In this document: piece by piece, positions 1 to 64,000 of the stretch
How positions within the stretch are numbered: the stretch's first letter is position 1
How the letters are laid out: every line of letters begins with the position of its first letter
Assembly (NCBI RefSeq): GCF_000702725.1
Contig: NZ_JNJI01000002.1
Location: 186,001-250,000, forward strand
DNA: 64,000 bases
Source: Mesoplasma photuris ATCC 49581
GTDB lineage: Bacteria; Bacillota_I; Bacilli_A; Mycoplasmatales; Mycoplasmataceae
Direction: 5' to 3'
Position numbers and translations under genes: made by a program
The notes under the pieces: model-generated
Databases searched by the model: none
What the model saw: only the letters and a program-made list of their open reading frames with translations
Told to the model about the DNA's origin: nothing

Positions 1-376
1 CTGCTTCACCATTGTAAGCAACACCATTGATAGCATCATTATGAATTCCTTCTAAAACAAGCGAATGAGTTCCATCTCCTGAACCAAATATTAATGAATA
101 AATATGTTGTCAATTTGTAACGGCATGTTCTGTTGCGAATATTAATGATAAGTTCTTATCCAAAATATTAAACAACCCTTGAACAACCATCATAATTACT
201 GTTGGTAAGCAGAAAAACAAAATTGCTTTTCAAGGAGTAGAATAACGTAACATCGCCTCTCTATGTGTCATGGGAGAAATTTTACTATAATCTATTTTTT
301 CTTGAACGTCTTTTGATTCAATTTTTTGGTCTTTTTCATCAAACATTCAATCTAAAAATTTATTATCTTTTTTCAT
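1..376 (-). CDS. MATE-family multidrug/cation efflux transporter (N-terminal part)
   Basis: This is the first 125 codons of a membrane transporter that runs off the left edge. The start ATG follows a strong ribosome site (AGAAGGGAG, 7 nt upstream). After a charged cytoplasmic leader of about 55 residues comes a hydrophobic segment with PTVIMMVVQGLFNILDKNL, the pattern of the first helix of MATE (DinF/NorM) exporters. It resembles the complete MATE gene at 30513-31943, so the window holds two paralogues. MATE proteins expel drugs or organic cations using an ion gradient; the substrate cannot be told. TGA is read as Trp several times. The ABC-F gene at 495 diverges from it, so promoters for both lie in 377-494. 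Confidence 0.8.
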
Positions 377-494
377 GTTTTCTCCCTTCTAAAAATTAAC
401 TTTAAATTTAGTATACTCCACTTATTTTAAAAATGAATTTATTTATATATAATATAATTTAGTGAAATTATTTCAAATGAATAAGGAGGTTATT

Positions 495-2030
495 ATGAGT
501 ATTGTTCTATTGGAAAATATTACTCACCAAAACGGTGGTAAAAAATTATATGTCGATTCTTCAATGAGAATAAATAATGGAGAACATGTAGCCTTGGTTG
601 GTCCAAATGGTGCTGGTAAAACAACTTTATTAAATATTATCGCAGGAAAAATTGTTCCTGATCATGGAAATGTTGAATGACATCCAAAATCAAAAATGGG
701 ATATTTAGATCAACACCAAGAAGTTGATATGACAATTTTAGCAGGAGATTATTTAAAAGATGCTTTTGCACATTTATATGATATTGAAGCTCAAATTCAT
801 CAAATTTATGCTGATATGGCAATCGAATATAAAGAAGAAGATTTAATAAAAGCTTTAGCTATGCAAGACGAGTTAAATGTTAAAGGTTTTGATCAAGTTG
901 AAAAAATAATCGGTAACTTAGTTTCTGGTTTAGGAATTAATGTAGAAAACTTAAGCAAGCAACTAGGTCAGTTATCTGGTGGTCAACGTGGAAAAGTTTT
1001 ATTAGCAAAACTTTTATTAAAAAATGATGATTTCATTTTACTTGATGAACCAACAAACTTTTTAGATGTTGAACAAGTTGAATGATTAGCAGGATTTTTA
1101 AATACATATGAAAATGCATTTTTACTTGTTTCTCACGATGAGGAATTCATAAACAAAACAGTTGGTATTATTTATGCAATTGAAAATTTAGAAATTAATC
1201 GTTATGTTGGTAACTTTGAAAAATATTTAGAATTATCTGAATTAAGAGCCAATCAATATGATCGTGATCGAGAATCACAACAACAACAAATTGGTAAACT
1301 AAAAGAATATATTGCTAAAAATGGGGCTCGTGCCTCAACAGCACGTAGTGCTGAATCGCGTAAAAAACAATTAGAAAAAATTGATGTTATGGATGAGCGA
1401 AAAGTTCAAGCGAAACCAAAAATGAACTTTAAATACCGTCGACCAGCTTCAGCAGTTATTGTTAAAGCTGAAAATTTGGAAATTGGTTATGATTTTGCAT
1501 TAACCGATCCATTAACTTTCGAATTACGCGAAGGAGAAAAATGTATTGTTAGAGGTTACAACGGAATTGGTAAAACAACATTCTTATCAACTGTTAGCGG
1601 TGATTTAAAACCGATTAGTGGAAAAATAATGGTGGGTAATGGAGTTGAAACTTCATTCTTCCACCAAATCGAAGATTATGGAGATATGACGCCAATTGCT
1701 TATTTAATGTCAAATCACCCAAAAATGTTGGAAGGTGAAGTCAGAGCAACAATTGGTAGATTTGGTGTTAAATCAGAATTGATGATGAACCCCATGAAAT
1801 TACTTTCAGGAGGAGAACAAACTAAAGTTCGTTTAGCTTCTTTAAGTTTAGAGCCTGCGAGTTTATTAATTTTCGATGAACCAACAAACCACATCGATAT
1901 CTTAGCAAAAGAAGCTTTATTAGAAGCAATTCAAGCTTTTGAAGGGACTGTTTTATTAACAACTCACGACATCAACTTTGAAACAAACTGAGCTGATAAA
2001 GTATTAAATTTTGAAGACTTAGTTGAATAA
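495..2030 (+). CDS. ABC-F family ATPase with two nucleotide-binding domains
   Basis: A 511-residue soluble protein with two ABC ATPase domains and no membrane segment, the ABC-F layout. Domain 1 has Walker [10 protein letters not shown] (about residue 36), signature LSGGQRGKV, Walker [13 protein letters not shown] and switch His in LLVSHDEEF. Domain 2 has [30 protein letters not shown] and LLTTHDINF. The EQ2-type DEPTN motifs are typical. ABC-F proteins act on the ribosome as translation factors, and some protect against antibiotics; this one looks closest to the housekeeping YbiT/YkpA type, though that is inferred. The start at 495 is chosen because AAGGAGG lies 5 nt upstream; an earlier in-frame ATG at 462 has no ribosome site. 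A strong terminator follows directly. Confidence 0.9.
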
Positions 2031-2060
2031 AAAATCACCATTTTAAAATGGTGATTTTTT
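2031..2060. terminator. Bidirectional intrinsic terminator between ABC-F and azoreductase genes
   Basis: A perfect 14-bp inverted repeat (AAAATCACCATTTT and its complement) has A and T tracts on either side, so it can end transcription from both convergent genes. Confidence 0.85.
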
Positions 2061-2064
2061 AGTT

Positions 2065-2667
2065 TTAAAATGCTTTTGCAGCTTTTAAGATTTTGTCTTC
2101 AAATTGAGAAACAATTTCTTTTGGTGTTTTACCTTGATTTTCAGGCATATCAGTACCGTCAACTAAAACTGAAGGAACAACGTTTGCTCCAACAAATTTT
2201 CAACTATTTTCTAAGTATTTTGCCATATCCGCTCATGGATAAACACTAAATAGTGAACCTTGAGTTAATAGATTAATCACTTTTAAATTTGATAATAATC
2301 CCTTAGCTTCTCCTTTTTGTGAGAATTTATATGTGAATGCTACATTTGGTAACATAATGTGGTCTAAATAGTTTGATAACATTGTTGTTATTTTATTATT
2401 GTGCATTGGTGATACTACAATAACTTTATCAACTGATTTTAATTGGTCAATATAAGCAATTGTGTTTTCAGGTGCTCAAAATTCACCTGTCCCATTGTGT
2501 CTATTTAATGTAATATTAGCCATTGCTACATCATTTAAATCTAATGTAGTGATTTCATCTTTTGGATTGTTTTTTGTATATTCAGTCATGAATACATTTA
2601 ATAATTCTTCTGAACGAGAATTTTCTAAAGAACTCATTGTTCCTTTTATAATTAGTACTTTACTCAT
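2065..2667 (-). CDS. azoR: FMN-dependent NADH-azoreductase-like flavoprotein
   Basis: A 200-residue protein of the AzoR/AcpD flavodoxin-like family, which reduces quinones and azo compounds with NAD(P)H and bound FMN and protects against electrophile stress. It begins MSKVLIIKGT with a serine/arginine-rich flavin phosphate loop (SSLENSRS), then SPMHNNKITTMLSNYLDH, the family motif for flavin contact and dimerisation, and LLTQGS further on. TGA is read as Trp at the SPW-like segments. The ribosome site AGGAAG precedes the ATG. It diverges from an HxlR-type regulator, the arrangement seen for YodB-controlled azoreductase in Bacillus, so induction by quinones or diamide-type stress is likely. 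A second paralogue lies at 16503-17102. Confidence 0.88.
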
Positions 2668-2779
2668 AGTAATGTCTTCCTTTTCTTATTTATGTAGATT
2701 TGATTTCGGATTTCCTCTACTCTATTATCTTATTTATGAAATACATAATATTCAAGAAGGCACTTTTAAGTTGTATAAT
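2656..2779. promoter_or_regulatory. Divergent azoR / HxlR promoter region with possible operator
   Basis: For the plus-strand regulator a good -10 box TATAAT lies at 2774-2779, 24 nt before its ATG. An inverted repeat TACT-N8-AGTA lies at 2656-2671 across the azoR start codon. Because HxlR/YodB regulators usually bind such dyads next to their targets, it is a candidate operator, but the repeat is short and the assignment is inference. Confidence 0.4.
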
Positions 2780-2802
2780 TACATTAAAGAAACCGAGGTC
2801 AC

Positions 2803-3105
2803 ATGTCTAAAGAATTACCGATTTGTCCCGCTGAAAAAGCATTATCAATAATTTCATCAAAGTGAAGTTTATATATTATTAAAGAATTAGTTGATAAAAA
2901 TATGCGTTTTAATGAATTGATCAAAACACTTGGGGTTTCGCAAAAAGTACTAACTGAAAATTTGAAAAAATTAGAAGAAAATAATGTGATCGATCGAAAA
3001 GTATTTCCCGTGATTCCACCAAAAGTTGAATATTCTTTAACAGAATTTGGTAAAACATTAATACCCGTTCTTGATACGCTACACGAATGAGGAGAAACTC
3101 TATAA
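2803..3105 (+). CDS. HxlR/YodB-family winged-helix regulator
   Basis: A 100-residue DNA-binding protein of the HxlR family. It has the expected order: N-terminal Cys (C8, in ELPICPAEKAL), then a conserved W in SSKWSLYIIKEL, the recognition helix region FNELIKTLGVSQKVLTENL, and the wing with YSLTEFGKTLIPVL. In Bacillus YodB the equivalent N-terminal cysteine is the redox sensor that controls an azoreductase. Here the N-terminal Cys is kept while a second C-terminal Cys is absent, which suggests one-Cys sensing (inference). It diverges from azoR at 2667 and probably represses it and itself. Confidence 0.88.
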
Positions 3106-3144
3106 TACAAAAGCGCCTAATTTGTGATTAGGCGCTTTTGTATT
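3104..3144. terminator. Bidirectional intrinsic terminator
   Basis: An 18-bp perfect stem (core AAAAGCGCCTAAT) with a 5-nt loop lies between the HxlR gene and the convergent minus-strand gene that ends at 3148. A/T tracts on each side suit termination in both directions. It overlaps the HxlR stop codon. Confidence 0.85.
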
Positions 3145-3147
3145 ATT

Positions 3148-3576
3148 TTATGATTGGTGTGAATTGTTTTCGAATTTCTTTTCTGAGATATTTTTTTCTT
3201 TAAAAAACTCACGACTTTTAGAATCTAAGTGAATTCTAATCACTTTTTTTATAAATAAATAAGTTGATGCAATGAACAATGCAATTCCACCTCCAATAAT
3301 AGAACTTCCTACTATACTATCATTTAAAAATTCTCAATTAGTGAATGAATCTGGATATTGATTGTGAATGTATACAAAGCCTAATGTTATCAGACCTATT
3401 GATAAAAAGATAATAATTAATCATACAATACCTTTTCAATATTCTTTTCGATATCCGTTATAACAAGTTTGGTGCATATATTTTTTTCCCTTTAAAATTG
3501 ATCCGTGGTGTTTATAGCCATGACGAAAAACATGAAAGCTTTTAATTTCAAGTTTACAAATTGTACATTTATTCAT
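3148..3576 (-). CDS. Small zinc-ribbon-like membrane protein
   Basis: A 142-residue protein I cannot assign to a named family. The N-terminus has CTICK and, about 35 residues later, TCYNG, together with several His residues (FRHGYKHHG), which looks like a zinc-binding knuckle. Two hydrophobic segments follow (about residues 52-70, with WLIIIFLSIGLITLGF, and about 90-110, with SSIIGGGIALFIASTYLF), then a charged tail. It ends a minus-strand cluster HAAS protein, PadR regulator, this gene, with only 5 nt after the PadR stop, so the three are probably one operon. A membrane role linked to the HAAS protein is inferred from context only. Confidence 0.75.
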
Positions 3577-3581
3577 ATTAA

Positions 3582-3890
3582 TTACTTAAGTAAGTCATTA
3601 ATGTTCTTCTGGAAATCTTCCCAGATTTTAATATTTCTAATTAATTCTTCTTTACCTTCATTAGTAATCTTGTAATATTTACGAGAAGGATAGTTTCCGT
3701 CTGATTCTGACATATAGAAATCACAAAACTTTTTATTAATCATTTTTTTTAAAATTGCATATGAAGTAGATTCATTAATTTCAATTATTTGATTAATAAT
3801 TTTATTCAATTCATAAGCATAACAATCTTTATCATTTAGGTGCTTAAGAATGATTAATTCTAATATACCTTTTTTTAATTGTGTATCCAT
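3582..3890 (-). CDS. PadR-family transcriptional regulator
   Basis: A 102-residue winged-helix protein. It has the PadR features: an N-terminal helix with KKGILELIILKHL, then CYAYELNKII, STSYAILKKM as recognition region, and the wing RKYYKITNEGKEEL. PadR proteins of this short type (subfamily 2) form dimers with a C-terminal helix, here KIWEDFQKNINDLL. The gene lies 22 nt after the HAAS-domain membrane protein gene, a pairing common in Firmicutes in which the PadR protein represses the operon. A matching inverted repeat sits in the operon promoter (5045-5087). Confidence 0.88.
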   Translation of the reverse strand: MDTQLKKGILELIILKHLNDKDCYAYELNKIINQIIEINESTSYAILKKMINKKFCDFYMSESDGNYPSRKYYKITNEGKEELIRNIKIWEDFQKNINDLLK

Positions 3891-3912
3891 TCAAAACACC
3901 TTTCTGTATTTT

Positions 3913-5028
3913 TTAATCTTCTAAAGTTATAGTAACGTCTATAGGACCAAAAGATAAAGCATATGCAGTTCAACTAAAGTAGTCGAAACCAAATACTAAT
4001 GTATCACTACCATTATTTTGATTTTTAATAGTTTCTAAAGTTATACCTTCAAATATTCCATCTTTAAAATAATGGTGGAATTCTACAGTCATTTTTTTGA
4101 CAGGTTTAACTTCATTTTCTTTTTCAAATTTTCTATAATCAATTACTTTTGATCCTGAACCAACATAACCAAAGGGAGTATTATCAAATCTGAAATTAGA
4201 ATATCTAACATCTCCTGTCATTTGTCTTAAATTAACATCGCCAAGTTCTTCACCTTCAAATGTTTTCGCAATATGATTGTCAAATTCTCTATTAATAAGA
4301 TTTTGAACAATCGAATCTTTTGGTGCGATTGTAACTAATGTTCCACCAGTTGCTGATGCAATTGATAGACCAGCTAAACAAATCAAAATTCATTTTCCGA
4401 CTTTATTTTTTTTCGGTCTTTCATTAGGCAATCTGCCTAAGAAACGTTTATCACTTCCAAAAGTCATAAACATTCCATTAATACTTGCTCCACCAATAGC
4501 TACTGATCCTTTGAATAGGAATCAACAAATTATTGCAACCAACGGAATTAATCCCAAGAAGGCGAATGCTAATGGTAACGCATCAGAAATCTCAAAGTTT
4601 ATGAAAGATAATACTATGGCTGGAATTAATACAATACATAGCCCAATCACAATTAAGAAAAACATAGCGGCTAGCAACATTGGTAATACGACACCAATTG
4701 GTACTAAGAATATATTTATAAATCCTGCTCAAAAGCTTCGATTTATTCCTAAACCATCTCTAACAATGGTTGTTTTCCCTTTTTTATTTTCTTTTACTAT
4801 TTTAGTTTTTCTATCAATACCGAATTCTTCATAGATATTTTTACTAATTAGTTCGTGTGATTCTAAGCGAGCTAATATTGATTCAATATCTTGTCCTTCC
4901 GCTAATTCAATATCAATTCTTTCTGAATAAGCATCGATAATATCTTTTTTATCATTTGTAGATAATAACTTAAGTGATCTTGATAGACCAGCTAATCATT
5001 GTTTCTTTCTTTTTTTAATTTTTCTCAT
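3913..5028 (-). CDS. HAAS-domain (DUF1700-like) integral membrane protein
   Basis: A 371-residue membrane protein. The first 70 residues form a helical HAAS-type domain (WLAGLSRSLKLLSTNDKKDI, then YSERIDIELAEGQDIES), known as a partner of PadR regulators. A membrane block follows at about residues 105-190 with several helices (IFLVPIGVVLPMLLAAMFFL, LAFAFLGLIPLVAIICWFLF), then another helix near 210 (KWILICLAGLSIASATGG) and a C-terminal domain of about 140 residues, probably extracellular, with beta-rich sequence like DUF4097 or DUF4179 sensor domains. The ATG follows AAGGGGA. It is the first gene of a three-gene operon with padR. Its function is unknown; a membrane-stress or sensory role is an inference. 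Confidence 0.75.
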
Positions 5029-5044
5029 GGTTTTTGTTCCCCTT

Positions 5045-5087
5045 CAACTACTATACTATATCAACTACTTTACAATAACAAGTAGTT
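5045..5087 (-). promoter_or_regulatory. Promoter with inverted repeat, likely PadR operator
   Basis: Upstream of the HAAS-padR operon a perfect 8-bp inverted repeat AACTACTT (5063-5070) and AAGTAGTT (5080-5087) is followed by a third half-site CAACTAC at 5045-5051. A -10-like TATAGT lies between these copies on the minus strand, so a bound repressor would block RNA polymerase. Autoregulation by the PadR protein is inferred. Confidence 0.5.
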
Positions 5088-5124
5088 TTTGCAAAAAAAA
5101 TAATTTTTTTCACAAAATAAAAAA

Positions 5125-5144
5125 CAACACCCTAAAGGGTGTTG
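5125..5144 (-). terminator. Intrinsic terminator after nucleoside hydrolase
   Basis: Stem CAACACCC / GGGTGTTG with a 4-nt loop, followed on the minus strand by a T-rich tract. Confidence 0.8.
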
Positions 5145-5146
5145 AA

Positions 5147-6064
5147 TTAACCACATTTTTTAATAGATTCTACAAATCATTTATGGAATAGGTCATGTTT
5201 AACTTCTTTAAGCACTAAAACATTTGGTTCTTTACCTAAAAATCCCCTAAAGTCACAATATGTAGCTCCTGCTGAAATTGATGATTGAGTATCAACTTCA
5301 ACATAAGTTTTTTCTCCAATAAACATATCCGGGTTTGTAATATATCCAATTGCACAACCATCATACATGTTTGAACTAGTTTTACCTTTTACACTTCCGT
5401 ATCCAGCAAACATTTTTACTAACATGTCTCCGATTTTACCTGATTCGATTTCTTCTTTCATTTCAGGAGTAACTTTAGCTTGCATTCCGACTTCCATCGG
5501 TGCCATAACTATGTCTAAACCTGATTCAAAAACGATTTTTGCAGCTTCAGGATCAATATTAATATTGAATTCTGAGTATACTCCCATGTTTCCACGGCCA
5601 ATAGCACCACCCATTAAAACGATTTTTTCAATTTTTGGTAATACTTCTGGATACATTCTAATTAGTAATCCAATATTTGTTAATGGACCAATTGGCATGA
5701 TAGTAATTTTTTCTTTACTATTCATAAGTTCATTTTTCATAGCAACAACTGCGTGTTCTTCCATAACTTTAGTCATGTCTGGTTCTGGGAAAGTGTAACC
5801 ATCCATTCCACTAGCTCCATGTACGTTTGCTGCATCTCTTAAAGGTCTGATTAAAGGCAATTGAGCTCCAGCAGCCACAGGTACATTTTTACCTGTAATT
5901 TCTAATAATTTAATTACATTAGCTGTAGTTTTATCAATTCCTACATTTCCAGCAACAGTTGTAATAAGTCTTACATCAACGTTTTCATTAAATAGTGCAA
6001 TACAAATTGCTGCTGCATCATCAATTCCTGGGTCAGTATCAATAATAATTGGTGTTTTGTTCAT
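5147..6064 (-). CDS. Inosine-uridine-preferring nucleoside hydrolase
   Basis: A 305-residue enzyme of the nucleoside N-ribohydrolase family, which splits purine or pyrimidine nucleosides into base and ribose. The N-terminal calcium-binding motif IIDTDPGIDDAAAI is complete, as are IMPIGPLTNIG and VLMGGAIGRGNM, the conserved core stretches. A later conserved asparagine lies in EFNINIDPEAA. The C-terminus extends through a TGA Trp to CG-TAA. The ATG has AAAGGAG 8 nt upstream, and an extended -10 (TAGTATAAT on the minus strand, 6088-6093) lies just before it. The ribose released could be phosphorylated by the ribokinase at 13786-14706 and the bases salvaged; this link is inference. Confidence 0.92.
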
Positions 6065-6114
6065 AAATAAACTCCTTTGTTTAAATAATTATACTATTTA
6101 ATCTATATATAAAA

Positions 6115-6137
6115 AAGAAAAAATCCCGTAGGATTTT
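6115..6137 (-). terminator. Orphan intrinsic terminator next to purB-end repeat
   Basis: On the minus strand, stem AAAATCC / GGATTTT with loop TACG is followed by TTTC. It lies directly after a copy of the last codons of purB (6135-6161), but the intact purB gene ends 4.8 kb away. It may be the original purB terminator, displaced by insertion of the sugar cassette. Confidence 0.55.
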
Positions 6138-6161
6138 AATTAAATATTCTTTTAAAAATTT
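6135..6161. repeat. 27-bp direct repeat, copy 1 (duplicate of purB 3' end)
   Basis: This stretch matches 10957-10983 at all 27 positions. In the other copy it encodes the last residues and stop codon of PurB (IFKRIFN, stop). Here it is a stranded fragment followed on the minus strand by a terminator. The two copies bound the beta-glucoside cassette. Confidence 0.75.
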
Positions 6162-6314
6162 CGTTAAATAAAGCATTGGTTTATCTGATAATATAAAAAT
6201 TAATTTTATTTTTATAGTCAAATAAAAATTCTCTTTGTATTTTTAATGAAAGATTTATTTCCATCATTTTATATACTTAGAGAATTATACTAGTAAAATC
6301 AATTTTATATTAAA

Positions 6315-7715
<1,401 letters not shown>

Positions 7716-7724
7716 ATTTATTTC

Positions 7725-9920
7725 CTATTTTCTATTTTTTAAACTTGTTTTTTTGGCATTCTCTAAATCAAAACTAATTTCAACAGAATATAATCCATTT
7801 CAAATAATATTATCTAAAATTTCTTTTTGTTCATTAGTTATGGGCTGTTTATCAATTTTTTCATTAGCTTTTTGGTACAAATCTATTCGTTTATTTTCAA
7901 AATTTTCTAATATAAATTTATTTTCATTTTCTAAATCTTTTTTCTTTTTATCCAAAGAATTTCTCTCGTCATATAAAGAAAATTTTTCATATAAATTATT
8001 AAGATCATTAAACTTATTAAATAATTCACTGTCTTCTTTTTTTGTTAATTTTCTTTTTAAACTAACTAATTTTTTATACATTTCGTTTCTTTTTGTATTT
8101 TCTTTTTCTTCCAACATAAGTTCTTTATTTTGGATTTTTGACATATCACCATAATATTTATAAACATTTTTATAATCTTTTTTCATACTTCCAATCTCTG
8201 ATAATTCAGAATTAAAAATATTTATAATAAATTCTTTTTCCAAATGTGCTCATTTAGTTAGTAACTTGATTGATTTTTTAAACTCTCTTGCTTCATTTTT
8301 TCTTTCTTTATATGCTAGGAAAGTTATTCCAAATCCAACAGAAAATGTTACAAATCAAACCATAAATAATAATCCAACTTCAGTTGCAGAACTATAGGTA
8401 ATGGCGTGTTGGAAATTTGGATCAATAGATTGAGCATAATCATTAAATCTTAATGCACTTAAAATACCAAATGTGCCCATTATATCCATATCAATATCTA
8501 GTATACCGATTAGAAAACCTCCAACAAGCGCTCCTAAACAACCATAAATAAAAGGTTTTGTTCTCGGAAGATTTATTCCATAAATAATAGGTTCAGTTAT
8601 TCCGAATACCCCCGCAGGAATTGTTGCAAATGCCATTTTTTTAAGAGACATATTTTTAGTTGTTATTGCAACAGCTAACACAGCACCAAGTTGTCCTCAA
8701 TAAGCTGAAACGTTCGCAGTACCTAATAATTGAGGTGTTCCTGAACTAATGTTAGTGTCAATCATAACTCCCAATGGGGTGTGTGTTCCAATTATTACCA
8801 ATGGTTGTCACAGAGCTGTGAATATAGCTGTTCCAAAACCATATGGAATTGTTCCTATTCATGTCATTGCTTTAAATATTCCAAATTCTAATAAGCTCGA
8901 GATCGGAGCTAATATAAACCACAACAATAACATGGTTGATAAAATAACTAGCAGTCCTCTGAAAGTAATATCAAGAGCTGCTGGCATTCATTTTTTAATT
9001 CATTTATCTATAAATACTACTAATAAACCTCCAACAATGTAAGGTATTATAGAACCTTGATATCCCATAATAACAATAGGGAAATCTCCAATAGCAAACA
9101 AGAAGAAACCATTTTTTTCTGATTGTGAATCAGAAATTCATTCTCCAAAATTAACGTTAGAAATATTTTCGGGTATTGTATATTTATCTTTTAATACTAA
9201 TGGGAAAAATCCTTGCGATAACAAAAATAATCCAACAGCAATAGCAAATCATGGATTAGCGTCAAAATATCTCGCTGTGTTATATATGAAAAAAATCCCA
9301 ATAGCAGGCATTATAGTATTTGCCAGTATAAAGAAAAGAGAATCTCACACACCAAATAAATATAATGTTTGCATACTAATTGATATAACTTCTTTTTCGC
9401 CAAAATTATTTATAATTTCAATTGAATTGTTTAGTGGCCCTCCTTCTAAAGTTAATAGCGCGTAAATAGCTACCAGCATACCTCCAGCAATTATTAGACC
9501 AATGGCTGGTTGAATAATTCCAACAACCCCGGCCATAAATCTTTTACCAATGCTGGGTTTTTTATTTATAATTTCACTTTTGTTTTTGATAGTATCTGTT
9601 TTATCTATTTTTTCGTAAATAATAAATTCGTCTAAAACTTTTGGGACTTCTCCACCAATAATAATTTGTAACTCTGGTCCATTTCAATTAATACCTTTAA
9701 CCAAAGGTATTTGTTTTATTTTTTCAATATTTACAATATTTTTATTTTTAATATTTGTTCTAAATCTAGTCATACAATTATAAGGCTTTGAGTAATTATC
9801 CTTACCTAAATACTCATAAATTGCTTCCGCAGTAGAACGATACTTGCTTTTAAAATCTTTAATATCTAAATCATATATTTTTTCTGAATGATTTGATTTT
9901 GTTTTTTTAAATAAATTCAT
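7725..9920 (-). CDS. PTS beta-glucoside transporter subunit EIIBC with coiled-coil C-terminus
   Basis: A 731-residue membrane protein that takes up and phosphorylates a beta-glucoside. The EIIB domain (about residues 27-100) has the phosphorylated cysteine C49 in NCMTRFR. The EIIC domain (about 125-520) starts with FMAGVVGIIQPAIGLIIAGG and contains GTHTPLGVMID and FGITEPIIYGINLPRTKPF, the sugar-binding EIIC signature. The usual EIIA domain is missing. In its place is a tail of about 200 charged residues with long coiled-coil character (KKKKDLENENKFILENFENK), so phosphate must come from an EIIA elsewhere. It is followed by the GH1 enzyme and preceded by an RpiR regulator. Confidence 0.9.
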
Positions 9921-9966
9921 TTTGTATTCCTTTCACATGGTCATTTTATTACTTAGGCAACAAAAA

Positions 9967-9980
9967 AAGCCTTTCGGCTT
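9967..9980 (-). terminator. Intrinsic terminator between rpiR-type gene and PTS gene
   Basis: Stem AAGCC / GGCTT with loop GAAA, followed on the minus strand by seven T. It would end the regulator transcript before the PTS gene, so the PTS-GH1 pair probably has its own promoter in 9921-9966 or depends on read-through. Confidence 0.75.
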
Positions 9981-10003
9981 GTGTTCTTTAATTACTTTAA
10001 TAT

Positions 10004-10777
10004 TTATAAAGTAATTAATTCTTTATTTAACTTATTAATAATTTCCAAAAACAATATATCAAATAATAGATTTCTATATATTGTATCTGAATATTTAACA
10101 TCTAAATTTAAGTTTATATTATTACCTTCTATAACTTTAATTTGTTTACCCTCGGTTATTAAAGTAAATATTTTACTGTGATCCACATTTTCTAAGCATT
10201 CATTATAAAATCTTTTCTCTAGTGGACTCAAAACTCCTGTAAAAGTAAAAAAATACTTATTAAATTTAAAAAGAGAATCTACATATCGAGAACTTCTACC
10301 AAGAGATTGAGAATTAAAAAATACAACATTTGTAAATCCTTTAATATTAATACTATTAATAAAAAATTGCATTGAATAATTTGACTGACCAGATGAAATA
10401 AAAGCTATTTTTTCATTATTTAAAATAGAGTTTATTAATTCATTTAATATTTTTATATTATTATTTATAAATTCATGTAGAGTTATAAGATCACTCAAGG
10501 TTTCATTTAAATTATTTAAGTTCATTTTATTTAAATAAATTATATTTTCATATTCAATTTTAAGTCTTATTATTAATTCGCGATAGCCAGAAAAATTGAT
10601 CGATTTGCAAAATTGAGTGATAAGTGGTTGGGAAACGAAACATTCATTAGCTAGTTCACTTTGAGATAAAAACTCTCCTTCATTATAATGCTCTAATATT
10701 TTTTTAGAAATAATATAAAAAGTTTCTTTCTCATCATTTTCTAAAAACTTACATAGTATTTTTACAATAGAAACCAT
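10004..10777 (-). CDS. MurR/RpiR-family transcriptional regulator
   Basis: A 257-residue regulator. The first 75 residues form the RpiR helix-turn-helix domain (LSQSELANECFVSQPLITQF, with GYRELIIRLK). The rest is a SIS sugar-phosphate domain with KIAFISSGQSNYSMQ as phosphate loop and YFFTFTGVLSP later. Such proteins sense a sugar phosphate and control nearby uptake genes, here the PTS and GH1 genes. I chose the second ATG (10777) because GGAGG lies 8 nt before it; the upstream ATG at 10792 overlaps this ribosome site and has none of its own. The gene is markedly more AT-rich than the purine genes next to it, which fits an acquired cassette. Confidence 0.88.
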   Translation of the reverse strand: MVSIVKILCKFLENDEKETFYIISKKILEHYNEGEFLSQSELANECFVSQPLITQFCKSINFSGYRELIIRLKIEYENIIYLNKMNLNNLNETLSDLITLHEFINNNIKILNELINSILNNEKIAFISSGQSNYSMQFFINSINIKGFTNVVFFNSQSLGRSSRYVDSLFKFNKYFFTFTGVLSPLEKRFYNECLENVDHSKIFTLITEGKQIKVIEGNNINLNLDVKYSDTIYRNLLFDILFLEIINKLNKELITL

Positions 10778-10829
10778 ATTATTTTCCTCCATTTGCTTTA
10801 ATTATATCTTTCTGAAAATAAAAAACTAA

Positions 10830-10848
10830 TTTCAATAGAATAATGAAA
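10830..10848. promoter_or_regulatory. Candidate RpiR operator upstream of the regulator gene
   Basis: Inverted repeat TTTCA-N9-TGAAA, about 50 nt upstream of the regulator start. A -10 TATAAT (minus strand, ends near 10801) lies between it and the gene. Half-sites of this type fit RpiR-family operators, but the repeat is short and the assignment is inference. Confidence 0.35.
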
Positions 10849-10956
10849 CATTAAATATAAAAGTGTCTATAAATTTATAAAAAATAAATATAAAAAAGCC
10901 AATTTTGATGACCTTTTTATATTTAAATTAATAACAATTTTCAAATACGATAGAAA

Positions 10957-10983
10957 TTTAATTAAATATTCTTTTAAAAATTT
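10957..10983. repeat. 27-bp direct repeat, copy 2 (purB 3' end)
   Basis: Identical to 6135-6161. It covers the last codons and stop of purB. It marks the right border of the beta-glucoside cassette. Confidence 0.75.
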
Positions 10984-12250
10984 TATCTGTTTGGCGATTA
11001 AAGAACTTAATATCAAACAATGATTCAAGTTCTTTTTTATCGATAAGCTTTGTGATTTTAGAATTAAGTATTACTTCTTTGAAATCTAAACCTTTTGATA
11101 AACATTCTAAAGTTTTAGCTTGAACCAAATCATAAACTTCTTCACGTGTAACTTCTTTATTATTCATAACAATATAAGTCATAACTCTTTGTGAAAAGAA
11201 TATATTTTTTGATTCTAATATATGTTTTTCAATTTGATCATAGTTAATAACAAGATCTTTAACCGTTGCATTCATTCGATTTAAAATATAATTAATTACA
11301 TTAAACATATCCGGAAACATAATTCTCTCATTTGATGAATGAGAAATGTCTCTTTCATGTCATAAATTGTTATTTTCTAATGCAATTGCTACTTGAGACT
11401 TAATATAACGTGATAAACCAGCAATATTTTCAGAAGAAATTGGATTTTTCTTATGTGGCATTGATGAAGAACCTTTTTGACCTTCACCAAAACCTTCGAC
11501 TCATTCATTTACATCACTTCTTTGGAATAAACGAATTTCAGTAGACATTTTTTCTAGAGTTGTAGCAATATTTGCAATCACTTCTACTAAAAATAGGTGA
11601 CGATCACGTTGTGTAACTTGAGTTGAAATCGTATCAATTCCAAGGTCCATTTTTTTAGCAACATATTCTTCAATTTCTAATTCTAAATTTGCATAGTTAC
11701 CCATTGAACCAGAAATTTTAGCAACTTCTATTTGTTTTCTAGCCATCTCTAATCTTTCAATATGTCTAGAAAATTCTTCGTATCATAGAGCGAATTTTAA
11801 TCCAAGTGAAGTTGGTTCACCATACATTCCGTGTGTTCTTCCCATAATTAAAGTATCTTTATTTAATAAAGCTATTTTTTTAAGGATTTTTTGCATGTTT
11901 TTAAGGTTTTCCAACAAAACTTGATTAGATTCCTTAATCATGTAGTTTTGAGCTGTATCAACAATATCAGTTGAAGTAATTCCTAAGTGAATTCACTTAC
12001 TTTCTTTACCAATTTGTTCTGAAAGCATTCTTGTAAAAGCAACAACATCGTGTTTTGTTTCTTCTTCAAGTTTTAACATTCTTGGTAAATTCACTTTTAA
12101 TTTTTGTAATTCTGCAATTGCGTGAAAATCAATGATACCTAAATCAGATCAAGCTTCGCAAACAAGTTGTTCAACCTTTAATCAAATTGCATATTTATTT
12201 TTATCTGATCAAATTTTTTCAATTTGTTTGTCGCTATATCTATTTATCAT
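10958..12250 (-). CDS. purB: Adenylosuccinate lyase
   Basis: A 430-residue enzyme of the fumarase/aspartase superfamily that splits adenylosuccinate to AMP and fumarate, the last step from IMP to AMP. Motifs seen: SDIVDTAQ-like region [12 protein letters not shown], catalytic base region [13 protein letters not shown], and the signature [16 protein letters not shown]. Its ATG overlaps the purA stop codon (TAATG), so the two are translationally coupled. The last codons are duplicated 4.8 kb downstream at 6135-6161. No strong terminator directly follows the stop, which fits the idea that its original terminator was moved. Confidence 0.95.
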
Positions 12251-13545
12251 TATTCAAATTCACCCTTCAGCATAATTGTTTGTTTACGGTCTGGACCAAC
12301 TGAGAATCCTAAAAATTCTGCACCAACTATTTCTTTAATTCTGTTCATATAATTTTGAGCATTAATTGGTAGCTCTGCAAATGAAGTTACTTTTGTAATG
12401 TCTTGTTCTCAACCTGGTAAAGTTTCATAAACAGGTTTACATCTTTTAAGATCGTTATCATTAGCTGGCATTGTTTTAATACATTTTCCATCTAATTCAT
12501 AAGCTGTACAAATTTTAATTTCTTTTTCTGTATCTAATACGTCTAAAAGTGTTAGGAATAATTCATCAATACCGCCAACTCTAATTGCATATTTCATAGC
12601 AACAGCATCAAAATATCCAATTCTTCTTGGTTTACCTGAGTTTGATCCATATTCTCTACCACGTTCACGAATTCTGTGAGCAGTTTCATCAATAATTTCT
12701 GTAGGCATTCCACCAAAACCAACTCTTGTTTGGTAAGCTTTAGCAATACCAACAACTTTTTGGATATGTTTAGCATGAATTCCAGCCCCTGTTGAAGCAT
12801 TATTAGCTGAACATGTTGATGAAGTTACATAAGGATAAGTTCCGTGATCAATATCTAATAAAACTCCTTGAGCACCTTCGAATAAAACAAATTGATTTTC
12901 TTCAATTGCCTCAGCAACCATTTCACCAGAATCGACAATGTTGTTTTTGATTACATTATAGTTATCCATCAATTTAGCATAAACTTCTTCAAACACATAA
13001 GGTGTACCATTATATAATTGAGTGATGATTTGGTTGTGGTAATCAACGTTTTCTTTTAAAATATCTTTAAATTCTGGTTGTTCAATATCACAAATTCTAA
13101 TTCCGTATCTTGACGCTTTATCAGCATATGTTGGACCAATTCCACGTTTTGTAGTTCCAATAATTCTTTCTTTACGTGATTCCTCTTGTAAAGCATCGAT
13201 TTGACAATGTCAGTCAAAAATTATGTGTGCTCTATCAGAAACAAATAAATTCGAAGTGTCTACTCCAGCTTCATTGATTTTTTTCATTTCAGCCACCAAA
13301 TTAGTTAAGTTAACAACAGTTCCGTTTCCAATAACATTTTTAACGTGTCGGTTGAAAATTCCTGATGGAACAATAGTTACTTTGTGTCTTGCTCCACCAA
13401 ACTCGATCATGTGACCAGCGTTATCTCCACCAGCAAATCTAACTACCATTTCAGCTTTTTGTGCAAAGTAGTCAGTAATTTTCCCTTTACCTTCGTCCCC
13501 TCATTGTGATCCTACGACCACAAGTGATTTAAAGTTGTTTTTCAT
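12250..13545 (-). CDS. purA: Adenylosuccinate synthetase
   Basis: A 431-residue GTP-dependent ligase that joins IMP and aspartate to adenylosuccinate. The phosphate loop GSQWGDEGKGK is at the N-terminus, followed by [31 protein letters not shown] and VGPDRKQT near the C-terminus. Length matches the family. The ATG follows AGAAGGAG. It heads the purA-purB operon. The leader carries a purine riboswitch (13613-13676) and a terminator, so expression is probably set by free purine. Because no de novo purine genes are visible, the pair serves IMP-to-AMP interconversion from salvage. Confidence 0.95.
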
Positions 13546-13567
13546 GTTTCTCCTTCTGAGCTTAGCC

Positions 13568-13612
13568 ATAAAAAAATAGCTAAGCATGACGAAAACTCAT
13601 AGCATAGCTATT
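13568..13612 (-). terminator. Riboswitch-linked intrinsic terminator in the purA leader
   Basis: On the minus strand stem AATAGCTA (from 13612) pairs with TAGCTATT (to 13575), extended by a partly paired ATGA/TCAT inner stem and closed by GTTTTCG, then a run of T. It begins directly after the 3' side of riboswitch helix P1. Its 3' arm can also pair with a downstream GCTAAGC (GCTTAGC 13560-13566 with GCTAAGC 13579-13585), giving a competing hairpin. This is the layout of a transcription-attenuation switch. Confidence 0.75.
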
Positions 13613-13676
13613 AACTCATAATAGTACATAGGTGCACTGTAGAGACTCCTGCCCATTATGCAGGATTATATAAGTT
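13613..13676 (-). ncRNA. Purine riboswitch aptamer, adenine-type (U74), upstream of purA-purB
   Basis: Read on the minus strand, the aptamer has P1 (AACTTATA with TATGAGTT), then TAATC, P2 CCTGC/GCAGG with loop ATAATGG, joining segment AGTCTCTAC, and P3 AGTGC/GTACU with a loop containing CC. The loop GG and CC can form the known L2-L3 contact. The base just before the P1 3' strand, position 74 in the standard numbering, is U, which marks adenine specificity (guanine types have C). P3 is slightly shorter than usual and its loop is small. A -10 TATAAT (13703-13708, minus strand) lies upstream. Control of AMP synthesis by adenine fits the genes. Confidence 0.82.
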
Positions 13677-13761
13677 TTCTTTTTTTATTTAATTACATAA
13701 GTATTATACTTTAGATTTCATCTTTTATATACATAAAAAATTAATTAGACTGCATTCATAT

Positions 13762-13798
13762 AAAACAAAAATAAGACGAAAGGTCTTATTTTTGTTTT
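13762..13798 (-). terminator. Intrinsic terminator of ribokinase gene
   Basis: A 16-bp perfect stem (AAAACAAAAATAAGAC and complement) with a 5-nt loop. It includes the last codons and stop of rbsK, an economical arrangement seen at several genes here. Confidence 0.8.
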
Positions 13799-14706
13799 AT
13801 AAATTTTTCAACTTCACTTAAGGTTGGTATTGATGGTTGGGCACCTTTTTTTGTTACAGCAAGAGCTGAAGCTGCGGTTGCAAATTCTATAGATTCCTTA
13901 ACACTTTTATTACAAGATATTGAATAAATTAAAGCACCAATAAATGTGTCTCCAGCAGCAGTAGGATCAACAGCATCAACTTTTAAAGAATTAAATTTAG
14001 TTGGTGTTCCATCTTTTGAAATATATAAAGAACCGTTTTCACCAAGTGTAACAATAACTTCTTTTTTTGATATATATTGCAATTTTAAAGCATATTCTAA
14101 AATTGTTTCATAATTATTTGAGTGTTTCTCACCAAGAATAATAGCTAATTCAGTTTCATTAGGAATTATGAAATCACACAATTGAATTTGTTCATTAGTT
14201 AATTTAATAGCTGGCCCAGGATTTAAAACAGTCATTTTATTTTGGTTTTTGGCTTCTTTAAAAAATTCAAAAACAAAATCTAATGGTGTTTCTAATTGAG
14301 AAAGTATAATATCTGATTCACGAATCTCTTTTAAATATTTTTGAACATCAGCTATTTTAAAATCACCATTAGCCCCAGAATCTATAACAATAACATTGTC
14401 TGCATTTTGATCAACAAAAATTGAAGCTGCACCAGTTGGTTTGCTACTTTTTTCAATTAATTTTGTATCAACATTATTTAAATTTAAATTTTCAATTGCT
14501 GAAATCCCTTGAACATCGTCTCCAACCTTAGCTATCATAATAGGTTGGTTGCCCATTCTACCAATAGCAACCGCTTGATTAGCTCCCTTTCCACCAAAAA
14601 AAGTAGAAAAACTTTTTGATGTAATTGTTTGTCCTTTTAAAGGTAAATTTTCAACTTCAAAAACAAAATCTGTATTTATAGATCCAAATGTTAATATTTT
14701 TTTCAT
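13786..14706 (-). CDS. rbsK: Ribokinase (PfkB family sugar kinase)
   Basis: A 306-residue kinase that phosphorylates ribose at O5. The first PfkB signature is [17 protein letters not shown]; the second, with the catalytic base, is [17 protein letters not shown]. The N-terminus [18 protein letters not shown] and a monovalent-cation site region [11 protein letters not shown] agree with ribokinase rather than fructokinase. It stands alone between the purA leader and a TatD gene, with no ribose transporter near. Ribose could come from the nucleoside hydrolase at 5147-6064 (inference). Confidence 0.92.
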
Positions 14707-14754
14707 ATTTAATCCTCTTTATATTTATTATACTTACTTTGTACTTTTATTAAG

Positions 14755-14786
14755 AAAAAAATAAACCAACAAGTGGCTTATTTTTT
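14755..14786 (-). terminator. Intrinsic terminator of first TatD gene
   Basis: An A-rich arm with CCA pairs with TGG and a T-rich arm around a 5-nt loop (one bulged pair). It overlaps the stop codon at 14778. Confidence 0.65.
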
Positions 14787-15569
14787 AACAAAGAATACAT
14801 CCAGAGCATTTTGTCTTGTTGCATCAATGACAGATTCAACGCCTGTGTTTTTTAATTCAGCAATCTTTTTAATAGTGATTGGTAAATATTTAGGATGATT
14901 AATCTTATTTTCAAATGGTTTAGGTGTTCCGTATGGAGCTGATGATTCAACCATCATTTTGTTTAAAGAAATATCTTCAATTACTCTTTGAGCTTCATCA
15001 TCTCAAGTAACTCTTCCATCCATTGAAATGTAACAACCAATTTTGATAAATTTTTTAGCAAGTTCAAGGTTACCTTCATAACCATGAATTACTTTAACTA
15101 ATTTAGGATATTTTTGCAGAATTGAATAAACATCATTGTAAGCTTCTTCAGATCCTAAAACATCTTTAATATGTATTAAAATTGGTAAATGTAGTTTTTC
15201 TGCAATTTTAATTTGACGTTTAAAAGATTCAATTTGTTGCTCTTTATATTTATTTGTTCTTGAGTAATCTAACCCAATTTCACCAATTCCAACCACTTTA
15301 TTACTATAAGCCATATCTTCTAATTGAATATATGCTTCTTCAGCAAAATAATGAGCTTCATTGGGATGAATTCCAATTATTGCAAATACATTTTTATTTT
15401 TTTCTGCTTGAATTAATGCTGTTTTTGATGATTTAATATCAAAACCAACGTTATTAATCATTTCAACACCCGCAAATTTTGCCTCATTAACTATTTCACT
15501 AGAAGTTATATCAACTCCTGCGTATTTTGCGTCATTTAAGTGTGCATGTATGTCATATATTCCTGCCAT
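14778..15569 (-). CDS. TatD-family metal-dependent hydrolase paralogue lacking the conserved Asp
   Basis: A 263-residue TIM-barrel protein of the TatD DNase family. Metal ligands HxH (YDIHAHLND), Glu in VVGIGEIGLDYS, and His in ILIHIKD and VIHGYEG are present. The final ligand/catalytic Asp, normally in ETDxP, is replaced: the sequence reads MVESSAPYGTP, with S210 at the Asp position. Its neighbour at 15630-16436 keeps this Asp. The protein may have altered or no nuclease activity. TatD proteins act in 3'-5' DNA/RNA trimming. The two genes lie in tandem, 60 nt apart, and arose by duplication. Confidence 0.85.
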
Positions 15570-15629
15570 GAAATACCTCTTATTCTATTCATATTTATTA
15601 TAAAACTTGTTTTATAATAAATGGAAATT

Positions 15630-16436
15630 TTAGTCCTTTATTTTTAAAGCTTTGATCGCATTTTCAGTAGTTGCTAAAATAATTTCTTCTTTAGAAATAT
15701 TTTTTAATTCTGCAATTTTTTCAGCAGTTTGATTAATCATTTCTGGAAGATTAACTTTACCTCTATGTGGATGTGGCGCTAATCAAGGTGCATCAGTTTC
15801 TAATAATAAATTATCAAGCGGTATTCAACTCGCAGCTTCTTGTAAGTCTATTGCATTTTTAAATGTTACAGCTCCACCAATATTGATATATGCTCCTAAT
15901 TCTACAAACTTTTTAGCATACTCTAAATTAGCTGAAAAACAATGAATAATTATTGTTTTAGGTTTTGTATCTTTTAATATTTCAATTGCATCATCATATG
16001 CTTCATATACATCTTTAGCATCTCTAATATGTAATTGAACTGCAATGTCATTTTCTTCAGCAATTGATATGTGTTCTCTTAAGAATTCTTTTTGAAGATT
16101 GATAAATTTTTTTGAGTAAAAATAATCTAATCCAGTTTCACCAATTGCTAAAACTTTAGGATGAGGAGCCATTTTTCTTAATTCAAGTAATTCTTCTTTT
16201 GAAGAATTTTGCACATCATTTGGATGTATAGCAATCGCTGCATAAATATCATCATATTTTTCAGCAAGTTCAATAGCAATTTTTGAAGATTTAAGATGAT
16301 AAGAAGCACAAAGTCATCCACCAACACCATTATTTCTGCCGTTTTCAATTATTTCACTTATATCCATGGTTGCATACATATCTTCTTGATCATTTAAGTG
16401 AATATGAGCATCAAAAATTTTATTTTTATCTATCAT
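15630..16436 (-). CDS. tatD: TatD-family DNase/hydrolase
   Basis: A 268-residue TatD hydrolase with a complete metal site: FDAHIHLND, LAIGETGLDYFYS, VQLHIRDA, IIHCFSA and LLLETDAPWLAPHPHRGK, with D215. Members remove deoxynucleotides from DNA ends and act in DNA repair or RNA turnover. It is upstream of the degenerate paralogue at 14778-15569. The gene diverges from azoreductase 2 at 16503. A short ribosome site precedes the ATG (GAGTTTCT on the minus strand is weak), so translation may be modest. Confidence 0.9.
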
Positions 16437-16502
16437 AGAAACTCCATTCATTGCTAATTAATATATTAGTATTATAATATTAAACAAGGAGAAAACAAAA
16501 CA

Positions 16503-17102
16503 ATGAGTAAAGTATTAATAATTAACGGGAGCGTGTCTCCAATCGCAAGTTCATTTTCAGCAGAATTATCAAAAAAATTCTTAGAAGAATATACTGTTTT
16601 AAATCCAAATGATGAAATCATTCATTTAGATTTAAATGAAACTGAAATGGCTAAAATAGTTTTAACACGTGATAACTTTTCAAATTTCTTTAATGAGAAA
16701 GATGCCTTAAATTACATCAAACAATTAAAAGAGGTTGATAAAGTTATTATGGTAGCACCAATGTACAATTTCAATGTAAGTTCCTTAATAAAAAATTACT
16801 TGGATCACATCTTAGTAGCTAACGAAACATTTAGTTATAAGTATTCTAAAAAAGGTGATGCAATTGGTTTATTGACAAACTTAAAAGTTCAAATTTTAAC
16901 AACTCAAGGAGCACCATATGGTTGATATATGTGAGGAAATCACACAGAGTACTTAAGAGGTACTTGAGAATTTGCAGGAGCAACAGTTGTAGAACCAATT
17001 TTATTGGCAGGAACAAAAACTGCACCATTTAATCAAATGACACCAGTTGATGTTGTTGCAACAATATCTGATCAAATTAAGAAAGCTGCTAAAGCATTTT
17101 AA
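16503..17102 (+). CDS. azoR: FMN-dependent NADH-azoreductase-like flavoprotein, second copy
   Basis: A 199-residue paralogue of the protein at 2065-2667, sharing the start MSKVLIIN, the flavin loop SPIASSFSAEL, VAPMYNFNVSSLIKNYLDH and TTQGAPYG. This copy keeps the canonical PMYNF motif of AzoR, whereas copy 1 has PMHNN, so this one is more likely the classical quinone/azo reductase. The ribosome site AAGGAG lies 9 nt before the ATG. It stands alone, facing the tatD gene, with no regulator next to it. Confidence 0.92.
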
Positions 17103-17108
17103 ACAAAC

Positions 17109-17131
17109 AAAAATGAGCAAAGCTCATTTTT
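17109..17131. terminator. Bidirectional intrinsic terminator
   Basis: Stem AAAAATGAGC / GCTCATTTTT with loop AAA lies between azoR copy 2 and the convergent small gene that ends at 17132. Confidence 0.85.
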
Positions 17132-17365
17132 TTATCTTCAAATTTTTAAAATAACATTAGCGGGTTCACCACAACCGCAAACACCTAAGTTTTCACCGCG
17201 CTCAATAACTTCTGCATTCGCATTTAAGTATCCCGAAAATTTATTTTTAATTGTTTTTTCAACTTCTGGTCCTGCAAAAGCTGCTAACTCAACAATTTCA
17301 CCTTTATCTAAAAGTTTAAATGCTAATTCCATATTACCATCAGTAATTCTAGTGATTTCTTTCAT
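17132..17365 (-). CDS. Small conserved-looking protein with C-terminal CxC motif
   Basis: A 77-residue protein of no family I recognise. The first 60 residues look like a compact alpha/beta domain (MKEITRITDGNMELAFKLLD, VELAAFAGPEVEKTI), followed by LGVCGCGEPANVILKIWR. The CGC pair and a TGA-encoded Trp lie at the very end. The CxC could bind metal or be redox-active; this is inference. It follows mnmE by 53 nt but appears to have its own promoter inside a perfect 23-bp palindrome (17393-17415), which implies specific control. Confidence 0.65.
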
Positions 17366-17392
17366 ATGATTTCTCTATTCTAGTATATTTCT

Positions 17393-17415
17393 ATACAACT
17401 ATATTATAGTTGTAT
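17393..17415 (-). promoter_or_regulatory. Perfect 23-bp palindrome overlapping a promoter
   Basis: ATACAACTATA, one central base, then its exact complement. On the minus strand the centre contains TATAAT (17403-17408), a good -10 box 38 nt before the start of the CxC gene. No T tract follows, so it is not a terminator. A dyad over a -10 box is typical of a repressor operator. Confidence 0.6.
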
Positions 17416-17417
17416 TT

Positions 17418-18773
17418 TTATTTTCCTAAGCAATATTTTTTAAAGATATTATCAATAATTTCTTCATCATATTGTTCGCCAATTAACTCGTTTAAGAAAT
17501 CTCAAGCAGCATATAAATCAACATTAACAATATCAATTGGCATTGATGATTTAATTGCATTTAATGATTGGTCAATCTTTTCCTTAACTTGTTCAATTAA
17601 AGCTATTTGACTTAAGTTAATTAATACTAATTCGTCTGATTTTAAAATTTCTTCATTCGAATACATTTCCTGAATTTTTTCAATTAATTGATCGATATCA
17701 TTATTAATAGCACTTGTAAAAACAACATTTTTATATTCATTAATTAATTTATTTTTATCTTCTTTTAATAGATCGGATTTATTAAAAATAGTAATATATG
17801 TTTTTCCATTTAATTCATTAAGTATTTCTAAGTTATCATGATCATCAACTCTATCTGAGTTAACAACAAACAAAACTAAATCAGCTTGTTTTATTAAATC
17901 TTTTGATTTTTTAATACCTAAGTTTTCAACAATATCTTTAGTTTCTCTAATTCCTGCTGTATCAATTAAATTTAATGTGACGGTTTCAAGCGAAATTTGT
18001 CCCTCAACGATATCTCTTGTAGTTCCCGGAATATCTGTAACAATAGCTTTGTCTTCGTCCAATAAAGCATTTAAAATCGATGATTTGCCGACATTTGTTT
18101 GACCAATAATTGCAGTTTTTATCCCTGTGACAGATTTGTTTGCTAATTTAGATCTCACTATCAACTTAGTTACTTGATCATTTAACTTTTCTAAAAGTTT
18201 AGTTAAATCTTCAATAGAAGAACCTTCAACATCATCATAGTCTGGATAGTCTATTGAAACTTGAATTCTAGATATTACATCCATCAAGTTTTCTTTCAAA
18301 CTAAAAATTGCTTTGTTGTTTGTTCCACTCATATTATCAATACCTATTTTTAAGGCCAAATCATTTGTGGCATGAATTAAATCATTAATACCTTCTGCTT
18401 GAATCAAATCAATTTTTCCATTTAAAAATGCGCGTTGAGAAAATTCTCCTTTTTGAGCCATTCTTGCTCCAGCGCTTATAATTAGTTTGATAATGCGATT
18501 TGTGTTTAAAATACCACCATGACAAGCAATTTCGATAGTGTTTTCACCAGTGAAAGACGATGGGTTTACAAACGCATTAATAACAACTTCATCAACCAAT
18601 TTATCTTTATCAAATATTTGTCTAAAATAAATTCCTTTTGTTTGTGGAACTTCTTTTTTTAACAACTTATTAATAATTGAAAATGCGTCATCACCACTGA
18701 TTCTAATCAAAGCAATTGCTTGAGTTGTTATTGTAGTTGATGGTGCTACGATTGTATCTACTATTTTCGCCAT
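17418..18773 (-). CDS. mnmE: tRNA uridine-5-carboxymethylaminomethyl modification GTPase MnmE
   Basis: A 451-residue potassium-stimulated GTPase that works with MnmG to modify U34 of certain tRNAs, which supports reading of A/G-ending codons. The N-terminal formyl-tetrahydrofolate domain has [14 protein letters not shown] and [14 protein letters not shown]. The G domain has G1 [17 protein letters not shown] and NKSD. The C-terminus ends CLGK, the conserved C-x-G-K catalytic motif. The protein spans one TGA Trp near the end. The gene lies between serS and the CxC protein gene. Confidence 0.96.
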
Positions 18774-18790
18774 TTTTTCCTTTCTAAATA

Positions 18791-18807
18791 AAAATAAGAC
18801 CAGAGTC

Positions 18808-18814
<7 letters not shown>
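18791..18814 (-). terminator. Intrinsic terminator of serS
   Basis: Stem AAAATAAGAC / GTCTTATTTT with a 4-nt loop; it includes the serS stop codon and is followed on the minus strand by T residues. Confidence 0.8.
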
Positions 18815-20073
<1,259 letters not shown>

Positions 20074-20150
20074 ATTTTTACCTCTTTTAGTTATAAATAA
20101 TTATATAACTTTATGATTGATATTAGAACACATTAATTATAATGCAAAGA

Positions 20151-20170
20151 AAAAATCACCTAAGTGATTA
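20151..20170 (-). terminator. Intrinsic terminator of downstream ABC exporter gene
   Basis: Stem AATCAC / GTGATT with a 4-nt loop, overlapping the stop codon, then six T on the minus strand. Confidence 0.7.
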
Positions 20171-22000
20171 ATCCATTAAACCAGCTTCATAAAGTTTTTT
20201 GAAGTGACCTGGTGCTGATTTTAATTCATCGAATGTTCCTATTTGAACAATTCCTGAACCATTCGCTCCTAAAACAATTATTTTATCAGCATTTTTAATT
20301 GTTGAAAGTCTATGAGCAATAGAAACAGAGGTTCTGCCCTTCATTAAATCTTCCAATTTAACTTGAATTTCTTTTTCAACAATATTGTCAAGTGCTGATG
20401 TTGCTTCATCAAGAATTAATAATTTAGGGTTTTTCAAGAACATTCTAGCGATTACTAAACGTTGTTTTTGACCACCAGATAACATGAAACCACGTTCACC
20501 AAGAATTGTAGTATATCCTTCTGGTCAAGCTTGAACTAATTTATGTAATTCTGCTTTTTTACATGCTTCAATTACTTCTTCATCGGTTGCATCAAATCTT
20601 CCATAACGAACATTTTCAAAAACATCACCATAAAGAATTTGTGGTTCTTGTTCTACATAACCCACATGTTCTAAATAACTTGATAAATTTAAGTCTTTAA
20701 GATTGTGATTTTTATTTACAATAATACTTCCTTCAGTTGGATCATAGAATCTCAACAAAAGTTTAGCAATTGTAGATTTTCCTGAACCAGTTTCACCAAC
20801 AAAGGCATATGATTTACCTTCTTCAAAAGTGAAATCAAATTTTGGTAATACTGTTTTCTCTGGTTTTTCAGGATATCGGAACATAACACCTTTGAATTCA
20901 ATTGAACCATTAATGCCTTCAATTTTATCACCATCTCAATAGTGTGGATCCATAATAGATTTAACTTTTAAAGTATCATGAATTCTTTCGGCAGAAACTG
21001 ATGCCATTGCCAATCCAAATAACGCATTCATAAAACTAAACAGTGGTCCAATCATCATTCCTTGAGCTACTAAAAATGATGCAAAAGTTTCATTGAAGAA
21101 TCTAGCAACTTCTTCGGAGTTCGTATTTGGTCCACCATTTATTATTGCAGCAGCAATAATAGTTGAAAATTGTAGTAGAGCAACTCCACCAAATAAAATT
21201 GTCATCATTAAAGCATGCATTTGACCAACTTTACGAGATCTTATATAGTATTCTTCATGAACACTTTTAAATCTTTTTGTTTCGTAATTTTCTGTTCCAG
21301 TAGATTTAATCAATCTAACTGTTGCGATTCTATCTGTTACATCACCATTAATATCGGTAATAACTTCACGAACTTTATGATATCTTTTTGTAGTGATTTT
21401 AAACATAACTACCATAATTGCTATAATAACTATGAATATTAATGTGACAATACCACCTAAAAGTAAATTTAAAACTAACATCATTATGATAGATGCTAAT
21501 ATTTGAAACACCGCTAGAATAATTAACATTGGTATAGTTATAGCTTGATCACCAACAATTTGTGTATCAGAAACTACTTTAGTTAATATCTCACCAATTT
21601 TTTTATCTGAATAATATGAAATATCCTGTCTAACAAGGGATTCTAGAGATTTATTACGTAAATTTATTTCTATTTTTTTACCCATTAAATATCCAATATA
21701 ATTGAACATAAAAGATGCCACGGTTTGAATTACAACTGCAGCAATACCGATGTAAACATCTTCTTGTCAAGTTAATCCTCATCACATTGATGAAACATTA
21801 CCACCTTCTATTATGTCATTTTGAATTGATAAAGTTATTTGTTGAGTAACTAACGGAAGCATTATTCCACAAATTACTATGAAAAACATACAAAACCCTA
21901 ATAGTAAGGTGAACTTTCATTCCTTTGCATAATATTTAACTATCATTTTAAAAAATACTGAATTATCAACATTTTTATGAACTACTTTTCTTTCTTTCAT
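20168..22000 (-). CDS. ABC exporter half-transporter (MdlB/BmrA type), second of a pair
   Basis: A 610-residue protein with an N-terminal six-helix exporter domain (about residues 20-330; YFSDKKIG-like coupling region is [20 protein letters not shown]) fused to an ABC ATPase: Walker [14 protein letters not shown], signature [16 protein letters not shown], Walker [13 protein letters not shown] and switch His in [13 protein letters not shown]. All ATPase residues are intact. The gene is 148 nt downstream of a close paralogue (22149-24203), and the two likely form a heterodimer exporting a drug, lipid or peptide. Substrate is unknown. Confidence 0.9.
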
Positions 22001-22136
22001 TATTTCTCCTTTCGATGAATAAATTAGTTATTAATCTGGATGAAAAATCTAAACTTCATTATATAAATTATAATTGATTTAAACTTTAAAAATATCCAAA
22101 TTGAAAAACTTAATATATTCTATTTACACAAAGAAA

Positions 22137-22150
22137 AAGGCGTGTGCCTT
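22137..22150 (-). terminator. Intrinsic terminator of upstream ABC exporter gene
   Basis: Stem AAGGC / GCCTT with loop ACAC, then T-rich on the minus strand. It overlaps the stop codon and suggests the two ABC genes can be transcribed separately. Confidence 0.6.
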
Positions 22151-24203
22151 AATCCATTAAACCAGCTTCATATAAACGTTTGAAGTGTCCTGGTTTTGTT
22201 TTTAATTCATTGAAACTTCCGGTTTGAACAATTCCACCACCGTTACCTCCAAGAACAATAATTTGATCAACATTTTTAATTGTTGATAATCTATGAGCGA
22301 TTGAGATAGTTGTTCTACCTTCCATCAATTCATCTAATTTAGCTTGAATTTCACCTTCAACAATATTGTCAAGTGCTGATGTAGCTTCATCAAGAATTAA
22401 TAATTGAGGATCTTTTAAGAACATTCTAGCAATGATTAGTCTTTGTTTTTGACCACCAGATAACATAAATCCACGTTCTCCAAGAATTGTGTCATAACCA
22501 TCTGGTCAAGTCATGATCAAGTCATGTAATTCTGCTTTTTTACATGCTTCAATAACTTTTCTTTTTGAAGATTCAAATCTTCCATAACTAACATTATCGT
22601 ATACATTTCCATAAAGAATTTGTGGTTCTTGTTCTACATAACCAACGTTATATAGATAACTTGATAAATTAATATCTCTTAAATCTTCATTACCATTAAT
22701 GATAATTCTACCTTCAGTTGGATCATAGAATCTTAGTAACAATCTAGCGATTGTTGATTTTCCTGAACCAGTTTCACCAACAAAGGCGTATGATTTACCC
22801 TCTTCAAAAGTGAAATCAAAAGTTGGTAAAATTGTTTTATTTGGTTTTTCAGGGTAAGCAAACCTTACTCCTTCAAATCTAATATCACCTTTAATAGTTT
22901 TGATTTTTTTATCACCAAAATAGTGAGGATCGATAATTGATTCTTCTGTAACTACTTTTTCTACTCTGACAGCAGCAACTGATGCTTGAGCGATTCCCAT
23001 AGTTAACATAATCATTTGGAATAATGAACCAGTCATTGTTCCTTGCGCCATTTGGAATGATGCGAAAGTTGTTGAGAAGAATGATGATGATTCTTCACCA
23101 CCATTATATAAAACCATTGACATAGCAACAGTAATCATTTGCATTAAAGAAATACCACCAAATAGAACTACAACCATTATTGATTGAACTTTAGCCATTT
23201 TTTTAACTTCTTTATAATAATCCTTGTGAACTTCTCTAAATCGTTCTGTTTCGTAATTTTCTGTTCCTGTAGATTTGATTAATCTAACATTGTTTACTCT
23301 ATCAATTACATTACCATTGATATCTGTGATAACTTCACGCATTTTTGTAATACGTTTTTTAGTAAATCCAAATGCAATAGCCATAATTAATAAGATTGTC
23401 ACAAATGTTGCCATAATAACAGATGCTATAATCGCTTCGAAAACAAACATCATTGTTAATGAAGCAGAAATTGTTAAGAACGCACTAATAACAGTTGAAG
23501 GAACTGTTGCAGCTTGATCTCCAACAATTTGAGTATCAGAAACAACTTTTGTAATAATTTCACCAATTTTTTTATCAGAATAATATGAAATATCTTGTCT
23601 AATTAACGCTTCTAATGATTTATTACGTAAATCAATTTCAATACGTTTACCCATAACAACACCTACATATTGTGTACAAAACATAATTCCCATATTACCA
23701 AAAATAACGGCAACAGCAATTATTAGTGATTCTCATCAAGCTAATCACCAAAATCCATCAACCATATTTTCTAAACTTATTATTTGCCCTTGAAACATTT
23801 GAGCAAGTTCTGGGTGGTTGATAATATTTTGTTCTAACACCGCAATCATAGCATTTAATGATTCTTTGGATAAATCCCCATTAAGCATATTTCCGATCAT
23901 GATTGATTTTGTCATTTGTTGAGTCAATAACGGAAGCATGATTGAAATCACTGCACTTAAAGCTGTTAAACCAACCAATAGTAAACCTAAATGTCATTCT
24001 TTTCTATAATATCTAGCGATAGTTACGAAGAAAGCACCCTTGTTTTTATTCAGTTCAATTTGTTGATCAATTAAATCTTTGTATTTTTCATCAAATTGTT
24101 CTTGAGTAATAGATTGCTTTTCAAGAGATGATTCAAGTTTAGTTGATTCACGTTGTAAATGTAAATCGCGAAGCTTAACTTGTTTTTCTTTTTTTAACTT
24201 CAT
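22149..24203 (-). CDS. ABC exporter half-transporter (MdlA/BmrA type), first of a pair
   Basis: A 684-residue paralogue of the next gene. It carries an extra charged N-terminal tail of about 65 residues (KLKKEKQVKLRDLHLQRES) that is probably helical and cytoplasmic. The first extracellular loop is also enlarged, with VLEQNIINHPELAQMFQG. The ATPase has [41 protein letters not shown] and [13 protein letters not shown], all intact. Sequence likeness to 20168-22000 is high through the ATPase, which points to tandem duplication. Two intact ATP sites distinguish the pair from heterodimers with one degenerate site. Confidence 0.9.
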
Positions 24204-24302
24204 ATAAATTTCCTCTCATTCTTATTTATTATATACTTATTTCAAAATTTATGATTAGTTAAATAATTTATAAAATAACAATAAATAAACCAAATTTAAA
24301 AT

Positions 24303-25238
24303 CTAAATATTTTTGTATTTTGGTTTTTTAGCTGCGATAGTTTTTAAAACACTCAATAAAATTAACATGGTCGGTGCAACAACCAAAATTAATATATTGG
24401 CAGTGAAATCATAAATATATTCATGCGCTTCACCAAATTTTGAAATATCAAATGATAAACTTGGAGTAGTAGATACCCCTCAGAAATAACTAATATCTAA
24501 GTCTTTACCAACTAAACTTGTAAAGTAAGGATTTAATATTTTTATTAAAATTCCAAAAATGATTGAAGCAATTAAAATTCCGAAAACAATTTTTGTTAAT
24601 ACAGAACATCTAATATTTTTTATTTCAGATTTTTTAGCAATTTTTTTCAATATAAATAGTTCATATTCTTCTTCTGATCTATATTCAGGTTTTTTAAAAT
24701 GAATAAAAATTAAAATAAGTAGAACTACCAATGCAATTGGTGCAATTATTAAAAGAATAATATTTGCACTGAAATCAAATCCAAACGACATGTGATCAGA
24801 TAAATGATTTCCGTAAAAACCAAGTTTTTCACCAAGTGGTCCTAAGAAGAAATTGAAATTTAAACCATCAATAAAAATAATTGAACCATCATCCAAAATT
24901 TTTCCATTATTAAAAACAGGGTTTAGTATTTTTATTAACATTCCTGAAATAATAGAAAATAATAATATTGCAAATATTAAATTTATTGTGAAATTTAATT
25001 TAATATTTTCTCCAAATTTAGGAGTAAGTGCCTCGTCAATTTTAGCTTGTCATTTTAGTTCTCTTTTGATTTCTTTTTCAGTCATCACTTTTGATGTATT
25101 TTTTTCTTTGTTCTCATCATTTTTTAAATTAAGATTAGAGTTATCATCTTTAAATTCACCAACAGGTGTAATTTTAATCGTTTTGATGACAACTTTTTTG
25201 ACACTTTTTTCAGCGTCATTCATGTTTGTATTTTCCAA
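24303..25238 (-). CDS. Membrane protein with two internally repeated halves
   Basis: A 311-residue membrane protein of unknown function. After a charged tail of about 80 residues come two similar units: SGMLIKILNPVF ... FDFSANIILLIIAPIALV and FGILIKILNPYF ... YDFTANILILVVAPTMLI. Each unit has two hydrophobic helices with a loop of 40-60 residues between them, so four helices in total. The start is a TTG at 25238, because GAGG lies 7 nt upstream of it; the next ATG (25223) is too far from a ribosome site. It lies between gyrA and the ABC exporters on the same strand. Confidence 0.75.
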
Positions 25239-25307
25239 AATAATACCTCTTCTATATGATTAATATTATTATAAAGTACAAAAAGATCATTTAAGATCTA
25301 TTTGCAT

Positions 25308-27800
<2,493 letters not shown>

Positions 27801-27822
27801 CTATTTGAGTAAGGATCAAAAA

Positions 27823-28398
27823 CTATTTTTTGAATCCGTGGTATACGCTTTCTGATGCATATGTGTGTTTAATATCAAAACGTTCTCTGTAATTAGCAGT
27901 ATCTCCAGTTTCAATTGCTTTAATAGCTTCTCTAGCTGATTTGTGTGAATCACAAACGATCATTTGAGGAACATCACCTTGATCAAGTTGTTCAAAGTAG
28001 AAAGCTCCAGTGATCATTTCATTTAATCCAAGTCCTGGAATTTCACCTTTTAAAATTCCTTGTTTAAATCTAAAGTCTGAAATAATTGCGAATAAGTATT
28101 TATTTTTATTGTGGATTGCTTGTTCAACACATAAACCAAATTCCATGTGTGTTCCTGAATCTCATCCATCAATTTCAAAAATTACATAATCAGCTTCTGT
28201 TAATTCTTTGTAATCAACTTGGAATATTTTTGCGTTAGTTGGTCTTTCAGTTTGGTTAGTATCGAAGTCAACAGGATTACCAACAATTAAATCTGGTAAT
28301 AAAGCTCTTAAGGCAGCTCCTTCTTCTTTTCTAGTGTTTCACTGTGCTTCAGTAAACATACTTCCAGCATTATAAATTACTTTTTTATCTTTTCTCAT
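27823..28398 (-). CDS. Nucleoside 2-deoxyribosyltransferase
   Basis: A 191-residue enzyme that swaps the base on 2'-deoxyribonucleosides, a salvage route to deoxynucleosides. It begins KKVIYNAGSMFTEAQWNTRK, the family motif, and has the catalytic Glu in DSGTHMEFGLC preceded by ADYVIFEIDGW. Length fits the family, with an insert near the C-terminus. It lies between gyrB (23 nt before) and gyrA (37 nt after) on the same strand, an unusual place for a salvage enzyme. Transcription with gyrase would tie it to growth or supercoiling. Confidence 0.88.
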
Positions 28399-28421
28399 TT
28401 TGTGTTTCCTCTTTCTTTTTT

Positions 28422-30362
<1,941 letters not shown>

Positions 30363-30438
30363 TTATATATAAATTATACCAAATTACTAATTTAAAAGGT
30401 TTATTTAGGCGATAAAGAAATAAATACTAAAAGATACC

Positions 30439-30474
30439 AAAAAAGTGCGTTTTCCTTATAAAACGCACTTTTTT
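30439..30474 (-). terminator. Intrinsic terminator after MATE gene
   Basis: A 15-bp perfect stem (AAAAAAGTGCGTTTT and complement) with a 6-nt loop and T tract, between the MATE stop (30513) and the gyrB promoter. Confidence 0.85.
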
Positions 30475-30512
30475 TAGCAAATATGAAGTTTTATTATTTT
30501 TTTAAAGATTTA

Positions 30513-31943
30513 TTAAACTAATTTAACATGTTTAAATCATTTTTTCTTAAACCATCTAATTGAGTAAATAATAGATCTTGAAATTGGGTCAACCCCTGAC
30601 AAGATATAGATTAAAATTATCCCCATCTGCGGTTCTCCAGTGAAAGTTTTTGTGATCAATCAAGGAAGAGCTACCATACCAATTACCATTGTAAATATTG
30701 AAACTATTAATGGTGTTCACAAATCACCAACAGATCAAAGAGCTCTAAGTAAAGTCATGTTAACTGTGTCGAATAAATATTTAATAAATAACACACCAAA
30801 CATTACGATTCCATAATTGACAATCATTTCTGTTGGAATATTAAATCCTAATAATAGTGGGTAAATTAATGCGAAAGTTAATATCGAAAGCACTAGTTGA
30901 CCATAAATAGATATTCTTCAAGCATTTAAACCAGTTCTAAAAGCTTCTTCTTTATTTTGTTCTCCAATTTTTTTAGCTACCATGATTGAAGTAACTGTTC
31001 CAATCGCTTGTAAGAATGCGTTTGAGTATTGATTAATAGAATCTATGGTTCTATGTAAATTTATGAATGAATTTTTGATTTCTTCAGTTTCTCATGGTAG
31101 TCCAGCAATTGCTCCATTCATAGCAAACATACATCCTCTTGCCAAAGCAATTTCTAATGTTATAGGAAGACCAATCATTATTGTTTCTTTAGCGAATTTT
31201 AAATTAATTGATGCCTTATTTTCTTTATCATAATAATATTTGTAATACATGAACATCATGTAAAACATTTGAAATAAAGCCGCCAATGGAATTGCTAAAG
31301 ATGTTAGCAATGGATTAGCGTTAAAAACATACAATATTAAAGCTATGAATGTAACATCGATTATGTTTGAAATAATTGCACCAATTGCCACGTGTTTTTG
31401 TTTTTTGATAATCTGTAAGCTGGCAATATATACTTGTGCAACAGCCATGATCATTAATTGAACAAATTGAATTCTAAAATATTTACTTACAAAATCGAGT
31501 TCTGATGGAAATTGATGAAACGTTGCTCCAATTATCGGATCTTCAGTTGCACCAACAAACTCTAATAACATCGGAGCGATTGCTTCAACAATCGCAAATA
31601 TAACCAAACAAATACCGATGTTAACCAAAATACCCGTTTTGATAACTGTGGGAATTTCTTTTTGTCTACCTTGACCAATTAGATTTCCTCCAACAACAAG
31701 TGTTCCAGATGCAATTAAAGAAGGAATAAATTGAAGTGTTGTGAATAAAATTGTAACTTTGTTCATGGCTGCAAAATAACCATCACCATCATATCAAGAG
31801 AACATCAAAACATTCACTTGTGCAATAATAGCTGCGAAAAATAATTGAAAAAAGATATGACTAACCATACCCATTATTTCTCTTCCATTTTCAGGATAGA
31901 AAATTTTATAAAATTTTGTTTTCATTAAATTTTTTTCGTTCAT
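30513..31943 (-). CDS. MATE-family efflux transporter
   Basis: A 476-residue protein with about 12 hydrophobic helices in two related bundles, the MATE layout. Diagnostic stretches include GTLVVGGNLIGQGRQKE in helix 2, ASLQIIKKQKHVAIGAIISN, and in the second half QAIGTVTSIMVAKKIGEQNK, which mirrors the first. It probably exports organic cations or drugs against Na+ or H+. Four or more TGA codons encode Trp. A second family member starts at 376. Adjacent to gyrB by position only. Confidence 0.9.
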
Positions 31944-31980
31944 ATACTTTAAATTATAGTCATAAAATATCTAATAAATA

Positions 31981-32014
31981 AAAATAAAGTAAGAATAATT
32001 CCTTACTTTATTTT
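31981..32014 (-). terminator. Intrinsic terminator of rsmA
   Basis: A 13-bp perfect stem (AAAATAAAGTAAG and complement) that includes the stop codon at 32003. Confidence 0.8.
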
Positions 32015-32815
32015 AGAAAATTCATTGTATAAATTTATGAATTCATTCATCCCAATTACTTCTGGTCTTTTAGACTTATCTAAACCGATTTTGTCTAAAA
32101 TTTCACTAGCGATTTCTTTATTCGCAGTAATTGTAGATAAATTATTTAGTATTGTTTTTCTTTTGTTATTAAATAATTTTCTTACAAAACTTACAAATTT
32201 TTTAGAATCATCAACAAGAACAATATTGTTATTTTTAAATGTTAAAGAAATGATTGCTGAATCTACTTTAGGTATTGGTCTAAACATTCCTTTACTTACT
32301 GTGAATTCATATTTTTTATCCGCATAAAATTCTGCTGCAACAGAAAGGTTATTATAGTTGTTTTCACCTTTGTTTGCGCATAATCTAACAGCGACTTCTT
32401 TTTGCATCATAAAAACAGCTTTATCCAAAAGATCATTAATTTCAAAAGTTCTAAATAAAATTTCTGATGTGATGTAATATGGCATATTTGAAATGATTGA
32501 TACTTTTTGATTATCATTGCTTTTTTCTTTTTGAATTAACTCTTTAAAATTAACTTCCAAAACGTCTGAAAGTACAAAAATAAAATTTTCAGAACTTATT
32601 TTAGACCTTAAAATGCTTTCCATATCTTCATCAATTTCAATAGCAACTACCTTATCAAATTTATTAACGAGTTTTTGAGTTAGTGCTCCAGTTCCTGGTC
32701 CGATCTCGATAATTAACTGATTAGAATCATCTCCCAAAATATTAATAATTTTATTAATTAGATTTTCATCACTAATAAAATTTTGACCAAACTTTTTCTT
32801 TGCTTGTATTTCCAT
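32003..32815 (-). CDS. rsmA: 16S rRNA (adenine1518-N6/adenine1519-N6)-dimethyltransferase
   Basis: A 270-residue methyltransferase (KsgA/Dim1) that dimethylates two adjacent adenines in helix 45 of 16S rRNA. Motifs: KKKFGQNFISDENLINKI, SAM site IIEIGPGTGALTQ, and NMPYYITSEILFR, the adenine-binding motif. The C-terminal domain contains FRPIPKVDSAII. The ATG overlaps the stop of rnmV (TAATG), the usual rnmV-ksgA pairing, so rRNA processing steps are co-expressed. Confidence 0.95.
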   Translation of the reverse strand: MEIQAKKKFGQNFISDENLINKIINILGDDSNQLIIEIGPGTGALTQKLVNKFDKVVAIEIDEDMESILRSKISSENFIFVLSDVLEVNFKELIQKEKSNDNQKVSIISNMPYYITSEILFRTFEINDLLDKAVFMMQKEVAVRLCANKGENNYNNLSVAAEFYADKKYEFTVSKGMFRPIPKVDSAIISLTFKNNNIVLVDDSKKFVSFVRKLFNNKRKTILNNLSTITANKEIASEILDKIGLDKSKRPEVIGMNEFINLYNEFSKIK

Positions 32816-33360
32816 TATTTACTCTCCAATATTTTTAATAATTGATCTAATGTTACATTAGATCAATTTAATCATTTAAAAAAAGTTTTTGAACTAATCT
32901 TTTCATTCCAATTATAATGTTTTGCTATGATATCTCTATTTTTTTTAATGAATAAATCATTATTTAAGTACTCTGATCAGGTGATTGATTCAGAATCCTT
33001 ATCAAGTGTAATAAGATTTTTTAAAGCTAATTTTATTGATTCGTCATCAGCTTCTGCAATACCTATTTTTTTTGAATTCTGATTAATATTATCTTTTTTG
33101 ATAAAAGCGTTTAACACTTCACCATCAAGATAGTTGATAATTTTTTCTCTAATTTTTTTACCGGGTCCGTCTGGATCTGTAAAAATTATGACTCCAACTT
33201 TATCATTCATTTCTTTGATGAATGATAAAGTTGTTTCGTTAATACCTAAACCATTTGTTTCAATTGTCTTTATATCATTTCCAAATATTTTTTTTAATTT
33301 ATCAGTGTCTGTCTTACCTTCAACGATGATAATTTGCTTAATTTTATTAACTTCCACCAA
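32815..33360 (-). CDS. rnmV: Ribonuclease M5 (5S rRNA maturation)
   Basis: A 181-residue nuclease that trims the precursor of 5S rRNA with ribosomal protein L18. The Toprim domain has IIIVEGKTD and FTDPDGPGKKIREKI, with acidic metal ligands present. It starts with a non-ATG codon: TTG at 33360 or GTG at 33357. GGGGGC lies 5-8 nt upstream, so either fits. It is coupled to rsmA. Two TGA Trp codons lie in the C-terminal part. Confidence 0.92.
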
Positions 33361-33434
33361 AATCGCCCCCGTAAAAGTCTTATAAACTCTTATTTTATTA
33401 TATAATAATTAGTGATTAAAATAAGGAGGTAATT

Positions 33435-34397
33435 ATGGACACAAAAAGAGTTGGTGTTATATTCGATAGTGAGTGAACTAGAATTGTAACTTCTAATAAA
33501 GGAAAAATTTATGATGATTTGACTTTAGTTTGTTGAAATGAATTAACAAGCGAAGTTGTTGTTTTAGGAAAAGACGCTAAAAAAATGATTGATCGTGTTG
33601 ATAAACCATTAAGAGTAATTGCTCCTTTAGCTTATGATAGTATTAATAACCTTGAAGTTTTTAAAGCGATGGTTACTGCTGTATTGAATAAACACAAATA
33701 TGAATTAAATGAAGCAGAATTGATAATTACAGCTCCAGGTATAGAAAATGAAAATTTACAAAATATTTTTTATGAATTGTTATCAGTTTATACAACTCAA
33801 AGTATTACATTTGTACCAAAAATAATTTTGACAGCAGTTGGTGCTAACACAAATATTAATGACGAGTATGGAACAATTATTTTAGATATTAATTATTATA
33901 ATTCAACAGTTGCTATTATCGCTGATGGTGAAGTTGTTGCTACTAAACAATCAAAATATGGAGAAAAATGACTAGATGAGGAAATCGTTAGACATTTAAA
34001 AGAAGTTCACGGTTTGGTTCCAACTTTAGAAACAATCGAAAACATCAAGTGAACACTTGGTACAGTTATTAAATCGAGACATGATTTAGAATTAAACATC
34101 ACTGGTAGAGATTTGATTACAAATGAAAGAATGAAAATTATCGTAACCGATGCTGACTTCAAAAAAATATTTATTACATTATTTAACACTTACAGAACAT
34201 TAATAACTTCTGTATTAGAAGAATGTCCGATTTATTTAAGAACAAGCGTTGTTAAAAATGGTTTAAAAATTACTGGTGAATTAGCTGGTATTATTGGAGT
34301 TAAAGATTTCTTTGAAGATTTCTTTGATTTCCCAGCTAAAACAGCTAAAAACAGAGGATATGCAGCAGCAGATGGTGCTATCAAATGAAAAATATAA
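33435..34397 (+). CDS. Divergent MreB/actin-like protein with degenerate nucleotide site
   Basis: A 320-residue protein that follows the MreB fold from end to end: VGVIFDSEWTRIVT at the start, VVVLGKDAKKMIDR, VIAPLAYDSINNLE, ELIITAPG, GYAAADGAI near the end. The normal phosphate-1 motif DLGTAN reads DSEWTR and phosphate-2 DIGGGTT reads DINYYNST, so the ATP-contact glycines are lost. Wall-less spiroplasmas keep several MreB paralogues for cell shape and motion; this may be a specialised or non-polymerising member. AAGGAGG lies 5 nt before the ATG, indicating strong translation. It diverges from rnmV. Confidence 0.8.
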
Positions 34398-34398
34398 T

Positions 34399-34668
34399 AT
34401 GGAAATAATATCTTATAATGAAAAAATGAGTCTGATCAGTCAAGCAATTTATCAAGCATTAGAAACAGAGATAATTGCGTTAGAAATTGATTGAGAAGAA
34501 TTTCAAATTAAACCCGTTGAACAAACTGAAGTGTTTGGTTATGATTACGAAATTGTGGTTGGCTATAATGATCAAATTGAATATTATTTTATTTTTAATG
34601 ATGATTATGATTTAGTTTTTAAATCAAAAAACGTAGAAGAAATAGATGAGTATTTTAATAATTTATAA
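34399..34668 (+). CDS. Small acidic protein downstream of the MreB-like gene
   Basis: An 89-residue, mainly acidic protein with no family I know. It starts 1 nt after the MreB-like stop, so it is surely co-translated. Sequence is rich in Tyr, Glu and Asp (YDYEIVVGYNDQIEYYFIF) and is predicted alpha/beta without membrane segment. The tight coupling suggests a partner of the actin-like protein; this is inference. Confidence 0.7.
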
Positions 34669-34690
34669 AAAGAGATAAATTTCTCTTTTT
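34667..34690 (+). terminator. Intrinsic terminator
   Basis: Stem AAAAAGAGA / TCTCTTTTT with a 6-nt loop, directly after the stop of the small acidic protein gene. Confidence 0.8.
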
Positions 34691-34740
34691 ATTTTGTCAT
34701 TTTTTTAGAGTATTATTATTAGGTATATAGGAGAAATATT

Positions 34741-35463
34741 ATGAAAATTATTAAAGTTAAAAATACTGCAGAAGCTGGTTTAGAAGCTTCAAAAATAATT
34801 AGTGAAACAGTTAATAAAAATAGTCATGCTGTTTTAGGATTAGCAACAGGTTCATCACCAATCACAACTTATGAAAATTTAATTAAACTAAACAAAAGTG
34901 GTAAAGTTGATTTTTCAAACGTTACTTCATTTAATTTAGATGAATACAAAGGTTTAGAACCAACACATAATCAATCATACAGATACTTTATGAATGAAAA
35001 ATTATTTGATCACATTAATATTAACAAAGAAAATACTTTTGTTCCTTCTGGAATAAATACAGAAAACCCAGGAAAATATGATGAAGATATTAAAAATGCG
35101 GGTGGTATTGATTTACAATTATTAGGTTTAGGAATCAACGGACATGTTGGATTTAACGAACCAGGAACAAGTTTTGATTCAATGACAAGCGTTGTTAAAT
35201 TAACAGATTCAACAATTGAAGCTAACTCAAGAATGTTTGAAAAAAAATCAGATGTTCCTACTGAAGCTGTTTCGATGGGATTAAAATCAATTATGTTAGC
35301 TAAGGAAATTGTTTTAATTGCAACAGGATTAAATAAAGCTGAAGCTGTTAAAGCATTAATTGAGGGTGAAATTACAACTGAATGACCATGTTCAATTTTA
35401 CAAAAACACGATCATGTAACTGTTATTATTGATGAAGAAGCAGCTTCTTTATTAACAAAATAA
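34741..35463 (+). CDS. nagB: Glucosamine-6-phosphate deaminase
   Basis: A 240-residue enzyme that converts glucosamine-6-P to fructose-6-P and ammonia. Motifs: GLATGSSPITTYENLI (phosphate binding), TSFNLDEYKGL with the catalytic Asp, LLGLGINGHVGFNEPG with the active-site His, and QKHDHVTVIID near the end. It works after NagA (36420-37562) in N-acetylglucosamine use, though the two genes converge with pnuC lying between them. The ATG has AGGAG 8 nt upstream. Its terminator is shared with pnuC. Confidence 0.94.
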
Positions 35464-35465
35464 TT

Positions 35466-35496
35466 AAAAAATAGAATACTTGGTATTCTATTTTTT
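35466..35496. terminator. Bidirectional intrinsic terminator between nagB and pnuC
   Basis: A 14-bp stem (AAAAAATAGAATAC and complement) with a 3-nt loop. The pnuC stop codon (35488) is inside the stem. Confidence 0.8.
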
Positions 35497-36381
35497 TTGT
35501 GTATAAGTAAAGAATCTGTTTGTTTGATATTTAAGTTTATTCATAACATTCAATTCATTCAATTCTTCCTTAGTTAAAACCGCGATTTTATATTTTGGTA
35601 GTGTTTTGTAATATTTGAATCAACGTAATCAACCATAAATTGCATTAATTTGTGAAGCAATGTAACCGACTAAGGAAACGGCTGCAGTTGCTGGAGTCAT
35701 TCAACCACCATAAGCACTAGAATCTTTAGATATAGTTGCTATCATTACTGAATATAATGCTATTTGTGCAAAATTTGCCAATATTCAAAAGTATCATTGT
35801 TCAACATATCTACCAAGCATAATTACTGATGCAAAGATCATTACAGCCAGAACTAAGGCATCTATTCAGTGTTGTTCTAAAGAAATACTATTTGTTCCAC
35901 CCGTTCTTCATTCTTGAGTTAAGAACCCATATGTTAAATAGAAAGAAATGAACAAAGCAATCACTACACCAATTCCTTGTGCAGACATTCTTTTTGGAAG
36001 TGCTTGACCTTTATTATCTCGGTTTTTAAATCATAAGAAAAATCCTAAAAAGTTTGATGGGATACCAATTCCAACTTGGAAAATGAAATTTGACATATTA
36101 TTTCAAGTTGCAAAACTTAAATATGCAAACATAGCCCCACCAATTGGACCAAGAATGAATGTAGATATTCTTTGTTTTGCTCCCAACATAACACCAACAA
36201 AAGATAAAGCTGGAGCTAAAACAGATAAAACAACATTAATATCGATTGTTTGACCCTCTTTAACTCCAATTGTGAATCCTAAACTTATTTGAAGAGTTAA
36301 AGCAACTAAAAGTAGAATTATTTGAAATGGTGTTCACCCTGTTAAAAATTCATCTTTTAAAAATTTTCCTATTCTTTTCAT
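35488..36381 (-). CDS. pnuC: PnuC-like nicotinamide riboside / vitamin transporter
   Basis: A 297-residue membrane protein with about seven helices. Features of PnuC: LSFVGVMLGAKQRISTFILG, IPSNFLGFFLWFKNRDNKG, and WYFWILANFAQIALYSVM, the conserved W-x-x-x-N region for substrate binding. These facilitators move nicotinamide riboside or, in related Pnu proteins, riboflavin or thiamine; nicotinamide riboside is the best guess. The protein has a charged C-terminal tail. Mollicutes cannot make NAD precursors, so uptake is needed. It lies between nagA and nagB. Confidence 0.85.
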
Positions 36382-36410
36382 ATTTTTCTTTCTATATTTT
36401 TAATTACAAA

Positions 36411-36441
36411 AAATATAGTTTATTTTTTGTAAACTATATTT
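36411..36441 (-). terminator. Intrinsic terminator of nagA
   Basis: A 12-bp perfect stem (AAATATAGTTTA and complement) around a 7-nt loop, with T tract on the minus strand. It overlaps the nagA stop codon. Confidence 0.75.
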
Positions 36442-37562
36442 CCTTCAACTATTGTCATTTCTACATTTAAATCAGAATCTAAGATTACTAAATCAGCAAA
36501 TTTGTTTTCTGAAATACTTCCTGTGATATTATCTATTTTCATTTGTTTAGCAATGTTTGTTGCTGACATTTTTGATAAACTGATTAAATCTAAATCACAT
36601 GTTTCTTTATAAACTCTAACATTGTGATCATAAGTTGCACCAGCACCAGCTAATGATCCATTAGATGTTAATTTAACTGTAATTCCAACTTTTTCAACTT
36701 CTAATTCACCAATTTTATATTTTCCATCCGGTAAACCTTTAGCATTCATAGCATCTGTAATAATACAAATATTATCAACTCCAACTGTTTTTAAAATTAG
36801 TTTTAAAGTGTCTGATTGAATATGAATTCCATCTGAAATTACTTCACACATAACGTCTTTTTTGTTCATAGCAGCAGTTGCTAAACCCGGACGTCTTTGA
36901 TCAACACCACTCATTCCATTAAATAAATGGGTTACGTGTTTTGCACCAAGTTTATAGTCTTTTTCAAACTCTCAAGATTCCATATCAGTATGACCAATAC
37001 TTGGTAAAATGCCATTTTCTAATAAGTAAGTTGTAAATGAACCATCTTGTAATTCGCCTGCATACGTAATAATTTTTATATTACCACCACACAAATCATT
37101 TCATCTTTTTGTATATTCAATATTTGGTGCCATTAATAATTCAGGATCATGAGCTCCTTTTTTTTCAGGAGAAATAAATGGTCCTTCCATGTGAGCGCCC
37201 ATACAAATAGAACCGGTTTTATCAGTTCTTGACATGTAGTCACCAAATTCTTTAAAGTATCTATCGTTGTCTGCAACACTATTAGAAATAGGTCCTTGAT
37301 AATATCTTGTGATACCTTCTTGTGATACGTTTTTAGCAAATGTATCAAATCTGTTTAAATCACCAACTTCAAAGTCAACACCATATCCGCCATGAACGTG
37401 ACAATCAATGAAACCAGGCATAACAATTTTACCTTTTAAGTCAGTTCCTTCTTGATCAGTTGTACCTTCACCGATAGTTTTGATTTTTTTATCCTCGATA
37501 ATTAAATAACCATTTTCAATAATTTTATTTTCTAAAACAATTTTAGCGTTTTTTAATAACAT
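36420..37562 (-). CDS. nagA: N-acetylglucosamine-6-phosphate deacetylase
   Basis: A 380-residue amidohydrolase that removes acetate from GlcNAc-6-P to give glucosamine-6-P for NagB. Motifs: MPGFIDCHVHGGYGVDFE (metal HxH), MGAHMEGPFISPEKKGAHD with the metal Glu, and IITDAMNAKGLPDG with the catalytic Asp. The C-terminal beta domain ends FADLVILDSDLNVEMTIVEG. It is 18 nt after dnaN on the same strand, so the sugar gene may share the dnaN transcript. Length is normal. Confidence 0.94.
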
Positions 37563-37580
37563 ATTTTCTCCTTTTAATTA

Positions 37581-38708
37581 CTAATTACCTAAGAAAGTAG
37601 GTAATATAACCTGTTTTAAAGTTTCATCATTAGCTCTTTGAACAACTAATGGTTTGATTGAATCATTAAATTTAAGTTCGATTTGTTCTGAATCAAAAGT
37701 TTTGATTGCATCAGTTAAGAATTTGGCATTAAAGCTTATTTGTAAATCTAAATCATCTGTTGTTTTGAAATTTTCAAATTCTTCTTCGTAATTACCAATT
37801 TCTGAAATCGTAGATTTAATAAAAATCTTGCCATTTTCAATTCTTAAGTTAATAATTGGTGGTAATCCATCATCATTCGGTAAATCAGCTCTGTTTAAGG
37901 CTTTTAAGAAGCTTTTTGAATCAACTATTAAAGTTTGTGCGAATTCCTTAGGAAATGCCTGTGAAACGTTTGGAAATTGACCATCAATTAAATTTGATTG
38001 GAATAAAACTGAATCGATTGAAAAAGTAACATAACCATCACTTAAGATAATTTTTAATTTTCGAGCATTATCTAATAATTTAGGTAACTCAACGATTGTT
38101 TTAAAAGGAATAGTAATATTTACTAATTCATCAAAACTCTCTTCTAATTTAATTATTCTTTGACTGATTCTAAATGTATCTGTTCCTGAAATAATTACTT
38201 CATTATTTTGCACTTTTAAGTTTAAACCAGTTAAAGATAATTTTTTATTATATTCATCAACTGTAACAATAGTTTGATTGATTGTTTTTTTGAATTCTCT
38301 AGGATCGATTTCAAGCACAATTCCTTTTTCTCTAAAACCAAGCATTGGGTAATCATCTGCATCTAAAATATTGATATTAAATTCTGCATGATCAGTTGTG
38401 ATTTTTAATTCTGAATCTTCAATAACTGAAAAATTTACAAATTCTTCTTCTGATCTTCTTAATGTTTCTAATACATACTTAGGTTTAATTAAAACTTTAC
38501 CAGGAATATTGATATCCAAATCTGAATTAACATTATTTAAAATTGATTTAAAAGCTAAAGTTCCATTTGTAGAAATAACTACCATTCTATCAACTGATGC
38601 TTCTAAAAAGATTCCAGAAAATGCTGGATTAATATTTCTAGTATCAATTATTTTGTTTGCTTTATTTAATTCTTCTAAGAGTTTTATTCTGTTAATTGAA
38701 AATTTCAT
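37581..38708 (-). CDS. dnaN: DNA polymerase III beta subunit (sliding clamp)
   Basis: A 375-residue clamp that encircles DNA and tethers the polymerase. It has three similar domains as expected; it begins MKFSINRIKLLEELNKANKI and contains GIFLEASVDRMVVISTNGTL and SGTDTFRISQRII. The C-terminus ends KQVILPTFLGN, close to the family end with peptide-binding pocket residues. The gene follows dnaA in the conserved dnaA-dnaN order, but a 218-bp gap with a terminator and DnaA-box-like sites separates them. Confidence 0.95.
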   Translation of the reverse strand: MKFSINRIKLLEELNKANKIIDTRNINPAFSGIFLEASVDRMVVISTNGTLAFKSILNNVNSDLDINIPGKVLIKPKYVLETLRRSEEEFVNFSVIEDSELKITTDHAEFNINILDADDYPMLGFREKGIVLEIDPREFKKTINQTIVTVDEYNKKLSLTGLNLKVQNNEVIISGTDTFRISQRIIKLEESFDELVNITIPFKTIVELPKLLDNARKLKIILSDGYVTFSIDSVLFQSNLIDGQFPNVSQAFPKEFAQTLIVDSKSFLKALNRADLPNDDGLPPIINLRIENGKIFIKSTISEIGNYEEEFENFKTTDDLDLQISFNAKFLTDAIKTFDSEQIELKFNDSIKPLVVQRANDETLKQVILPTFLGN

Positions 38709-38926
38709 TTTAACACCTCACTATGTTTTTATTATCTCATATCTGAACGTAAAACAAATATTGAAAAAAGTTTTTTGTTTATTTATATTCCTATTACTTA
38801 TTTATCTAAATATTATTATGCTGTTGATATGTTGATAACTCTAAAAATCCCTTTATTTATCGGCTTGATAAATAAAGTTACTAACATGAATTAAAAGTTA
38901 TTAACATTAAAAAAACAAGACACTAA
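38709..38926. promoter_or_regulatory. dnaA-dnaN spacer with DnaA-box-like sites and an 11-bp hairpin
   Basis: The AT-rich gap holds TGTTGATAT (38822-38830) and TGTTGATAA (38830-38838), the second being the complement of TTATCAACA, one base from the DnaA box TTATCCACA. A perfect 11-bp inverted repeat CTTTATTTATC / GATAAATAAAG with a 5-nt loop lies at 38851-38877; no T tract follows on the minus strand, so it is probably not a terminator. The spacer may be a second origin element or carry the dnaN promoter (inference). Confidence 0.55.
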
Positions 38927-38950
38927 CTATTTAGTTAGAATCTTGTTTTT
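38911..38950 (-). terminator. Intrinsic terminator of dnaA
   Basis: Outer stem AAAAACAAGA / TCTTGTTTTT and inner stem CTAACTA / TAGTTAG; the dnaA stop lies inside. Confidence 0.75.
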
Positions 38951-40249
38951 CAATACTTCAATTGTGTTTGAGAATTCGTTATCTGAAGCAATTAATTTTG
39001 TAATTTTATCAACTGCATTTATAACAGTTGTATGATCTTTACCACCAAACTCTGTTCCAATTTGGTTTAAACTATGTCCTAGGATGTCTTTTGTTAAATA
39101 CATTGCAACATGTCGTGCATTTACAATGTTACCAGTTCTGGCTTTTCCATTTATAGAAGTAATTGTCACACCATATTTTTCAGAAACTACTTCTTTGATT
39201 TTTTTGATGTTTAAAACCCCTAAGTTTGAAGTAGGTACATCTTTAAATAATTGAGATATTAAGTCTAAAGTAATTAATTTTACAGTAGAATTTTGTAATC
39301 ATCAGAAATTTATTTTAGCAATTGATCCTTTGATTTTACGAACATCATCAGCGTAATAACTTGCTAAGAATTTGATTGCTTCATCATCAACCTTAACTTT
39401 AATACCTTGAATTTTAATCTCGTTTTCTATAATCGCAATCGCAGTATCGATATCTAATATATTAATTGAAGTTGTTAGTCCTAAATTAAATCTTGTTATG
39501 ATTCTATTATCAAAACCATTTAATGCATCAGGTGATTTATCTGATGAAAAAACTAATTGCTTATCGTTTTCAATAAAACTGTTAAATATAGTAAAGAAAA
39601 TCTCATTAGTTTTTTCTTTTTTAGCTAAAAACTGAACATCATCAATAATTAACATATCATTTTCAAGAATAGACTCTTTAAAAGCCTCAATTTCTTTATG
39701 ACCTTGATGGATTATATCTTGAACTTGTTTAATGAACATTTCACTTGATAAATAAACAACTTTCAACTTATTTTCACTATCAATTTTTGATTTAATAGCT
39801 TTTAATAAATGTGTTTTACCAAGTCCTGAATCACCATATATAAATAAAGGGTTAAAACTGCTTTGACCAGGGTTTTTAGATACCATTTCTGCTGCGAAAA
39901 ACGCTTGACTATTACTTTCGCCAACCACGAAATTGCTAAAAGTAAATTTATCATTAACTGGTTTATTTTTCTGATCGTTATTTTTCTGTGTTTTATTAAA
40001 AGTATCTCTTGTTTGTAAAGATAAAATTACACTTTTTCCAAGAGTTGATTTAAGTTCTTCAGATATTAATGGAAGAATTGCTTCAACCATGCTTAATCCG
40101 AATTTAGAAGAAACGATTAATAAATATTCATTATTTTCGTTTTCAAAAAGCTTTGAAGGAGCAAGATAGTCATTATAAATGGCTTGGTCTACTAAAGGAT
40201 TATTTGCTAAATTATCTTTAATTTTTAACCATAATTCTGTTTTTTCCAT
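38927..40249 (-). CDS. dnaA: Chromosomal replication initiator protein DnaA
   Basis: A 440-residue AAA+ protein that opens the origin. Domain I is at the N-terminus ([17 protein letters not shown]), a short linker follows, then domain III with Walker [16 protein letters not shown], Walker [18 protein letters not shown], and domain IV with the DNA-binding signature [12 protein letters not shown]. The start at 40249 is chosen because AAGGAG lies 7 nt upstream; an earlier in-frame ATG at 40273 overlaps this ribosome site. It faces rpmH across the origin region. TGA codes for Trp in FWWLQN. Confidence 0.97.
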
Positions 40250-40573
40250 CTTTTGATCTCCTTGACTTTTCAATTATAAAATATATGTAAAAAGATATGT
40301 GTAAAAATGTTAATAATATTTTTTTATTAAATTTTTTAGACCAAAAAATATCGCTATTTTCCATATTTTTTCAAAGTAAAATTGTGTTTTCCACATTTCC
40401 ACATTATCTATGTTGTATTGTGGAAAACTTTGTTGATAAAAACACTAATCTACAATAAAAAAATAGCAACTATCTTTTTTCTTATAAATATAACCATAAA
40501 TAGTGGAAATATATGACTTGTTAATATATAATCACATTTGAAATTGTCTAAAAAAAGGAGGATTGAATATATT
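40250..40573. other. Replication origin (oriC) region with DnaA-box cluster
   Basis: The gene-free gap between dnaA and rpmH contains TTTTCCACA (40387-40395), ATTTCCACA (40395-40403), TGTGGAAAA (40419-40427), TGTTGATAA (40431-40439) and TGTGTAAAA (40298-40306), all close to the DnaA box TTATCCACA. Very AT-rich stretches at about 40305-40370 and 40440-40500 could unwind. Gene order dnaA-dnaN on one side and rpmH-rnpA-yidC on the other is the classic origin setting, and gene strand bias switches here. The dnaA and rpmH promoters must also lie here, with TATAAT at 40527-40532 for rpmH. Confidence 0.85.
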
Positions 40574-40708
40574 ATGAAAAGAACTTGACAACCATCAAAA
40601 ATTAAAACTGCTCGTACTCATGGTTTTAGAGCTAGAATGTCTACTAAAAACGGAAGAAGAGTTATTAAAGCTCGTAGAGCTAAAGGTAGAGCTAAATTAT
40701 CAGCTTAA
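40574..40708 (+). CDS. rpmH: 50S ribosomal protein L34
   Basis: A 44-residue ribosomal protein, full length and strongly basic. It begins [18 protein letters not shown] and contains [19 protein letters not shown], the standard L34 sequence. The Trp at codon 5 is TGA, good evidence for genetic code 4. AAAGGAGG lies upstream of the ATG. It is first in the rpmH-rnpA-yidC operon next to oriC. Confidence 0.98.
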
Positions 40709-40726
40709 TTCTTAGTGATTTAACTA

Positions 40727-41056
40727 ATGAAAAATAAAAGAATTATTAAAGATAATTTTAAATTTCAAAGTATAATTTCGAAGCAAAAAGTTTTAAAAAA
40801 CCCAAGTTTCATAATTTATTTTGAAAAGTCTGAAATTGGCTTTCTTCAATATGGAATATCTGTTGGTAAAAAACTAGGTAATGCTGTATTTAGAAATAAA
40901 ATTAAAAGACAGGTAAGAATGATGATGAATGAAGTCATCAAAACTGAAGGCGATAAAAGCTATAAAATAATCGTTATGGCTAGAAAAGCAATGACAAACA
41001 AGGATTTTGAAACTAATCAAAATGCTCTTAAAAATGTAGTTTCTAACTTAAAATAA
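40727..41056 (+). CDS. rnpA: Ribonuclease P protein component
   Basis: A 109-residue basic protein that helps the RNase P RNA remove 5' leaders from tRNAs. It has YGISVGKKLGNAVFRNKIKR, containing the RNxxKR signature of the RNA-binding helix. It starts 18 nt after rpmH in the usual order. No RNA component gene (rnpB) is visible in this window. Confidence 0.95.
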   Translation: MKNKRIIKDNFKFQSIISKQKVLKNPSFIIYFEKSEIGFLQYGISVGKKLGNAVFRNKIKRQVRMMMNEVIKTEGDKSYKIIVMARKAMTNKDFETNQNALKNVVSNLK

Positions 41057-41075
41057 AAAGAAAGGAGAATCTCCA

Positions 41076-42263
41076 ATGTACAAATCAGGTAATAGTGTAA
41101 TGAGTTACTTAAACCCAGATAAAAGTATTTCTAATCCAAGAAATGCAAAAAAAATATTTAAACAGATTTGAAAATGAACGAAAATTTTGATGTTTTTATT
41201 CATTATCATTTCAATGTTATGAGGTTGTGTGCAAATGTATCAAAGTGATTACATGGTTAACCAAGTAATTGATGCAACAGGTAATAAAGTTTATTCACCA
41301 GGGGTTTCTTTCGAAATTGTAATTAAATCTCTTGGTGATGTCGGTGAGAAGAACCACATGATCACATCTGAAAATGGAATTTTCTCAGAATATGCATATT
41401 TCTCAATTACTAATTGAGGAGAAGCTTGAACTAAAACTTCATCACCATTCTATGGATTCTTCGTATATCCGATGGCATTTGTCCTATCTGGATTTATTAA
41501 ACTTTTCTCAGGTACTTTAAACCCTGAATTAACAACACATGCTCAATACATTTACGGAATTGCAACATTCTTTGGAATATTCTTCACCGTTATAATAGTT
41601 AGAACAATAACCTTAGGATTCAGCTGGAAGTCTCAGAAAAATCAATCTAAAATGCAGCAGATGCAGTTGAAACAATCTGATATTCAAGCTAAATATAAAG
41701 ATAAAAAAGATCCTGCTTCAAAACAAAAACAACAGCAAGAAATAATGGCACTACATAAGAAAGAGGGAATTTCCCCTATGTCTTCATTTGCGGGTTCATT
41801 CGCGTCAATGCCATTCCTGTTCGCGATTTATTCAGTTATTAGATCAACAAGTGCTTTAAAAATTGCCAGCGTTGGAGAAATCTCATTAATTGAACAACCT
41901 TGACAACAAATTACATCTGGTAATTATGTATACTTAGCTTTATTAGCTGCGTATTTACCATTACAAATCTTGTCAATGTTATTGCCAACAATATTACAAT
42001 ATATTAAACAAAAATCAGTTACTTTAACTGAAGCTCAAAGAAAAGCGCGTAAAAAACAATTGATTATGCAATTAGTAATGATGGTAGTATTTATCTTCGT
42101 TGTTACAACCGTTGCTTCTGGGGTATGTATTTACTGAATTGTTTCATCAACATACCAAATTTGTCAAACACTTGGTTTCCACTTCTACAACCAAAAACAC
42201 ATTAAAACTGGTAACAGAGAACGTGAACGTAGATTACGTCAACAAGAAAAATTTATTAGATAA
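41076..42263 (+). CDS. yidC: Membrane protein insertase YidC/SpoIIIJ
   Basis: A 395-residue Oxa1-family insertase that places membrane proteins with or after Sec. The N-terminal hydrophobic segment ends MLWGC, a lipobox-like site, so the mature protein may be a lipoprotein as in Gram-positive SpoIIIJ. Later helices include GIATFFGIFFTVIIVRTITLG and FAGSFASMPFLFAIYSVIRS; a charged loop MQQMQLKQSDIQAKYKDKKD fits the cytoplasmic hairpin of YidC. The basic C-terminal tail (RERERRLRQQEK) may bind ribosomes. AAAGGAG precedes the ATG. Confidence 0.93.
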
Positions 42264-42266
42264 TGG

Positions 42267-42290
42267 AAATAGCACTTTGCTATTTTTTTT
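42267..42290 (+). terminator. Intrinsic terminator of yidC
   Basis: Stem AAATAGC / GCTATTT with a 5-nt loop followed by eight T. Confidence 0.8.
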
Positions 42291-42321
42291 ATTCATTTAA
42301 AATAAAAGAAAGAGGTATTAT

Positions 42322-43119
42322 ATGGGAAAATGATTTATTACAGATTTTGATGGAACTTTAAAAAATGATCGCAATGACATTAGTAAAATTGATTCACGAG
42401 ATTTAAACTTTATCAAAGAATTAAAAAAGAATGGTCATAAAATAGTGCTTGCAACTGGTAGACCATATGTAAGAATTGCTGCTTTTGCAAAAGAAAAATA
42501 TGATTTAGAATTTGATTATTACATTACAAATGCAGGTGGTTTGGTTGTTGATAAAAATGGAAATACTATTTTTAAAAATCCTTTGCTAAAAGATGAACAA
42601 GATATGATTATGAATTACTTGGAATCAATCAGAAATAAAATAACAACAATACTTTATGCCACAGAAAACGAAGAAAATGTTTTATATCATGATGCATGAA
42701 CAGAAAAAATGAAAGATTTTATTTTGATGGAACCAATCAACGAACCAATCAATTATGTTTCAAATAAAGAATTGCTTTGTTATAAATTATCTTGCTCAAG
42801 TGATACTAAAGATGAAATTATAAATTTCTTAAAAGAAAATAATTTAAATATGAATATCACATATAACATAGTTGAAAATGAATCTTTTATGGAAATTCAC
42901 CACAATAACGTTAATAAAGGATCTGCAATTAGAGGATTACAAAGTAAATTGTCTATTTCTGATAGTGATATTTATGTTGCGGGTGATGACTATAATGATA
43001 TATCTATGTTTGAAGAATTTTATGAAAATTCATATATTACAGAACAAGAATATAATGAAAAAATTAGACCAAAAGCTAAATATTTAATTCAACAAATATT
43101 TGAAATAGAGGTTAAGTAA
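42322..43119 (+). CDS. HAD-superfamily Cof-like sugar/nucleotide phosphatase, copy 1
   Basis: A 265-residue phosphatase of the Cof (IIB) type. Motif I is ITDFDGTLKND, motif II LATGRPYVRI, motif III the Lys in NKGSAIRGL, and motif IV VAGDDYNDISMF. A cap domain lies between motifs II and III. Such enzymes dephosphorylate sugar phosphates or flavin/pyridoxal phosphate; the substrate is unknown. Its stop codon overlaps the start of a paralogue (TAATG), so the two are made together. AGAGG lies before the ATG. Confidence 0.9.
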
Positions 43120-43907
43120 TGAAGTGATTTATTACAGATTTTGATGGTACGCTGCGAAACTCTAGAAACAATGATTTAAAATTAAATCCACACGATGAAG
43201 TTTTTATTAAAAAAATTGTTAAAAGTGATAATAAATTGGTTATTGCTACAGCAAGACCACACATGCAAATAAAGGCATTTTTAAAGAAAAACTACAATAT
43301 CGAACCTGATTATTTAATTTGTAACAATGGAACTATAATTGTAAATAAAAAAGGTGATCTTCTTCATAAAAATTCAGTATCAAAAGAAGGTATTGTAGAG
43401 ATGTGTCAAAAATTAAAAGAAACAGACGGCATTCATGGAATTGTTTATAATACCCCAGATAAAGAAGGTGTGCTATTTCATACTAATTGAACAACCGATT
43501 TAACGAATGCCTTTTTTGGTATGACCCCAGATAACGGAAAGATTGAAGACATTATTGATTTAGAAATTTTATCAATAAGAATAATGTCAGATATTAGTAA
43601 TAAGTATATTTTTGAAGAGTTTAATGAAGCTGATAATGATTTGAATTTTATTTTTTCAACATCAGACAATTTTTTAAATGCAGATCTAACTAGCAAAGAC
43701 GCTCATAAAGGATCTGCAATTAGAGTATTACAACAAATTGCAAAATTTGATGATCAAGATGTTCTAGTTGCTGGAGATGATTATAATGATTTAACTATGT
43801 TTGCTGAATTTTATGAAAATTCATATATCGTAAAACAAGAACACAACAAAAATATCAGAGATAAAGCAAATAATGTGATTACTCAAATTCATGAAATAGT
43901 GATATAA
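43119..43907 (+). CDS. HAD-superfamily Cof-like phosphatase, copy 2
   Basis: A 262-residue tandem paralogue of copy 1. Motif I ITDFDGTLRNS, motif II IATARPHMQI (Gly replaced by Ala relative to copy 1), motif III HKGSAIRVL, motif IV VAGDDYNDLTMF, all intact. The cap domain is more divergent than the core, which suggests that substrate choice has changed since duplication. The SRP RNA promoter lies within its last codons. Confidence 0.9.
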
Positions 43908-43908
43908 T
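43903..43908 (+). promoter_or_regulatory. -10 box for the SRP RNA, inside the end of HAD copy 2
   Basis: TATAAT lies 7 nt before the predicted RNA 5' end and overlaps the stop codon of the preceding gene. The -35 region is not clear. Confidence 0.55.
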
Positions 43909-43914
43909 AAATTT

Positions 43915-43995
43915 GCCGTGATAAAGATAACGTCTGAATTGGTCAGGACCGGAAGGTAGCAGCTATAAGGATCTGTGTTTTGTATCGCGGTTTTT
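43915..43995 (+). ncRNA. ffs: Signal recognition particle RNA (4.5S type)
   Basis: The stretch has the universal SRP tetraloop domain GGTCAGGACCGGAAGGTAGC, with the GGAA loop flanked by the asymmetric AGCA. The ends GCCGTGATA and TATCGCGGT pair to close a rod of about 77 nt, the short bacterial form without an Alu domain. A run of seven T acts as terminator. It guides Ffh and ribosomes to the membrane; yidC lies 1.6 kb upstream. Confidence 0.95.
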
Positions 43996-44008
43996 TTGTG
44001 GAGATTTT

Positions 44009-44449
44009 ATGGAAAATATTTTGATTAAATTAATTAAAGAATCTGAAGAAGCATTATCACATGGTGATATACCTGTTTCGGCTGCTTTATTGGATGAAAA
44101 TGATAATATAATTTCAATTTCTCACAACACAAAATTTAAAAATAGCGATCTTTCTCAACATGCAGAAATAAATGTTATGAATACTATTTTTAAAGATAAT
44201 AACGACAACCTTTCTGATTACAAAATAATAACAACACTTGAACCATGTGGAATGTGTTATTGAGCAATAAAACACGCAAAGATTAATAAAATATATTATT
44301 TATTAGATAATGAAAAATTTGGTTTTAAAAATCACTTAAGCGTAAATGATGTAAGTGTTGATTGTGTAAAAATATCAAATGAAAAATTAGAAAAAAAATA
44401 TAAAAAAATTTTAGAAAACACATTTAAAGAATTAAGAAACACAAATTAA
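44009..44449 (+). CDS. tadA: tRNA-specific adenosine deaminase
   Basis: A 146-residue zinc enzyme that converts A34 to inosine in tRNA-Arg(ACG). The zinc site is complete: SQHAEINVM and LEPCGMCYW. It resembles TadA rather than cytidine deaminase by HAE plus PCxxC spacing and length. The ATG follows GGAG. It starts 14 nt after the SRP RNA. The order ffs-tadA-dnaX-recR resembles that of Bacillus, supporting the assignment. Confidence 0.92.
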
Positions 44450-44463
44450 ATGTGTTTCTTTTT
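44434..44463 (+). terminator. Intrinsic terminator of tadA
   Basis: Stem AAGAAACACA / TGTGTTTCTT with a 7-nt loop and T tract, overlapping the stop codon. Confidence 0.75.
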
Positions 44464-44517
44464 AATGATAAATTAAGAGTATTAAAATGTTAAAATTAAA
44501 TAGATAAGAGGTAATTT

Positions 44518-46539
44518 ATGAGCAACAATCAAAAATCTTTATATAGAACTTATAGACCATCAACATTCAATGATGTTGCAGGTCATACGAACGTAGTAGA
44601 AATTCTTAAAAAACAGTTAATGGAAAATAAAATTTCTCATGCTCTTCTTTTTACTGGTCAAAGAGGAACAGGTAAAACATCTATTGCAAGAATTTTTGCA
44701 AAAAGCGTTAATTGTGAAAATCTTTTAGATGGAATCACATGTGAAGAATGTAACAGTTGTATAAATTCTAATTCAAACCAATCACCAGACATCACAGAAA
44801 TTGATGCTGCGTCAAATAATGGTGTTGATGAAATTAGAAATATCAAAAATAATGTATCAACATTACCAATTTTAGGGAAATACAAAATTTATATTATTGA
44901 TGAGGTGCACATGCTTACTAAAGCTGCATTTAATGCCTTATTAAAAACACTTGAAGAGCCTCCCGTTCATGCTCTTTTCATTTTAGCAACTACAGAATAT
45001 TCAAAATTACCAGCAACAATCATTAGTAGATGTCAAACATTTAATTTTAAAAAAATAGATAAAGATTCACTTAAAAAAAGAATTGACTTTATAACACAAA
45101 AAGAAGGTTATTCAATTAATGAACAAGTGCTAAATGAAATATACTTTTTATCTGAAGGATCATTACGTGATGCACTTAATATATTAGAACAATTAATGTT
45201 GGTTTCAGAAAAAGAAATCACAATTGAAGCTTTAAAAAATATTTTTTATATTGCAACTAAAGAAGAAAAAATTCAAGTAATTAAAAACGTTTTAAATGGT
45301 GAATCAGATGAAGTTATTTCATATTTTGAAAAAGCAGATTCTCAAGGAATGGATTTTGATGTATTTTCGTTAAGTTTGATCGAAATAATTAAAGAAATAA
45401 TAGAATTCTCACTTACAAAAAATGGGGAGCATTTAAAAAACATTTCCAAAACTGAAGCAGGCTTATTTGATGGTGTAAAAATTGATGATTTATTCTTATT
45501 AGCTGATAATTTAAGTGAAGCGTATGCAAAAACTAAAGGTACTTCAATAAACTTCAATTATTTATTAATAAATTTATTGAAATCAATTGGAAACTATAAA
45601 TTAGAATTAAAAGATTTTACTTCGATTAAAAATAATGTCGATATCATTGAACCAGTCATAGGATCAGTTTCTGAATCACAAACAATTGTTGAACCAATTG
45701 ATCAAAATGTAATTAATGAAGAACCTATATTATCAGAAGTAATCGAAGAAGAAAACCCCGAAGATATAGAAAATGTTGAAGTTGATCAAACAATAGTTCA
45801 ATTAGAACAAGAAACCATTGAACCAGAAGTTAAATTATTTGAAAAGGAACAAACTTCTGTTTTTGCAATTGATGATTCATTCCAAGTTCCTTTAGATTCA
45901 ATTTCTGAAGAAGAATTTGAAACTGATGAAACGACAATTGAAGAAACAACAGTTGAACCAGAATTTAAAATGACTGAATCAGAATTGATTGAGATTTTAA
46001 CACAAGAAAGTGTTAAAGCTAGAAGTTTAGAATCTTATTCAGTTTCAATCAATGAAATTATGAATGTTCTTGTAGCGCCAGAAAAAACAAAAAGAGAATT
46101 GATAGAAAAAGCTATTAATGATATTTTTAAAACTGATGCTGGTTACTTAATTGATCCTTTGTCAGCAAAAGAAATGTTTCCTTTATTTAATGTAAAAGTT
46201 CCTGCTGTTTCTAAAAACATGATTCTGATAGTTACAAATTCAATTGGATCTGCAAAACTAATTAATAGTAAATTAACATTGAAGGTATTTAAAGAAGAAT
46301 TATTTAAGCAACTTGGTGGAGAATACATAGTTTATGCATTTGATAATAATAAATGGGATGACACTAAAAAAGAATATATGACTTTAAAAGCAAATAATAG
46401 TTTACCAACTCAAATTGTAGTTGATACTCAAAATTATTATAAAAAAGTTTTAGATGCTAAGTTGGTATCATCAGAGAACAGCAAATTTTTAAACAAGGTT
46501 GCTGATATGTTTGACTTTGATATAAATATAGGAGATTAA
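44518..46539 (+). CDS. dnaX: DNA polymerase III gamma/tau subunit
   Basis: A 673-residue clamp-loader ATPase. Walker A FTGQRGTGKTSIA, four zinc cysteines in CENLLDGITCEECNSC, Walker B IYIIDEVHMLT, and SRC box VISRCQTF (written ISRCQTF here) are present. Domain III ends near residue 370, then an acidic linker rich in Glu, Val and Thr, then a C-terminal domain of about 180 residues matching tau. I see no convincing slippery site for a separate gamma form. It begins the dnaX-recR-tmk-holB-trmN6-tilS gene string. Confidence 0.94.
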   Translation: MSNNQKSLYRTYRPSTFNDVAGHTNVVEILKKQLMENKISHALLFTGQRGTGKTSIARIFAKSVNCENLLDGITCEECNSCINSNSNQSPDITEIDAASNNGVDEIRNIKNNVSTLPILGKYKIYIIDEVHMLTKAAFNALLKTLEEPPVHALFILATTEYSKLPATIISRCQTFNFKKIDKDSLKKRIDFITQKEGYSINEQVLNEIYFLSEGSLRDALNILEQLMLVSEKEITIEALKNIFYIATKEEKIQVIKNVLNGESDEVISYFEKADSQGMDFDVFSLSLIEIIKEIIEFSLTKNGEHLKNISKTEAGLFDGVKIDDLFLLADNLSEAYAKTKGTSINFNYLLINLLKSIGNYKLELKDFTSIKNNVDIIEPVIGSVSESQTIVEPIDQNVINEEPILSEVIEEENPEDIENVEVDQTIVQLEQETIEPEVKLFEKEQTSVFAIDDSFQVPLDSISEEEFETDETTIEETTVEPEFKMTESELIEILTQESVKARSLESYSVSINEIMNVLVAPEKTKRELIEKAINDIFKTDAGYLIDPLSAKEMFPLFNVKVPAVSKNMILIVTNSIGSAKLINSKLTLKVFKEELFKQLGGEYIVYAFDNNKWDDTKKEYMTLKANNSLPTQIVVDTQNYYKKVLDAKLVSSENSKFLNKVADMFDFDINIGD

Positions 46540-46540
46540 A

Positions 46541-47748
<1,208 letters not shown>

Positions 47749-47774
<26 letters not shown>

Positions 47775-48492
47775 TTTAATCGATTTATTTGATCAACAAA
47801 AAATGTTCTCAGGAATAATCCTTAATTCTCGTGATCAAAAAGTACTTGAAAATACTGCGTTAGAAATTACACGCAGAATTTTTTGTATAAATAAGTCTGC
47901 TAAAAATGATGATTGTACCAACTGTAGAAGAAATTCTAAAAAAACAATATTAGATATTTTATATATTGGTGATGGAAATTCTGGAATTGATAAAAAAAAC
48001 ATAAACAGTTTAATTGATCAGTTTAGTAATACTGCAATTGAAGAAAATGGTAATAAGATTTATATTTTAGCTAATGCAGAAAATATGAAAGAGTCAGCAG
48101 CTAATGCACTTCTAAAGTTCTTAGAAGAACCACCACATAAAACCTATGCAATTTTATTAACAAACGATAGAAGTGAAATTATGTCAACAATAAAATCAAG
48201 ATGTAAATTATTTTACATCGATGAAGAATTTGAAGAAACTGAAATAAATAAATTAGAAAAAATACTTGCCACAAAAAACGAATATACATATATGCTTGCT
48301 GCAAACATTTTTAAAAAATATGATAGAGCTGAATTTATAGCAATTCTTGAAGAAACTTATAGAAGAACAATTACTAAACAATATCCTAAAATTAGTGAAC
48401 CAACATTGAAATTAATTGAAGAACTTAAATTTTCTAATACAGCCAATCTTTCTATAGATAATTATTTCATTAGAATTTCAGAGGCATTATAA
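47749..48492 (+). CDS. holB: DNA polymerase III delta' subunit
   Basis: A 247-residue clamp-loader subunit without active ATPase. It has the related fold: GIILNSRDQKVLENTAL in place of the P-loop, partial zinc cysteines FCINKSAKNDDCTNC, KIYILANAENMKESAANALL and MSTIKSRCKLF, the SRC box. It overlaps tmk by 26 nt in another frame, so translation is coupled. It completes the clamp-loader set with DnaX; the delta subunit gene is not in this window. Confidence 0.9.
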
Positions 48493-49214
48493 TGAGAGTT
48501 TTAAACGAAATCTTAGGGTATAAAGATATTAAAATATACCAAGATAGCGAAATGTTCAATTTTACATTAGATAGTATATTACTAGCTAGATTTGCAAATT
48601 TAAGTAATAAGAGAAAACTGATCGCTGACTTTGGAACAAACAACGCAGTTGTACCCATTGTGATGAGCAGATATACAAAAGGTAAAATTATTGGTGTTGA
48701 AATACAAGAAAAAGCCGTTGAACTTGCCAAAGAAAACGTTGCACTAAACAATTTAAGTGATCAAATTGAAATTGAACATTCTGACATTAAAGAATTTTCA
48801 AAAATTAATCACGACAAATTCGATTTAATCGTATGTAATCCACCATTTTTTAAAACCGATGGAAATCCAAAATATAAAGAAATAAGTCAAGAGGTTGTTA
48901 ATGCTAGACACGAAACACTAATCACGTTAGAAGAAATTGTTTCAAGTGCTGCACTTGCTTTAAAAAATGGTGGTGTATTAACGATGGTTCATAGAGCTGA
49001 TCGTATTGGAGAAATAATTCATCAATTTACAATAAATAAAATAGTTCCGAAAAGAATGCAATTTGTTCATTCAAAAATAAATCAAGAAGCAAAAACTGTT
49101 CTGATTGATGGAGTTTTAAATGGAAATGAAGGTATGCAAATTTTAGAACCATTAATTGCACACAATTCTGATGAAACTTACACAAATGAATTATTAAATT
49201 ACTTTAAAGATTAG
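48492..49214 (+). CDS. tRNA1(Val) adenine(37)-N6-methyltransferase (TrmN6/YabB-like)
   Basis: A 240-residue SAM-dependent methyltransferase. The SAM site is IADFGTNNAVVPIVMS with IIGVEIQEKAVELA, and the catalytic NPPF motif is DLIVCNPPFFKTDGN, typical of N6-adenine methylation. Neighbouring the holB/tmk genes, as YabB does in Bacillus, supports TrmN6. The ATG overlaps the holB stop (TAATG). The normal DxGxG glycine pair reads FGTNN, a slight departure. Confidence 0.88.
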   Translation: MRVLNEILGYKDIKIYQDSEMFNFTLDSILLARFANLSNKRKLIADFGTNNAVVPIVMSRYTKGKIIGVEIQEKAVELAKENVALNNLSDQIEIEHSDIKEFSKINHDKFDLIVCNPPFFKTDGNPKYKEISQEVVNARHETLITLEEIVSSAALALKNGGVLTMVHRADRIGEIIHQFTINKIVPKRMQFVHSKINQEAKTVLIDGVLNGNEGMQILEPLIAHNSDETYTNELLNYFKD

Positions 49215-49222
49215 AGGTATAT

Positions 49223-50422
49223 ATGTTTAAGATTAATCAAAACGAAAAATATATCGTAGCTGTTTCTGGTGGTCCCGACAGTATTTTTCTTTTGAGTAAT
49301 TTGTTAAAACAAAATATTAAAAATATTGTGGTTTGTCATGTTAATTATAATTTTAGATCAAATTCAGATTTTGATCAGAAAATTGTAGAAAAAATTTGTA
49401 ACATGAATAAAATTGAATATTATATAAAAACAATAGATAAAAATATTTATAAAAATTTTGAATCTAAAAATTTTGAAAAATGAGCAAGAGAAATTAGATA
49501 CAATTTTTTTAAAGAAATTTCAGATCAAACTGGAATTAAAAATGTTTTGGTTGGTCATAATTTGAACGATCACATTGAAACATACATCATGCAAAAACAA
49601 CGTCAAAATAACGTTAATTATTATGGTATTCAAAAGATCTCTAAAAATGATGACGAACTTATAATTATTAGACCAATGTTAAATATAAAAAAAAGTGAAA
49701 TTATTAAATACTTAAATGATAATAATATTAAGTATGCAATTGATGAAACCAATTCTGATTTAAAATACACAAGAAATCAAATCAGAAATAAATTACGCGA
49801 AACTGATTTTGAAAAATATTTAGCACAAATCAACGAAGATAATTTATTAAATGATCAAATTAAAAATGAAGTAAATTTTTATGTAACTAATAACATGTCT
49901 GCTGATCATCTTAAAATTGGAAATGATCTAAATAAAAAACCAAAAGAATTTATTAAAAGAGTAATTATTAAATTTGCTAATGAACTTAAATTACAAAAAT
50001 TATTAATTGATAAAAAGTCTAGTTTAATTGGTGAAATTTCTCAAAGAATTATCAAGAGCGATAAAACTTTTTGAGAAATTAATTTAGGAGAAACATCAAT
50101 TGTTAAAGATTTTGATGTGATTTATTTTATAAAAAATAATGATATGATTTCAAAAACTTTTGAAATAAATTCTGATCAAGAATTATATAAAGTTGAAGAG
50201 TTTATAAATTGATTACAGTTACTTAATGCCATCAAAAAAGATGGATCAAACTACCCTTATATAATCTCTAATGATTTCAAAAATTATAAACAAACAACCA
50301 GAATTGGCAATAAAAAAACAAACAGATATTTAATTGAAAATAAAGTTATGTACAAATCAAGATTTTACAATGGTGTTGTATGACAGAAAAAAGCTTGCGT
50401 GCTTTTAAATAAAATAAGATAA
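49223..50422 (+). CDS. tilS: tRNA(Ile)-lysidine synthetase
   Basis: A 399-residue N-type ATP pyrophosphatase that adds lysine to C34 of tRNA-Ile(CAU), switching its codon from AUG to AUA. The PP-loop is VAVSGGPDSIFLL, with later VGHNLNDHIETYIMQK and KYTRNQIRNKLR, the latter typical of TilS. The C-terminal domain of about 120 residues is divergent but contains KKTNRYLIENKVMYKSR. It is the last gene of the dnaX string and precedes ftsH, the common tilS-ftsH order. Confidence 0.92.
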
Positions 50423-50487
50423 CCACTAATTGTAAAGAGTTAAAATGTGGTATTATTAATTATATTTATAAATAGAGGAGACAGTAG

Positions 50488-52395
50488 ATGAAAAAGAAAA
50501 AATCAACTCTTTGATTCTGATTAATTTTATTGCTTGTTATAGCAATTCTTGCAATTGTTATAACAACTACAATGAATGGTACTAATGAAGTAATTTCGTT
50601 CCAAGAATTTTTAGAATTATTAAAAGAAGGACGTATTCAAGAGAGTAATGTAATTGTTAAATATTCAGCCTTTAATACGGCTATTATCGAAGGATATTTT
50701 GATAATGGTAATGGATTACAGCAATTCATAGTACATACCTCACAAAACTTAGTTAATGATTCAGGTATTTTAGATCAACTAAATATCGTTGCTTACCAAG
50801 GTTCTGCAACAGCATCAATCATTGCCTCATTAATGCCTATGGTATTAATGATTGCATTATGAGTTGGAATTTTCTGATTCATGTCTAAACAAGGTGGTGG
50901 AATTGGTGGAGGTCAAAATCCATTTAGTATGGGTAAAAACAGAGCTCGCCAAACTAAATCAGATGTTAAATTTGCTAATGTTGCTGGTATTGAAGAAGAA
51001 AAAACAGAGTTAGTTGAGTTAGTTGACTACTTAAAAAATCCTCAGAAATATGCTGCTGCTGGTGCTAGAGCACCAAAAGGTGTATTAATGGAAGGTCCAC
51101 CAGGAACTGGTAAAACTTTACTTGCTAAAGCTGTTGCTGGTGAAGCTGGAGTTTCATTCTTCTCAATTGCTGGATCAGAATTTGAAGAAATGTTCGTTGG
51201 AGTTGGTGCTAGTCGTGTTCGTGAAATGTTCACTGATGCCAAAAAAGCTGCTCCTGCAATTATTTTCATCGATGAAATTGATGCAGTTGGTCGTAAACGT
51301 AATAATGGAATGGGTCAAAGTGGTAATGAACAAACATTAAACCAATTATTAGTTGAAATGGATGGTTTCGGAACAAACTCTGGAATCATTGTTATGGCAG
51401 CTACTAACCGTGCTGACGTATTAGATCCAGCTTTATTAAGACCTGGTCGTTTTGATAGAGTTATCCAAGTTTCTTTACCAGATATCAAAGAACGTAAAGC
51501 TATTTTAGAATTACATGCTAAAGGTAAAAAAATTGATGAATCTGTTAGCTGACATAGAGTTGCTGAAAGAACTCCTGGTTTCTCAGGTGCTCAATTAGAA
51601 AACGTTTTAAATGAAGCAGCTATCTTAATGGTTCGTGAAGGTAGAGATATCATTACAATTAAAGAAATTGATGAAGCTATTGATCGTGTAGTTGGTGGAC
51701 CAGCTAAAAAATCAAGAGCTATGACATTACAAGATAAAGATGTTGTTTCTTACCACGAATCAGGACATGCTTTAATTGGTCTTAAATTAGAAAGTGCTTC
51801 TAAAGTACAAAAAGTTACAATTATCCCAAGGGGTAATGCTGGTGGTTATACAATTATGACTCCTAAAGATGAAACTATATTCTCATCAAAACAAGACTTA
51901 TTAGCAACAATTGCTGGATACATGGGTGGACGTGCAGCTGAAGAAATTATGTTTGGTAAAGACAAAGTAACTACTGGTGCTCACGATGACTTGGATAAAG
52001 CAACAAATATTGCTAGAAGAATGGTTGTTCAATTTGGTATGTCTGAATTAGGTATGACTAAATATCTAACAATGGCAGAAGAATCATATGGTAAAATCGA
52101 AGGAACCTATTCAGATGCTACTGCTGAAAAAATTGATTTAGAGATTGAAAAAATCTTAAATGAATCTTATGAAATAGCATTAAAAATCATTAAAGAAAAC
52201 ATGAATACTTTAGAATTACTTGCAGTATCTTTAAAAACTTTAGAAACAATTACAGCTGAGCAAATTGATTACATTAATAAAGAAAACAAATTGCCAGAAG
52301 AAGTTTTAAGAGAAAAAGAAAAATACGAAGAAGAACAAAGTAAAATTGATGCTGGTGAAATCATTGATTTATCTTTAGATGATTCTGAAGATTAG
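50488..52395 (+). CDS. ftsH: ATP-dependent zinc metalloprotease FtsH
   Basis: A 635-residue membrane-bound AAA+ protease that removes faulty membrane and some soluble proteins. An N-terminal membrane helix ([18 protein letters not shown]), a roughly 90-residue external domain and a second helix come first. The AAA domain has [29 protein letters not shown] and [19 protein letters not shown]; the zinc site is [11 protein letters not shown] with a distal Asp in DDLDKAT. AGAGGAGA precedes the ATG. The C-terminal 60 residues are acidic. Confidence 0.97.
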
Positions 52396-52408
52396 AATTT
52401 AATAACAA

Positions 52409-52440
52409 AATGACGAAGCGTAATAGTTTCGTTATTTTTA
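52409..52440 (+). terminator. Intrinsic terminator of ftsH
   Basis: Stem AATGACGAA / TTCGTTATT (one G-T pair) with a 10-nt loop, then T residues. Confidence 0.65.
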
Positions 52441-52452
52441 TAGGAGAAAAAC

Positions 52453-53304
52453 ATGGATATGAGAATTAGAGGGATTAGTAGTTCCCACAATGCAAAAATT
52501 TCAATCGTTGATATTACCGAATCAATGATTGAAATTACTAAACTACAAAACACAAATCCATTAGTAACTGTTGCTCTATCAAGATTTACTGCTGCAAATT
52601 GTTTAGTAGCTATGGAATTGAAAAACAGCGAAAGAATGACAACTAACCTAATTTCTGAAGACGGTTTAGTTAAAAAAATGATTGCAGAATTTCAGGATGA
52701 TAATTTAAGAGCTTTTGCACAAAATAGAGATTTTGATTGTACAAATATTACATCTAATCCAATTAAAGCGACTGTTGGTGAGTGCGGAAACTTAATTGTT
52801 AAACAAGATCTACATATGAGAGATCCTTATATATCACACGTTGATTTAATAAATGGATCAATAGATAAGACGTTCATGAACTACTTTAAAAGTTCTAATC
52901 AAGTTAAATCTTTTATTAAAACCACAGCGATTTTAGATGATGAATTAAATATTAAAAAAGTTGTTGGTATACTTGTACAGTTACTACCAACTCACACAAA
53001 TAAAGATATTGATTATCTTGAAGAAAAAATGGGAAATAGCAATCACGTTGCAGAAGTATTAACTAAATCAACAAACTATGCATCTTTAATTGTTGAAATT
53101 ATTGAGGATGCGATCATTTTAGAACAACGTGAACTTAAATTTGCTTGCACATGTTCAGAAGAAAAAGTGATTGATTCAATTAAATTACTTGGTGAAATTG
53201 AATTACAATCAATCATTGATTCCGAAGAAACAATTAATGTTGTTTGCGAATTTTGCAACCGCGAATTTAGCCTAACATCAGAAAAAATTAAAGAACTTAT
53301 TTAA
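52453..53304 (+). CDS. hslO: Redox-regulated chaperone Hsp33
   Basis: A 283-residue holdase that is switched on by oxidation. The zinc-binding C-terminus has FACTCSEEK (CxC) and VVCEFCNREF (CxxC), the four-Cys redox switch. The N-terminal core has RFTAANCLVAMELK and VGECGNLIVKQDL. It lies after ftsH, as in Bacillus (ftsH-hslO order). With the two azoreductases it forms part of the oxidant defence seen in this window. Confidence 0.94.
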   Translation: MDMRIRGISSSHNAKISIVDITESMIEITKLQNTNPLVTVALSRFTAANCLVAMELKNSERMTTNLISEDGLVKKMIAEFQDDNLRAFAQNRDFDCTNITSNPIKATVGECGNLIVKQDLHMRDPYISHVDLINGSIDKTFMNYFKSSNQVKSFIKTTAILDDELNIKKVVGILVQLLPTHTNKDIDYLEEKMGNSNHVAEVLTKSTNYASLIVEIIEDAIILEQRELKFACTCSEEKVIDSIKLLGEIELQSIIDSEETINVVCEFCNREFSLTSEKIKELI

Positions 53305-53370
53305 TAATCAAACTTTTTTTAAAAATGATAAAATAAAATAGACATTGTTAATAGAAATATAGGAGATACT

Positions 53371-54579
53371 ATGGCAGAAAATAAAAACAACACTGGAACA
53401 GCAAAAATTCAAATTAAAAAAACAGTCAAAGTTACAGCTTTAAATGGTGCAGAAATTAAACCTAAAAAAGATGAAAAAATTGTTGATGAAAAAATTGAAA
53501 TTGTAGCACCAGAAGCAGAAGTAATATCTAATGTTGATAAGTCAGCTAAAAAAGAAGTTTCAACTAATGAAGTTTCTAAAAAAACAGTTCAAACAACCGA
53601 ATCTAAAAAAGTTTCTGAATCTAAAAAAGAATCAAAAATTAAAGAATCTACAAAACCTAAAAAAGAATCTAGAAACAAGGAAGATTTCGATGTTTATGAT
53701 GAAAACCGTGAATACATCGTTGTTGAAGATACTGAAAAATACGAAGAAGGAATTAAAGGCGTAAAACAAAAAATGAAACGCCAAAAGCAACTTACTTCAA
53801 AATACTCAAAAGACATTTTAGAAGGTAAAATTATTACTACTGAAAACTATAAACCAGAAGTTTCAAAACATGTAATTGAATTAAAAAATGTTAAAAAATC
53901 ATATGTTAATGGTGATTTAGAAACAGCTGTTTTAAAAGGTATTGATATTAAATTAGAGCAAGGTGATTTCATTGTTATTCTTGGACCATCTGGATCAGGT
54001 AAAACAACATTCTTGAACATCATTTCAGGATTAGACAAATCAACTATAGGAGATGTATTTGTTTTAGGTTCAAATCTTTCATTATTAAAAGATTCACACT
54101 TAACAAAATTCCGTAGAAGAAACGTTGGATTTATTTTCCAACAATATAACCTATTAACAAACTTAACTGCTAAAGAAAATGCTGAAGTTGGAGAAAACCT
54201 TTCTTCAGATAAAGACTCTGGAATGACAATTGATGAAATCTTTGAAACAATCGGTATGGAAGAACAAAAAAATAAATATCCACACCAAATGTCAGGGGGA
54301 CAACAACAACGTGTTTCTATTGCACGTGCGTTAGCTAAAAACCCAAACATTTTATTCGCCGATGAACCAACTGGTGCTCTTGATGAAGAAATGGGAAGAA
54401 AAGTATTAGAAATCTTAGTTAAAGTTAATAGAGAATACAAAACAACAGTTGTTGTTGTTACTCACAACCCAAACATCGCTACAATCGCTAATACAGTTAT
54501 TCATATTAAAAACGGATTAATTGATCAATTACAACACAATGCAAATCCAGCTGATCCTTCAACAATTGACTGATCATAA
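53371..54579 (+). CDS. MacB/LolD-type ABC transporter ATP-binding protein with long charged N-terminal extension
   Basis: A 402-residue protein. Residues 1-165 are Lys/Glu-rich and low in complexity, with repeated KKESK-like motifs, probably disordered or coiled coil. The ABC ATPase follows: Walker A LGPSGSGKTTF (about 205), VGFIFQQYNLLTNLTAKENA, signature MSGGQQQRVSIARAL and Walker B ILFADEPTGALDEE, exactly the LolD/MacB type that pairs with FtsX-like permeases. The likely partner is the giant permease at 57699-63098, three genes away. Mechanotransmission or lipoprotein/peptide export is inferred. Confidence 0.9.
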
Positions 54580-54585
54580 TGATTT

Positions 54586-54607
54586 AAAACGACTTAGGTC
54601 GTTTTTT
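54586..54607 (+). terminator. Intrinsic terminator of the ABC ATPase gene
   Basis: Stem AAAACGAC / GTCGTTTT with loop TTAG and T tract. Confidence 0.85.
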
Positions 54608-54669
54608 ATTTAGACATTATGATAAATAACCAATTTAATATAAAATATTAAAAGTTATAGGAGGTTTTT

Positions 54670-54984
54670 ATGCCGATATTTAAATTTAATGGAGTTAATC
54701 AAGAAAGAATTAATCTATATGCTGAAAAAATAAATGAAATTTCAAAACTAATTGTTGCTGACCCTAAAAACATTATGTTTATTTGCGAAAACACAATCGT
54801 TCTTCCAAACAATGGAAAAGACACACCAATTTTTATTACAATTGAATGAATGGCAAGACCCGATAAAGAACAGTTAATTGTCGATCATTTAAAAGACTTC
54901 TTTAAAGATGATTCAAACGCTGTTGGGGTATTTATTACTGAGATGAACGGTAAATGATATATGAAAGGTAATAAAATAGGATAA
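54670..54984 (+). CDS. DUF1904 family protein
   Basis: A 104-residue protein matching the DUF1904 pattern: begins MPIFKFNGVNQERINLYAEK with Pro after Met as in tautomerase-like proteins, then FICENTIVLPNNGKD and FITIEWMARPDKEQ, ending AVGVFITEMNGKWYMKGNK. The function is unknown; the N-terminal Pro raises the possibility of a tautomerase-fold enzyme. Its stop overlaps the dusB start (TAATG). AGGAGG lies before the ATG. Confidence 0.8.
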
Positions 54985-55973
54985 TGTTTAAAATAGGAAA
55001 CGTAGAAATTAAAGGACAAGTTATTCAAGGGCCAATGGCGGGAATATCTAACGAACCATTTAGATTAATATCAAAACAACATGGGGCAGCTTTGGTGGTT
55101 GCAGAAATGGTTTCAATTGAAGGAATGGTTCACGATAATGATCGTACTTTTAGTATGTTAAGAGTAAGCGATGAAGAGCATCCTACGAGTATGCAAATAT
55201 TTGGAAATGATGTTGAAAACTTCATTACTGCTACTAAATGAATTGATAAAAATGTTAATTGCGACATCATCGATTTAAACATTGGTTGTCCAGCACCTAA
55301 AGTAGCTATTAAATCAGCATCAGGTTCAAGTTTATTAAAAACACCAGATTTAATCTTTGATATTGTAAAAGCGGTTGTGGCAAACACAAATAAGCCTGTT
55401 ACAGCCAAAATTAGACTAGGTTGAGATAAAGATAGTGTTAATGCTGTTGAAGTGGCAAGATTAATCGAAAAAGCGGGTGCTAGCGCTATTGCTGTTCATG
55501 GAAGAACAAGATCTGAATTTTATACAGGACATGCTGATTGAGAAAAGATCAAAGAAGTCGTTGAAGCTGTTAACATTCCAGTAATTGGTAATGGAGATGT
55601 TGTTGATGGACCTTCAGCAAAAGCGATGTTAGATTTAACAGGATGTGCTGCGGTGATGATTTCAAGAGCATGTCAAGGCAACCCGTGAATTTTTGAACAA
55701 GTGAACCATTATTTAGCAACAGGAACTGAATTAGCTAAACCATCATTTAAAGAATGAAGAGAAACTGTTTTAAAACATTTACATATGTTAGTTGATTTAA
55801 GAAGTGAAGAATGAGGAACTAAGGAATTCAGAAAACACTTAACTTGGTATTTAGATGTATTACCTAAAAGTAATGATATGAAAAGATTAAAAGATGAATC
55901 TAATCAAGTAGAAACAATTTTTGATGTAGAACAAGTTATTATAAAAGCTAAAGCGTTATGTGACCAAGCATAA
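54984..55973 (+). CDS. dusB: tRNA-dihydrouridine synthase
   Basis: A 329-residue FMN enzyme that reduces uridine in the tRNA D-loop. It has QGPMAGISNEPFRLI for flavin binding, the catalytic Cys in DLNIGCPAPKV (about residue 95), HGRTRSEFYTGHADW and NGDVVDGPSA. B-type is likely by order with lysS, which follows by 40 nt as in many Firmicutes. Coupled to the DUF1904 gene by TAATG. Confidence 0.94.
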
Positions 55974-56013
55974 AAAGTGCTAAAATAAAAAATATAAATA
56001 AGGAGAAATTAAT

Positions 56014-57519
<1,506 letters not shown>

Positions 57520-57539
57520 TTAAAAATCTAATAATTTTA

Positions 57540-57573
57540 AAAATCATCCAATAAATTATGGATGATTTTTTTT
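57540..57573 (+). terminator. Intrinsic terminator of lysS
   Basis: An 11-bp stem (AAAATCATCCA and complement) with an 8-nt loop and T tract. It isolates the following permease gene from upstream transcription. Confidence 0.85.
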
Positions 57574-57623
57574 GTCTAAATATTAGTCAAATATAGCTTT
57601 TTTTAATAAAAAACACCTTTCAC

Positions 57624-57660
57624 TTGACGGGGGGGGGGGGGGGTATATTAATAGTATCTT
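57624..57660 (+). promoter_or_regulatory. Candidate phase-variable promoter with a run of 15 G
   Basis: A good -35 box TTGACG (57624-57629) runs into an uninterrupted tract of 15 G (57629-57643), followed at once by TATATTAATAGTATC, in which TATTAA (57646-57651, spacer 16) or TATATT (57644-57649, spacer 14) can serve as -10. Gain or loss of G by slippage during replication would change the spacer and turn the promoter up or down. The ATG of the permease follows at 57699 with AGGGGAG upstream. G runs this long are not expected by chance in so AT-rich a genome. Confidence 0.65.
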
Positions 57661-57698
57661 AATAAATAGTTTTCTTAAAATAGGTAGGGGAGTTTTGC

Positions 57699-60600
57699 AT
57701 GAAATTAAATTGATTAATGTTTAAACAAGGTTTTAAAAGTATGTTTAAACAAAAAATACAATTTTTTGTAGTTATATTACTTACCTTTTTAGCCATCTTC
57801 TTTTTCACAACAACTAATGCGTTAACTATGAGATTGAATCAAGCATATGATAGAGTTGTTGCGAATTATGAAAAATTTGATTACACATACACAAGAAAAA
57901 CCGATGAAGGACAACTAAGTTCTTCTAATATGGCTTTTATTCCAATCTTAGACTTTGTTCCAGATCAAAATAATTACATATATGATGCTAAAACTGGCAA
58001 ACAAGGTTTTAGTTCTTTTAACTTATTGTTAACTAATCATTATGGTACTGAATATGACACATTTATAACAAAAACTTTTGAAAGTCAGGATTTTAAAGAT
58101 CTTATAGTTGGTGATTTTGATGGTACTTGAAATGATACTTCTCAAATTTTTAAATCATATTCGAGTTATTTTGTTTCAACAACAACATCTGAAAGTAGAT
58201 ATAATGGTAATTCTGCAATATTTGATTATTCAAAAGGAATAAATAATTTTGCAGAAGAAGCTCGTTATGGAACAGAAAACGCAAAAGTTTTTGCTGGTAG
58301 ATTAACCTTGCTTCTTTTTAATAATTTAAGAATTGAGTTATCAAATCCTTCTGATAACTTTAAAAAATCTCTTTTTTATAAAAACTGAATTAAAAATAAA
58401 TATCAATTAATTGAAAGTGCTTCTGACGGAAAATATGGTGTTATTGGGACAATTGATGATATATCTGATTATTCAAAAGGAAATTATAATGAAATTGAAA
58501 CATATACTTTAAATGCATTAGAATCAGTTTCATATTTTGTTATCGAAGAAATGAAAAACTTTTTTGTATCAGGTTTTAATCAAAATATGAAAGAAGTCAC
58601 AGATCCATTAAAGAATAAATCAAAGATGACTGATAAAGAAAAAATTGAAATATTTTTAGAACAATATAACACAGCTGCTCAAAAAAACCACACAACCAAA
58701 TTATATGAGGTTTCTTACAACGGTAAAGGAAATCAAAGAGGTGTCACAGCTAATGTGATAAAAGATAACAATAAATTATTTTATGAATATTTAACAGGAT
58801 TGCCTTTTGATGACGGAAAACCAACCAATAGTAATTTTATTGTCAAATCATCTGAAAATTCTGAAAAATATTTATTTAACGGATCAACTTCTGAAATTAA
58901 AGATTATAAAAAGACTAACAACCCAATCGCTGATGGATTACGTGGAGTTGCAAATCCAATTCTTAGAGAAGAATCTTGAAACCAAGAAATTCCCTTGGCA
59001 GGTCTAAAAAGCAACAATAGAACAAATGCACTAGAAAAACTGGGAGTAGGTCAAAAATATGAGTCAGAATTTAATGGTAAAAAATATAATTATGAAGAAC
59101 GAGATTATTTAAGTAAAAGTATATATTCGATGGATATGATGCACCAAGAAATGGCAGCTGATCAAGCAGGTCTTGAAATTTTAGCTCGTGAAGAAGCTTT
59201 TATGTATGATAAAAACTCAAAAACTAATTTTCGCTTTGTAATCATTGATGATAAAGAAAAATTTAATTATGAAATCATGGCAGGATTACCAGCCATGGCA
59301 TCAAATGAAGTTGTTATTTCGCAACAATTCGCTTTCAAAAATGGATACTCAGTTGGGGATAGAATAAAAATTGGAAATTTATATTTTCTTATTTCCGGAT
59401 TTGGTGCTGACGCATTAACATATTATCCAATGGTTGATCCTGAAATTGCAGTATCAGATATTAAAAACTCAGTTATTGTTTATTCTCCAAAATCAGTTTT
59501 AAAAAATATTATGGATGCTGGTAATGAAAAAGATATTACATTCTCAACCATGTTTTTCCTAAATGATAAAGATAGTTCAGCTTCTGAAGAAGAAACAAAT
59601 TTTAAATCTTTAAAATTTGAAGCACTTTTACAAAACGATAAAAGTAAATTACAAAAATTATATATGTTAGGAAATTATGAGGATAGTTCAGAATTTAAAG
59701 ATTTCAAAGGAATTAACAAAATTAAAGATTTTGAAGAAACAAACTTTAATCTAAATTGAACACTTCAACCAACTATTATAAATGTTGTTACAATAATCTC
59801 CTTAGTTACTTCAATTTTTATTTTAATAATGGCATTTACAACGATTGTTTTTGCGATTAAAAAATCAATTGATAATAATTCAAACCAAATTGCTTATCTG
59901 AAATCAATGGGTACAAATTCTTATAAAATTTCATTATCTTATTTAGGGTATGCAATAATTATAGGACTTATCGTCATTCCAATCGCTTGAGTTGGAGGAG
60001 GCTTATTTCAGGAAGTTTTATCTAAAATATTTTCAACATATTTCTCTTCAACACTTTATGAGTTTGTTTTTGAACCGAAAGTTATAATTTTATTACTAGT
60101 ATTGATTGGTGGTGGAGTACTACTATTTTCATATTTGATTGCATTGTATTTAACAAGTCGAAGTATAGTAAAAATTAAAAATCCAACAAGTAGATTTTCT
60201 AATTTTAAAAAAATAAAATTACAGGCAAAATTTATAGCAAGACTATCGTTCTCATTTAAGTTCCCTGTAAAATTAGCAACTAGAGGTTGGAAGCAGATTT
60301 TTATGATAACTGGTGTAACGTTTATTTCAACGGTTGTCATAAGTATTTCCGCAGCCCTTCCATCAGTTTTAGATGTTTATATCAAAAATGCTACTAAGTA
60401 TTTTAATTACCAAAATACATATACAATGAATCAACCGATTGTAAACTTACCAACTTCTAGACCTTCATTAAATTCTTGAGAAGGATTACCAACAACAGAA
60501 AACATTTATATTGATCCAATAAAATATATTGAAGGGTTTGATGAAAATGGAGATCTAATAAGTTCTTTTAAAGAAGCTACTGATATCTATTTTAATAACA

Positions 60601-63098
60601 TTAAATACTACAATGATTCAGTTGCAGACAATAGTATTTATCCACTAATTATGGGTGATGCAAATAACCCACAGTGGTTTGAAGAATTTATACTTTCAAA
60701 TGATGTTCCTAACGGAGAGCTACCACCAGAGTTAATATTCGAATATTTAATGCCTTTATTAGGACACATAATTAACTTTAATGGTTCTGCTCTTGCTCCT
60801 GGTTCATTTGAAAGAATTAATAATTACTTTTGAAATGCAAATATTGATCCAACAACCGGATTGCAATATGACATAGAAAATGAATGAGATAGAAAATCTG
60901 AACAAGTAAAAAATGCTGGTGCTTTATTTAATGAAGTGCTACCATTACTGATTGATTTTATTAAAGACACACCATTTGGTGAAGGTATTGAAATTCCTGA
61001 ATCAACATCATGAAAAGAATCATTAATTTTATTAGCAATGTCGTTATTACCAAATACAGGACAGCAATTTTTAAAAGATTCTCCAAATAAAGCTTCTCAA
61101 TTTGTAATTGGTTTAAATGTAGAAAATTATACCCCCGGAAAAGAAACGTTAGCTACAGATTTAATTGCTAATGTAGGTACTGATAATCAAGAAATGTCAA
61201 TCATCGGAACAAAAGCTGGTCAAACAATTTATAAACTAGATGAAATTTCTAATGAAAATCTTAATGGAACTTTCATCAAAGATGGTGACACAATTTCTAA
61301 TTTAGAAAAACTTTTTGAATCTAATGGAGATTACCAAGGACCTGTAATTAAAACTTCAAATGGATTTGTAATTTATGATCCAAATAAACCCGATACGTTA
61401 AATATTCCAGCAATTACGAATTTAAAGTCCGAAGCTGAATATGATTTAAAGAATGGTAATTTTATAAATTCCATTGCTAATGCTAGTTTAAAAATAGCAA
61501 ATGAAAAATTTATCCCAACGAATGCTTGAATTTATGACAATAGAGAAATTACACAAAATAAAAACCCAGAAGTTAGAGAAATGTTTGGTAAACAATCAAG
61601 AAAAATCAAAACATCCATTAATGGAGATTGAATCAAAGCATCAGATATTGATCCAAATAAAATAACTCACTCAAAAGAATTTGAATTTCAAGAAGATGAA
61701 ATTGCAAGCTTAGATTCTCCATTTTCAAATGAAGCTTCTTGATTCATTAGTACCGATTTAATTAATAATGATATATCAGCAGAAAGTGTTTATTATGAAT
61801 TAAGACCATATTATCACTACAACAATTTAAAATTATTTATACCGACTGAATTAGAAGAAGCCGCAAACTTACTAGTTGGTAATGGTAACCCAAACATTCA
61901 TAATGATAAAAATTTGGATTGAACAAAAAATGCTCGTACATGAGCTGGTACAAATGTAGATTATGCTAATGTTCCTGAAATAGTTCAAGATGCTTGAGGT
62001 GAAGAATATAAAGATCAAACATTCACATGGATTGCTCCATTTAATTTAAACTTTAGTTCAAAACAATTTGGTACTATTGATAGTCTTTCAGATGTTGGTC
62101 AAGCAACTTTCTGAGCAGACCAAGCAATTCGTTCAACTGGTACAGGTATTACAATTGAAGTAAATGAGCAATTACCAGAATTTTTAAATCATGTTAATAT
62201 AAAATCTTTACAATCCGTAAATACTTATAATGGTGATTTTACTTTAGTTGATCAAGACATTTTAAACTTATTAACTGGTAGATCTATTTCTAAATATGTT
62301 CCTGTTGATTATGATTTTTATGGAGAACAGTTAAGAACATTACAAGGTACAAATCTACCAAGCGATTTAAAAATTCCAGTCTTTGATATGAAGACGCCAA
62401 AAGAACTTGTAGATGAATTAAATAATTCTAAAACTTTCTATATGGAAGATGAATTAATTAAGCAAGGATATGAAAATCCGTTTGATTATGCAATGCAAAA
62501 TAGAGATTTCACTCAAAAATATTCAGCTTATACTGAACCATATGGAATCACGGGTGGATTTAAAGGGGTTCTTAAAGATACTCCAGGTATCTTTGCTGTT
62601 CAAGGAAAAGGTGCTGGAGCTGAATCTATGAGTCGTTTATCAACTCTATATAATAGAGTTGAACTATCTGGAACAGAGTTAGGATTTATTATTACAATAT
62701 CTGAATCTATAATGGCAATTAGTATATTCTTAATTATTGGTGTTATTTTAATAGCAATTATAATTATTTCAATTATGGTAGATGTTTATGTAATGATTTA
62801 TCAAAGATTTATTGTTACAATGCGCGCTATAGGATATGGAAAAAAACAAATTATCTTAAATACTTTAGGAATATCTTCTGTAATTGGATTTATTTCTATA
62901 TTTGGAGGATATGCCTTAGGTATTTCATTAATATCGGGATTATTAACTTTACTTCAAGGATATGGAGTTTATATACCGATGCTAATTTATTGATGAATTC
63001 CACTAGTTGTAATAAGTGGAGTATTATTAATGTTCATAGTATCATTTATACTATCGTCTATTAAACCTTTTAGAATTAAACTAACAACACTAATGTAA
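57699..63098 (+). CDS. Giant FtsX/MacB-type ABC transporter permease
   Basis: A 1799-residue membrane protein. One helix lies near residues 22-38, then a large extracellular domain of about 650 residues, then helices near 694-718, 749-770 and 794-820. A second module has a helix near 866-890, an extracellular domain of about 770 residues, and three C-terminal helices (about 1661-1700, 1717-1755, 1757-1788). This double 1+3 pattern is that of LolC/MacB/FtsX permeases of two modules. The two external domains are far larger than the family norm. The matching ATPase is probably the LolD-type protein at 53371. The promoter carries a G tract, so surface exposure may be variable. Confidence 0.85.
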
Positions 63099-63106
63099 GA
63101 AATTAC

Positions 63107-63150
63107 AAATTAAAAATCTACCCTGTTTATAATGGGTAGATTTTTAATTT
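63107..63150. terminator. Bidirectional intrinsic terminator
   Basis: A 17-bp perfect stem (AAATTAAAAATCTACCC and complement) with a 10-nt loop between the permease gene and the convergent gene ending at 63144. Confidence 0.85.
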
Positions 63151-64000
63151 GTTCTAGTAAAGTCTTCGATAATATATTTTAATTCTCCAGCTTTTGTTGA
63201 ATTATATAAAGCTGCATCTAATCTTAAAGAAACTTCATAACTATGTGGATTACTATTTTCATCAAAGTATTTAATTTGATACTTAATTGATGAAGGTTCA
63301 TCTGAATTTGCTAAATTGTCAAAAGCTAATAACTTAGTTTCTCAATTTCTATAATTTAAATATTCAATTGATTCTTCATCACTAGATTTTGGTCAAGCAG
63401 CAACAATAGTATCAATCACAGTTTTAATGATTTTGAATAATCCTTTAATTAAATCTCCAGATTGTCCATCATATAAAGTTGATAATGCTTCACCGATTCC
63501 ACCAGGTACTCATTTACCTTTCTCAATTCCTAAAAGATAAAATCCAGCTGCAGCACCTTTGAATGATTTATTTCCATTAGTATCTTTTAACGTATATCCC
63601 GAGTAGGTACTATCAGTTAATTTAAGACCCAAAGCAATTTTAGTTATACCTTTTTCCTCTCCTGTTCCTGTATAACCCATGAAGTTTCTTAGATCTACCT
63701 TAGTATCTAATGAATTGGTAATTGTAATTGTGTTTTCATCGACTGTTTCACCGATTACACTTAAAATATTTCCAACTTTTAAAGCCGTTTCAGGTAAATC
63801 ACCAATAAATGTTAATAAAACATTTGCAATATCAGCAATTGAAACAATACCACCTATTTTCATATTCAATAAATCTGAAAGGTTTTTAACATCTTCAGGA
63901 AGTTCTAATCCAGGAATTAATCCTTCGATTAACGAAAAGAATTCTTCACCTTCATAAATTGCTGAAATAGGTTTATTCATTAGTGGTGGTATTTTTGACA
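63144..64000 (-). CDS. C-terminal part of a large secreted or lipoprotein-like protein
   Basis: At least 285 codons on the minus strand; the start lies beyond the window. No membrane helix is visible. Segments such as FFSLIEGLIPGLELPEDVKN, ISAIYEGEEF and LYDGQSGDLIKGLF resemble the paralogous lipoproteins of Mesoplasma and Spiroplasma, perhaps the MOLPALP family, but I cannot confirm this without the N-terminus. The position next to a possible exporter permease suggests a surface protein (inference). Confidence 0.5.

Follow-up and report, generated by a model that had tools for sequence, protein, structure and literature searches.

A poly-G promoter spacer before a double-FtsX permease gene, one of six probable phase-variable promoters in a mollicute genome

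The vlp promoters of Mycoplasma hyorhinis carry a poly-A spacer. In Treponema pallidum, the promoter of tp0126 contains a poly-G tract between its -35 and -10 elements, and experiments described in PMC7864442 show maximal transcription at a spacing of 17 bp. The porA gene of Neisseria meningitidis behaves alike, with a G-tract spacer between -35 and -10 and graded expression (PMC3899988 and PMC7864442). In Mycoplasma agalactiae, poly-G lies in the 5' untranslated region of the spma lipoprotein genes, and its role in transcription is stated to be unknown (PMC2824730).

We find a comparable arrangement in the window (the whole 64-kb stretch of DNA analysed here), in front of a very large permease gene. 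The features of this locus are:

53371 to 54579, plus strand: ABC ATPase, candidate partner of the permease
56014 to 57519, plus strand: lysS, the upstream neighbour
57539 to 57570, plus strand: intrinsic terminator of lysS with a 12-bp stem, an 8-nt loop and a T run (-12.9 kcal/mol, z -3.3)
57598 to 57623, plus strand: conserved upstream element of ~26 bp, TTTTTTTAATAAAAAACACCTTTCAC, an UP-like T-tract/A-tract plus CAC, common to six tract promoters
57624 to 57629, plus strand: -35 hexamer TTGACG, whose final base starts the tract (TTGAC precedes the tract at six of six sites)
57629 to 57643, plus strand: homopolymeric tract G15, putative variable promoter spacer
57644 to 57649, plus strand: putative -10 hexamer TATATT, adjoining the tract (spacer 14 at G15, 17 at G18) and found in the same place at three tracts with an assembled downstream side
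57682 to 57692, plus strand: ribosome-binding site AGGTAGGGGAG
57699 to 63098, plus strand: ABC-type permease of 1799 aa with two FtsX cores and two large extracytoplasmic domains

The terminator separates lysS from the permease gene, which therefore needs its own promoter. The 1799-codon frame is read with TGA as Trp, and its ATG (57699) lies 55 bp 3' of the tract. PF02687 matches the protein in two stretches (2.2e-14, 54 bits compared with a cut-off of 25.5), and hydropathy places the extracytoplasmic domains at approximately residues 47-688 and 898-1659. With FtsX core domains and an extracytoplasmic domain, the product has the make-up of an FtsX-type ABC permease, in agreement with the earlier note, which had described such a permease with two huge extracellular domains. 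That note had also placed a run of 15 G between TTGACG and a -10-like sequence, with spacers of 14 or 16; we confirm the run at 57629-57643 and the spacers for TATATT (14) and TATTAA (16). Its statement that only the membrane part of the transporter would vary is unproven, as is the partnership with the ATPase at 53371: the genome yields 23 ABC-ATPase-like matches, and a second permease, 73% identical to the first, has no tract.

The G15 tract is the sole homopolymer longer than 8 within the window, where the second-longest runs of G and of C are 5 each. A first-order model built on the dinucleotide statistics of the window gives an expectation of 6e-7 for G runs of 15 or more across the 779-kb genome; a second-order model gives 7e-9. 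We reject a chance origin of the tract, which is far beyond these expectations.

A G10 search of the 10 contigs of the genome, four small ones of which consist of N, returned seven places, and after reading of the contig ends these resolve into six distinct runs of 13-21 G in 779 kb (given as contig and position):

C2:243629 (the tract in the window): G15, FtsX permease
C4:96314: G15, 1283-aa protein
C4:99893: G13, 229-aa lipoprotein
C7:8306: G18, membrane-anchored protein of 351 aa, with a similar one of 450 aa after it
C2:26: G21, upstream half only
C6:1: at least G14, upstream half, cut by the contig end

The permease tract had been regarded as a single switch, a view that is not borne out, as it is one of six equivalent sites. 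All six tracts are on the coding strand, and a gene start follows 55-100 bp downstream where it is visible. Four products are lipoproteins or signal-peptide proteins, one is membrane-anchored and one is the 1799-aa double-FtsX permease. The C2:26 and C6:1 tracts continue at the ends of C4 and C7, where each downstream half runs into a lipoprotein gene (287 and 285 aa); which upstream half belongs to which downstream half is ambiguous because the downstream flanks are identical. Joining C2:26 and C4:100983 into one tract was rejected, since the contig ends show two paralogous tracts with identical downstream flanks. The assembled lengths vary by site (13, 15, 15, 18 and 21, in a draft assembly whose homopolymers may be off by some bases); all are pure, and the -35 side is conserved. 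Elsewhere in the genome we count three runs of 7-8 G, all inside coding frames, and none of 9-12 G except one tract cut at a contig end. The distribution of run lengths is bimodal, with ordinary short runs and switch-like tracts. The 1283-aa protein (C4:92402-96253) contains 15 copies of a ~66-aa repeat and has a signal-like N terminus in which the lipobox Cys is replaced (VISYSS). A Pfam search with the proteins behind the other tracts, including this repeat protein, found no family above cut-off.

Long G runs may also be false, arising from two-colour sequencing chemistry or from assembly. Runs of G21-G46 placed exactly at contig ends occur in several other genomes of the order and are typical of such artefacts, and four contig ends of the present genome also fall within tracts. 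However, four of the tracts lie within contigs and are flanked by unique sequence on either side, the same motif precedes all six, and the contig breaks are explained by a 128-bp identical repeat after two tracts. Given the internal tracts and the common motif, we reject an artefactual origin, the probability of which appears negligible.

The six sites share a promoter cassette as well as a tract. When aligned on TTGAC, the upstream sequences have an information content of 34.3 bits, compared with 16.7 ± 1.6 bits for shuffled rows (11 SD above). They have in common a T-tract at approximately -25 to -22, AA at -15/-14 and C-R-C directly before TTGAC, such that CRCTTGAC is found immediately 5' of all six tracts (in one case as TTGACAC). 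The pattern TWYCRCTTGAC has six matches in the genome, all with a tract; as it was derived from the six sites themselves, what it adds is that the cassette never occurs without a tract. On the downstream side, TATATT adjoins the tract at three sites and TAATCT is present at the duplicated junction, and each would reach the 17-bp optimum at G18. The C7 site is irregular (TTGACAC-G18-ATTACACTATATT), with spacers of 21 or 26 to -10 candidates. Among the 26 other genes in the window, TATAAT occurs within 70 bp upstream in 12, and TTGAC within the same distance in none. Ordinary promoters thus appear to lean on the -10 element, whereas the tract promoters seem to combine a strong -35 with a weak -10 and should therefore depend on spacing.

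All six sites have a pure homopolymer long enough to slip (13-21 G), a -35 and a -10 element can be recognised on either side of the tract (irregularly so at the C7 site), and the products are of surface type, their exposure being inferred from lipoprotein or signal-peptide N termini, a TM anchor and the FtsX permease. Judged by its sequence, the set is a strong candidate for membership in the porA/tp0126 promoter-spacer class. It resembles T. pallidum in the involvement of a surface protein gene and in having several poly-G genes per genome (tp0126, tprE/G/J/L), but T. pallidum is a spirochaete with shorter tracts (7-11 G in tprL), and the available text of PMC7864442 reports no shared TTGAC cassette for its poly-G promoters. 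porA differs as a single gene that encodes a Gram-negative outer-membrane porin. With vlp the present set shares, by description, the mollicute host, the set of surface lipoprotein genes and a promoter-region tandem repeat (PMC3899988, citing Yogev 1991). The vlp family, however, is defined by poly-A spacers and size-variant lipoprotein genes in one cluster and includes no permease, whereas the present tracts consist of G and are scattered across several contigs. The Vmm-type system of the Mycoplasma mycoides cluster is similar in that one mollicute genome has a promoter-region repeat at several scattered lipoprotein genes (PMC3053259), but its repeat is the dinucleotide TA. spma is confined to one locus of a distant mollicute, and the pattern TTGACNN(G)10 is found in none of the 319 other genomes of the order and thus only in the present one of 320. 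Unusual here are the six sites with one cassette, the occurrence in one species among these 320 genomes and the giant FtsX permease as a target.

The upstream T-tract/A-tract element common to the six sites may be bound by a regulator or by the alpha-CTD, and a run of 15 G can in principle form a quadruplex. Both would fit a G tract that is a fixed protein-binding site or DNA-structure element (G-quadruplex, A-form) of a shared regulator and whose length switches nothing. Such a site would not need 13-21 uninterrupted G residues that differ in number from site to site, the tract is located exactly where the spacer must be, and pure long homopolymers slip, more so without MutS. We consider a fixed site improbable. 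Phase variation might also work by moving an upstream activator or UP element closer to or farther from the promoter, and not through the -35/-10 spacing, with the active -10 further downstream. Additional TAnnnT hexamers do exist, for example TAGTAT with a spacer of 22 in the window and TAGCAT with a spacer of 23 at C4:99905, and upstream repeats acting in this way are described in PMC6258824 for the vlhA GAA repeats at approximately -40. Yet these hexamers are not common to the sites, whereas TTGAC is invariant at the tract and TATATT adjoins it at three of them, which leaves a downstream -10 an equally small chance.

Promoter-spacer phase variation by slippage of the G tract is very probably the best explanation for the permease tract and for the set. 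The earlier note had proposed this for the permease, and its reading is strongly supported by the recurrence at six sites, the constant position relative to TTGAC, the shared upstream element, the surface or membrane nature of the genes that are visible, the lack of such tracts at other places in the genome and the absence from relatives. In the proposed mechanism, the G tract would form the spacer of a sigma-70-type promoter. Replication slippage, uncorrected without MutS, would add or remove G residues and thereby change both the spacing and the helical phase of the -35 TTGAC relative to the -10 TATATT. Efficient initiation by RNA polymerase would require a spacer close to 17 bp (G18 here), and the permease would be on, dimmed or off in individual cells. 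We could not find MutS in the genome with a search that detects it in 11 of 14 control genomes; long pure homopolymers should slip in a cell that lacks it. The cassette (T/A-tract element, CRC, TTGAC, G-tract, weak -10) would act in the same way before five further surface-type genes, and six independent switches could generate up to 2^6 surface states. We infer slippage, length-dependent transcription and promoters that are OFF or weak at the lengths sequenced: the assembled spacers of 12, 14, 14 and 20 bp are off the 17-bp optimum, and by the spacing rule of tp0126 and porA the culture that was sequenced is predicted to have had weak or silent promoters. Three additional G residues would bring the permease promoter to its optimum.

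G13 also occurs in 15 further genomes from the order. Of these, the runs that were read are either isolated, positioned at the end of a contig, or part of a coding sequence, for example a signal peptide. In other mollicute genera, G13 is located inside the start of lipoprotein-like coding sequences, as in a frameshift-type rather than a promoter-type switch. The G21-G46 runs exactly at contig ends come from four other draft genomes and are likely sequencing artefacts. A coding-tract (frameshift) reading was rejected for our six sites, as frame-type poly-G cases were seen in other genera only.

Three congeners have no permease at the lysS place, and there rpsF follows directly 3' of lysS. In the present genome, the lysS-rpsF interval contains permease 1 with its tract, a lipoprotein gene on the opposite strand and permease 2, the 73%-identical copy without a tract, just outside the window (C2:251666). 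The lipoprotein (807 aa; 63144 to 63998 in the window, minus strand, continuing as C2:249144-251567) is divergent from permease 2. It is homologous to lipoproteins paired with the same permease in two other genera (E values of 1.5e-43 and 8e-15). The permeases of these divergent lipoprotein and permease pairs are 42% and 35% identical over their full length, and the tract is absent there. No close permease homologue was found in a contig search; the 42% and 35% ones came from a whole-genome search. As permease 2 keeps the lipoprotein-permease layout without a tract, permease 1 seems to have gained its tract promoter, which is hence derived. Although the two lipoproteins encoded at the ends of C4 and C7 share only 58% amino-acid identity, their genes have the same 128 bp behind the tract. 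This suggests that the promoter region has recently spread or been converted. We tentatively propose, with slightly less than even confidence, that a dispersed and recently spread cassette, moving by recombination, has placed six or more surface genes, a duplicated FtsX transporter among them, under independent phase variation in a single mollicute species, with no known relative sharing the trait.

An exact scan of the species collection for TTGAC(G)10 yielded at least 117 stretches in many phyla. The matches listed were collapsed to 58 moderate- or low-GC assemblies, and among these 17 have a near-consensus -10 at a spacer of 14-20, compared with 4.9 expected from shuffles (maximum 10 in 300 shuffles); no such excess is seen in the 58 assemblies at spacers of 21-27. 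Among the matches listed, this points to poly-G spacer promoters in several phyla. In the Bacilli MAG Lapin-012 bin22 and in a Clostridium MAG, TTGAC(G)10 is followed by TATTATATAATATAATA or a similar sequence. The downstream genes in several gut Bacilli and Clostridia MAGs among the matches listed encode N-terminally anchored surface-type proteins. These appear to be independent poly-G promoter sets of gut bacteria, and the occurrence of TTGAC-poly-G-TATAAT-like promoters in unrelated bacteria suggests repeated independent evolution of the switch.

Poly-G tracts near lipoprotein genes have already been noted in mollicutes, with their role left open. The six loci offer a clean test of the spacing rule. 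If our reading is correct, the mollicutes would also have a multi-gene switch built on poly-G promoters, and an ABC permease of the transport type would be among the genes controlled by a stochastic surface switch.
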